A stretch of 42,863 bases of DNA from Bacteroidota bacterium (GTDB lineage: Bacteria > Bacteroidota > Bacteroidia > Palsa-948). The position numbers and the translations under genes were made by a program. The notes below the pieces were generated by a model. It ran no database searches. It had not been told where the DNA came from and saw only the letters and a list, made by a program, of their open reading frames with translations. Shown here piece after piece: positions 1 to 42,863 of this stretch. Position 1 is the first letter of the stretch; each line of letters opens with the position of its first letter. The stretch lies in the NCBI GenBank assembly GCA_003164895.1, contig PLUL01000038.1, positions 1 to 42,863 of the forward strand, written 5' to 3'.

Positions 1-749
1 GAAGTTTGAAATCCTTTGGGTAAATCTTTTTTTATTGTTTCTTTTATCACACGAGGTCCGGCAAAACCAATGAGTGCACCGGGTTCGGCAATATTCAAAT
101 CGCCCAGCATGGCATACGATGCCGTAACGCCGCCTGTTGTGGGGTCGGTCATTAAAGAAATATACGGAATGCCGGCTTCGTCAAGCAAAGTAAGTTTTGC
201 AGATGTTTTTGCCAACTGCATCAGCGAAAAAGCCGCTTCCATCATGCGCGCTCCGCCCGATTTTGAAATAATCATAAATGGCACTTTGTGTTCAAGGCAA
301 AAATCTATGGCACGCGAAATTTTTTCTCCCACCACTGCGCCCATCGAACCTCCGATAAAAGTAAAATCCATGCAACTGATTACAAGTTCATGTCCATCCA
401 CTTTTCCTGCTGCGGTGGAAATGGCATCTTTCAATCCTGTTTTTTTCTGAGAATCAACAAGACGGTCTGTGTATTTTTTTGTATCAGAAAAATTCAGTGG
501 ATCGGCAGAAGTAAGCTCGGCATCAAGTTCAAGAAATTCGTTGTTATCAAAAATAATTTCAAAATATTCTTTTGAACCAATACGTTCGTGATATCCGCAA
601 TCCAAACATACATAGCAATTTTTTGTATGTTCATCCGAAGGACGAATCTTCTTGCATGAAGAACATTTATGCCAAAGACCTTCTTTGGTTTCTCTTTTTT
701 CCCGTGTTCGGGTGGTGATTCCCTTTGCTATTCTTTTGTACCAGGACAT
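1..749 (-). CDS. accD: Acetyl-CoA carboxylase carboxyltransferase subunit beta (partial, 3' end off the window)
   Basis: This subunit works with AccA to transfer the carboxyl group from carboxybiotin to acetyl-CoA, giving malonyl-CoA for fatty-acid synthesis in the cytoplasm. Reading the minus strand from ATG at 749 gives about 249 residues beginning [10 protein letters not shown]. An N-terminal four-cysteine zinc ribbon is visible (Cys29, Cys32, Cys48, Cys51, with the same 15-residue internal spacing as E. coli AccD). The crotonase-like carboxyltransferase core follows, with [24 protein letters not shown] and [16 protein letters not shown]. The last visible residues are around [12 protein letters not shown], so roughly the C-terminal eighth of a normal 280-300 residue protein is missing because of the window edge. 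It lies downstream of fbaB on the same strand, 77 bp away. The identification is secure. Confidence 0.96.
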
Positions 750-751
750 AT

Positions 752-790
752 TTAGTTAATTGAGTAATTGGTTGATTAGGTAATTAAGTA
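752..790. repeat. Degenerate 8-bp tandem repeat, about 5 units
   Basis: The stretch reads as consecutive 8-mers TTAGTTAA, TTGAGTAA, TTGGTTGA, TTAGGTAA and a partial TTAAGTA, fitting the consensus TTRRKTAA. It fills half of the gap between fbaB and accD, just upstream of the accD start. No function is evident. It resembles other short degenerate tandem repeats in this window. Confidence 0.6.
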
Positions 791-826
791 TGAAACAAAT
801 CATATCATTACCATAATTACCTTTTT

Positions 827-1897
827 TTACGCTATAGTAATTTCTTTTGACAAATACACATCCTGAATCGCATTCAGCAGTTGAACTCCGTCTTTCATCG
901 GCTTCTGAAATGCTTTGCGTCCGGAAATTAATCCGTGCCCGCCAGCACGTTTGTTTATCACAGCAGTTGTAACTGCGTCAGAAAGATCTGATGCTCCTTT
1001 CGATTCTCCACCAGAATTTATTAATCCTATTCTTCCCATGTAACAATTGGCAACCTGGTAGCGACAAAGATCAATTGGATTATCAGAAGAAAGTTCGCTG
1101 TAAACTTTTGCATGAGTTTTTCCGTAATTAAGTGCCGTATAACCTCCGTTATTTGTCGGAAGTTTTTGTTTAATAATATCCGCCTGAATGGTAACTCCCA
1201 AATGATTTGCCTGTCCGGTTAAATCGGCAGAGTTATGATAATCCGTTCCCTCTTTTTTGAAAGCAGGATTTCGGAGATAACACCAAAGTACCGTTGCCAT
1301 GCCAAGCTCGTGTGCTTTTTCGAACGCAAAAGCGATTTCGGTAAGCTGCCTGCCTGATTCCGGTGAACCAAAATAAATAGTTGCTCCAACGGCAGCAGCT
1401 CCCATATTGTACGCGCTTTCCACTGTGCCAAAAAGAATCTGATCGTATTTATTCGGATAAGATAAAAATTCGTTGTGATTTATTTTTACGATGAAAGGAA
1501 TCTTGCTTGCATATTTATTAGACACGATTCCAAGCACACCAAATGTTGAGGCAACCGCATTGCATCCGCCTTCAACGGCAAGTTTTACAATATTTTCAGG
1601 GTCAAAATAAGCAGGATTAGGAGCAAATGATGCACCGGCAGAATGTTCAATTCCCTGATCAACCGGAAGAATGGAAAGATAACCGGTTCCTGAAAGACGA
1701 CCGTGGTTATAAATTTTTTTTAGATTATTAATCACTTTATCACTTCGGTTGGACATAGAAAAAATTCTGTCCACGAAATCTCCTCCGGGAAGATGAATTT
1801 GTTCTTTTGGAATTCCTTTGCAGGAATGATTAAGTAATTTTTCTGCATTTGAACCAAGCAGTTCGGTAAGTTTTGATGGTGCGACAATGGTTGCCAT
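827..1897 (-). CDS. fbaB: Class I (DhnA/FbaB-type) fructose-bisphosphate aldolase
   Basis: This enzyme reversibly cleaves fructose 1,6-bisphosphate into dihydroxyacetone phosphate and glyceraldehyde 3-phosphate through a Schiff-base lysine, in glycolysis and gluconeogenesis. The 356-residue product matches E. coli FbaB in length and nearly colinearly. Recognisable blocks are [20 protein letters not shown] (about 70-89), [68 protein letters not shown] and [14 protein letters not shown]. Lys243 in ADIIKQK is the likely Schiff-base residue, by analogy with archaeal-type class I aldolases. The ATG at 1897 gives the same N-terminus as the family. A CAAATTTA box (TAAATTTG on the coding strand) lies about 28 bp upstream. 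It is transcribed toward accD and could share a transcript with it. Confidence 0.96.
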
Positions 1898-1925
1898 GAT
1901 GATAAATTTTTTCGTTAAAGAGGGA

Positions 1926-1933
1926 CAAATTTA
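1926..1933 (-). promoter_or_regulatory. Candidate Bacteroidota -7 box for fbaB
   Basis: TAAATTTG on the minus strand matches the Bacteroidota -7 consensus TAnnTTTG and sits about 28 bp before the fbaB start. No clear TTTG -33 element was found at the expected distance, so this is a motif match only. Confidence 0.4.
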
Positions 1934-2023
1934 TTAATTATTCTTTGCGCTTATAAACATTCTTCACTTGAAAAGAAAATACAAAATAGTTGCGTTGAAA
2001 ATGGTCTTGTGGTAATTTTATGA

Positions 2024-2539
2024 ATGAAGTTTTTAAAAATTTATTCTTTATTAATTCTCACATTGCTGATTTCTTCCTGTGGCGTTAAAAAAAATGCAAC
2101 AAATAATTCTTCTGACAATAAGAGTATTGAAGAAAAATATTCTCACTTGCTCAGAGTAAATGCGGAAAATATTTCTAACAGAAAATTATATTTATTCATA
2201 GATGAATGGTATGGAACACCTTATCAATACGGTGGTAAAACAAAAAATGGAGTTGACTGTTCAGATTTTGCATCTGTTTTATACAAAGAAGTTTTCGGAA
2301 GAGAAATTAATGGCTCTGCTTCTTCCATTTATAATCAATGCGAACACATTTCAAAAGAAGAATTGGCGGAAGGTGATTTTGTATTCTTTAAAATAGATTC
2401 AAAAGATATTTCTCATATTGGAATTTATCTTCAAAATAATAAATTTGTTCATGCCTCTGTGAAAAAGGGAATCATGATTGATGATCTGGATGAGGATTAT
2501 TATAAAAAATATTTTATCGGAGGAGGAAGGGTAAAGTGA
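2024..2539 (+). CDS. NlpC/P60-family (C40) peptidoglycan endopeptidase, lipoprotein
   Basis: This is predicted to hydrolyse peptide stems of peptidoglycan, probably between D-Glu and the diamino acid, from the periplasmic face of a membrane. The 171-residue product starts with a lipoprotein signal (LLILTLLISSC, lipid-anchored Cys19). After a linker it carries one NlpC/P60 domain from about residue 52 to the end. The catalytic Cys79 lies in NGVDCSDFASVLY, the catalytic His131 in DISHIGIYL, and the third polar residue is probably His143 in FVHASVKKG. The WYGTPYQYGG block before the cysteine is typical. A TAATTTTA box lies 4-11 bases before the ATG with a TTG about 20 bp further up, so the mRNA leader may be very short. 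The exact cleavage specificity cannot be read from sequence. Confidence 0.9.
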   Translation: MKFLKIYSLLILTLLISSCGVKKNATNNSSDNKSIEEKYSHLLRVNAENISNRKLYLFIDEWYGTPYQYGGKTKNGVDCSDFASVLYKEVFGREINGSASSIYNQCEHISKEELAEGDFVFFKIDSKDISHIGIYLQNNKFVHASVKKGIMIDDLDEDYYKKYFIGGGRVK

Positions 2540-2542
2540 ATT

Positions 2543-2650
2543 TTACCGAATGAGTGTAACACGCCCGATATATTTGTGTTCCTTGCCATAAATATCTGTA
2601 ATGGTTACTTTCCAAACATAAAAATCTTCCTGCACCAAGTTGCCTTTACG
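2543..2650 (-). pseudogene. Orphan remnant of a T9SS type B (gliding-motility-associated) C-terminal sorting domain
   Basis: Minus-strand translation ends RKGNLVQEDFYVWKVTITD followed by IYGKEHKYIGRVTLIR and a stop at 2543-2545. This is the hallmark end of CHU_C / type B T9SS sorting domains, where the usual form is roughly YKG-LVQEDVYVWKV then a Y-G-V-TL-R tail. An in-frame TAA lies only a few codons before this block and no start codon or body of a protein precedes it. The rest of the gene has been lost, probably by deletion. The remnant converges on the NlpC/P60 gene with only 3 bp between the two stop codons. About 35 codons remain, too few to be secreted on their own. Confidence 0.75.
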
Positions 2651-2712
2651 TACAAAAAACAAATTTCTTCTTCTTTATATTAAGGAAAATCAAAACTCTT
2701 GAAAAGGTTGCC

Positions 2713-2742
2713 TTTGCCACTTAATATTTTTCATTACGTTTG
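2713..2742 (+). promoter_or_regulatory. Candidate Bacteroidota promoter with -33 and -7 elements
   Basis: TTTG at 2713-2716 and TACGTTTG at 2735-2742 are separated by 18 bp, a good fit to the TTTG / TAnnTTTG sigma-ABfr-type promoter. The downstream ATG at 2746 is only 3 bp past the -7 box, implying a leaderless or near-leaderless transcript. Confidence 0.5.
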
Positions 2743-2745
2743 AAG

Positions 2746-3639
2746 ATGAATAAAAAGATTTTAGCTGTTAGCTATTGGCTATTAGCCATTAGTTATTCCT
2801 TCTCCCAGCCGTTTGTTGATCCTGTTAATTTCAGCTCACAGTTTTTTTCTTCTAATCATAAAGACAGCTCCCACACAAAAAATCAAACAAACGATTATGT
2901 TTTGAATGTTTTTTTTCCGAAAAAAATATCTGAAAGAACTACATTTCTAATAAGATTAACTGGCGAAAATCTTCATTCGGAATATAGATCAACAACAACC
3001 TCCATGTCCGATTTGTACGCAGTTTCTTTGCCGCTTGGCGCGCAATTTCTGACTAAAAACGAAAAATGGAAAATACTCGCAATGGCAATTCCTAAAATAA
3101 GTTCTGACTTTAAAGAAAATCTAACGAACGATTTTCAGATGGGCGGAATTGGATTGTTAAGTTATGTTGCAAATAAAAAACTTCAGTTTAAATTGGGATT
3201 GTATTATAACGGGGAATTCTTCGGAAATTTTTTTGTGCCGCTTATTGGAATTGACTGGAAAGTAACCGATCGATTGAGTTTTTATGGAATTTTTACGACC
3301 AATTATAATATTGAATACAGGTGGGGAAATAAATTTTTCACCGGTATTTGTTTCAAAGCGTATGAGCGTTCATACCAATTATCAAATTTTTACAATAATG
3401 ATTTTGTTTGGGTGAAAGATGATCAGCTAAAATTTTTTGCTGATTATTTTGTCTATAAAAAAATTATGCTCTTTGCAGAAGTGTCACGAAGCCTCAGTTA
3501 TAGTTTACTGGAATACAATAGTGCAGATATTAAAACACCGGTTGTAACCAATCCAATTTATTCTCCATTCAACAATTCATTTTTTTTCTCAGTCGGAATT
3601 GCTTACAGAATAAGAATGCAAGATGATTCGTCCAAGTAA
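2746..3639 (+). CDS. Secreted protein of unknown function, beta-rich (possible outer-membrane barrel)
   Basis: No function is assigned. The 297-residue product has a signal peptide (MNKKILAVSYWLLAISYSFS, cleavage probably near SFSQ). The mature part alternates aromatic, polar and hydrophobic residues, as in an outer-membrane beta-barrel: FQMGGIGLLSYVANKKLQFKLGLYYNG, then FFGNFFVPLIGIDWKV, RLSFYGIFTTNYNIEYRWG and a final FFFSVGIAYRIRM strand. This resembles the DUF6268-like Bacteroidota family, though that is from memory. ATG 2746 is preferred over the upstream TTG at 2740 because TTG overlaps the -7 promoter box. Oddly, most of the signal peptide is encoded by a 7-bp tandem repeat. It is followed 53 bp later by the prolyl oligopeptidase gene, which has its own promoter box. 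Confidence 0.7.
   Translation: MNKKILAVSYWLLAISYSFSQPFVDPVNFSSQFFSSNHKDSSHTKNQTNDYVLNVFFPKKISERTTFLIRLTGENLHSEYRSTTTSMSDLYAVSLPLGAQFLTKNEKWKILAMAIPKISSDFKENLTNDFQMGGIGLLSYVANKKLQFKLGLYYNGEFFGNFFVPLIGIDWKVTDRLSFYGIFTTNYNIEYRWGNKFFTGICFKAYERSYQLSNFYNNDFVWVKDDQLKFFADYFVYKKIMLFAEVSRSLSYSLLEYNSADIKTPVVTNPIYSPFNNSFFFSVGIAYRIRMQDDSSK
2761..2795. repeat. Degenerate 7-bp tandem repeat inside a signal-peptide coding region, 5 units
   Basis: Consecutive 7-mers TTAGCTG, TTAGCTA, TTGGCTA, TTAGCCA and TTAGTTA run head to tail (consensus TTRGYTA). They encode the hydrophobic core of the signal peptide of the overlapping gene. Seven is not a multiple of three, so the three reading phases rotate through the array. 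Confidence 0.75.
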
Positions 3640-3667
3640 AGTCAATATTCTTTCTCCATAATTTTAA

Positions 3668-3675
3668 TACTTTTG
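3668..3675 (+). promoter_or_regulatory. Candidate -7 box for the prolyl oligopeptidase gene
   Basis: TACTTTTG matches TAnnTTTG exactly and lies 17 bp before the ATG. No convincing -33 element was seen. Confidence 0.45.
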
Positions 3676-3692
3676 CCATTCAAAATTTAATC

Positions 3693-5867
3693 ATGAAAAA
3701 ATTAATTTTCTATTCTTCTCTTTTCATTCTTGCGTCATGCGGCAACAAAAAACAGAACCAGCAAACTTCTATTGACCATTTGCCTTATCCTCAAACTAAA
3801 AAAGTGGATACTGTGAATGATTATTTCGGAACTAAAATTGCCGACCCATATCGCTGGTTAGAAGATGATAACTCTGCCGAAACAAAACAGTGGGTGGAAG
3901 CTGAAAATAAAGTTACATTCGATTATCTTTCTAAAATTCCTTTTCGTCAGCAAATAAAAGATCGCTTAACAAAAGTTTGGAACTACGAAAAGTGTTCAGT
4001 TCCTTTCAAACGCGGAAAATATTATTTCTTTTACAAAAATAACGGAATTCAAAATCAAAGCGTGTTATATGTTCAGGAAGGATTGAATGGAACGCCAAAA
4101 GTCTTAATCGATCCTAATACACTTTCTGCCGATGGTACCACTGCGCTTGCTGGCGTAAGTGTTCGCGAGGATGGAAAATACATTGCTTATAATCTTGCAA
4201 AATCCGGTTCTGACTGGAATGATATTGTAACGATGGAAATTGAAAATGGAAAAGTTTTGGCGGACACGCTTCACTGGATAAAATTTTCTCAGGCATCGTG
4301 GAAGGGCGATGGATTTTACTACAGCACTTTTCCTGCTCCGACAAGTCATGCGTATTCAGGCAAGAATGAAAATGGAAAAGCTTATTTTCATAAACTTGGA
4401 ACGAGTCAGTCAAAAGATGAACTTGTTTATGAAGACAAAAAACATCCGGGCAGAAGTTATGGCATCAGCGTTACGGATGACCAGCATTTCATGGGATTGT
4501 GGGGAAGCGAATCCACAAGCGGAAGTTCTTTCGCTGTAAAAGATTTGAATTATTTTGATCCACGAAATGGATATGCGCATTTTGAACCTCAATGGAAATG
4601 GGTTGATACCACTTTCAAGAACGATTATAATTTGATTGACAACATCGGCAATCAACTTCTTGTTCTCACCAATGCCAATGCACCAAAGTGGCAGCTCGTG
4701 ATGATTGACCCGATGAAACCACAAATGAAAAATTGGGAAATAGTTATTCCAGAAAGTGAAGATTTGCTGGAGAATGTTTCGCTTTGCAATGGGAAAATTG
4801 TCGCAACATTTTTGCATGATGTTACAAATAAACTTTGCGTCTATGATTTAGATGGAAAAATGGAAAAAGAAATTCCTGTTCCACCGCTTGGAGTTGCAGG
4901 TTTCAGCGGAGATAAAAAAGACAGTATTGCATTTTATTCATTCACAAATTATACCACACCGACAACGATTTATAAATACAGTATTGGTTCAAATACTTCG
5001 AAAGTTTTTTTTAAACCGAAAGTTGATTTTAATTCCGATGCTTACGAAAGCAAGCAGGTGTTTTATCCAAGCAAGGATGGAACTAAAATCCCGATGATTC
5101 TCACTTACAAAAAAGGAATAAATCTTGATGGAAATAATCCTTGTTTCCTATATGGTTACGGTGGATTTGATATCAGCAATACTCCCTATTTTGTTACAAA
5201 CTCTGTTGCCTTTTTAGAAAATGGTGGCATTTACGCAGTGGCGAATATTCGTGGCGGTGGCGAATACGGAGAAGCATGGCACAAAGCCGGAATTATTTGC
5301 AACAAACAAAATGTGTTTGATGATTTCATCGCTGCGGCAGAATATCTCATTAAAGAAAAATATACTTCATCGCAAAAACTGGCAGTGCATGGTCGTTCCA
5401 ACGGAGGACTTTTGGTTGGTGCAGTTATGACTCAACGCCCTGATTTGATGAAAGTGGCAATTCCTGGAGTTGGAGTTTTGGATATGCTTCGTTATCATAA
5501 ATTCACCATCGGATATACTTGGGCGAGTGATTATGGAACCAGCGCCGGCAAATCACAATTTGATTGCTTGGTGAAATATTCTCCTTTGCATAATGTAAAA
5601 GAAACACAATATCCGGCAACTATGGTCATGACCGGTGATCACGACGACCGCGTGGTGCCTGCGCATTCCTTTAAGTTTGCGGCAACCGTGCAGGAAAAAA
5701 ATAAAGGAACAAATCCGATTCTCATACGCATTGACCAGAAAGCAGGTCACGGTGCGGGAAAACCAACTTCAAAACAAATTGAAGAATGGGCGGATGTGTG
5801 GAGCTTTGTGTTTTATAATTTAGGAATGGAAATCGGGAAGAAACAGGAATCTGAATTATTAAAATAA
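3693..5867 (+). CDS. Prolyl oligopeptidase (S9A family), lipoprotein
   Basis: This is a serine peptidase that cleaves after proline in short peptides, with a gating beta-propeller and an alpha/beta-hydrolase domain. The 724-residue product begins with a lipoprotein signal (FILASCGNKK, Cys16) and so is membrane-anchored outside the cytoplasm. The N-terminal signature DPYRWLEDDNSAETKQWVEA is typical of the family. The catalytic triad is visible: Ser569 in HGRSNGG, an Asp in GDHDDRVVP (residues 649-656), and His686 in KAGHGAGK. The GGFDIS and ANIRGGGEYGEAWHKAG blocks before the nucleophile are standard S9A. Length fits a full family member plus signal. A REP-like hairpin begins 6 bp after the stop codon. 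The physiological substrate is unknown. Confidence 0.95.
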   Translation: MKKLIFYSSLFILASCGNKKQNQQTSIDHLPYPQTKKVDTVNDYFGTKIADPYRWLEDDNSAETKQWVEAENKVTFDYLSKIPFRQQIKDRLTKVWNYEKCSVPFKRGKYYFFYKNNGIQNQSVLYVQEGLNGTPKVLIDPNTLSADGTTALAGVSVREDGKYIAYNLAKSGSDWNDIVTMEIENGKVLADTLHWIKFSQASWKGDGFYYSTFPAPTSHAYSGKNENGKAYFHKLGTSQSKDELVYEDKKHPGRSYGISVTDDQHFMGLWGSESTSGSSFAVKDLNYFDPRNGYAHFEPQWKWVDTTFKNDYNLIDNIGNQLLVLTNANAPKWQLVMIDPMKPQMKNWEIVIPESEDLLENVSLCNGKIVATFLHDVTNKLCVYDLDGKMEKEIPVPPLGVAGFSGDKKDSIAFYSFTNYTTPTTIYKYSIGSNTSKVFFKPKVDFNSDAYESKQVFYPSKDGTKIPMILTYKKGINLDGNNPCFLYGYGGFDISNTPYFVTNSVAFLENGGIYAVANIRGGGEYGEAWHKAGIICNKQNVFDDFIAAAEYLIKEKYTSSQKLAVHGRSNGGLLVGAVMTQRPDLMKVAIPGVGVLDMLRYHKFTIGYTWASDYGTSAGKSQFDCLVKYSPLHNVKETQYPATMVMTGDHDDRVVPAHSFKFAATVQEKNKGTNPILIRIDQKAGHGAGKPTSKQIEEWADVWSFVFYNLGMEIGKKQESELLK

Positions 5868-5872
5868 TAAAC

Positions 5873-5954
5873 TGTCATTTCGACCAAAGGGAGAAATCCC
5901 CTTGCGATAAATAGAAAATAATCATGGGATTCCTCGCTCGGGCTCGGAATGACA
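5873..5954. repeat. REP-like imperfect palindromic element
   Basis: The ends are inverted repeats: TGTCATTTCGA on the left and TCGGAATGACA on the right pair at 10 of 11 positions. Inside them GGAGAAATCCC faces GGGATTCCTC, extending the stem with a central loop of about 30 bp. This ending pattern is known to me as an interspersed extragenic palindrome in Bacteroidota genomes. It fills almost the whole gap between the peptidase and O-antigen-ligase genes and could act as an RNA hairpin or terminator-like element. Confidence 0.7.
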
Positions 5955-5963
5955 AATACTAAA

Positions 5964-7397
5964 ATGACTGACCAGTTGAAATTAAGATGGGTAATGATTT
6001 GCAGCACATTGTTTATTGTGCTGAATACTTTATTTATTGCAAAAGAGATTTACTGGTTCATGATTCTGCCGGTTGTGCTGCTTGTAATTCTCACGGCATT
6101 TATCGCGCTCGATGTTCTTTTACTTATTATTGTTTTTGCCACACCGCTTGCACTTACTATTTACAATTCTAATTTTGGAGTTTCACTTTCACTTCCCACA
6201 GAACCGCTTCTTTTTGGAGTGATGATGATCTATATCCTTCGTTTATTTTATGAAGGTAAAGTGGAAAGAAAAATATTCTTCCATCCAATCACCATTGCCA
6301 TTCTCATTAATCTTACATGGATATTTTTCACCTGCATGACGAGTACCATGCCCATTGTTTCATATAAATTCTTGCTCTCCCGTTTGTGGTTTGTTATTCC
6401 ATTTTATTTTGTTTCTCTTCATTTATTCAAAGAGAAAAAAAATATGCGAAGACATTTGTGGCTTTACATGATCTCTTTTGCCATCGTAATTATTTATACG
6501 CTCGTTAATCATGCAATGGAAAATTTTTCTGAAGCATTTGCGCACATTGCCATGAATCCGTTTTACAACGACCATACTTCGTATGGCGCCATGCTTGCCA
6601 TGTACATGCCTGTTCTCATTTTCTTTGTGTTTGACAAAGAATCTCCCAGAAGCATGAAGTACTTTGCTTTCTTTATGCTTCTTATTTTCATTACCGGATT
6701 AATTTTTTCTTACACACGTGCCGCTTGGCTGAGTTTGATCGTTGCTCTTGGAGTGCTTATCGTTTATCTCCTTAGGATTCGTTTAATACCAATACTTGCT
6801 GTGATTGGAATTTTAATCGCAATGTTTTTTTATTATCAAAAAGATATTATGATTCAATTGGAATCAGGCAGATATAAGAACACCAAAAACAGAGATGTGG
6901 AACAACGCCTGCAATCCATTGCCAATGTAACTACCGACGCATCCAATACCGAACGTTTCAATCGTTGGGCATCGGCAATGCGGATGTTTTCGGAAAAACC
7001 TTTTTTCGGATGGGGACCCGGCACCTATCAGTTTCAATACGCACCTTTTCAAATTTCTACAGAGAAAACTCGCATCTCAACCAACTTTGGTGAAAAAGGA
7101 AATGCACACAGCGAATACATTGGTCCGCTTGCCGAATCAGGAATTATAGGATTACTTTCGGTTCTTGCAATTATAATTACTACACTTCTCACCGCAGGAA
7201 AACTTATTTACCATTCTTCAAATAAAAGAACACGCATTTTTGCTATGGTGCTGATGCTCGGTCTTATCACTTATTTTATACACGGCACGCTAAATAATTT
7301 TCTTGACACCGACAAAGCTTCCGCTCCGTTTTGGGGATTTATTGCAATGATCGTGGCGATGGATATTGCCGAAAAGAAGAAGGTAGAGAAAAAATAA
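5964..7397 (+). CDS. O-antigen ligase / polymerase family membrane protein (Wzy_C)
   Basis: This is a polytopic inner-membrane protein of the family that ligates or polymerises lipid-linked glycans. The 477-residue product has about 11-12 hydrophobic segments. A large periplasmic loop (about residues 290-385) contains FNRWASAMRMFSEKPFFGWG and then AHSEYIGPLAESGIIGLL, the conserved Wzy_C block. I chose ATG 5964 because the earlier in-frame ATG at 5949 lies inside the terminal arm of the REP-like element and would add only MTNTK. It stands alone, about 15 kb from the polysaccharide locus on the right, which has its own Wzy-like protein. It may therefore be the ligase (WaaL-like) or serve another glycan. 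Ligase and polymerase cannot be separated from sequence alone. Confidence 0.85.
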   Translation: MTDQLKLRWVMICSTLFIVLNTLFIAKEIYWFMILPVVLLVILTAFIALDVLLLIIVFATPLALTIYNSNFGVSLSLPTEPLLFGVMMIYILRLFYEGKVERKIFFHPITIAILINLTWIFFTCMTSTMPIVSYKFLLSRLWFVIPFYFVSLHLFKEKKNMRRHLWLYMISFAIVIIYTLVNHAMENFSEAFAHIAMNPFYNDHTSYGAMLAMYMPVLIFFVFDKESPRSMKYFAFFMLLIFITGLIFSYTRAAWLSLIVALGVLIVYLLRIRLIPILAVIGILIAMFFYYQKDIMIQLESGRYKNTKNRDVEQRLQSIANVTTDASNTERFNRWASAMRMFSEKPFFGWGPGTYQFQYAPFQISTEKTRISTNFGEKGNAHSEYIGPLAESGIIGLLSVLAIIITTLLTAGKLIYHSSNKRTRIFAMVLMLGLITYFIHGTLNNFLDTDKASAPFWGFIAMIVAMDIAEKKKVEKK

Positions 7398-7411
7398 TTC
7401 TGAATTTTGAA

Positions 7412-7837
7412 TCACTCTATTTCCGGAAGTTCAATATCATCGCTCACGATGAATGATCCTGAAAAGTCTCCGGAAATTTCCTGTAGTAACTTATATGCTT
7501 CCAATTTTGTTCTGAAATTTCCCACACGGATTTTAAAGTAGGGTTGTTGGTAATCAAGGTAAGAAGGAACATCCTTATGCTGCGCCATAAATTTTGATTT
7601 TACATCCAGCGCTTTTGCTTTTTCCTGACCAAAATGTATTTGTACTCTATAGCCCTTTATTTTTCCCTTTCTTGCTTCATTAATAAGGACATGTTTGAGT
7701 ACAAGTTCATTCACGCGTTTATCCTGAACGATGTTGCTGTCAGCAGAAAATATTTTCAGTGAATCAGATGATTGGGCGTTTGCAGATAAAAGCAAGAACA
7801 TAGAAAACAGAAATAAAATATATTTTTTCATATTCAT
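7412..7837 (-). CDS. Secreted SPOR-domain protein
   Basis: SPOR domains bind denuded peptidoglycan, often at division sites. The 141-residue product has a signal peptide (KKYILFLFSMFLLLSANAQ). A short linker precedes a SPOR domain from about residue 62 to the end: GYRVQIHFGQEKAKALDVKS, then PYFKIRVGNFRTKLEAYKLL and a final SFIVSDDIELPEIE. ATG 7837 starts MNMKK, and the ATG at 7831 (MKKYIL) is an equally plausible start. The -7 box TATTTTTG ends 2 bp before ATG 7837, which favours the internal ATG if a leader is required. It converges on the O-antigen-ligase gene with a 14-bp gap. Its partner and exact role are unknown. Confidence 0.85.
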   Translation of the reverse strand: MNMKKYILFLFSMFLLLSANAQSSDSLKIFSADSNIVQDKRVNELVLKHVLINEARKGKIKGYRVQIHFGQEKAKALDVKSKFMAQHKDVPSYLDYQQPYFKIRVGNFRTKLEAYKLLQEISGDFSGSFIVSDDIELPEIE

Positions 7838-7839
7838 TG

Positions 7840-7847
7840 CAAAAATA
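7840..7847 (-). promoter_or_regulatory. Candidate -7 box for the SPOR gene
   Basis: TATTTTTG on the minus strand (CAAAAATA on plus) matches TAnnTTTG and ends 2 bp before ATG 7837. No clear -33 element was found. Confidence 0.4.
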
Positions 7848-7945
7848 GTAAATCCCCAAATCTTCTGTCTACTATCTTAGATTCTTTGCTGTTAGCAACT
7901 ATATAAAAAAAAATAATTTTTTTAATCGCGGATAAATATTTCTGT

Positions 7946-7953
7946 TACATTTG
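7946..7953 (+). promoter_or_regulatory. Candidate -7 box for the alternative complex III operon
   Basis: TACATTTG matches TAnnTTTG in the only gap upstream of actA (118 bp, A/T-rich). The first in-frame ATG at 7956 would lie at or before the transcription start, while ATG 8007 would have a leader of about 50 nt. No consensus -33 element is visible. Confidence 0.45.
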
Positions 7954-8006
7954 TCATGCAATTGTCGGATAAAAATTTTGTTTTTAAAAATGACCCAAAT
8001 CATATT

Positions 8007-9254
8007 ATGAACTGCTTTATCTCATGTACTAAGCAAATTTCCTCAAAATCGCAATTACTTTTCACTTTATTTTTTCTTTCGGTGAACTTTGGCTTCGCTC
8101 AAGCCGATGGTGGGAAAGTATTTAAACAGAACTGCGCAGCTTGCCATCGAGTTGATGAGCAAAAACTTGTTGGACCCGGATTAAAAGATGTGGCATCGCG
8201 TGTTCCTCAACCCGCAGATGAATGGTTATTCAAATGGATAAAAAATAATCTTGCACTTCAGAAGTCAGGAGATGCGTATGCAAATAAATTAGTTAGTGAT
8301 AATAATAAAACACCAATGACTGTATTTGATGGTGTTCTTAGTGATGCGGATATTAAAGCAGTAATTGGATATATAAAAAATCCTCCTGTTGAGAAAAAAG
8401 AGGCGGCGAAAGCTACTGCGGGCGGTGAACAGCCACAAGAAAAAGGATTCAATATTTTCACAGCCCTTATTATTGCGACAATTGTTCTTTTAATCCTTGT
8501 AGGTGTTCTTGGTGGAGTAAAGAAAAATCTTCAAACCATAGTAAACGCAAAAAAGGGATTAACTCCTCCTGTGCCGATTAGTCCAATCAAATGGGCATCT
8601 GGAAATAAACGTCTAGTTGCGTTGATAGGAATTTTATGCGTAGCATTGATTGCCCGAGCTGCTTATCATGCCTTAATGGGAATTGGAGTGTATGGAAATT
8701 ATAAACCTGTTCAGCCGATATTATTTTCTCACCAAACACATGCAGGAAAATTGGCAATCAACTGCGTATATTGTCATTCGGGAGCGGAGAAAGGAAAAAC
8801 AGCAGGTGTTCCATCCGCAAATGTTTGTATGAACTGTCACAAAGCAATTTCTGAAGGACCGAAAACAGGAAAAGTGGAGATTGCAAAAATTTATGATGCT
8901 GTAGGATGGAATCAAGTTTCTGGAAAATATGACAAGCCACAACATCCTATTAAATGGACTCGTGTTCATGCACTGCCGGATTTTGCGTATTTCAATCACT
9001 CGCAACATGTGGTGGTTGGTAAACAGGATTGTAAAAATTGTCATGGCGATATTGCTGCTGGTGATGAAGCCAAACAGTTTTCTCCTCTCACAATGGGATG
9101 GTGCATCGAATGTCACCGCAAAACGGAAGTTCCAGGAATGGCAACCAATCCTTATTATGCGGATTTGCACAAGAAACTTGCAGAGAAATATAAAGGTCAG
9201 CCAATCACTGTAGAAAAAATGGGCGGACTGGATTGCATTAAATGTCATTATTAA
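8007..9254 (+). CDS. actA: Alternative complex III subunit A: multiheme cytochrome c with fused N-terminal class I cytochrome domain
   Basis: ActA is the electron-output multiheme subunit of alternative complex III (ACIII), the quinol oxidase that replaces bc1 in many Bacteroidota. The product has six CxxCH heme sites: CAACH (Cys43), CVYCH (253), CMNCH (274), CKNCH (342), CIECH (366) and CIKCH (410). The first belongs to an N-terminal class I cytochrome domain (GGKVFKQNCAACHRV, MTVFDGVLSDADIKAVIGYI). Two transmembrane segments follow (IFTALIIATIVLLILVGVL, RLVALIGILCVALIARAAYH), then the five-heme domain. ATG 8007 is chosen because it gives a normal signal peptide ending FGFAQ and lies downstream of the -7 box. 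ATG 7956 would add 17 residues with several charges, and a leaderless start there cannot be excluded. It is first in the act-cox operon, 26 bp before actB. Confidence 0.92.
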   Translation: MNCFISCTKQISSKSQLLFTLFFLSVNFGFAQADGGKVFKQNCAACHRVDEQKLVGPGLKDVASRVPQPADEWLFKWIKNNLALQKSGDAYANKLVSDNNKTPMTVFDGVLSDADIKAVIGYIKNPPVEKKEAAKATAGGEQPQEKGFNIFTALIIATIVLLILVGVLGGVKKNLQTIVNAKKGLTPPVPISPIKWASGNKRLVALIGILCVALIARAAYHALMGIGVYGNYKPVQPILFSHQTHAGKLAINCVYCHSGAEKGKTAGVPSANVCMNCHKAISEGPKTGKVEIAKIYDAVGWNQVSGKYDKPQHPIKWTRVHALPDFAYFNHSQHVVVGKQDCKNCHGDIAAGDEAKQFSPLTMGWCIECHRKTEVPGMATNPYYADLHKKLAEKYKGQPITVEKMGGLDCIKCHY

Positions 9255-9280
9255 TACATATATAATAAGGTATCTTGCTT

Positions 9281-12200
9281 ATGAAAAAATATTGGCAATC
9301 GCTGGATGAGCTAAAAGAAACTCCTGAGTTTCTCGATTTGAAGAAGAATGAGTTTGCCGAAAATGTTCCTACTGAAGTTTTGGGAAGAAAATTTCCTGCT
9401 GCCAAATTTATTACAGATGAAAATAAATCAAACGAAGGATTTTCACGAAGAGATTTTTTGAAAGTGATGGGATTCTCGGTTGGTGCTGTAACACTTGCTG
9501 CCTGCGAAACTCCGGTTAATAAAACAATTCCATATCTTTTTAAGCCTGAAGAAATAACTCCGGGAATTGCAAACTGGTATGCTTCAACATATTTTGACGG
9601 ACACGATTATTGTTCTGTTCTCGTAAAAACTCGCGAAGGTCGTCCGATTAAAATCGAAGGAAATAAAAAATCAAAAATCACTCACGGAGGAACCAGCGCA
9701 CGTGTTCAGGCATCGGTTCTTTCTTTATATGATTCTGAAAGATTGAAAGGACCGGTTGCGAAAGGAACTGAAACTACTTGGAATAAAATTGATGCAGAAA
9801 TTCCTGCAAAGCTGACTGAGGTTTCAGGTGCAGGAAAAAAAGTTTGTATTCTTTCCTCGACAATTATTAGTCCTTCAACAAAAAATGTTATTAGCGGATT
9901 TGCATTGAAATATCCTTCCGCAAAGCATGTAACTTATGATGCGGTTTCTTATTACGCTCTTGCAGAAGCTCAGGAAAATGTGATGGGAAAAGAATGTATT
10001 CCTTCCTATAATTTCGATAAAGCAAATGTAATTGTAAGTTTCGCTGCCGATTTTTTAGTGAACTGGCTTTCTCCTGTTGAATATGCCTGGCAATATGCAC
10101 AGGGAAGAAAATTAAATGACGGAAAGAAAATTTTATCAAAACACGTTCAGTTTGAAACAACTCTTTCTTTGACCGGAAGTAATGCTGACATTCGTGTTCC
10201 TGTGAAACCATCGCAGGTTGGAACTGCAGTTTTAAATCTTTATAATGCTCTTGCATCTTTAGCCGGAGAAACTTCTTTAAATGTTTCCGGAAAAGTTGCT
10301 GAAAAAGAAATTTCTGACAGTGCAAAATGGCTTTGGGCTAACAAAGGAAAATCTCTGGTTGTTTGCGGAGTGAATGATGAAGCGATTCAAACGGTGGTTG
10401 CTGCAATCAATAAAATGCTGGGCAATTACGGTTCAACAATAGATATTGAAAATCATTCCAACTGCCATCAGGGCAACGATGAACACTTTGCCGAACTGAT
10501 GGAGGAAATGAAGAATGGAAAAATTGGTGCACTTATTATATATAATAGTAATCCGGCTTACACTGCTCCCGGTTTTGCTGATGCAATGAAAAAAGTCGGT
10601 CTAAAAATTTCTTTCTCAGGTTCGATGGATGAAACCGCTTCTCTTTGCGATTATGTTTGTCCCGACCATCATTATCTTGAATCTTGGAACGATGCCGAAC
10701 CAAAGAAAAATCAATTCTCTCTTACTCAACCAACCATTGCTCCTATTTTAAATACACGCTGCGCTCAGGAAACCTTGGCGAAGTGGAGTGGAGTTGCAAA
10801 TTCTAATTACCACGATCATATTCAAGCTACTTGGGAAAAACTTTTATTCCCTGCTTCCGATGGATTTGTAGAACACTGGAATAAATCTTTGCACGATGGT
10901 GTTGCTGAAATTATTGCAGTGCCTGTTGTTGCAGATGAAAAGAAAAAAGAAAAATCTGCAAAAGAAAATAAAGAGGAAAAAGAAACTAAGGACGAGGAAA
11001 AGAAAATGTCGTTGAATGACTGTGCATCAATGATTGCAAAAGATAAAGGCGGTGATATTGAGCTTGTTCTCTACGAAAAAACCGGAATGGGAATTGGAAA
11101 TCAAGCCAACAATCCTTGGTTGCAGGAATTTCCAGACCCGATTTCAAAATGTACTTGGGATAATTATATTACCATGAATCCTACCGACATGAAAGGAAAA
11201 TATTCCCTTCTTGAAAGAGGAAATTATCAGGGTGATATTGTTGAACTAACGGTTGGAGGACAAAAAATTTCTGCTCCGGTTTATCCTCAGCCAGGGCAAG
11301 CACTTGGAACAATCGGTCTTGCTTACGGGTATGGAAGAACTAACGCAGGAAAAGTTGCAAATAATGTTGGAGTGAACGCGTATCAATTTGTTCAATGGCA
11401 GGATGGATTTATTCAGAATGCAGTTTCTGGAGTGAAAGTGAGCGCTGCAACGGGTGAGAAACACGAATTCGCCTGCACACAAACTCATCACACCATGATG
11501 GGACGTGATTCCATTGTGCAAGAAACAAATTTAGAAACCTATACAAGTAAACCAAAGGAAGAATGGAATCCGATGGTTGCGGTTGCTCAACATGATGAAA
11601 AAGCAAACTATCACGAGAGTGCAGCAACAACTGCAAATCTTTGGGATTCGCATGATAAACCTGGTTTCCGCTGGGGACTTTCACTTGATTTGAATTCATG
11701 TATCGGTTGCGGTTCGTGTGTGATAAGTTGTTCCGCAGAAAATAATGTGCCTGTTGTTGGAAAAACAGAAGTTCGCAAGACACGCGAGATGCACTGGATT
11801 AGAATTGATAGATATTATTCTTCGGATTTAAAACACGCAGAAGATGGTGAGAAGGAGAATAAAGGATTGATTTCTTCTTTCCGCGATATGGAACATGCTT
11901 CGGAAAATCCGAAAGTGGTTTTCCAGCCAATCATGTGCCAGCATTGTAATCATGCACCTTGCGAAACAGTTTGTCCGGTTCTCGCAACCACGCATAGTAC
12001 CGAAGGATTGAACCAGATGATTTATAATCGTTGCATCGGAACAAGATATTGCGCAAACAACTGTCCTTATAAAGTAAGACGTTTCAATTGGTTTGAATAC
12101 GACAGCAATAAAATGTTTGCCGATGTAAATCCGGCATCATGGGGAAATGATTTGGGAAGAATGGTTTTGAATCCGGATGTGGTTGTTCGTTCGCGTGGAG

Positions 12201-12463
12201 TGATGGAAAAATGCACGCTTTGCGTTCAGCGTATTCAGGAAGGAAAACTTTCCGCAAAAAAACTTGAACGTGCATTGGCAGATGGTGAAATTCAAACTGC
12301 TTGTCAGCAATCTTGTCCTACAAATGCAATTATTTTTGGTGATTTGAATAATAAGGAAACACAGATAAGCAAGCACTACGATGATGAAAGGCGTTATTTG
12401 CTTTTGGAAGAAGTAGGAGTGCAGCCAAATGTATTTTATCTGACAAAGGTAAGAAACGCGTAA
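9281..12463 (+). CDS. actB: Alternative complex III subunit B: molybdopterin-oxidoreductase-like plus iron-sulfur protein
   Basis: ActB is the large periplasmic subunit of ACIII. Its N-terminal two thirds descend from a molybdopterin oxidoreductase (normally without cofactor) and the C-terminal third is a four-cluster Fe-S protein. A twin-arginine signal, SRRDFLKVMGFSVGAVTLAAC (55-75), ends in a lipobox Cys75. The Fe-S cysteines are visible as CIGCGSCVISC (from about 806), CQHCNHAPCETVC (886), CIGTRYCANNC (918), CTLC (978) and CQQSC (about 1007). In the third group Thr replaces one cysteine, consistent with the single [3Fe-4S] cluster known in ACIII. A Lys/Glu-rich low-complexity insert sits at about 551-575. 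ATG 9281 is preferred to TTG 9275. The next gene is unexpectedly an RCC1 protein rather than actC. Confidence 0.95.
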   Translation: MKKYWQSLDELKETPEFLDLKKNEFAENVPTEVLGRKFPAAKFITDENKSNEGFSRRDFLKVMGFSVGAVTLAACETPVNKTIPYLFKPEEITPGIANWYASTYFDGHDYCSVLVKTREGRPIKIEGNKKSKITHGGTSARVQASVLSLYDSERLKGPVAKGTETTWNKIDAEIPAKLTEVSGAGKKVCILSSTIISPSTKNVISGFALKYPSAKHVTYDAVSYYALAEAQENVMGKECIPSYNFDKANVIVSFAADFLVNWLSPVEYAWQYAQGRKLNDGKKILSKHVQFETTLSLTGSNADIRVPVKPSQVGTAVLNLYNALASLAGETSLNVSGKVAEKEISDSAKWLWANKGKSLVVCGVNDEAIQTVVAAINKMLGNYGSTIDIENHSNCHQGNDEHFAELMEEMKNGKIGALIIYNSNPAYTAPGFADAMKKVGLKISFSGSMDETASLCDYVCPDHHYLESWNDAEPKKNQFSLTQPTIAPILNTRCAQETLAKWSGVANSNYHDHIQATWEKLLFPASDGFVEHWNKSLHDGVAEIIAVPVVADEKKKEKSAKENKEEKETKDEEKKMSLNDCASMIAKDKGGDIELVLYEKTGMGIGNQANNPWLQEFPDPISKCTWDNYITMNPTDMKGKYSLLERGNYQGDIVELTVGGQKISAPVYPQPGQALGTIGLAYGYGRTNAGKVANNVGVNAYQFVQWQDGFIQNAVSGVKVSAATGEKHEFACTQTHHTMMGRDSIVQETNLETYTSKPKEEWNPMVAVAQHDEKANYHESAATTANLWDSHDKPGFRWGLSLDLNSCIGCGSCVISCSAENNVPVVGKTEVRKTREMHWIRIDRYYSSDLKHAEDGEKENKGLISSFRDMEHASENPKVVFQPIMCQHCNHAPCETVCPVLATTHSTEGLNQMIYNRCIGTRYCANNCPYKVRRFNWFEYDSNKMFADVNPASWGNDLGRMVLNPDVVVRSRGVMEKCTLCVQRIQEGKLSAKKLERALADGEIQTACQQSCPTNAIIFGDLNNKETQISKHYDDERRYLLLEEVGVQPNVFYLTKVRNA

Positions 12464-12483
12464 AAAATAGATTTTTGACTAAT

Positions 12484-12491
12484 TAAATTTG
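12484..12491 (+). promoter_or_regulatory. Weak candidate -7 box upstream of the RCC1 gene
   Basis: TAAATTTG matches TAnnTTTG in the 118-bp gap after actB, about 90 bp before the RCC1 start. No -33 element at proper spacing was seen. If real, it would give the RCC1-actCDEF-cox segment its own promoter. Confidence 0.25.
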
Positions 12492-12581
12492 TAATTAATA
12501 TCGAGAAAGTCATAATAAAAAATATTGAAATCCCCCATAAGTGAAATGAAAACAACATTAATGATTGCAAAATGATGTAGT

Positions 12582-14102
12582 ATGAAAAACAAAACACAAA
12601 CAAATAGCTTTACCAATAAGCTAAAATCAAATTTTTGTAAACAATTCGGTGCTTGCCAGATTGTATTTATTTCTTTATTCTTCCTGAATAACACTTTTTC
12701 CTTTGCTCAAATAAATGGTGGAGGATTGAATTCACTTACTCTTTGCAGCAATTCTACCGTAATGGCATGGGGATATAATAACAATGGTCAGTTGGGAATC
12801 GGCGATACAAACAGACAGCTTTCTCCCGTTGAAGTTCATGGACCTTTAAATGTAGGATTTCTTACCGGTGTTACTGCACTTGCATCTGGCGGTGATGCGT
12901 TGGCAGGAGTGAGTCATTCTCTTGCTTTAAAAAATGACGGTACTGTTTGGGCTTGGGGATGGAATCATTACGGACAATTAGGCACCGGTGATACAAATGC
13001 ACGAAATGTACCTGTTCAGGTGAGTAATCTTACAAATGTTACATCTATTGCAGGAGGCGGATTTCATTCGTATGTTCTGAAAAGTGATGGCACCGTTTGG
13101 GCTTGGGGAAGAAATTATCATGGTGAGTTAGGAATAGGGGATACAATTAGTTCTAAAATTCCTGTGCAGGTGCACGGACCCGGCAATGTTGGCTTTCTTA
13201 CAAATATAATCGCCATTGCAACCGGAGGATGGGGTCATTCGTTTGCCTTGAAAAGTGATGGCACTGTTTGGTCGTGGGGACAAAATTATTTCGGACAATT
13301 AGGAGTTGGAGATACTACCGACAGATATTCGCCAACGCAGGTAAGCATCACCGGCATCACTGCCATTTCAGCAGGTGGTGGTCATTCTCTTGCTCTGAAA
13401 AATGACGGCACTGTTTGGGCTTGGGGATATAATTCTTTAGATCAATTGGGCGATAGTACAAGTATTGATAGACATGCTCCTGTGCAAGTGCATGGACCTG
13501 GAAGTGTAGCATTTCTAACAGGTATCATCCAAATTTCAGGAGGTGCTGCTCATAATCTTGCCTTGAAAAATGATGGCACTGTTTGGGCTTGGGGATTTAA
13601 TCAATTTGGTCAATTAGGAGATGGAAATTCAGTTAATGGAATTGAACCGGTGCCAGTGAGTTTGCTTACAAGCGTTTATTCAGTTTCGGCAGGTGGAGGA
13701 CATTCAATGGCTCTTAAACACGATGGCACCGTTTGGACTTGGGGATATAATACTTACGGTGAATTAGGTGATGGTACTACCGTTGAACATTCTACTCCCA
13801 TTCAGGTAAATGGTTTGTGTGCAATAAATGGCATAAATGAATTGCATAATCAGCAGATGAACTTAGATATTTCTCCTAATCCAAGCAGCGGAGTTTTCAA
13901 TTTGCAGATGAGTCAATTTGAAAATTTGAAAATGAATAACATAGAAATTTATGATGTTTACGGAAAAAAGATTTATCAATCTTCAGATTCTCAAATTCTC
14001 AAATCAACAATTGATTTGAGCAATGAACCAAAAGGTATGTATTTTATAAGAGCTATTTCTGAAGATAAAATTATCGGAATCGGAAAATTAATTGTTGAAT
14101 AA
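12582..14102 (+). CDS. Secreted RCC1-repeat beta-propeller with T9SS type A sorting domain
   Basis: This is predicted to be exported by Sec and then carried to the cell surface or medium by T9SS. The 506-residue product has a signal peptide ending NTFSFAQ. Seven RCC1 repeats follow, with the recurring pattern ALKNDGTVWAWG, N-x-x-GQLG and GDT, enough for a closed seven-bladed propeller. The last about 80 residues form a type A sorting domain: ISPNPSSGVFNLQM, EIYDVYGKKIYQ, then GMYFIRAISEDKIIGIGKLIVE. No catalytic residues were recognised, so a binding or structural role is likely. It lies between actB (118 bp before) and actC (22 bp after) on the same strand, interrupting the act order. The repeat units are also very similar at DNA level, which makes copy-number change by recombination plausible. 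Confidence 0.92.
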   Translation: MKNKTQTNSFTNKLKSNFCKQFGACQIVFISLFFLNNTFSFAQINGGGLNSLTLCSNSTVMAWGYNNNGQLGIGDTNRQLSPVEVHGPLNVGFLTGVTALASGGDALAGVSHSLALKNDGTVWAWGWNHYGQLGTGDTNARNVPVQVSNLTNVTSIAGGGFHSYVLKSDGTVWAWGRNYHGELGIGDTISSKIPVQVHGPGNVGFLTNIIAIATGGWGHSFALKSDGTVWSWGQNYFGQLGVGDTTDRYSPTQVSITGITAISAGGGHSLALKNDGTVWAWGYNSLDQLGDSTSIDRHAPVQVHGPGSVAFLTGIIQISGGAAHNLALKNDGTVWAWGFNQFGQLGDGNSVNGIEPVPVSLLTSVYSVSAGGGHSMALKHDGTVWTWGYNTYGELGDGTTVEHSTPIQVNGLCAINGINELHNQQMNLDISPNPSSGVFNLQMSQFENLKMNNIEIYDVYGKKIYQSSDSQILKSTIDLSNEPKGMYFIRAISEDKIIGIGKLIVE

Positions 14103-14124
14103 ATAAAATAGACAACGAAAATTT

Positions 14125-15522
14125 ATGTTCAAAGAAGCATCCATACGTGAACCGCTCATTCTCGGTGATAAGGTTTCTTATCATCAGATAACCGAAGATG
14201 TTGCACGTTCAGTTGAAGGCAAAGCAAACAAAATGTGGTGGGGAGCTTTCACCATTGCATTTATCGCGATGTTGTGGGGATTCGGTTGCCTTGCTTATAC
14301 AGTTGGAACAGGAATCGGTGCGTGGGGTGCAAATAAAACAGTGGGTTGGGCTTGGGATATTACAAATTTTGTTTGGTGGATTGGTATTGGTCACGCAGGA
14401 ACTCTTATTTCAGCAGTGCTTCTTTTATTCCGTCAGCGTTGGAGAATGGGAATCAATCGTTCCGCAGAAGCGATGACTATTTTTGCTGTTGTTTGTGCTG
14501 CAATCTTTCCTGTCTTTCACATGGGTCGGGTGTGGGTGGCATATTGGACGATGCCAATTCCGAATCAGTTTGGTTCTTTGTGGGTTAATTTTAATTCTCC
14601 ATTGTTGTGGGACGTATTTGCAATTTCAACTTATTTTACTGTATCAGTAATTTTCTGGTATCTCGGTTTGATTCCGGATTTTGCAATGATTCGCGATAGG
14701 GCAAAAGTTGTTGGAAACAAAATGAATGAAATGATCTATCGCATTCTTAGTTTTGGATGGAGTGGAAGAGTAAAAGATTGGGTTCGTTTTGAAGAAGTTT
14801 CGCTTGTGCTTGCAGGACTTTCTACTCCACTTGTGTTTTCGGTTCACTCCATCGTAAGTATGGACTTTGCCACTTCAATTGTTCCGGGATGGCATACTAC
14901 CATTTTCCCTCCTTACTTTGTTGCCGGAGCTATCTTTTCAGGATTCGCAATGGTGCTTACGCTGGTTCTTATCATGCGTAAAGTTTTGAGTCTCGAAGCG
15001 TATGTAACCGTGAAGCATATTGAATACATGAATATTATTATCATGCTAACCGGTTCTTTGGTGGGTATTGCTTATCTCACCGAACTTTTTATTTCATGGT
15101 ATTCAGGAGTAGAATATGAATCGTATGCGTTCATCAATCGTTTTTCTGGTCCATATTGGTGGGCATATTGGAGCATGATGACATGTAACGTAGTTTCTCC
15201 TCAGCTTTTCTGGTTTAAAAAGATTCGTACTAATCTCATGGCAACTTTTATTTTGTCTTTGGTTGTGAATACAGGAATGTGGTTCGAACGTTTTGTAATT
15301 ATTGTTACTTCGCTTCACAGAGATTATCTTCCATCGAGCTGGACAATGTATTCTCCAACTTGGATTGAGGTGGGAATTTTTGTTGGAACGATTGGATTTT
15401 TCTTCACAGCGTTTTTGACATTTGCTCGCGTATTTCCTGTAATTGCACAAAGCGAATTAAAAACAATTATGAAAAGTTCAAGCAAGATGTTTAAAAACAA
15501 AAACGATAATCATCATCACTAA
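14125..15522 (+). CDS. actC: Alternative complex III subunit C: NrfD/PsrC-like quinol-binding membrane subunit
   Basis: ActC is an NrfD/PsrC-type integral membrane subunit of ACIII and carries a proposed quinol oxidation site close to ActB. The 465-residue product opens with the family start MFKEASIREPLILGDKVSYHQ and has about ten transmembrane segments. Conserved blocks include WDITNFVWWIGIGHAGTLIS, FPVFHMGRVWVAYWTMPIPN, FSVHSIVSMDFATSIVPGWH and WYSGVEYESYAF. The C-terminus is a His-rich cytoplasmic tail (NDNHHH). Length and motif order match Bacteroidota ActC. It begins 22 bp after the RCC1 gene and ends 5 bp before actD, so it must share a transcript with both. Confidence 0.95.
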   Translation: MFKEASIREPLILGDKVSYHQITEDVARSVEGKANKMWWGAFTIAFIAMLWGFGCLAYTVGTGIGAWGANKTVGWAWDITNFVWWIGIGHAGTLISAVLLLFRQRWRMGINRSAEAMTIFAVVCAAIFPVFHMGRVWVAYWTMPIPNQFGSLWVNFNSPLLWDVFAISTYFTVSVIFWYLGLIPDFAMIRDRAKVVGNKMNEMIYRILSFGWSGRVKDWVRFEEVSLVLAGLSTPLVFSVHSIVSMDFATSIVPGWHTTIFPPYFVAGAIFSGFAMVLTLVLIMRKVLSLEAYVTVKHIEYMNIIIMLTGSLVGIAYLTELFISWYSGVEYESYAFINRFSGPYWWAYWSMMTCNVVSPQLFWFKKIRTNLMATFILSLVVNTGMWFERFVIIVTSLHRDYLPSSWTMYSPTWIEVGIFVGTIGFFFTAFLTFARVFPVIAQSELKTIMKSSSKMFKNKNDNHHH

Positions 15523-15527
15523 AAAAT

Positions 15528-16040
15528 ATGAGCACAAAAGCGATACATGCAATTTACGATGACGATGAGGTGCTGGTAAGTGCAGCGAAAAAAATTCATG
15601 CTGCGGGAATCCGCGTGAAAGAAGTCTTCACTCCATTTGCTGTACACGGACTTCCTGAAGCACTGCATACTCCGCGAACTCGCATTGCAATTTGTTCTTT
15701 TCTTTACGGATTAACAGCTTGTGGATTGGCATGTCTTACAATATGGTATTTCATGGTTCACGATTGGCCAATGGATGTTGGTGGAAAACCAAACGGTACA
15801 TTGTATGAAAACATTCCGGCATTTATTCCACCGATATTTGAGTTCACAGTATTTTGTTCTGCGCACTTAATGTTTTGGACATTGCTTTTCAGAAGTTGGA
15901 TATTACCGGGAGTTAGACCAAAAAATCCTGACCCAAGAACAACTGACGATAAATTTTTGGTATGGATAGAAACAAACGATACGGAAAGTGTTTCGAAATT
16001 ATTGAGAGAAACAGGTGCAAGTGAGATTAAAATTATTTAA
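15528..16040 (+). CDS. actD: Alternative complex III subunit D (DUF3341)
   Basis: ActD is a small membrane subunit of ACIII with no cofactor. The 170-residue product matches DUF3341: an N-terminal soluble part (AIYDDDEVLVSAAKKIHAAG, VKEVFTPFAVHGLPEAL), then two transmembrane helices (about residues 55-80 and 103-128), and a soluble C-terminus with TNDTESVSKLLRETGASEI. The start lies 5 bp after actC. The gene order actC-actD-actE-actF is standard here. The family has a structural role and no enzymatic motif is expected. Confidence 0.93.
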   Translation: MSTKAIHAIYDDDEVLVSAAKKIHAAGIRVKEVFTPFAVHGLPEALHTPRTRIAICSFLYGLTACGLACLTIWYFMVHDWPMDVGGKPNGTLYENIPAFIPPIFEFTVFCSAHLMFWTLLFRSWILPGVRPKNPDPRTTDDKFLVWIETNDTESVSKLLRETGASEIKII

Positions 16041-16079
16041 AGTTTGAAGTTTTATTTTTAGAAAAAAGAAACATCAATT

Positions 16080-16715
16080 ATGATAATCAAGAAAAAAATA
16101 CTCGGTGGAATCTTTCTTATCATCGGTACAATAGCTGTTTCCTGCAACAATGTTCCAAATAGTCCGGGATGGGAATACATGCCCGATATGTATCGTTCCT
16201 CGTCTTACGAAACAAATTCGGATAATCCGAATTTTTCGGATAGCTTAACTGACCGCAAACCGGTTGCCGGAACAATTTCACAAGGATGGTTTCCAAATTC
16301 AGAATTTACTTCTTTAAAAGTTCCATATCCCTATAAGAATGACAGCGCAGGTTATGAAGATGCGGGAAAAAATTTGAAAGACCCATTTCCTGCTTCTCCG
16401 GAAATTATTTCACAGGGAAAAGAGAAATTTGAAAAGTATTGTATTCATTGCCACGGAGCAACAGGTCAAGGCGATGGAACAGTTGTTACTGCCGGAAATT
16501 TTCCGCCTCCTCCTGCTTACAACGGTGCATCTCTTAAAAATCTTCCTGAAGGAAAAATGTTTCATACGCTTCAATACGGAAAAAATATGATGGGTTCGCA
16601 CGCATCACAACTTACTGTGGAAGATCGCTGGAAAATTATTCGCTATGTTCAGACTTTGCAAAATCCGGGAGGAGTTGCATCTGCTCCTGCTGATACGACA
16701 AAAAAGAAAATATAA
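16080..16715 (+). CDS. actE: Alternative complex III subunit E: monoheme cytochrome c lipoprotein
   Basis: ActE is the membrane-anchored monoheme cytochrome c of ACIII. The 211-residue product has a lipoprotein signal with lipid-anchored Cys22 (IGTIAVSCNN). A family-typical stretch follows (WEYMPDMYRSSSYET), then a class I cytochrome domain with heme site CIHCH at 121-125 and GATGQGDG after it. The Met in KNMMGSHAS is a likely sixth ligand of the heme iron. The C-terminal helix VEDRWKIIRYVQTLQ is typical of cytochrome c. Together with the six sites in ActA, the operon encodes seven heme c sites in ACIII. Confidence 0.93.
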   Translation: MIIKKKILGGIFLIIGTIAVSCNNVPNSPGWEYMPDMYRSSSYETNSDNPNFSDSLTDRKPVAGTISQGWFPNSEFTSLKVPYPYKNDSAGYEDAGKNLKDPFPASPEIISQGKEKFEKYCIHCHGATGQGDGTVVTAGNFPPPPAYNGASLKNLPEGKMFHTLQYGKNMMGSHASQLTVEDRWKIIRYVQTLQNPGGVASAPADTTKKKI

Positions 16716-16740
16716 TAACTGATAAAAAGTAAAAGGTAGT

Positions 16741-17940
16741 ATGAGTTTAACCTATACAATCTCCGATAAAACAAAGAAGATTCTCTTCGCGATGATGGGC
16801 ATTGGCTTACTTGCTTTTGTTTACGCGATGGTACGAGGAATTCCTATTCAGCGCGTATGGGCAAATGTGCTGGTGAATATTTTCTTTTTCATGTCCATTG
16901 GGTTGGGTGCAACATTTTATATGGCAAAAAAATATGCTGCCGAAGCATCGTATGCTATCGTTTATAAAAGAGTTTATGAAGCCATCAGTGGTTATCTTCC
17001 AATTGGCGCGTTAATGCTTGTTCTTTTTCTCATAGCCGGATTTTTAGGATTGCATCACATTTATCATTGGATGGATAAAGATGTTTATAATCCTGCGAGT
17101 GAACATTACGATAAAGGAATTGCTCACAAAGCCGCGTATTTTAATCCTCTGTTTTTCTGGGGAAGGATTTTGGTTTTCTTTGGACTTTTTATTTTTGCTC
17201 AGCGCACACTTCGTCAGCGTTCACTCGAAGAAGATTTGACCGGAGATATTTCTCTTTACAAAAAAAGCATCACTACTTCCGCTTGGTTTCTTGTCATCTT
17301 TGGATTTACAGCTCCGGTAATTGTTTGGGATGTTATCATGTCGGTGGACACACATTGGTTCAGTACTATGTTCGGATGGTATGTGTTGGCAGGATTCTGG
17401 TGCACCACAATGATTACAATTATGTTGTTCTCACTTTATCTGAAAGGCAAAGGACATCTTGAAGAAATGAACGACAATCATTTTCACGATTTAGGGAAAT
17501 GGGTGTTTGCTCTCAGCGTTTTATGGACATATACTTTCTTCTGCCAGTTCATGTTGATTTGGTATGCAAATATTCCTGAGGAAGTAACTTATTTTCAAGA
17601 TCGTCTTGGAGCGTTTGGCTATCGCCCGTTATTTTGGATAATGTTTTTCATTAATCTTTTGTTGCCGCTCATCGTATTGATGTCACGTGATGCAAAACGC
17701 AATGCAACATTTTTAAAAATTGTCGGAGGTATTCTCATTATAACTCATTGGCTGGATGTTTTTGTAATGGTAATGCCTGGAACCGTAGGTGCAAACTGGA
17801 GAATTGGTCCGATGGAAATTGGAATGGGCATCGGTTTTGCCGGAGTATTTTTATTTGTTGTGCTGAACCAACTTGCAAAAGCGCCATTGGTTGTGCAGAA
17901 ACATCCGTTCTTAGAAGAAAGTAAACATCATCAGATATAA
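16741..17940 (+). CDS. actF: Alternative complex III subunit F (quinol:cytochrome c oxidoreductase membrane subunit)
   Basis: ActF is an integral membrane subunit of ACIII related to ActC but generally not assigned a cofactor. The 399-residue product has about ten hydrophobic segments. The blocks YPxx-like SGYLPIGALMLVLFLIAGFLG, HIYHWMDKDVYNP, RTLRQRSLEEDLTGDI, DVIMSVDTHWFSTMFGWYV and WTYTFFCQFMLIWYANIPEE are characteristic of Bacteroidota ActF. It closes the act block and is separated from coxB by an 80-bp gap carrying a duplicated 14-bp motif. The identity is secure from both motif content and gene order. Confidence 0.94.
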   Translation: MSLTYTISDKTKKILFAMMGIGLLAFVYAMVRGIPIQRVWANVLVNIFFFMSIGLGATFYMAKKYAAEASYAIVYKRVYEAISGYLPIGALMLVLFLIAGFLGLHHIYHWMDKDVYNPASEHYDKGIAHKAAYFNPLFFWGRILVFFGLFIFAQRTLRQRSLEEDLTGDISLYKKSITTSAWFLVIFGFTAPVIVWDVIMSVDTHWFSTMFGWYVLAGFWCTTMITIMLFSLYLKGKGHLEEMNDNHFHDLGKWVFALSVLWTYTFFCQFMLIWYANIPEEVTYFQDRLGAFGYRPLFWIMFFINLLLPLIVLMSRDAKRNATFLKIVGGILIITHWLDVFVMVMPGTVGANWRIGPMEIGMGIGFAGVFLFVVLNQLAKAPLVVQKHPFLEESKHHQI

Positions 17941-17986
17941 TACAACAAGTTGATAAGCATGTTGCAGATGGAAACATAATGAACTT

Positions 17987-18014
17987 TAAATTATAGACCC
18001 TAAATTTTAAACCC
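17987..18014. repeat. Two tandem 14-bp units upstream of coxB
   Basis: TAAATTATAGACCC is followed directly by TAAATTTTAAACCC (12 of 14 identical). The pair lies 6 bp before the coxB start. A related 14-bp pair lies before coxA. Confidence 0.5.
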
Positions 18015-18020
18015 CCTATT

Positions 18021-19106
18021 ATGGTCACCTTACTTGGTTGGTTAGTATTTATTCTCTCAATAATCGCGATAGTACGCCTTATTAAAATTTATGAACTCGC
18101 CTCCGAAATGCGAGGCGGAAAACCCCAATGGGAAGTTACCGAAAGCGATAATCGTTTTAATGCGAGGATGATGATTGTATTTGGTGTTGCATTTTTTGCT
18201 TTCTGCTTTTGGCTCTTTTTCGCTTACAAAGATAAATTGCTTCCAATCTCAGCATCCGAACACGGCACTCACATTGACTGGCTTTTCAATTTCAACATGG
18301 CAATTATTGGTGTTGTGTTTGTTGCTGCAAATGCTGTTCTGTTTTTCTTTGCATATAAGTATTTTGGAAGCAAGAAAAATAATAAGGCAACTTTTTTTAC
18401 CGAAAGTCATAAGCTCGAACTTATCTGGACAGTTATTCCTGGCGTGGTGCTTGTTGTGATTATTTTTCTCGGAATTAAAACATGGAACAATATTACTGCT
18501 CCGGCCCAAGGAGAGTCCATGGTAATGGAATTGTATGCGAAGCAGTTTGACTGGACTGCCCGTTATGCCGGCAAGGATAATAAACTGGGCAGAAGAAATT
18601 TCCGTTTGATTACAGATACCAATCCAATGGGACTTGATTTAACTGATCCTGATGGAAAAGATGATATTGTAGTTCATAACGAATTTCATATTCCGAAGGG
18701 AAAGCAGATTGATTTCAAATTGGGTTCGCGCGATGTGATTCACAGCGCTTACATGCCTCACTTCCGCGCACAAATGAATTGTGTTCCCGGAATGACAACC
18801 ATGTTCCATTTTGTTCCAACCGTATCTACCGATGAGATGAGAAAAAGACCGGAAGTAATTAAAAATATGACTGAAGTGAATGAACTTCTTGCAAAGAAAG
18901 GTGAACCGCCGGTTGAGTTTAATTACTTGCTGCTTTGCAATAAAATTTGTGGACTTAGCCATTACAATATGCAGATGAATATTATTGTGGATGAACCGGC
19001 TCAGTTCAATGAATGGATAAGCAAGCAAAAAACTGTTGGTGAAACCATTTCGGCTTCGACAGAGAATAAGACAGACAATGATAAAATGCTTGCAGAGAAA
19101 AAATAA
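18021..19106 (+). CDS. coxB: Cytochrome c oxidase subunit II (CuA subunit)
   Basis: This subunit accepts electrons from cytochrome c, or directly from ACIII, at a dinuclear CuA site and passes them to subunit I. The 361-residue product has an N-terminal hydrophobic segment and then two membrane hairpin helices (about 50-72 and 91-116, then 135-155), followed by the periplasmic cupredoxin domain. CuA ligands are visible: the His in IHSAYMPHF, then Cys306, Cys310, His314 and Met317 in CNKICGLSHYNM. The Glu normally found between the two cysteines, which also helps bind Mg/Mn, is Lys308 here. In my recollection this CNKIC form is common in Bacteroidota. No heme c domain is fused. It lies 80 bp after actF and 48 bp before coxA. 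Confidence 0.95.
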   Translation: MVTLLGWLVFILSIIAIVRLIKIYELASEMRGGKPQWEVTESDNRFNARMMIVFGVAFFAFCFWLFFAYKDKLLPISASEHGTHIDWLFNFNMAIIGVVFVAANAVLFFFAYKYFGSKKNNKATFFTESHKLELIWTVIPGVVLVVIIFLGIKTWNNITAPAQGESMVMELYAKQFDWTARYAGKDNKLGRRNFRLITDTNPMGLDLTDPDGKDDIVVHNEFHIPKGKQIDFKLGSRDVIHSAYMPHFRAQMNCVPGMTTMFHFVPTVSTDEMRKRPEVIKNMTEVNELLAKKGEPPVEFNYLLLCNKICGLSHYNMQMNIIVDEPAQFNEWISKQKTVGETISASTENKTDNDKMLAEKK

Positions 19107-19122
19107 AATACAGTTGAGTTAA

Positions 19123-19150
19123 TTAAACTTCAGACCTTAAACTTTAGACA
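19123..19150. repeat. Two tandem 14-bp units upstream of coxA
   Basis: TTAAACTTCAGACC is followed directly by TTAAACTTTAGACA (12 of 14 identical), ending 4 bp before the coxA start. The unit resembles the pair found before coxB. Confidence 0.55.
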
Positions 19151-19154
19151 TATT

Positions 19155-20960
19155 ATGTCACACGACCACACCCACAGCGAACAGCATCACGATGCACATC
19201 ATCATGAGGAAAGTTTTATTTCGAAGTATGTTTTCAGCATGGATCATAAAATGATCGCAAGGCAGTTTCTTGTTACTGCAATCTTTATGGCGTTTGCTGC
19301 CATGGTGATGTCCACACTTTTCCGTTTGCAGATTGCTTGGCCCGATGAAAAATTTGCAGTAATGAATTGGCTCTTGGGCGACAAATGGGCGCTGGGTGGA
19401 AAAATGTCTCCCGAAATTTATCTCGGACTTGTTACTATTCACGGAACTATTCTTGTATTCTTCGTTCTTACCGGAGGATTGAGCGGAACATTTGCAAACC
19501 TGCTTATTCCTTATCAAGTTGGTTCACGCGACATGGCTTCGCCGCTTTTGAATATGCTTTCTTATTGGTTCTTTCTTATCGGTGCAATCATTATGCTCGG
19601 TTCCGTATTTATTCCAACCGGACCGGCAGCACCGGGATGGACAATTTATCCGCCTTTGAGTGCGTTGCCTGAAGCTATGCCCGGTTCAGGAATGGGAATG
19701 ACGCTGTGGCTTATTAGTATGACTTTATTTATTGTTTCAGCATTGCTTGCAGGTTTGAATTACATCATCACCGTTCTTAATTTGAGAACAGTTGGAATGA
19801 CTATGATGCGCTTGCCGCTCACCATTTGGGCACTGTTGGTTACTGCAATTCTTGGCGTACTTTCTTTTCCGGTTCTTTTATCTGCCTGCTTGCTTTTAGT
19901 TTTCGACAGAGTTCTTGGAACAAGTTTTTACCTATCGGATATTTATATCAATGGAACACCGCTTGAACACGCCGGAGGAAGTCCGATCCTTTTCCAGCAT
20001 CTTTTCTGGTTTCTTGGTCACCCCGAAGTTTATATCATTATTCTTCCCGCGCTCGGATTGATGTCTGAAATTATTTCGGTGAACTCACGTAAACCTATTT
20101 TCGGATACCGTGCCATGGTTGGAAGTATTCTGGTCATTGCATTGCTTTCCTTCGTAGTGTGGGGACACCACATGTTTGTAACAGGAATGAATCCGTTCCT
20201 CGGTTCGGTGTTTGTATTCACCACAGTTCTTATTGCCATTCCTTCTGCAGTGAAGGCGTTTAATTATATCACCACATTGTGGAAAGGAACCATTCGTTTT
20301 ACACCCGCAATGCTGTTTGCCATCGGCGCGGTTTCAACATTTATTACTGGCGGTGTTACAGGAATTATTCTTGCCGATGCTGCTTTGGATATTAATCTTC
20401 ACGATACTTATTTTGTGGTGGCGCACTTTCATATCGTGATGGGGCTTTCTGCAATCCTTGCCATGTGCGGAGGCGTTTATCACTGGTTCCCGAAAATGTA
20501 TTTGCGCATGATGAATAAAAAATTAGGATACGCACACTTCTGGCTTACGTTCATTGCTGCTTACGGTGTATTTTTCCCTCAGCATTTCCTTGGTCTTGCC
20601 GGAGTGCCGCGCAGGTATTACACCAATTCTGCATTCCCTCTTTTTGAGAACCTTGTGAATATTGAAGAGTTAAGTACCTGGTTTGCAATATTAGGTGCAG
20701 CAGCGCAATTTATTTTCTTCTTTAACTTTTTCTACAGCATCTTCCGCGGAGAAAAAGCCACAAAGAATCCATGGGGATCCAACACGCTTGAATGGACAAC
20801 CCCTGTGGAGCACATTCACGGCAACTGGGGAGAAAAACTTCCGGTGGTTCACCGCTGGGCATACGATTACAGCAAACCCGGTGCTGCCGAAGATTTCATT
20901 CCGCAAACGGTTCCGCTTGCTCCGGGAGAGCAGGATGAGGGCAGAGGAGGTCATCCATAA
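19155..20960 (+). CDS. coxA: Cytochrome c oxidase subunit I (aa3-type, heme-copper family A)
   Basis: This is the catalytic subunit that reduces O2 to water and pumps protons. It carries heme a and the heme a3-CuB centre. The 601-residue product has a His-rich N-terminal tail (SHDHTHSEQHHDAHHHEE) and twelve or more transmembrane segments. The CuB region HLFWFLGHPEVYIIILPALG has the His-Pro-Glu-Val-Tyr signature of family A1, including the Glu at the end of the D channel and the Tyr cross-linked to His. The heme ligands lie in HDTYFVVAHFHIVMG. Its position directly after act genes and coxB fits the ACIII-aa3 supercomplex known from Flavobacterium johnsoniae. Subunits III and IV and heme a synthesis genes are not in the window. 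Confidence 0.97.
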   Translation: MSHDHTHSEQHHDAHHHEESFISKYVFSMDHKMIARQFLVTAIFMAFAAMVMSTLFRLQIAWPDEKFAVMNWLLGDKWALGGKMSPEIYLGLVTIHGTILVFFVLTGGLSGTFANLLIPYQVGSRDMASPLLNMLSYWFFLIGAIIMLGSVFIPTGPAAPGWTIYPPLSALPEAMPGSGMGMTLWLISMTLFIVSALLAGLNYIITVLNLRTVGMTMMRLPLTIWALLVTAILGVLSFPVLLSACLLLVFDRVLGTSFYLSDIYINGTPLEHAGGSPILFQHLFWFLGHPEVYIIILPALGLMSEIISVNSRKPIFGYRAMVGSILVIALLSFVVWGHHMFVTGMNPFLGSVFVFTTVLIAIPSAVKAFNYITTLWKGTIRFTPAMLFAIGAVSTFITGGVTGIILADAALDINLHDTYFVVAHFHIVMGLSAILAMCGGVYHWFPKMYLRMMNKKLGYAHFWLTFIAAYGVFFPQHFLGLAGVPRRYYTNSAFPLFENLVNIEELSTWFAILGAAAQFIFFFNFFYSIFRGEKATKNPWGSNTLEWTTPVEHIHGNWGEKLPVVHRWAYDYSKPGAAEDFIPQTVPLAPGEQDEGRGGHP

Positions 20961-20980
20961 AAAACATATCAAATACCCCC

Positions 20981-21994
20981 ATGAAAAAGTTAATGTTCTT
21001 ATCACTGCTTATTCTTGTTGCATTTGTATCGTGCAAAAAGGACAGCAAGACCACTACCGCTGCCATCACACCACCTCCGCCTCCTTCATTAAAGTTTGTA
21101 TTTAAGTTTGATTCCACGCAGGTGCGTTTGGGAGATTCGGGACAAGTAACAACGGTGCCTGCCAATCACCGGGCACAGAATCCGCGTTTCAATGGAATGT
21201 CATCTCACTATATTGAACTATCGCCATCGGCAGCGACTCAGGTAGGCGCAGGAAATGTTTTGTATAAAACAACTACCGTTGCGCAAAATCCTCCTATCAC
21301 TATTACCAATGCATCGGGATCACAAACCTATACCACTGCCATTTCTTTTGATCAGGAAAATGTAGTAGGGCAGGGCGGACATTTTTTTTCTATTCCTTTA
21401 TCGCTGGTAACACCGGGTACTTATCAGTACCTGCGCATTTCGGTGGCTTATCAAAACTACGATGTTAAGTACGGAATACTTGCCGGAACAGTTGTGAACT
21501 CTTATACGTTTCCGAGCAATTTTTATACAACAGGCACCATCGCATCTTTTATCGGATACAATACTTACATAGGCAACTACACCATAAAATCACAAAACAT
21601 TGCTGTTAACGGAACCCGTCAGCAGGGTTATTGGGGATTTGAATCAGCGCCTTATATTGTTAACTCAACTACTTACACCATAGCGGCAAGTCAGGGACAA
21701 ACGCCTCAGGGAGCTACTACCGTAGTGAATCCTTTGTTTGCATCTTCGGCAATTCCTCCGGGTTCGTGTTTGGTAACGGGGCAGTTTGTTAGCCCTGCCG
21801 GAACTGCAGAAGCGCTTACCATTACGGGGCACGAAACAAGCGATATAGTTATTACAGTTTCTTTGTCAACCAACAATAGTTTTGAGTGGAAACACAATCC
21901 TGCAAATCCTGCCGATAATAATATTTATCCGTTAAACGGCGATACAGTAGTGAACATGGGTGTGAGGGGCATGATTCCTAAGTTACCGCAGTAA
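20981..21994 (+). CDS. Lipoprotein of unknown function with proline-rich linker
   Basis: No function is assigned. The 337-residue product has a lipoprotein signal (MKKLMFLSLLILVAFVSC, Cys18), a Thr/Ala stretch and a PPPPP linker, then a Ser/Thr/Gly-rich, beta-strand-prone mature domain of about 290 residues. LKFVFKFDSTQVRLGDSG near the start of the domain is faintly like MbnP-type copper-associated proteins, but the similarity is too weak to name it. It begins 20 bp after coxA on the same strand, so it may be read through from the respiratory operon. No enzyme motif or sorting domain was seen. It could be an outer-membrane surface lipoprotein. Confidence 0.7.
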   Translation: MKKLMFLSLLILVAFVSCKKDSKTTTAAITPPPPPSLKFVFKFDSTQVRLGDSGQVTTVPANHRAQNPRFNGMSSHYIELSPSAATQVGAGNVLYKTTTVAQNPPITITNASGSQTYTTAISFDQENVVGQGGHFFSIPLSLVTPGTYQYLRISVAYQNYDVKYGILAGTVVNSYTFPSNFYTTGTIASFIGYNTYIGNYTIKSQNIAVNGTRQQGYWGFESAPYIVNSTTYTIAASQGQTPQGATTVVNPLFASSAIPPGSCLVTGQFVSPAGTAEALTITGHETSDIVITVSLSTNNSFEWKHNPANPADNNIYPLNGDTVVNMGVRGMIPKLPQ

Positions 21995-22006
21995 GGATTC
22001 AATGGT

Positions 22007-22060
22007 ATTACCAAACGCTTGAAAGATACTACCAAACGATGAAATTACTATCAAAGAATC
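22007..22060. repeat. Short degenerate repeat after the lipoprotein gene
   Basis: TACCAAACG occurs at 22009-22017 and 22030-22038 (21 bp apart). A decayed third copy TATCAAAGA starts at 22049. The words TTGAAA and ATGAAA follow the first two copies. It is confined to the 115-bp gap before the convergent Wzz-like gene. Confidence 0.35.
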
Positions 22061-22109
22061 AGGAAAAATTGGAATAGAAAAAGTATTCTAAAAAATAGTT
22101 AAGCGCGCA

Positions 22110-23003
22110 CTAATTTTTTTTTCTTTCCAGATAAAGAGAAAGAATTATACCTAGTAAAAAACCTACAATTGCTCCAGTAATTATTGTCTTCCAAAGTTTT
22201 GGGCTTTCTGGTCTAACGCTTGGGGAAAAATCATTAATCACTTGTATATTATCAATCAAAATGGATTCTGAATTTAATTCCAAATCATCCTTATAAAGAC
22301 TAATTCCTTCCCTATATACGTTAATTGGGTCAAGTGGTTGTCCGAAAACAAATCCATTTGAATTTCCTCTGGGCAGCAAATGAGCAGCAACAACAATTTT
22401 TAAACTATCCAACTGTTGAATTTCCGTACGAAGTTTCTCGCGCATCAACTGGATATTTTGTCTTTTAATTTCTTTTCTTTTTAATGCATATGGATTATTT
22501 TCAAGGTAATTTACTATTGCATTTTGAAGTGTGTCATAAACAGAGATGTTAGAAACATAAGCTTTAATCTTAAAAGGTAATCCTAATATTACCGTGTCTT
22601 TTTTTGTGTATTTTTTATCAGGGGTTTCGAAGTAATTATGAAACTCAACCTTCTTTATTTCTTTTGCAGAGTTTGTATCAATCTTTAACTTTTTTGCCAG
22701 TAGTTTAGGAGTGTTGTCTCTTATTAATGTCTCAAGTTCATTTATTTCATCACGACAAAAATCGTTATTTAAGAGACTTGATGAAATTGTCATGGTTGAA
22801 GAATAAACGGGTTTTGAAACAAAAAACAATCCAATCCCCGCACCAATACCAAATAAAAACAGACAAATACACAAGACCAATCTTTTTTGAATAATTAAGA
22901 AAATATTAATAATAAACTTCCAAAGTGTAATAAATGGCTGTTTGATTTTATTATAAACCAAACGCAAGTCTATTTCATTGCTTTTGTTAGAAGTATTATC
23001 CAT
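22110..23003 (-). CDS. Wzz-like polysaccharide chain-length determinant / co-polymerase
   Basis: This is predicted to regulate glycan chain length together with a Wzy polymerase, as an inner-membrane protein with a large periplasmic domain. The 297-residue product has the two-helix Wzz layout. The first transmembrane segment (about 41-63, LVLCICLFLFGIGAGIGLFF) is followed by KPVYSSTMTISSSLL, the typical post-helix strand. A coiled, charged periplasmic domain comes next, then a Pro-rich SPSVRPESPKLWK and a second helix (about 270-291, ITGAIVGFLLGIILSLYL). No tyrosine kinase domain is fused. It is divergent from the asparagine-synthase gene and marks the left edge of the polysaccharide locus. 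The -7 box TACATTTG lies just upstream. Start ATG 23003 is the only reasonable choice. Confidence 0.82.
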   Translation of the reverse strand: MDNTSNKSNEIDLRLVYNKIKQPFITLWKFIINIFLIIQKRLVLCICLFLFGIGAGIGLFFVSKPVYSSTMTISSSLLNNDFCRDEINELETLIRDNTPKLLAKKLKIDTNSAKEIKKVEFHNYFETPDKKYTKKDTVILGLPFKIKAYVSNISVYDTLQNAIVNYLENNPYALKRKEIKRQNIQLMREKLRTEIQQLDSLKIVVAAHLLPRGNSNGFVFGQPLDPINVYREGISLYKDDLELNSESILIDNIQVINDFSPSVRPESPKLWKTIITGAIVGFLLGIILSLYLERKKN

Positions 23004-23023
23004 TTTATGTTTTTTGACAGATG

Positions 23024-23031
23024 CAAATGTA
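23024..23031 (-). promoter_or_regulatory. Candidate -7 box for the Wzz-like gene
   Basis: TACATTTG on the minus strand (CAAATGTA on plus) matches TAnnTTTG and lies 20 bp before the ATG. A clear -33 element was not found. Confidence 0.45.
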
Positions 23032-23137
23032 TGAAATACTTTAATCTGAGTATTTTTAATGAAGTAGAATTATGAAATAACATATCTTTAGCCATACTTA
23101 TGAGTTCATGATATATTTATTGATATAAGTAACATAT

Positions 23138-25003
23138 ATGTGTGGTATAGCAGGAATATTTTATTTTGATTCTGATAGAAAAGTAGATAACATACTTCTC
23201 AAAATAATTACGGATGTTTTGTCTCACCGTGGACCCGACGGTTCAGGATATTACTGCGAAAATAATATTGGATTAGGACACAGACGGCTTTCCATTATTG
23301 ATCTTTCAACGGGTGATCAGCCCATGTTCAACGAGGATAAAAGTATTGCTATTATTTTCAACGGAGAAATTTACAACTATCTGGAATTAAGAGAAGAATT
23401 AAAAATACTTGGTCATAAATTTTTTACACAATCGGATACTGAAGTCATCATTCGAGCTTATCAACATTGGGGAACCGATTGCCAGAATAAATTTAATGGC
23501 ATGTGGGCATTTGCTCTATGGGATAAAAGAAAAAACCAGCTTTTTATTTCTCGCGACAGAATTGGTGAAAAACCATTATTCTATTCCACTCACGATAATA
23601 CGTTCATCTTCGGCTCGGAAATAAAAAGCATTCTTGCTTATGGTAGTCCTCAAATTCCGAATCTTGAACTGACAGAACTTTATCTTACTCTTGGATATAT
23701 TCCGGCACCTTATACATTTTATAAAAACATTTCAAAGCTGCAAGCTGGACATTACTTACTTGTTTCGGAGAATTCTGTGCAGGAGAAAAAATATTGGGAT
23801 TTACCCGAAATAGATGAGGATAATATGATTCAGGATAAAAAAATTGTTAATGAAAAATTCGAAAACTTGCTTAGTGATTCTATCAGAATAAGAATGAGGA
23901 GTGATGTTCCTTATGGTGCATTTTTAAGCGGAGGACTTGATTCGTCATCTATTGTTGCATTAATGAGTAAGATCAGTAGCACTCCTGTTCAGACTTTTAC
24001 AATTGGATTTAAAGAAAAAATATTTGATGAGAGTAAATTAGCAAGAAAAGTTGCCGAAAAATTTAAAACTGAACATTTCGAGTATTTTCTTGAACAAGGA
24101 GAGTTTGATGAATCTGTTAAGAAAATATTATTTCAGTTTGATGAACCTTTTGGCGATTCATCTGCAGTTCCAACCGGCAATGTTTCAAAAATAGCCAGTC
24201 AAAAAGTAAAAATGGTTCTTACTGGTGATGGAGGAGATGAAGTTTTATCGGGTTATAATTCCTATCAAGCTGAAAAATTTGCAACTCAATATCAAAAATT
24301 ACCTTCTGTCATTCGCAGTTCCATTCCTGCCACTCTAAAATTTTCCGGAAATATATTTTCGGGTAATATCAGATATAAGTTAAATAGGATTGTTAAGTTT
24401 TTATCTAACTCAAACTATTCATACGATGAACGTTTGGTTTCAAAGATGTGGAGTAATCCTAAACTTGCAGAATCGCTTATTATTGATTCTGGCAAACAAC
24501 TTCGTATTGAGGATTTTTTCAGTTCATTTTATAAAAAATATCCTGTGAAAAATTCTTTTTATAAATTAATGTATTATCAGCTAAAGATATTGTTGCCGGA
24601 TGATTTTTTAACAAAGGTGGACAGAATGAGTATGGCACATTCACTTGAAACAAGAGTTCCTTTTTTGGATTATCGTTTAGTAGAATTTATGGCACATGTT
24701 CACATGAATGTAAAAATGGAAGGGTATGAAAGAAAATCTGTGCTCAGAAATACCGTTGGCAAACAATTACCATCTACCATATTGAAGGCACCCAAGCGAG
24801 GATTTTCAATGCCATTACGAGACTGGTTTAGAGGAAACGATTTTAAAGATAAACTTGAGACTCTCTGTTCTGGTAATTATGGAATAAATCCATCAGTTGT
24901 AAAAACATTACTGAATATAGGTGCGCAGGGAAAAGAAGATCTTGGAAATTTTATATGGATGCTGTTTATTCTGAAAAAATGGAAAGAGAATCAGAATAAA
25001 TAG
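23138..25003 (+). CDS. asnB: Asparagine synthase (glutamine-hydrolysing) family amidotransferase, first copy
   Basis: This family transfers ammonia from glutamine to an ATP-activated carboxyl group. Canonical members make asparagine, and members in polysaccharide loci may amidate sugar acids. The 621-residue product starts MCGIAGIF with the N-terminal nucleophile Cys2. Glutaminase-domain blocks are LSHRGPDGSGYY, GLGHRRLSIIDLSTGDQPM and IIFNGEIYNY. The synthetase domain has the PP-loop AFLSGGLDSSSIVAL (about 262-276), LTGDGGDEVLSGY and DRMSMAHSLETRVPFLDYRL. It lies between the divergent Wzz-like gene and rfbF, so a role in the glycan is possible, but housekeeping AsnB cannot be excluded. A near-match box TATCTTTA lies about 48 bp upstream. 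Confidence 0.9.
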   Translation: MCGIAGIFYFDSDRKVDNILLKIITDVLSHRGPDGSGYYCENNIGLGHRRLSIIDLSTGDQPMFNEDKSIAIIFNGEIYNYLELREELKILGHKFFTQSDTEVIIRAYQHWGTDCQNKFNGMWAFALWDKRKNQLFISRDRIGEKPLFYSTHDNTFIFGSEIKSILAYGSPQIPNLELTELYLTLGYIPAPYTFYKNISKLQAGHYLLVSENSVQEKKYWDLPEIDEDNMIQDKKIVNEKFENLLSDSIRIRMRSDVPYGAFLSGGLDSSSIVALMSKISSTPVQTFTIGFKEKIFDESKLARKVAEKFKTEHFEYFLEQGEFDESVKKILFQFDEPFGDSSAVPTGNVSKIASQKVKMVLTGDGGDEVLSGYNSYQAEKFATQYQKLPSVIRSSIPATLKFSGNIFSGNIRYKLNRIVKFLSNSNYSYDERLVSKMWSNPKLAESLIIDSGKQLRIEDFFSSFYKKYPVKNSFYKLMYYQLKILLPDDFLTKVDRMSMAHSLETRVPFLDYRLVEFMAHVHMNVKMEGYERKSVLRNTVGKQLPSTILKAPKRGFSMPLRDWFRGNDFKDKLETLCSGNYGINPSVVKTLLNIGAQGKEDLGNFIWMLFILKKWKENQNK

Positions 25004-25092
25004 AAGGAGCTTGGGTTTTTAAGAATGACAATGGTGGAAAAGTTCTATCAAAATTAGAGTTAATATTATTAAATCTGTTACAAATGGGTTAT

Positions 25093-25100
25093 TATCTTTG
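25093..25100 (+). promoter_or_regulatory. Candidate -7 box for the rfbF-led operon
   Basis: TATCTTTG matches TAnnTTTG in the 170-bp gap after asnB and would give a leader of about 70 nt. A small hairpin (TCCCT-CA-AGGGA, 25115-25126) flanked by A tracts lies inside that leader. No consensus -33 element was seen. Confidence 0.45.
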
Positions 25101-25173
25101 TGTTCTTAAAAAAATCCCTCAAGGGAAAAAATGTTTTGTAGTTAAAAAAATTAGAAGTATTAATTAATCTAAT

Positions 25174-25950
25174 ATGAAAATAGTAATACTTGCTGGCGGT
25201 TTGGGAACACGTTTGAGTGAAGAAACTGATTTGAAACCAAAACCAATGGTTGAAATTGGAGGTAAACCTATACTATGGCATATCATGAAAATATATTCGC
25301 ATTATGGATTTAATGATTTCGTTATTTGCTGTGGTTATAAAGGATATCATATTAAAGAATATTTCACAAATTATTTTTTGCATCAGGCAGATGTAACCAT
25401 AGATCTTAGTAAAAATTCAGTAAGTGTTCATAGATCAAATGCAGAACCATGGAAGATTACTCTTGTTGATACTGGAATAAACAGTATGACAGGCGGGCGT
25501 ATCAAGCGCATTGAGCCTTTTGTTTTAAATGAACAATTTATGCTTACATATGGAGATGGAGTGTCCAATGTAAATATTAGCAATCTTTTGGATTTTCATA
25601 ATAAATCAAAAAAGTATGCTACCCTGACCGCTGTGCAGCCATCAGGAAAATTTGGAGCAATAAATATTAATAATGACGGTAATGTACTTTCCTTTCATGA
25701 AAAACCTAAAGGTGATGGTTCATGGGTGAATGGTGGTTTTTTTGTTCTTGAGCCGCCAATATTCAATTATATTAAAGAAGGAGATTCTACAATTTGGGAA
25801 CAAGCACCTTTAGAAAATCTTGCCAAAGATAATCAGCTGAATTCATTTAAACATACCGGATTCTGGAAGCCCATGGATACATTACGCGACAAAAGTGAAT
25901 TGGAAAACTTCTGGAATGCCGGTAATGCTGCATGGAAAATCTGGAAATAA
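25174..25950 (+). CDS. rfbF: Glucose-1-phosphate cytidylyltransferase
   Basis: This enzyme makes CDP-glucose from CTP and alpha-glucose 1-phosphate, the entry step to CDP-3,6-dideoxyhexoses. The 258-residue product is the length of characterised RfbF. It shows the nucleotidyltransferase signature LAGGLGTRLSEETDLKPKPM, the GGKPILWHIMKIYSHYG block, the metal-binding TYGDGVSNVNI, and FHEKPKGDGSWVNGGFFVLEP. It is the first gene of a tightly packed plus-strand series ending at 39303. The start is the ATG directly before KIVILAGG. It is followed 13 bp later by rfbG, its pathway partner. Confidence 0.96.
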   Translation: MKIVILAGGLGTRLSEETDLKPKPMVEIGGKPILWHIMKIYSHYGFNDFVICCGYKGYHIKEYFTNYFLHQADVTIDLSKNSVSVHRSNAEPWKITLVDTGINSMTGGRIKRIEPFVLNEQFMLTYGDGVSNVNISNLLDFHNKSKKYATLTAVQPSGKFGAININNDGNVLSFHEKPKGDGSWVNGGFFVLEPPIFNYIKEGDSTIWEQAPLENLAKDNQLNSFKHTGFWKPMDTLRDKSELENFWNAGNAAWKIWK

Positions 25951-25963
25951 GAAAATTGATATT

Positions 25964-27022
25964 ATGAATTGGAGGAATAAGAAGGTTTTTCTTACGGGAC
26001 ATACTGGTTTTAAAGGTTCATGGATGAGCGTATGGTTAAGTTTTCTTGGTGCAAACGTGAAAGGATATGCATTGAGACCTCAGCGATTATCGTTGTACAA
26101 TCAGATTTGTCATCGTCTTGACAAGCATCAATCGGTAATTGCAAATATCCTTGACAAGAAAAGATTAGAAAAAGAATTGCTGCAATTTCAACCCGATTTT
26201 ATTTTTCATTTTGCCGCCCAACCCTTGGTTCGAAAATCCTACGATATTCCGGTTGAAACTTTTGAAGTAAATACTATTGGAACTGCTAATCTTTTAGATG
26301 CTGTTCGTTTGCTGAAAAAGGAATGCGTAGTTATTATTGTTACTACAGATAAAGTGTATGAAAATTCTGAAACTGGGAAACCATTTAATGAGAATGATAA
26401 ATTAGGTGGACATGATCCTTACAGTGCAAGCAAAGCTGCCGCAGAAATTGTGGTTGACAGTTTTCGCCTTTCTTTTTTCCATCCTTCAAAATACAAACTG
26501 CATAAAAAATCAATTGCTTCGGCACGTGCAGGCAATGTGATTGGCGGTGGAGATTATGCAGCGGATAGAATCGTTCCCGATATATATAGAGCATTATCAA
26601 ATTCTAAAACCATTTCGATTCGTAATCCTCAATCCATTAGACCTTGGCAACATGTGCTTGATCCTCTTAGCGGCTATTTGTCCTTGGCAGAGGCAATGAA
26701 AATTGATCCTCAGAAGTTTGCAACTTCCTATAACTTTGGTCCGAAATTAAAGGATGAACTAACTGTAGAAGAATTGGTACAGAATGTAATCGAATGTTGG
26801 GGAAGTGGAAAGTATAAGTTAACCCCAATTAAAAATGCCCCGCACGAAGCCGGATTGTTAAAATTGAATATTGAGAAGGCAAAGAGTGATTTAGCTTGGG
26901 AGCCAAAATGGAATGCAACTCAGGCAATTGAAAAAACAATTACCTGGTACAAAAATAGTTTGCAAAAAAATCACGATAAGTTTAATATATGTGTAAAGGA
27001 TATTGTGGATTACAGTTCGTAA
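25964..27022 (+). CDS. rfbG: CDP-glucose 4,6-dehydratase
   Basis: This NAD-dependent short-chain dehydrogenase/reductase (SDR) enzyme converts CDP-glucose to CDP-4-keto-6-deoxyglucose. The 352-residue product has the family start WRNKKVFLTGHTGFKGSWMS, with the Rossmann GxxGxxG as GHTGFKG (12-18). It also has FHFAAQPLVRKSYDIPVETFEVNT, VTTDKVYEN and the catalytic YxxxK (Tyr153, Lys157) in HDPYSASKAAAE. RAGNVIGGGDYAADRIVPD and SIRPWQHVLDPLSGYL complete the fingerprint. ATG 25964 is chosen over an upstream ATG at 25895 that lies inside rfbF and would add 23 residues unlike the family. Spacing to rfbH is 11 bp. Confidence 0.96.
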   Translation: MNWRNKKVFLTGHTGFKGSWMSVWLSFLGANVKGYALRPQRLSLYNQICHRLDKHQSVIANILDKKRLEKELLQFQPDFIFHFAAQPLVRKSYDIPVETFEVNTIGTANLLDAVRLLKKECVVIIVTTDKVYENSETGKPFNENDKLGGHDPYSASKAAAEIVVDSFRLSFFHPSKYKLHKKSIASARAGNVIGGGDYAADRIVPDIYRALSNSKTISIRNPQSIRPWQHVLDPLSGYLSLAEAMKIDPQKFATSYNFGPKLKDELTVEELVQNVIECWGSGKYKLTPIKNAPHEAGLLKLNIEKAKSDLAWEPKWNATQAIEKTITWYKNSLQKNHDKFNICVKDIVDYSS

Positions 27023-27033
27023 AATATTTCTAA

Positions 27034-28359
27034 ATGTCAGAAACAAAAATGAAACGGGATACGGCTATTATGAAGAATGAGATTTTTGATTTGGTGAAGG
27101 AATATTATCTGAAGGCTTTTGCGGAGAAAAAATTTATTCCAGGGGAGAGTGCAATTCCTGTAAGCGGAAAAGTTTTTGACCACGAAGAATTAAATGCAAT
27201 AGTTGAATCTGCTTTGGACGGCTGGTTCACAACCGGACGTTTTAATGATGCATTTGAAAAAGAACTTGCCCATTTTATTAATATTAAGAAGGTACTCACC
27301 GTTAATTCCGGTTCATCGGCAAATTTGTTGGCGTTTGCGGCACTTACGGCAGAAGAATTAGGTGAGCGTTCAATAAAAAAAGGTGATGAACTGATTTCTG
27401 TTGCAGCATCTTTTCCAACTACATTGAATCCGGCTTTGCAATATGGAGTTATTCCCGTTTTTGTTGATGTAGATATTCCCACTTATAATATTGATGTAAG
27501 AAAAATTGAGGCAGCGATCACACCCAAGACAAAAGCAATAATGGTGGCGCATACATTGGGAAATCCCTTTAATGTGGAAGTGGTTGCCGGTATTTGCAAG
27601 AAACATAACTTATGGTTAATTGAAGATTGCTGCGATGCACTGGGCGCTACTGTAAACGGTAAGCATGTTGGAACTTTTGGCGATATCGGAACCTTGAGTT
27701 TTTACCCTGCTCATCACATTACCACGGGCGAAGGAGGTGCTGTTTTTACCAATAACAGCAAATTAGTCACTATCATGGAATCTTTTCGCGACTGGGGGCG
27801 TGATTGCTGGTGCGCATCCGGAAAAGATAATACCTGCGGAAAAAGATTTGAATGGAAATTAGGCGATTTGCCATTCGGGTATGACCATAAATACATTTAC
27901 TCGCGCATCGGATATAATTTAAAAATTACGGATATGCAGGCGGCGCTTGGATTGGCGCAATTAAAAAAATTACCTGGTTTTATTGAAGTGAGAAGAAATA
28001 ATTATTCAAAATTGAAAAAAGGTCTTGCTGATTTAGGTAACAAAATAATTTTACCTCAACCAACTTTTGGAAGTAACCCATCTTGGTTCGGTTTTTTAAT
28101 AACAGTGAAAGAAGATGCGGGAATCACTCGCAATGATCTCATTGCAAAACTCACCGAGGCAAAAATTGCAACTCGTTTATTATTCGCAGGAGACTTGCGT
28201 AAGCAACCATATTTTAAAAATGTAAATTATCGTGTAGCAGGGGACTTGTCAAATACGGAAATTATTTTGAATGATACTTTTTGGATTGGCGTTACCCCTA
28301 TGATAAACAATGAAATGATTGATTATACGGTTGGAGTTTTTCATGCTATTTTAAAATAA
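27034..28359 (+). CDS. rfbH: CDP-4-keto-6-deoxyglucose 3-dehydratase (E1, PMP/[2Fe-2S])
   Basis: E1 uses pyridoxamine phosphate and a [2Fe-2S] cluster to remove the C3 hydroxyl, giving the CDP-3,6-dideoxy-4-keto sugar after reduction by an E3 reductase. The 441-residue product is an aspartate-aminotransferase-fold protein. The usual PLP lysine is replaced by His227 (SFYPAHHITTGEGG), the hallmark of E1. The unusual cluster motif C-x57-C-x-C-x7-C is fully present as Cys200, Cys258, Cys260 and Cys268. ATG 27034 is used, though ATG 27049 or 27070 would also leave the domain intact. No E3 (RfbI/DdhD/AscD-like) reductase gene is in the window. Confidence 0.95.
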   Translation: MSETKMKRDTAIMKNEIFDLVKEYYLKAFAEKKFIPGESAIPVSGKVFDHEELNAIVESALDGWFTTGRFNDAFEKELAHFINIKKVLTVNSGSSANLLAFAALTAEELGERSIKKGDELISVAASFPTTLNPALQYGVIPVFVDVDIPTYNIDVRKIEAAITPKTKAIMVAHTLGNPFNVEVVAGICKKHNLWLIEDCCDALGATVNGKHVGTFGDIGTLSFYPAHHITTGEGGAVFTNNSKLVTIMESFRDWGRDCWCASGKDNTCGKRFEWKLGDLPFGYDHKYIYSRIGYNLKITDMQAALGLAQLKKLPGFIEVRRNNYSKLKKGLADLGNKIILPQPTFGSNPSWFGFLITVKEDAGITRNDLIAKLTEAKIATRLLFAGDLRKQPYFKNVNYRVAGDLSNTEIILNDTFWIGVTPMINNEMIDYTVGVFHAILK

Positions 28360-28370
28360 TATTTACTGAT

Positions 28371-29303
28371 TTGAAATCAACTTCTATTTTACTTTCAGGA
28401 GCAACAGGATTTCTTGGTTCGCATTTAGCGGATGATTTATCGTTCAATAATTTTAAAGTAATCGCACTGATCAGAAATGCTTCGGATTTATCTCGTTGCA
28501 ATGAATTTAAAAATGATAATCTTGTTTTTGTAAATACAGATTCTGAAAATTATAAAGAATTAATTCGCAAGCATCAACCAACTATTTTTATTCATTCGGC
28601 ATGGAATGGGGTTTCTTCTGATGGAAGAAGCGATTGGAATATACAGATTGAAAATATATCAATGACTACGCGTTTGTTAGTGTTAGCTCAAGAATTGCAT
28701 ATTAAAAAAATTATTGCATTCGGTTCACAAGCTGAATATGGAAATTTCAAAGGAAGAATTAATGAAGATGCCATTTGTAATCCGGCAAGTGCGTATGGAG
28801 CCGCCAAACTTGCGACTCTTGAGATATTAAAATCATTTTCTGAATTACATTCTATAAATTGGTTTTGGTTGAGATTGTTTTCTGTGTATGGCACACGCGA
28901 AGGAAATGATTGGCTTATTCCTTCGGTCATACGCAATGCGTTTTACAACAAACCAATGGATTTAACAGGGTGCGAACAGCGTTATGATTACATTTATGCA
29001 AAAGATTTCAGCAAAGCAATAATAAAAATTTTGGAAACAGAAAATGAATCAGGAATTTTTAATCTTAGCTCAGATTCTTCTATGAAGTTAAAAGATATGA
29101 TTGAAAAAATAAAAGATATTATAAACCCAAAAGCTGTTTTAAATTTAGGAGTACTTCCTTACAGACCTAATCAAGTGATGCACATGGAAGGGGATTCATC
29201 TAAATTTAATAAACAATTTAATTTTGAGGTTAAATCAAGGTTTGATGCGAATATTAAGGATATTGTAAATTATTATCATGTAAAACACAAAGCGAATATC
29301 TAA
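28371..29303 (+). CDS. SDR-family nucleotide-sugar epimerase/reductase (CDP-abequose/paratose synthase-like), TTG start
   Basis: This is predicted to reduce or epimerise a CDP-4-keto-deoxy sugar. The 310-residue product is an extended SDR protein with LSGATGFLGSHLADDL at the N-terminus. It also has the active-site block AFGSQAEYG and catalytic Tyr142/Lys146 in SAYGAAKLATLEI. RLFSVYGTREGNDWLIPSVI and QRYDYIYAKDFSKAI resemble RfbJ/RfbS-type CDP-4-keto-3,6-dideoxyglucose reductases. The Rossmann motif begins at residue 7 and no ATG is available near it, so TTG 28371, 11 bp after rfbH, must be the start. The transketolase gene follows 2 bp after the stop. Its exact product stereochemistry cannot be told from sequence. 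Confidence 0.85.
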   Translation: MKSTSILLSGATGFLGSHLADDLSFNNFKVIALIRNASDLSRCNEFKNDNLVFVNTDSENYKELIRKHQPTIFIHSAWNGVSSDGRSDWNIQIENISMTTRLLVLAQELHIKKIIAFGSQAEYGNFKGRINEDAICNPASAYGAAKLATLEILKSFSELHSINWFWLRLFSVYGTREGNDWLIPSVIRNAFYNKPMDLTGCEQRYDYIYAKDFSKAIIKILETENESGIFNLSSDSSMKLKDMIEKIKDIINPKAVLNLGVLPYRPNQVMHMEGDSSKFNKQFNFEVKSRFDANIKDIVNYYHVKHKANI

Positions 29304-29305
29304 GA

Positions 29306-30115
29306 ATGTCAATTTCATCCATAGCGTTCAGTAATGAAATCAGGAAAGCTGTTTTGAAAATGGTTTTTGAAGCAAATGCGTCTCACATTGGCGGTGCATT
29401 GTCAATGACCGATTTATTAGCTGTATTATATTCAGAGATATTAAATATTAATCCAAAAAATCCTTTGGATGAAAGCAGGGATAGATTCTTGCTTTCTAAA
29501 GGGCATGCTTGTACCGGATTATACGCAGCCCTTGCTTTGAAGGGTTTTTTTGATTTAAAGGAACTTGATAGTTATTCTAAAAATGGCAGTATGTTGCTTT
29601 CGCATACAAATCATAAAGCACCAGGAGTTGAACTATCAACCGGAAGTCTAGGGCATGCTTTACCGGTGGCATGCGGAATTGCACTTGCAGCAAAAAGAAA
29701 AAACAAAGCATTTAAAACCTATTGTTTGTTAAGTGACGGAGAGTTGGATGAAGGTTCTAACTGGGAAGCAATTTTGTTTGCTCCCCAACACAGGCTTAAT
29801 AATTTAATTGCCATAGTTGACTACAATAAAATTCAAAGTTTTGGGTTAGTAAAAGAGGTGCTCGATCTTGATCCGCTGAATAGAAAATTTGAATCATTTA
29901 ATTGGAATGTTATCGAAATTGATGGACATAATCACGATCAGATATTTGAGGCATTTGGTAAAGCAAAAGCTAATTTGATAAAACCATCAGTTATTATAGC
30001 TCATACAGTGAAGGGCAAAGGAGTTGATTTTATGGAAAATAAATTATTGTGGCATTATAAATCACCTTCTTTAGAACAATATCGACAGGCACTTGAACAA
30101 TTAAACAGTCAATAA
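29306..30115 (+). CDS. Transketolase-like protein, N-terminal (thiamine diphosphate pyrophosphate-binding) subunit
   Basis: Together with the next gene this forms a split transketolase that transfers a two-carbon ketol unit using thiamine diphosphate. The 269-residue product covers the pyrophosphate-binding domain: ANASHIGGALSMTDLLAVLY, RFLLSKGHACTGLYAALAL, VELSTGSLGHALPVACGIALA. The ThDP/Mg motif is SDGELDEGSNWEAI, with metal ligands Asp144 and probably Asn174 (IVDYNKIQ). The first Gly of the usual GDG motif is Ser143. It is embedded between a CDP-sugar SDR gene and its own C-terminal partner, 34 bp apart, with no other pentose-phosphate genes around. A role in modifying the deoxy sugar is therefore more likely than central metabolism, by inference. 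Confidence 0.92.
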   Translation: MSISSIAFSNEIRKAVLKMVFEANASHIGGALSMTDLLAVLYSEILNINPKNPLDESRDRFLLSKGHACTGLYAALALKGFFDLKELDSYSKNGSMLLSHTNHKAPGVELSTGSLGHALPVACGIALAAKRKNKAFKTYCLLSDGELDEGSNWEAILFAPQHRLNNLIAIVDYNKIQSFGLVKEVLDLDPLNRKFESFNWNVIEIDGHNHDQIFEAFGKAKANLIKPSVIIAHTVKGKGVDFMENKLLWHYKSPSLEQYRQALEQLNSQ

Positions 30116-30149
30116 ATTGGATTTGACATTTCCTGATTAATGAAAAAAT

Positions 30150-31052
30150 ATGAGAACGGCTTTTATAAATCAGTTGGTGGAAGAAGCAAGGAAAGACGAA
30201 AAAGTATTTCTCATAGTAGGAGATTTGGGCTTTTCTGTAGTGGAGCCTTTTGCAAATGCATTTCCTGAGAGGTTTTTAAATGCCGGAGTTGCAGAACAGA
30301 ATATGACTGGCATTGCAGCAGGTTTGGCAATGGAAGGATACACTGTATTTACATATTCTATTGCAAATTTTCCAACACTGCGTTGCATTGAACAGATCCG
30401 TTATGATATTTGCTATCATAATTTGAATGTAAAAATTGTTTCGGTAGGTGGAGGGTATGCTTATGCTTCACTTGGTGCATCCCATCATGCAACAGAAGAA
30501 ATAGGTATGCTCCGAACTATACCAAATTTAATTGTCAGTGCTCCTGGAGATCCTATTGAAGCAAAAGCAATAACACGTCTTCTCGTGAAAGATAAACGCC
30601 CTTCATACATTCGATTGGGCAAAGCGGGTGAGCCAATTGTACATTCCGGTATAAATAATTTTACTATTGGAGATGGTTTATGTTTGCATAAGGGCGATCA
30701 AACAGCAATTCTTACAACCGGAGCCATGTTAAAATATGCATCAGATTTTATCCAAAATAATAAACTGAATTTTGGTTTATATAGTTTTCCTTTTATTAAG
30801 CCGATGGATGCAATCATGCTTAAGCAAATTTCTCAGTCATATCAAAAAATAATTACACTGGAAGAACATCAACGCAGCGCAGGATTTGGCTCGGCTGTTC
30901 TTGAGTGTTTGCACGATCTGATCGAACAGAAAAAAATAAATTCTATTCCATATGTAAAACGAATTGCAATTCCTGATAAGTTTATCAGTGTAGCAGGAAG
31001 TCAGGATCATCTGAGAAATTTATCAGGACTTATTTTAAATACGCATAATTAA
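30150..31052 (+). CDS. Transketolase-like protein, C-terminal (pyrimidine-binding) subunit
   Basis: This supplies the pyrimidine-binding and C-terminal domains of the split transketolase. The 300-residue product has RFLNAGVAEQNMTGIAAGLA with the conserved catalytic Glu49 that activates ThDP. It also has YSIANFPTLRCIEQIRYDIC, GGGYAYASLGASHHATEEIG and SAPGDPIEAKAITRLL. A ferredoxin-like C-terminal domain follows (AILTTGAMLKYA, IITLEEHQRSAGFGSAVLE). It has the same strand, order and spacing as bacterial split transketolases found in polysaccharide and antibiotic clusters. The acceptor is unknown. It is followed 12 bp later by a glycosyltransferase, which places the pair firmly within the glycan operon. 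Confidence 0.92.
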   Translation: MRTAFINQLVEEARKDEKVFLIVGDLGFSVVEPFANAFPERFLNAGVAEQNMTGIAAGLAMEGYTVFTYSIANFPTLRCIEQIRYDICYHNLNVKIVSVGGGYAYASLGASHHATEEIGMLRTIPNLIVSAPGDPIEAKAITRLLVKDKRPSYIRLGKAGEPIVHSGINNFTIGDGLCLHKGDQTAILTTGAMLKYASDFIQNNKLNFGLYSFPFIKPMDAIMLKQISQSYQKIITLEEHQRSAGFGSAVLECLHDLIEQKKINSIPYVKRIAIPDKFISVAGSQDHLRNLSGLILNTHN

Positions 31053-31064
31053 CGTAATTTGAAA

Positions 31065-31880
31065 ATGTCCATCTCTGTATTTATACCCGTATTTAACGAA
31101 GAAAAGCGTATTGAAACAATGTTAAGAACTCTTCAGTGGTGTAATGAAATTATTGTCTTGGACAAACAAAGCTTTGACAGAACAAGAGAAATTGCAGAAA
31201 CTTATAATGCCAAAGTAGTTACTATGCCCAATTCCTCTGCTTATGATTCTTCTGAGTTTGAATATATGTTAAAGTATTGCAATAGTGAATGGATTTTAAC
31301 GTTTACTGCAAGTGATGTTATTCATCCTAAACTTGCAGAAGAGATTTTACGATTAACCAGTATGAAGGATTTCCCATACGATGTTATTTATGTTCCCTAT
31401 CGAAGGTATGTTTTGGGAATCGAGACCAAGCGATCTCCCTGGTATACTGAAAATGCACCAATGGTGGTTCGAAAAAGTATTATTAAAATTAATACTACAG
31501 AAGTTCATTCCGCACTTCATTTTGACTCCAACCGGAATTACAGAATAAAAAGCTCAAATGATTATTGTTTATATCATCTTACACATGCAACAGTAGATGG
31601 TATGATGGATCGTCACATCCGATATTGGAGAGGTGAAGCAAAAGGTAATATTGAAATAAAGAAATCATTTTTGCATGTATTGAAGGCAACGTGGAAAACA
31701 CTCATTGTGCGTAGAACTTTTCTGATGGGTTGGAATGGAGTAATGCTTGGTTTTGCATATATTTCCTACTTTATGTTGTCGTTTGTTTATAAATGGGAGC
31801 GAAAATACTCTAAAGCAGATAGTGTCTATAAGGATATTAGGGAAAAGATATTAGGTGAGTGGAAAGCGACTTCAAAATAG
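31065..31880 (+). CDS. Glycosyltransferase family 2 (WaaE/KdtX-like)
   Basis: This is predicted to transfer a sugar to a lipid-linked or lipopolysaccharide acceptor at the cytoplasmic face. The 271-residue product has the GT-A start SISVFIPVFNEEKRIETMLR and then WCNEIIVLDKQSFDRTREIA, which parallels the WaaE-like ELIVVDSGSTDGT block. The metal-binding DxD region is atypical: WILTFTASDVIHP has a single Asp where the family usually has LDADE. A C-terminal hydrophobic stretch (MLGFAYISYFMLSFVY) suggests membrane association. ATG 31065 is chosen over TTG 31059. Donor and acceptor are unknown. Confidence 0.85.
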   Translation: MSISVFIPVFNEEKRIETMLRTLQWCNEIIVLDKQSFDRTREIAETYNAKVVTMPNSSAYDSSEFEYMLKYCNSEWILTFTASDVIHPKLAEEILRLTSMKDFPYDVIYVPYRRYVLGIETKRSPWYTENAPMVVRKSIIKINTTEVHSALHFDSNRNYRIKSSNDYCLYHLTHATVDGMMDRHIRYWRGEAKGNIEIKKSFLHVLKATWKTLIVRRTFLMGWNGVMLGFAYISYFMLSFVYKWERKYSKADSVYKDIREKILGEWKATSK

Positions 31881-31921
31881 CCATTACGCATTTATGAATT
31901 TGAAGGATTGATATTTGCAAA

Positions 31922-32122
31922 ATGAAAAGTATTATTAATTCTGCTTTAAAATCCATGGAAATAAAAAAAATAATCGCTAATTTTATTTCTCTTTCATTTA
32001 TCCAGGGAGCAAATTATCTGACTCCATTATTAATTCTTTCTTACATAGTCAGAATTGTTGGGTCGAAAAAATTTGGATTACTTTATTGTGAGAACAAAAT
32101 ATTAAAGAATAGGGAATGTTGA
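31922..32122 (+). pseudogene. Truncated N-terminus of a Wzx-type flippase
   Basis: The 66-codon reading frame matches the beginning of polysaccharide flippases: KKIIANFISLSFIQGANYLT and PLLILSYIVRIVGSKKFGLL, where family members read roughly ANYI-PLLTLPYLVRVLG-EKFGL. After KKFGLL the frame runs into an unrelated tail (YCENKILKNREC) and stops, so over 85 percent of the protein is missing. A complete flippase of a different sequence starts 15 bp later. The remnant is best read as the scar of a wzx replacement. A short functional peptide cannot be excluded but has no precedent known to me. Confidence 0.75.
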
Positions 32123-32137
32123 ATTTCAATAAGTAAG

Positions 32138-33658
32138 ATGAAGTCGAAACAATTATTTATAAATATAGTAACTAGTTTTTTGTCATGGGGCTGGCCGGTA
32201 ATTCTTAGTTTTTTAATAACTCCACTTCTACTAAAATATATCGGGAAAGATACTTTTGGAATTAGGGCTTTAATTTTATCAGTTGCGGGGTATTTTGCAT
32301 TGTTTGATTTAGGATTAAATGGCGCTGGTACAAAATATTTAGCCGAATTTAATGCAAAAGGAGATCAACTCGCTATAAAACAATTACTAAGTACAACACT
32401 TACTGTTTATCTGGTGATGGGGATAACTGGAGCTTTAATTTTATTTTCATCTTCTTCATGGCTTTGTAATGATTTTTTTGATATTCCAAAGGACATGATT
32501 CCAGAAAGTATAACTGCATTTAAATTATCAAGCTTGGGTTTTTTCTTGGGCATGTTGACATGGTGGATTACTTCAATTCCTACAGGACTCCAAAGATTTG
32601 ACATCTTTAACTTTGTCTCAATACTATATGGGACACTCAATATAGGAGGTAATTTATTTGCAGCATGGTCAGGTTATGGAATAATAGGCATTGTCATTTC
32701 AAACATAATTTCAAATTTAATAACCCTCATTTTATATTATTTTTTTGTTAAAAGACTAATTCCTTATTTTAAAGTTTTGCCGGCATTCAATCTGCAAATG
32801 TTTCGAAAAACATTTAATTACAGCCTATATATGATCGGGTTTGCTGTTTTTGCAATAATTTTTTCCCAACTTGACAAAACTTTAATCGGAATTTTCATTG
32901 GAACCACCGCAGTTACATTCTATGTGATTCCGCTATCAATTTCAAATATTAACCAACAAGTAAACGGGAAAATTATGCAGGTATTTTTTCCAATGGCAAG
33001 TGAGTTGGCATCAATGAATGAAACTGAAAAACTTCAACAATTATTTTTAAGGGCATTAAATTTCGGTATTATTATTGGCCTTTGTGTTACTATCCCCTTG
33101 GTAAGTTTTTCATATTCAATTTTAAATTTGTGGATATCTCCTGAAATGGCAATTCATTCCCAATACATCTTGATTCTGCTGGTTTTCTCCTTCCTTTTAG
33201 GAGGTATTATTCCATATAATATAGTTGCGGGTATGGGTTATCCGAAATATTTTACATACTCCGCAATGGTTTCTGGCATCAGTGGTTTGTTTTTTTTATT
33301 AATTTTTATTAAACCATTTGGAATTAAGGGCGCCGCGTTCGCCAAATTATTTAGCATGATTATTACTATGATGTATTATATTTATTTTTCAAATAATATT
33401 TTGAAAATTGGTTATCTGAAAATACTGAAGATCTTTATTATTCCCTTTTCTACATCTTTTATTCTAATCCTTTTTTCTTTTTTTTATTTACAAGATATCT
33501 CGTCTGTATTTATTTTAGGGCTGTATAGTGTTATTCTGATTTTTATATTTTTACTTGTAATGTTTATTTCCAGACAAATTAATGTAAAAGAAAAAGAATT
33601 TATTTTTGGCTATTATTATGCATTTATAAATAAATTAAAAAGTGGAAATAAAAACTAA
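32138..33658 (+). CDS. Wzx-type polysaccharide flippase (MOP superfamily)
   Basis: This is predicted to move undecaprenyl-linked oligosaccharide across the inner membrane. The 506-residue product has about 12-14 transmembrane helices. Typical features are SWGWPVILSFLITPLLLKYI near the N-terminus, GALFDLGL-like ALFDLGLNGAGTKYLAEFNA, and SQLDKTLIGIFIGTTAVTFY in the middle. Length is normal for the family. The C-terminal helices are especially Phe/Ile/Leu-rich (FSFFYLQDISSVFILGLYSV). The RmlC-like gene overlaps its 3' end by 17 bp in another frame. It presumably replaces the truncated flippase just upstream. Confidence 0.9.
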   Translation: MKSKQLFINIVTSFLSWGWPVILSFLITPLLLKYIGKDTFGIRALILSVAGYFALFDLGLNGAGTKYLAEFNAKGDQLAIKQLLSTTLTVYLVMGITGALILFSSSSWLCNDFFDIPKDMIPESITAFKLSSLGFFLGMLTWWITSIPTGLQRFDIFNFVSILYGTLNIGGNLFAAWSGYGIIGIVISNIISNLITLILYYFFVKRLIPYFKVLPAFNLQMFRKTFNYSLYMIGFAVFAIIFSQLDKTLIGIFIGTTAVTFYVIPLSISNINQQVNGKIMQVFFPMASELASMNETEKLQQLFLRALNFGIIIGLCVTIPLVSFSYSILNLWISPEMAIHSQYILILLVFSFLLGGIIPYNIVAGMGYPKYFTYSAMVSGISGLFFLLIFIKPFGIKGAAFAKLFSMIITMMYYIYFSNNILKIGYLKILKIFIIPFSTSFILILFSFFYLQDISSVFILGLYSVILIFIFLLVMFISRQINVKEKEFIFGYYYAFINKLKSGNKN

Positions 33659-34184
33659 GAACACTCAATTAGATGGAGTGCTGGAGTTATTTATAAAATC
33701 TTTTGATGACGACAGGGGGTCGTTTGTTAAAACCTATCATAAAAAAGCTTTTTCGGAAATCGGAATAACCGAAACTTTCGTAGAAGAATTTTTTACAATA
33801 TCAAAAAAAGGAGTTTTCAGAGGAATGCATTTTCAAATACCTCCCTATGATCATTCAAAATTGGTGTATTGCACCTTCGGTGAGGTTATTGATTTTGTGG
33901 TTGATTTACGAAAAGGATCTAAAACATACGGCAGTACAATTCAGTTTTTATTAAGTGCCGATAAATATAACATGGTTTATATCCCCAAAGGATTTGCTCA
34001 TGGGTTCTATGTGCTGAGCGATTTTGCTACAATGGTTTATAAAGTTTCTTCATTACATTCCATGGAGCATGATAATGGTATTTTATGGAGTTCATTGTCG
34101 ATAAATTTACCTGATGATAATCTGATAATATCAAATAGAGATAAAAGTTTTGTGTCGTTTGCCGATTTTGTAAGCCCTTTTTAA
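33642..34184 (+). CDS. RmlC/AscE-like nucleotide-sugar 3,5- or 5-epimerase, GTG start
   Basis: This is a cupin-fold epimerase of 4-keto sugar nucleotides. The 180-residue product has the RmlC fingerprint: DDRGSFVKTYHKKAF, VFRGMHFQIPP with the catalytic base His63, GEVIDFVVDLRKGSKTYG and YIPKGFAHGFYVLSD. The tyrosine pair that in RmlC reads NYYSP before the E-G-I-W stretch is Leu138-His139 here (SSLHSMEHDNGILW), so the usual general acid is missing. With no rmlA, rmlB or rmlD nearby, a CDP-linked substrate is likelier. AscE, the CDP-3,6-dideoxy-4-hexulose 5-epimerase of ascarylose synthesis, is the best analogy, by inference. GTG 33642 overlaps wzx by 17 bp. Confidence 0.85.
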   Translation: MEIKTKNTQLDGVLELFIKSFDDDRGSFVKTYHKKAFSEIGITETFVEEFFTISKKGVFRGMHFQIPPYDHSKLVYCTFGEVIDFVVDLRKGSKTYGSTIQFLLSADKYNMVYIPKGFAHGFYVLSDFATMVYKVSSLHSMEHDNGILWSSLSINLPDDNLIISNRDKSFVSFADFVSPF

Positions 34185-34194
34185 TTTGAAGCCG

Positions 34195-35085
34195 ATGAAA
34201 ATCAATGCACTAATAACCGGTGGGTCAGGTTTTGTGGGATCACACCTTGTTAAAAAATTATTAACCTTAAATTATAATGTTCATGTGATTATCTTGCCTG
34301 ATTCAAATTTGGATCTGCTCAAAGAGTGTATTGGTAAAATCACTTTACATCAATACAATCATGACTATTCCAGCATAGATAGAGCTATGATAGCAAGCAA
34401 GCCGGATATTGTTTTTCATTTAGCCTCGGTATTTATTTCGCAACATAAAGATTCTGATATTGAAAATTTGATCAGCAGCAATATTTTATTTGGCACTTAT
34501 CTTTTAGAGGCTATGACCAACAACAATGTTGCCCATTTGATTAACACCGGCACCTCTTGGCAGCATTATGAAAACAAAAATTATTCTCCGGTTAATTTAT
34601 ATGCTGCTACTAAACAGGCATTTGAAGATGTAATTAAATATTATTCGGAGATAAGTGCAATTAAAGTAATTCATCTAAAACTTTTCGATACTTATGGCAA
34701 AAATGATCAAAGACCTAAATTGATGAAGTTATTAAAAAATTGCGTTCAAAACAATCAACAACTGGAAATGTCCGAAGGCGATCAGCTCCTGGATATGGTT
34801 TATGTAGATGATGTGGTTAGCGCTTTTATTTGCGCTCACGAATTACTGATAGAAGATCAAATTAGCAATGAATCGTTTGGGGTAAGTTCAGGAGAAAGAA
34901 TTTCATTAAAAAATCTGGTATTTAAAATAAATGAAATTACGGGTAAAGAACTACCCGTAATATTCGGAGCAAGACCTTATAGAAATAGAGAAGTAATGGA
35001 ACCTTGGGATACTTTTAAAAAACTACCAAATTGGTCAATTTCAATTAACCTTACTGATGGTTTAAAAAATTATCTTTATGAATAA
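34195..35085 (+). CDS. SDR-family nucleotide-sugar reductase/epimerase (RfbJ/CDP-abequose synthase-like)
   Basis: This is predicted to carry out the final 4-keto reduction or a related step on a CDP-dideoxy sugar. The 296-residue product begins MKINALITGGSGFVGSHLVK, with the NAD(P)-binding Rossmann motif. The catalytic block is NTGTSWQHYENKNYSPVNLY, with Tyr136/Lys140 in YAATK. KLFDTYGKNDQRPKLMKLL is also characteristic of RfbJ-like enzymes. Start ATG 34195 is preferred over TTG 34186 because it gives the usual short N-terminus. It overlaps the next gene by 8 bp. The locus thus has two such SDR genes. One may serve ascarylose-type and the other branched-sugar chemistry, but this is speculative. 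Confidence 0.87.
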   Translation: MKINALITGGSGFVGSHLVKKLLTLNYNVHVIILPDSNLDLLKECIGKITLHQYNHDYSSIDRAMIASKPDIVFHLASVFISQHKDSDIENLISSNILFGTYLLEAMTNNNVAHLINTGTSWQHYENKNYSPVNLYAATKQAFEDVIKYYSEISAIKVIHLKLFDTYGKNDQRPKLMKLLKNCVQNNQQLEMSEGDQLLDMVYVDDVVSAFICAHELLIEDQISNESFGVSSGERISLKNLVFKINEITGKELPVIFGARPYRNREVMEPWDTFKKLPNWSISINLTDGLKNYLYE

Positions 35086-36025
35086 GCAAAGTAAAGTTTC
35101 TATTTGTATTCCTACATATAATAGATCGGACATCCTACCTATAGCTGTAAAAAGTGCAATTAATCAAACATATAAAAACCTTGAAATTATTATTTCAGAT
35201 AATAATTCTTCTAGTGAACACTGGGCAATAAATCAGCAATTAATAACATATGATCCAAGAATTCGCCTTCATAGAAATGATTTAAATTTAGGTTTTGCGG
35301 GAAATCTAAATGAATGTATAAAAATCGCAAAAGGCGATCTAATTATTTTTTTATGTGACGATGATGAATTATTGCCCATGATTGTTGAAAAAGAGGTTGG
35401 GCTATTTAATACGTTTCCTGATTTAGGATTAGTTCATTCAGATGGTTTTGATTGCTCTATAATTGAGAAACGAAGAAACGTGAATTATCCTACAATATTA
35501 AATGCTGGTGACGAGGCCGTTCATAAAATATTTTTAGAAATGACGATTTTATTTTCTTCAGTAATGGTAAAAAGAAAATGTTATGAAGAATTAGGGTATT
35601 TTATGAATTCATTTTCTCCGGATTGGGAAATGTGGGCTAGAATTGGCTCTAAATATGCAATTGGTTTTATAAATGAACCATTAGCAAAATTTAATTCTCA
35701 TTCGGTATCAAATAGAAACCCCAAAGAATTTCTAAATGATTGGAATTGTTTAAAAGATAAAATATTAACTTATTTTAAAGTTGTAGATAAACATAGGATT
35801 GATATTGAATATAAAAATATACTTGGAAAAACTTTTTTCAACATTGGTTATCAAGCATTCAAAGAATGTAGTTTTAAATTGGGCATAAAATATTTTGCAA
35901 CAGGTCTCCCATATATTAGCTTATTTGATTTTTGCAAATATTTACTAATACTAATAATTAAACTACCAATTGCCATACTTAAAAACAAACTAATATCAAA
36001 AGTTTCACGTCAAACACATGTTTAA
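35078..36025 (+). CDS. Glycosyltransferase family 2
   Basis: This is predicted to add one sugar to the lipid-linked repeat unit. The 315-residue product starts with the GT-A fold, VSICIPTYNRSDILPIAVKS, followed by NQTYKNLEIIISDNNSS. The metal-binding acidic motif is FLCDDDELL (Asp94-96), and SPDWEMWARIG is a typical acceptor-side block. The start codon overlaps the end of the preceding SDR gene (ATGAATAA), indicating translational coupling. The 160-bp stretch after it is A/T-rich, holds only a 26-codon open frame that I do not recognise, and separates this gene from the next glycosyltransferase. Confidence 0.9.
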   Translation: MNKQSKVSICIPTYNRSDILPIAVKSAINQTYKNLEIIISDNNSSSEHWAINQQLITYDPRIRLHRNDLNLGFAGNLNECIKIAKGDLIIFLCDDDELLPMIVEKEVGLFNTFPDLGLVHSDGFDCSIIEKRRNVNYPTILNAGDEAVHKIFLEMTILFSSVMVKRKCYEELGYFMNSFSPDWEMWARIGSKYAIGFINEPLAKFNSHSVSNRNPKEFLNDWNCLKDKILTYFKVVDKHRIDIEYKNILGKTFFNIGYQAFKECSFKLGIKYFATGLPYISLFDFCKYLLILIIKLPIAILKNKLISKVSRQTHV

Positions 36026-36185
36026 TTTATTGGTCTCAGCCGTTAGTAAAAACTATGTGCTTCCAGCGCAAGACTTTCAGTTGATGTTTGTATTTTAAAA
36101 GGACTGGGAATCCCGCTAAAATATAAAAGATATTATATGATTTTGATATAAATATATACAAGGATAGCGAAAACAAAAAAAATAA

Positions 36186-37010
36186 ATGATTCAGGATATT
36201 CCTTTAGTTAGCATTGTTACACCTTCCTATAACCAGGCACAATTTTTAGAAAAAACTATTCTTTCGGTATTATCTCAAACGTATCCAAATATAGAATACA
36301 TCATTATGGATGGAGGTTCTACTGACAACAGCGTTGAAGTCATTCGTAAATATGAAAATAAGATTTCTCTTTGGGTTTCGGAAAAGGATAATGGTCAGTC
36401 AGATGCCATAAATAAAGGTTGGAGAAGAGCAAAAGGAATATATTGCTCTTATTTAAATTCAGATGATGCTTTGACTCCAGATGCTGTTTCTAAAATAGTA
36501 GATACATTCCTGAAAAACCCCGATGCGGGAGTTGTTTATGGCGATTATACATTTGTTGATGAACTTGATAATGTAATCGAAGTGGGAAAAGGCGGGCAAA
36601 GTGATTTTAAAAAATTAATAATAAACGGACAAATGCCAGCCATAGCGCAACCCTCGTCATTTTATTTAACTGCATTAGTAAAAAAAGTAGGATACATTGA
36701 TGAAAAACTTCATCTTTCGATGGATTATGATCTGCTGCTGAAGCTCGCTAAAAAATCTCCAATAATTTATTTGCCAGAACAAGTCTCATTATTCAGGCTA
36801 CATGCTAATGCTAAATCATCGGCTCTTGCTAAGAGGCATTGGCATGAAACACTAATGATAAAGTTTAAGTACAGCAAGCTGTATGCATTTAAGTCATTTT
36901 TTTCTTATTTACGATTCAGAATTTTTAATTTATTGCCAGGATCTGTTCAGGAAATTGTAAGGCGAAAAAGAAATTCCATTAATGACAGGATGATTTTAAA
37001 TTCGAAATAG
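36186..37010 (+). CDS. Glycosyltransferase family 2 (WcaA-like)
   Basis: This is predicted to transfer a sugar to the growing oligosaccharide in the cytoplasm. The 274-residue product has [40 protein letters not shown] and [17 protein letters not shown], which are strongly characteristic of a large GT2 subgroup in polysaccharide loci. The acidic motif is [11 protein letters not shown] (Asp93-94). Start ATG 36186 gives the standard N-terminus. It follows a 160-bp gap without a recognisable gene and precedes the Wzy-like gene by 35 bp. Confidence 0.92.
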
Positions 37011-37045
37011 TGTATTTTAGATTTATTAAACAGCTAATTTTTTAA

Positions 37046-38260
37046 ATGAAATTTGCAAAGCACTTAAATTTTAAAGAAAGTGATGCAGCATATTTTTTGT
37101 GCATCACTGCGTTATATGTGTTTTTTATTTCCGATGCTTGCAATAAAATACTTTATGCTTTTAATTACGATTTCTTCAGGATATCAATTTTTTTTCGTTC
37201 CATTTATGAGGTGTTATTTTTGTCTGCAATCCTCTTTTTTATAAATGATGTGAGATTTTTATTTTTGAAGCTATTGCTGTTTCTTTTTGTACTTTTTATT
37301 GGCGGGCAAATATTAATTTCTTTAAATGCTTCGTATGATTATAATTATCTTGAAAATATTTCTCATTTCAATAAGTATTTTTTTGTATTTATCATTTATT
37401 TCTCTGTATATAGGATTCAGGATCATACGGATAAATTTCAAAAGGTTCTTAGATTAATGGAAAATATTTTTATGATCAACTCAACTGCGGTAATCATCGG
37501 ATTTATATTTAATCTTAATTTTCTGAAAACGTATGCGCTCCACTATTATTTACATGGGTTCAGTGGTTTCATCCCTGCACAAAATGAAGCAACTATGTTC
37601 GTTTTTATTATGGTATCTTATTTTTATTACAAACATTTTATTCTTAATCTAAAATCATGGAGATTCTATTTTATTTTATTTTCAAGTCTTCTTTTGGGTA
37701 CCAAAGGGATATATTTATTTCTTGCAATATTGCTTATTTTTCATTTTCTGTATTTTTCAAACCTGAAAACAAAAATTATTAGTTTGACCTTAATTGTTAT
37801 TATTTCGATAGGATTATTTTTCTATTTTCAAACGGAACAAGCAAAAGTGTTTTTGGAATATTATCTTACTTCGCTAAACAGACAAGGATGGTATGGCATG
37901 CTTGTTTCCGGACGGAATTCTTATGTTACCGATAGAATACCGGGAATTATTAGAAATTGGAATATCGTAAATTATTTTATAGGAGGTGAGGATCAAACAA
38001 GGCAGCTTATTGAAATGGATTTTTTTGATTTATTTTTTTTTATGGGAATAATAGGAACAATATTATTTTTTGTATTGTATTTCACATCCGTATTTAAATT
38101 TAATATGTTGAGACCTTTTAATCTGTTCTTTGTATTTTCTTTCTTTGCTTTAGCATTTTTTGGAGGTCATTTCTTTGCCAGTGCTGTTAACTCATTGTAT
38201 GTGTGTTTATTTTCTATCTACATTTATGCCTCTCAACGAAATAATCAAGAATACTTATGA
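37046..38260 (+). CDS. Wzy-like O-antigen/capsule polymerase (polytopic membrane protein)
   Basis: This is predicted to polymerise flipped repeat units in the periplasm. The 404-residue product is very rich in Phe, Ile and Leu with about ten transmembrane segments. A long periplasmic loop (about 275-325) contains VSGRNSYVTDRIPGIIRNW and then FIGGEDQTRQLIEMDFFDLF, a layout seen in many Wzy proteins. Sequence conservation in this group is low, so the assignment rests on topology, loop position and locus context (Wzx and Wzz-like proteins are both nearby). Its stop overlaps the start of the next gene in ATGA. Confidence 0.75.
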   Translation: MKFAKHLNFKESDAAYFLCITALYVFFISDACNKILYAFNYDFFRISIFFRSIYEVLFLSAILFFINDVRFLFLKLLLFLFVLFIGGQILISLNASYDYNYLENISHFNKYFFVFIIYFSVYRIQDHTDKFQKVLRLMENIFMINSTAVIIGFIFNLNFLKTYALHYYLHGFSGFIPAQNEATMFVFIMVSYFYYKHFILNLKSWRFYFILFSSLLLGTKGIYLFLAILLIFHFLYFSNLKTKIISLTLIVIISIGLFFYFQTEQAKVFLEYYLTSLNRQGWYGMLVSGRNSYVTDRIPGIIRNWNIVNYFIGGEDQTRQLIEMDFFDLFFFMGIIGTILFFVLYFTSVFKFNMLRPFNLFFVFSFFALAFFGGHFFASAVNSLYVCLFSIYIYASQRNNQEYL

Positions 38261-39303
38261 CAAAGATATTGCTGATGAGCAACGGATATCCCTCCAAATC
38301 TCATCCTAATTATTTATCTTTTGTTAAGAACATCAATGATTGTTTAATAGAAGCCGGATGTGAAGTGGATCTGTTGGTGATGGATACTAAGTTTGATAAT
38401 GCTTTTCAAAAATATTTGCAATACATTAAATATTATATAAAGGCATTATTTTTTAATAGGTATAAACAATACGATTATATCTACATTAATATGTATCCAT
38501 GGTGCTTCCTGCCTTTAATCCCCCATTTTCACAATATGAAACACGTGGTTATTCATTGGCATGGCGATGATATTTTACCTCCAACTTTATTGGTAAGCAT
38601 CTTGAATTGGGTATCATATAAGTTTCTACGGAATACTTTTATCCATTTCAGCCCTTCAAAATATTTTGCAAATCAAGTTGCCGAAAAATTAAAAATCAAT
38701 ATTGAAAAAATTATTGTAAGTCCAAGCGGAGGGATTGATATGGAAATTTTTAAGGAAAAAATTGGCAAAGTGAAAACTGCCAACTTAATTCGTTTAGGAT
38801 TTGCATCCGCATTGCTTAAATTAAAAGGCGCTGACTTAATATTAAAGTTGCTGGAAAACATAAAAAGCATTGAAGAAAAGATTCATTGCAAAATAGAAAT
38901 TCATTTTATTGAGTATGGAAAAGAAAAGCAAAAATATTCTGAACTTCTTTCACAATTTCAGAATACTGTTAAGCACTCTCCATATCCTGTTTTTCGTATG
39001 GCAGAATTTTATCATCAAATAGATATCCTGTTGTTTCCTTCATTAAGCGAAAGCCTTGGATTAGCAGCTTTGGAAGCAATGTCGTGTAATATTCCGGTGG
39101 TTGCAACTGATGCATGTGCTTTTCAGGAAACAGTTATGAATGGAATAAGTGGAGAGAGGTTTAAAATAAATGATTTTAATGATTTTCAAAAAGCTATTAT
39201 TAATTGCATTCAAAATATTGATAAATACTCTCCAAGGAATTTCATTGAAGAAAGATATAGTAAGAAATCAGTCGTGGAGCACAATAAAATATTTTTCAAA
39301 TAA
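38257..39303 (+). CDS. Glycosyltransferase family 4 (group 1)
   Basis: This is a retaining GT-B glycosyltransferase predicted to act in repeat-unit assembly. The 348-residue product begins KILLMSNGYPSKSHPNYLSF and has HWHGDDILPPTLLVS in the N-terminal domain. The C-terminal domain carries the E-x7-E motif (Glu265 and Glu273) in FPSLSESLGLAALEAMSCN, followed by IPVVATD. The start overlaps the Wzy-like stop by 4 bp, so the two are translationally coupled. It is the last gene of the long plus-strand run. A hairpin follows 25 bp after the stop. Confidence 0.92.
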   Translation: MTKILLMSNGYPSKSHPNYLSFVKNINDCLIEAGCEVDLLVMDTKFDNAFQKYLQYIKYYIKALFFNRYKQYDYIYINMYPWCFLPLIPHFHNMKHVVIHWHGDDILPPTLLVSILNWVSYKFLRNTFIHFSPSKYFANQVAEKLKINIEKIIVSPSGGIDMEIFKEKIGKVKTANLIRLGFASALLKLKGADLILKLLENIKSIEEKIHCKIEIHFIEYGKEKQKYSELLSQFQNTVKHSPYPVFRMAEFYHQIDILLFPSLSESLGLAALEAMSCNIPVVATDACAFQETVMNGISGERFKINDFNDFQKAIINCIQNIDKYSPRNFIEERYSKKSVVEHNKIFFK

Positions 39304-39328
39304 TTTTTTTTACACATAAAATCATCAA

Positions 39329-39354
39329 CGCCCTTCTGTTTTCACAGAAAGGCG
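39329..39354. terminator. Hairpin between convergent genes (possible bidirectional terminator)
   Basis: CGCCCTTCTG and CAGAAAGGCG pair at 9 of 10 positions around a 6-base loop (TTTTCA). It sits between the end of the GT4 gene and the end of the oppositely oriented FN3 gene. There is no long T tract immediately after the stem in either direction, so efficiency as an intrinsic terminator is uncertain. Confidence 0.55.
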
Positions 39355-39387
39355 CTGAAGGAACACGCTTTTAAAATTGAAATTGAT

Positions 39388-39996
39388 TTATGCTACGATA
39401 ATGCTCGTAACATCGCTCCATGTACTCAAACCGTTATTATCCTCGGTTGCCACACGAAAATAATACCGAGTACCCAATGTAAAACCCCCTTTGATAAAAG
39501 TTCCTTTTCGGGTAACTCCTATCTCAGCAAAAGTAGTTCCATCGGTGCTCATTTGCCAGTGATAGATAACAGATAAAATAAATGCTGTTTTCAGTTTCAC
39601 CTCGCCTGCCACACTAGTCAATTCTGCATGAAACTTAGTGGGTCCGTGAGTGGCATCTGCTTTTACTTCCATGCCCGCACTGAGAATAATGGAAACGGCA
39701 TTTGCCGGATCATTGTTTGCAATGGTTTCCACATAATTGCCAAGCGCATTCAGGTCGCGCACTAGAATTGCTTCCTGCGCATGCATGGCAGCGGTTAATG
39801 GTTTTCCCCCTCCGGATGCTTTGGTTTGTGCCGTTTCAAGATTAGTAACATCGTTACCAATTACGGTTAAAGCAGGAGATGGAGTTGAAAAATTAGGGTT
39901 GCCGGTCATTGAATCTACAATGAACAGCGCTTTTTTGATTAAGTCGGCTATGGCCAAACCCGCAAGTGCCAGCACGACTGTGAAAGTTGTTTTCAT
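39388..39996 (-). CDS. Protein with N-terminal helical region and C-terminal fibronectin type III domain
   Basis: The biochemical role is unknown. The 202-residue product has a hydrophobic N-terminus (TFTVVLALAGLAIADL). Next comes a helical region with DSMTGNPNFSTPSPALTVI and LTAAMHAQEAILVRDLNALG, a pattern I recall from small Bacteroidota FN3 proteins. From about residue 135 there is an FN3-like domain: YHWQMSTDGTTFAEIGVTRK, then LGTRYYFRVATEDNNGLSTW. It is the only minus-strand gene between the Wzz-like gene and the right edge, with higher GC than its neighbours, which suggests separate acquisition. A poly-T tract (on plus) lies directly upstream of the start, followed by the 21-bp repeat array. 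Whether the N-terminus is a signal peptide is unclear. Confidence 0.7.
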   Translation of the reverse strand: MKTTFTVVLALAGLAIADLIKKALFIVDSMTGNPNFSTPSPALTVIGNDVTNLETAQTKASGGGKPLTAAMHAQEAILVRDLNALGNYVETIANNDPANAVSIILSAGMEVKADATHGPTKFHAELTSVAGEVKLKTAFILSVIYHWQMSTDGTTFAEIGVTRKGTFIKGGFTLGTRYYFRVATEDNNGLSTWSDVTSIIVA

Positions 39997-40111
39997 TTTG
40001 ATTTTTTTTTTTTTAGTGATTGTTTATTTTACGTGTTCGGGTTGTTCTGTTTCATGCTGTACTATTTTAGTTTTTATTGATTTTTTGAGAGAAATATGAC
40101 AGAAATTATTT

Positions 40112-40468
40112 TTTTTGAACCCATTCCTAAGATTTTTGGTTCCGGAAATATTTCTTTTGGTTCCATTTCTTGATCTTTTAAGACCAAAAATTTATTTTTT
40201 GAAGTCAAAACTATAAGGAATGGTTCCGTAAATATATTTTTTGAGATCGTTTCATATATTTTTGATTCCAACCATACTCTTTTTGAATTCAAAAATAGTT
40301 TGAACAGATTAAGAAAATATAATTTTGGTTTCATTACTAGTTGGTTTGAATCAATTCCTTTTATTTTTGAAATTAAAGAAGTGTGAAGTGGATTAAAAAA
40401 TAGTTCATTTGAAACTACTTGGTATATTTTTGAAATAGGAATACTTTCTTTTGGTCTCAACTCGTAAT
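40112..40468. repeat. Array of 17 contiguous degenerate 21-bp units with palindromic core
   Basis: The segment divides exactly into 17 rows of 21 bp. Position 6 is G in 15 of 17 rows and position 5 is T in 16. Positions 1-5 are T-rich and positions 12-16 A-rich in many rows. The consensus core approximates the palindrome TTTTTGAATTCAAAAA, which occurs perfectly at 40280-40295, followed by a 5-bp A/T spacer. T-tract and A-tract centres alternate every 10-11 bp. A 139-codon open frame crosses the array on the minus strand (40074-40493), and its heptad look is a by-product of the 21-bp unit. There are no unique spacers, so it is not a CRISPR array. Confidence 0.85.
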
Positions 40469-40735
40469 GGTTATATGTCATTTTCGTTTTCATTGCATCA
40501 TTTTATAAAAGTAATAACAGCGGAGGAAGAAATATATTTTGTATTGATTTCAGGATTTAGACGAATCCATCCCATAGATATTTGAAATACTAATATTGAA
40601 AGACGAATGCTGAAAAAAAATAGACGAGTATGTAATTTATTAGTGATAAATAGGAAGTATGGTTATAATACGGATTCAGTACATTTACACTTTCTTATAC
40701 TTAGGAAATTTATTTTAGCGTTATTGCAATAAGAT
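40469..40735. other. Gene-free A/T-rich region between the 21-bp array and the second asnB-like gene
   Basis: No credible gene was found. The word AGACGA occurs at 40559, 40601 and 40622, spaced 42 and 21 bp, in phase with the adjacent array. A near-consensus -7 box TACATTTA lies at 40680-40687 and is the best candidate promoter for the downstream gene. With 39997-40111 (poly-T tract and A/T-rich DNA) and the array, it makes a 740-bp stretch without a supported coding gene. Confidence 0.4.
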
Positions 40736-42619
40736 ATGTGTGGAATAACCGGTATATATAATTATTCTTCTAAAGAAAAAATTGATCACGCAGCGTTAAA
40801 AAACATGTGTGATATTATTATTCACCGAGGTCCGGATGAAGGTGCTGTTTTTATTGATCAGGGTCATCATATTGGGTTGGGGCACAGACGGCTTAGCATT
40901 ATAGACCTAACTACCGGCAGCCAGCCGATGTCGAATGCTAATGAAAGTATATGGATCGTTTTTAACGGGGAAATTTATAATTATCCTGAACTTAAAAAGG
41001 AACTGATCGCCAAAGGATATAAATTCAGAACCACTTCGGATACAGAAGTGATTATTTATTTGTACGAAGAATATGGAGAGTCTGCATTTTACCGGTTGAA
41101 TGGTATTTTTGCATTTGCCATATTTGATAAAACAAAGAATTGCCTTGTATTGGCACGTGATCATTTTGGAGTTAAACCCCTGTACTATTCTTTTCATAAG
41201 GGCAACTTGCTATTTGGTTCTGAGATCAAAACTATAATTTCGAATAATTCATTTGCACGGGAAATGGATTTTGAAGCATTGAACAGTTTTCTCACTTTCC
41301 GATATAATCCGGCTCCGCAAACTCTTTTTAAGAACATTAAAAAATTATATGCCGGGCATTATTTGAAAATAAGTTTAACAGGAGAACCCGAATTAAAATC
41401 TTTTTGGAATTACTCGCCTGAAATAAATTCAGGAATATCTGAAAAGGAAGCCATTGCCCAATATCAGGGTTTACTCGAAAGCGCAGTGAAGAGACAAATG
41501 ATAAGCGATGTTCCGGTTGGACTATTGTTAAGCGGAGGCGTTGATTCTGCTGTGATAGGACATTTAATGCAGTCTTTTTCAAAAGAAAAAATTAAAACCT
41601 TTACCATTGGATTTGCCGGAAAAGGAGATTTTAATGAGTTGGCAGATGCACGAGCTTCGGCAAAATACATTGGGTCGGAACATTTCGAGGTGACCATTTC
41701 TCAGAAAGAGTATTTGGATTTTTTCTATAAGTCTTTTTACTATACCGAAGAACCCATTGCTGAGATGACGATCCCTGCGCTGTATTATGTATCAAAGCTT
41801 GCGGCAAGCAAAGTAAAAGTTGTTTTGGCAGGACAAGGGGCTGACGAACCTTTGGCAGGTTATAAAAGATATTTTGGAGAACAGCAGATCAGCAAATATT
41901 CTCAGTTGCTGAATTATTTACCCATGCAGAGTTTTGCAAAATTAGCTCCAAGAAGTGAGCGTTTAAGGCGTGCGGCTTATGCATCGCAGTTCACCAATGA
42001 GATGGAACGATTTCTTGCTATTTATACCATATTCACACCTGAACAGAAAGAACATCTTTTAAATAAGGATGTAAAACAACAGACCAGAAACGTTGATTTG
42101 GAATTGATAAAAAGGTTGTATGATCAGGCCTCCGGACTGAAAGATTCATTAGCAAAGATTTTATTCATTGATACACGAAAAACATTAGCGGATAATCTTT
42201 TGTTATTTGGCGATAAGATCACCATGGCAAATTCGCTGGAGATGAGAGTTCCCTTTTTAGATGTTGAACTGATAAAATTTGTAGAAACATTGCCATCGGA
42301 AATGAAATTAAAAGGAGGCGTGCATAAATACATTCATAAAACAGCAGTTAAAAAATGGCTGCCGGATGAAATTATTTATAGAAAAAAACGAGGGTTTTCC
42401 ACGCCAATGGATACCTGGCTGCAAACTGATTTTGCAAAAGAAGCCGGCGATTTATTTAACGACAGTAATTCTGCATGCAGGAAATATTTTAACATTGAAT
42501 TTATTAACGAGATGCTGAATAAACATCAAAACAGGAAGGAAAATTTTCAAAGGAATATTTTTGCACTTTTATCATTTGAAATCTGGCACAAAACATTTTT
42601 TGAACGGAATACATTTTAA
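40736..42619 (+). CDS. Asparagine synthase-like amidotransferase, second copy
   Basis: This is a glutamine-dependent amidotransferase of the AsnB family. In O-antigen loci such proteins are proposed to amidate uronic-acid residues. The 627-residue product starts MCGITGIYNY with nucleophile Cys2. It has IIHRGPDEGAVF, GLGHRRLSIIDLTTGSQPM and the synthetase PP-loop LLLSGGVDSAVIG (about 263-275). The second nucleotide motif reads LAGQGADEPLAGY, while the first copy in this window has LTGDGGDEVLSGY. The two are therefore distinct subfamilies, not a recent duplication. GQGADE is common in sugar-modifying or exopolysaccharide-associated members. It is followed 53 bp later by a glycosyltransferase, supporting a role in the glycan, by inference. 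Confidence 0.9.
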   Translation: MCGITGIYNYSSKEKIDHAALKNMCDIIIHRGPDEGAVFIDQGHHIGLGHRRLSIIDLTTGSQPMSNANESIWIVFNGEIYNYPELKKELIAKGYKFRTTSDTEVIIYLYEEYGESAFYRLNGIFAFAIFDKTKNCLVLARDHFGVKPLYYSFHKGNLLFGSEIKTIISNNSFAREMDFEALNSFLTFRYNPAPQTLFKNIKKLYAGHYLKISLTGEPELKSFWNYSPEINSGISEKEAIAQYQGLLESAVKRQMISDVPVGLLLSGGVDSAVIGHLMQSFSKEKIKTFTIGFAGKGDFNELADARASAKYIGSEHFEVTISQKEYLDFFYKSFYYTEEPIAEMTIPALYYVSKLAASKVKVVLAGQGADEPLAGYKRYFGEQQISKYSQLLNYLPMQSFAKLAPRSERLRRAAYASQFTNEMERFLAIYTIFTPEQKEHLLNKDVKQQTRNVDLELIKRLYDQASGLKDSLAKILFIDTRKTLADNLLLFGDKITMANSLEMRVPFLDVELIKFVETLPSEMKLKGGVHKYIHKTAVKKWLPDEIIYRKKRGFSTPMDTWLQTDFAKEAGDLFNDSNSACRKYFNIEFINEMLNKHQNRKENFQRNIFALLSFEIWHKTFFERNTF

Positions 42620-42672
42620 TTTCATGTCTCTTTAATTTGTCAAAATAGTATTGACCAAAAATTCTTGTAAAC

Positions 42673-42863
42673 ATGTCCTCTTTTGCTGGTAAACATATTT
42701 TAATGATAGTTGAAAATCTTCCGCTTCCTTTTGACAGAAGGGTTTGGCAGGAAGCGAACGCATTAAAGGATAATGGTGCAAAGGTTTCCATTATCTGTCC
42801 TAAAATGAAAGGATATACAAAGAGTTATGAATGTATAAACGGAATAGAGATTTACCGGCATCC
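42673..42863 (+). CDS. Glycosyltransferase family 4, N-terminal part (cut by the right edge)
   Basis: Only the first 63 residues are in the window. They read HILMIVENLPLPFDRRVWQE, ANALKDNGAKVSIICPKMKG and then a NGIEIYRH end, the typical N-terminal GT-B domain of group 1 glycosyltransferases, where FDRRVWxEAxAL is highly recognisable. ATG 42673 gives a short leader (MSSFAGK) before the first strand. It is probably co-transcribed with the preceding amidotransferase gene and shows that the polysaccharide locus continues to the right. Confidence 0.9.
   Translation, partial: MSSFAGKHILMIVENLPLPFDRRVWQEANALKDNGAKVSIICPKMKGYTKSYECINGIEIYRH

Follow-up and report, generated by a model that had tools for sequence, protein, structure and literature searches.

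The 21-bp repeat array in the window (the whole 42,863-nt stretch of DNA analysed here) is one half of a two-part cassette, in which a small gene adjoins a tandem array. The original prediction had treated this array as an isolated oddity lying between a divergent gene pair. The cassette instead recurs dispersed, in many copies per genome, in scattered Bacteroidota, and is previously undescribed. Its arrays are non-coding, and each keeps the period and the dyad symmetry while having a private sequence. The features of the window copy are listed in the table.

Features of the cassette and its surroundings, with positions in the window
Feature	Position	Strand	Basis or remark
Glycosyltransferase gene at one flank of the cassette, an ordinary host gene	38257..39303	+	
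Terminator-like hairpin, 15 pairs, directly after the cassette gene	39325..39358	-	1 found, 0.8 expected by chance
202-aa cassette gene, read away from the array	39388..39996	-	Four-helix N-terminal domain and C-terminal fn3; paralogues
C-terminal fibronectin type III (fn3) domain, about residues 120-202	39391..39639	-	Structure model, fold and profile match
N-terminal helical domain, residues 1-113	39658..39996	-	No Pfam match, no significant PDB fold match
115-bp spacer from array to gene start	39997..40111	-	Putative promoter region of the cassette gene
139-aa open frame spanning the array, not regarded as a gene	40074..40493	-	Homologue search, stops, codon positions
Array of 17 degenerate 21-bp units	40112..40468	.	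Autocorrelation, leave-one-out profile, dyad z 5.3
Perfect palindromic core TTTTTGAATTCAAAAA in the ninth unit	40280..40295	.	
Sole out-of-register unit, best fit at offset -4	40301..40321	.	Leave-one-out profile
Asparagine-synthase-type gene at the opposite flank, running divergently from the cassette gene	40736..42619	+	

The lag-21 autocorrelation over 40090-40480 was 0.430, compared with 0.313 +/- 0.023 in 1000 dinucleotide-preserving shuffles (z 5.1); over lags 2 to 89, every shuffle stayed below 0.430. The predicted 21-bp period is thus well above that of composition-matched sequence. Values at lags 42, 63 and 84 were 0.464, 0.463 and 0.524; the maximum at 84 bp, or four units, is a trace of block duplication within the array. 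When each row was scored against a profile built from the other 16, scores ranged from +0.6 to +17.9 within the array and became negative at the first row beyond either end, which places its limits at exactly 40112-40468. Sixteen of the 17 rows kept the register. The 17 units that had been predicted are therefore present, whereas their exact register is broken by the row at 40301. The perfect core and a G at position 6 in 15 of 17 rows were found as predicted. The unit follows the pattern TTTTTG-R-W-W-Y-C/A-A, with the half-site TTTTGR opposite its own reverse complement YCAAAA and the dyad falling between positions 8 and 9. Position 7 is A in ten rows and G in seven, and position 10 is T in nine and C in eight, so the tolerated alternatives are mirrored too. 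Of the two repeat searches that had been proposed, autocorrelation recovered the array and Tandem Repeats Finder missed it, because the units are too divergent. No second such array occurs anywhere in the window. The out-of-register unit is overlapped, at 40299-40327, by a sequence that matches the Bacteroidota promoter pattern TTTG-N-TANNTTTG and is directed at the asparagine-synthase-type gene.

The co-occurring gene that the original prediction proposed to look for is present beside the array; its product has no recognised DNA-binding motif. An AlphaFold2 model of this protein (pLDDT 87; 93 for the first domain alone) predicts four helices followed by an fn3 sandwich. Only the second domain belongs to the fn3 superfamily by fold and profile, and it accounts for the significant PDB fold matches. 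The helical domain gave nothing significant in PDB and no Pfam match, and searches of Pfam, NCBIfam, PHROGs and PADLOC with the family returned only weak fn3 and tail-protein-like fn3 hits. Proteins of the family are basic (median pI 9.25), with a pI of 6.1 for the window protein. The spacer between array and gene is likely to be the promoter region of the cassette gene; no significant promoter match was found in it.

The gene family is multicopy and patchy across Bacteroidota. A direct search revealed six further relatives in the genome of origin, and a profile search gave eleven matches in all. Each of the relatives inspected there adjoins a 21-bp array, all with different units, the array at L017 being weak. 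Among 60 genomes searched as relatives the family is present in 15, where copies number as many as 22 per genome; three congeneric sister species lack it. Across the wider phylum, a profile built on the first domain placed the family in 6 of 395 genomes, the genome of origin included, and the cultured Pedobacter planticolens (L168) is among the named records carrying it. The broad family alignment (A2) has too few conserved stretches for a degenerate search. Many family loci, L057, L058, L062, L065, L067, L074 and L126 among them, lie at contig ends. This suggests that short-read assemblies break near arrays and that the copy numbers are underestimates.

For a strict test of association, we required a 20-22 bp score, no farther than 900 bp from the gene, that lies 0.05 above the score of the best unrelated period. 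It was passed by 62 of 75 family loci, with a period of 21 in all 62. The corresponding numbers for random places were 12/300 in G000 and 15/300 in G006, both cassette-rich, 5/300 in G089, and 1/300 in the sister genome G003, which is without the family. Among the 13 failing loci, L092 shows a clear array with a 22-bp period (44-bp dimers), and in L165 a clear 41-bp array sits about 900 bp away from the family gene; others have visible but weak arrays or contig-end positions, and at two Methylococcaceae loci (L169, L170) no array is clear. Neither 22 nor 41 bp is divisible by three; both periods lie close to two or four helical turns. The L165 array (L165:1164-1614) is large and very regular, with half-units of 20 and 21 bp. 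About three quarters of the arrays are located upstream of the cassette gene, the rest downstream of it. The pairing reaches very divergent proteins: a 331-aa relative (L131:1134-2129), whose helical part is far longer and which ends in fn3, has a clean 21-bp array upstream (L131:602-895). Small fn3-only proteins of G324, which lack the helical domain, have no array. The family gene can also occur without one, as in the two Methylococcaceae loci, where 92%-identical copies of the gene region (796 bp) sit in unrelated surroundings and an array is not clear; a faint 41-42-bp signal is seen upstream of the gene in L170.

An unbiased scan for arrays of period 15-60 in 400 kb of the genome of origin and 397 kb of G006 found 21 (or 42) to be the commonest period. 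Besides cassettes that the profile had already recognised, it revealed divergent cassette members (L241, about 3360-4172; L244, 5467-6246) and, in about 800 kb, at least five solo arrays without a cassette gene (L192, L194, L198 and two in L239), one solo array being located between convergent 3' ends. No such arrays were found in 158 kb of the sister genome G003. At L199:2248-2622, a 124-aa helical protein ending GDDSNEIQSLGIKKKSEYKKPK.. resembles the first domain without fn3 and has a 42/21-bp array just upstream. Two genes (L197:7659-8633, L230:10160-11266) are true coiled-coil heptad genes with a coding 21-bp period of similar strength, and form a background that array scans must exclude.

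Comparison of loci indicates that the cassette moves, or is gained and lost, because occupied sites differ between species and paralogues have unalignable surroundings. The nth-paaZ junction spans 3.2 kb, including a cassette, in the genome of origin and about 135 and 9 bp in G004 and G006, and a solo array beside odhB is missing next to the orthologues in five sister species. Paralogous cassettes with genes 70-95% identical over parts of their length could be aligned neither in their flanks nor in their arrays. At the nth-paaZ junction the cassette occupies the entire intergenic space, so exact ends and target duplications cannot be fixed there; paralogue alignments show no shared ends, and cassette ends were placed only approximately in the test for terminal inverted repeats. 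Cassette neighbours are unrelated host genes that differ from locus to locus. We found no match to plasmids, phages or viral contigs, and rejected such an origin on this ground. Some paralogues (L020/L053, L075/L081/L086) are nearly identical in the fn3 half and far less so in the helical half, as if the domains recombine or the first domain diversifies. One family copy (L005/L017, G000 contig 79) carries an in-frame stop, indicating that cassettes decay. Beside the 21-bp array of another locus, a 7-bp satellite (CCCAGAA) has expanded (L069:840-955).

Next, we compared 57 arrays. No common motif was detected (score 68.7 versus 65.9 +/- 2.1 for the null), and a shared regulatory motif was accordingly rejected. 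The mean pairwise similarity equals that of column-permuted arrays, with a modest surplus of similar pairs (12 above 0.55, 4 expected), and even paralogues 70-85% identical carry unrelated units. What is kept is the period of about two helical turns, a number of roughly 8-21 units, and dyad symmetry. The dyad z averaged 2.14, with p<0.05 in 58% of arrays, compared with -0.10 for mirror and 0.33 for direct-complement symmetry. This symmetry is base-specific, since strong/weak composition alone would make mirror and dyad behave alike. Mirroring about the dyad holds for the column entropies (p 9e-5) as well as for the minor letters that are tolerated (p 4e-4), and dyad partners do not covary within a unit (2191 observed, 2236 expected). 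Mirrored variants that do not covary fit independently read half-sites of a dimeric DNA-binding protein, and do not fit RNA or DNA hairpins or a protein gene. Inverted-unit copying could mimic part of the dyad symmetry, and an example of an inverted unit can be seen at L239:7557. For 14 of 15 arrays, unit-like sites were no more frequent than chance elsewhere in the 400-440 kb sampled, arguing for action in cis, and a genome-wide regulon of such sites was rejected. The L081 array has one unit-like site elsewhere that scored 25.9 against a null maximum of 22.1. Array similarity rises weakly with N-domain identity (Mantel r 0.149, p 0.0005), a correlation that common descent could equally give. 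The selection on period and symmetry that had been predicted from the window alone is borne out by the 57 arrays, which keep these features rather than a sequence.

The interpretation that we rank first, with a likelihood approaching an even chance, is that the cassette is mobile and that its array is a cis platform wrapped, in the manner of parC, by a cassette-specific reader, probably the neighbouring protein. Each cassette would carry its own array of tandem dyad-symmetric binding sites two helical turns apart, a spacing that would put all sites on one face of the DNA. A dimeric or oligomeric DNA-binding protein may read the half-sites of its own array and wrap or coat roughly 300-450 bp, as ParR does on the parC centromere. 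The reader would have to be cassette-specific because units differ and, for 14 of 15 arrays, recur nowhere else in the sampled genome. It is most probably the adjacent helical-domain protein, because this is the sole factor that is shared by nearly all cassettes, specific to each, and fast-diverging. Binding would be likely to regulate the cassette gene and to help the cassette persist or spread. The binding platform that the original prediction listed among possible roles thus stays the leading idea, as suggested by dyad symmetry and mirrored variants across the 57 arrays.

Several observations weigh against parts of this model. The candidate reader has no recognised DNA-binding motif, its helical domain being an orphan and its other domain fn3; the window protein has a low pI for the family, and arrays are placed downstream in some cassettes. 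Closely similar proteins can accompany unrelated arrays (L072/L074, L081/L086), which is difficult to reconcile with a strict one-to-one specificity unless this is determined by a few residues. Solo arrays mean that another reader, or none, must be allowed. More tentatively, and with appreciably less than even confidence, we suggest that the cassettes form a new class of mobile bacterial cassette based on private self-recognition, in which each copy renews its own ~8-21 dyad sites, with period and symmetry kept, and has them read by its own fast-diverging orphan helical-domain protein. One genome would then hold many independent protein-centromere-like pairs.

The alternative that deserves most attention, unlikely as we consider it, is a selfish satellite-like mobile element whose array is copied or recombined in 21-bp (two-turn) steps and is read by no protein; dyad symmetry would come from conversion of inverted units, and the gene would either ride along or assist mobility. 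An occurrence in many dispersed copies, patchy and lineage-specific, agrees with this alternative, as do the solo arrays, the inverted unit in L239, divergence of arrays far faster than that of their own genes, and higher-order block repeats (42, 63, 84 bp) typical of satellite turnover. Turnover alone, however, leaves unexplained why a two-turn period is fixed in unrelated sequences, why conservation levels and minor variants are mirrored, and why one gene family is in near-constant company; neither terminal repeats nor a transposase was found. We regard it as improbable that the array regulates nearby host genes (in the window, the asparagine-synthase-type gene) or is a phase-variable promoter. 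Arrays do occupy intergenic DNA, mostly upstream of some gene, and the window array has the promoter match at 40299-40327 in its odd row. Yet matches to that pattern across the window are no more frequent than chance, cassette neighbours are unrelated between loci, about a quarter of arrays follow the cassette gene, and one solo array lies between convergent 3' ends. No test gave support to the phase variation that had been proposed.

A transcribed RNA of repeated hairpins is very unlikely. Arrays do fold better than column-permuted versions (mean z -1.5 in the gene sense and -1.8 in antisense), but this excess is expected from dyad symmetry anyway, and RNA hairpins were rejected on the lack of a strand preference in folding energy, of compensatory changes within units, and of an Rfam match above chance. 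It is highly unlikely, too, that intrinsic curvature or a platform for general nucleoid proteins is selected and the sequence itself irrelevant. The period equals two helical turns, and in a simple, self-coded wedge model the arrays as a class are more curved than shuffles (end-to-end 0.71 versus 0.86), a result that is not specific because any in-phase repeat curves. In the same model, the window array was no more curved than its own shuffles (end-to-end ratio 0.871 versus 0.831), and the strong curvature that had been predicted for it was rejected; bending, moreover, does not require a base-specific dyad without mirror (strong/weak) symmetry. Least probable, to a vanishing degree, is an ordinary protein gene with a seven-residue repeat, read from the 139-aa minus-strand frame. 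That frame is open across the window array, and true heptad genes (L197, L230) give a 21-bp period of similar strength. It has no homologue or family, and its third codon position shows no excess variation (entropies 1.36, 1.14 and 1.16), so the purifying selection on this frame that the original prediction had listed among the findings that would overturn it was not seen. Because every one of the six frames is interrupted by stops in 14 of 45 sister arrays, and periods of 22 and 41 bp cannot hold a frame, a coding heptad repeat was rejected.

We then compared the cassette with known systems. Iterons of plasmid origins are direct repeats about two helical turns apart beside the gene of their binding protein. 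The cassette shares the two-turn repeats next to a gene, and differs in having no Rep-like protein, no plasmid match and multiple chromosomal copies. REP/BIME systems with RAYT combine palindromes shared genome-wide with a gene for a Y1 transposase; dispersed palindromic repeats plus a gene family are found here too, whereas a Y1 transposase and a palindrome common to the genome are lacking. Coding heptad (coiled-coil) genes have a similar 21-bp period (L197, L230), and are distinguished by being coding and weakly periodic. As for CRISPR or guide arrays, the unit profiles show no division into repeat and spacer, and PADLOC gave no match.

The cassette resembles type II ParR-parC (and its type Ib and III relatives) in placing a small gene beside tandem repeats that are usually upstream. 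In parC, each ParR dimer binds one repeat, DNA wraps round a protein superhelix, and binding represses the promoter (PMC5016525). By contrast, the cassette has no motor gene (ParM, ParA, TubZ) and its neighbours are unrelated host genes; its protein has no recognised ribbon-helix-helix or winged-helix domain; and it is chromosomal, present many times per genome, with a private array that is sometimes downstream or alone. The closest described element is BrickBuilt of Porphyromonas gingivalis with its 41-nt relatives 464/PgRS, which are likewise dispersed tandem arrays in Bacteroidota. BrickBuilt and 464/PgRS are intergenic arrays of 23-nt and 41-nt units, respectively; BrickBuilt has 19 copies in one genome that share one unit sequence, with a leader and a tail with inverted-repeat ends, and carries no gene (PMC4596501). 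Here, each copy has its own unit, as the motif score above indicates, no common ends were seen, and a gene family accompanies the arrays. No description of such a cassette was found in the literature searched (most subscription journals lay outside its scope), and the view that no named element fits is upheld to that extent.

Repeated elements are normally recognised by their sequence. Here only period and symmetry are conserved, and for that reason the arrays are invisible to BLAST, Rfam and, in the window, Tandem Repeats Finder; a genome may hold dozens of them. The cassette would account for a class of small hypothetical Bacteroidota ORFs that contain fn3 or look heptad-like. Even if it is a mere satellite, it would be a two-turn-locked satellite with a companion gene, of a kind undescribed in the literature searched. 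Should the neighbouring protein be the reader of the array, each genome would provide many natural replicates of a protein with its own 8-21-site DNA platform, and with them a direct route to how DNA-binding specificity and binding sites change together.
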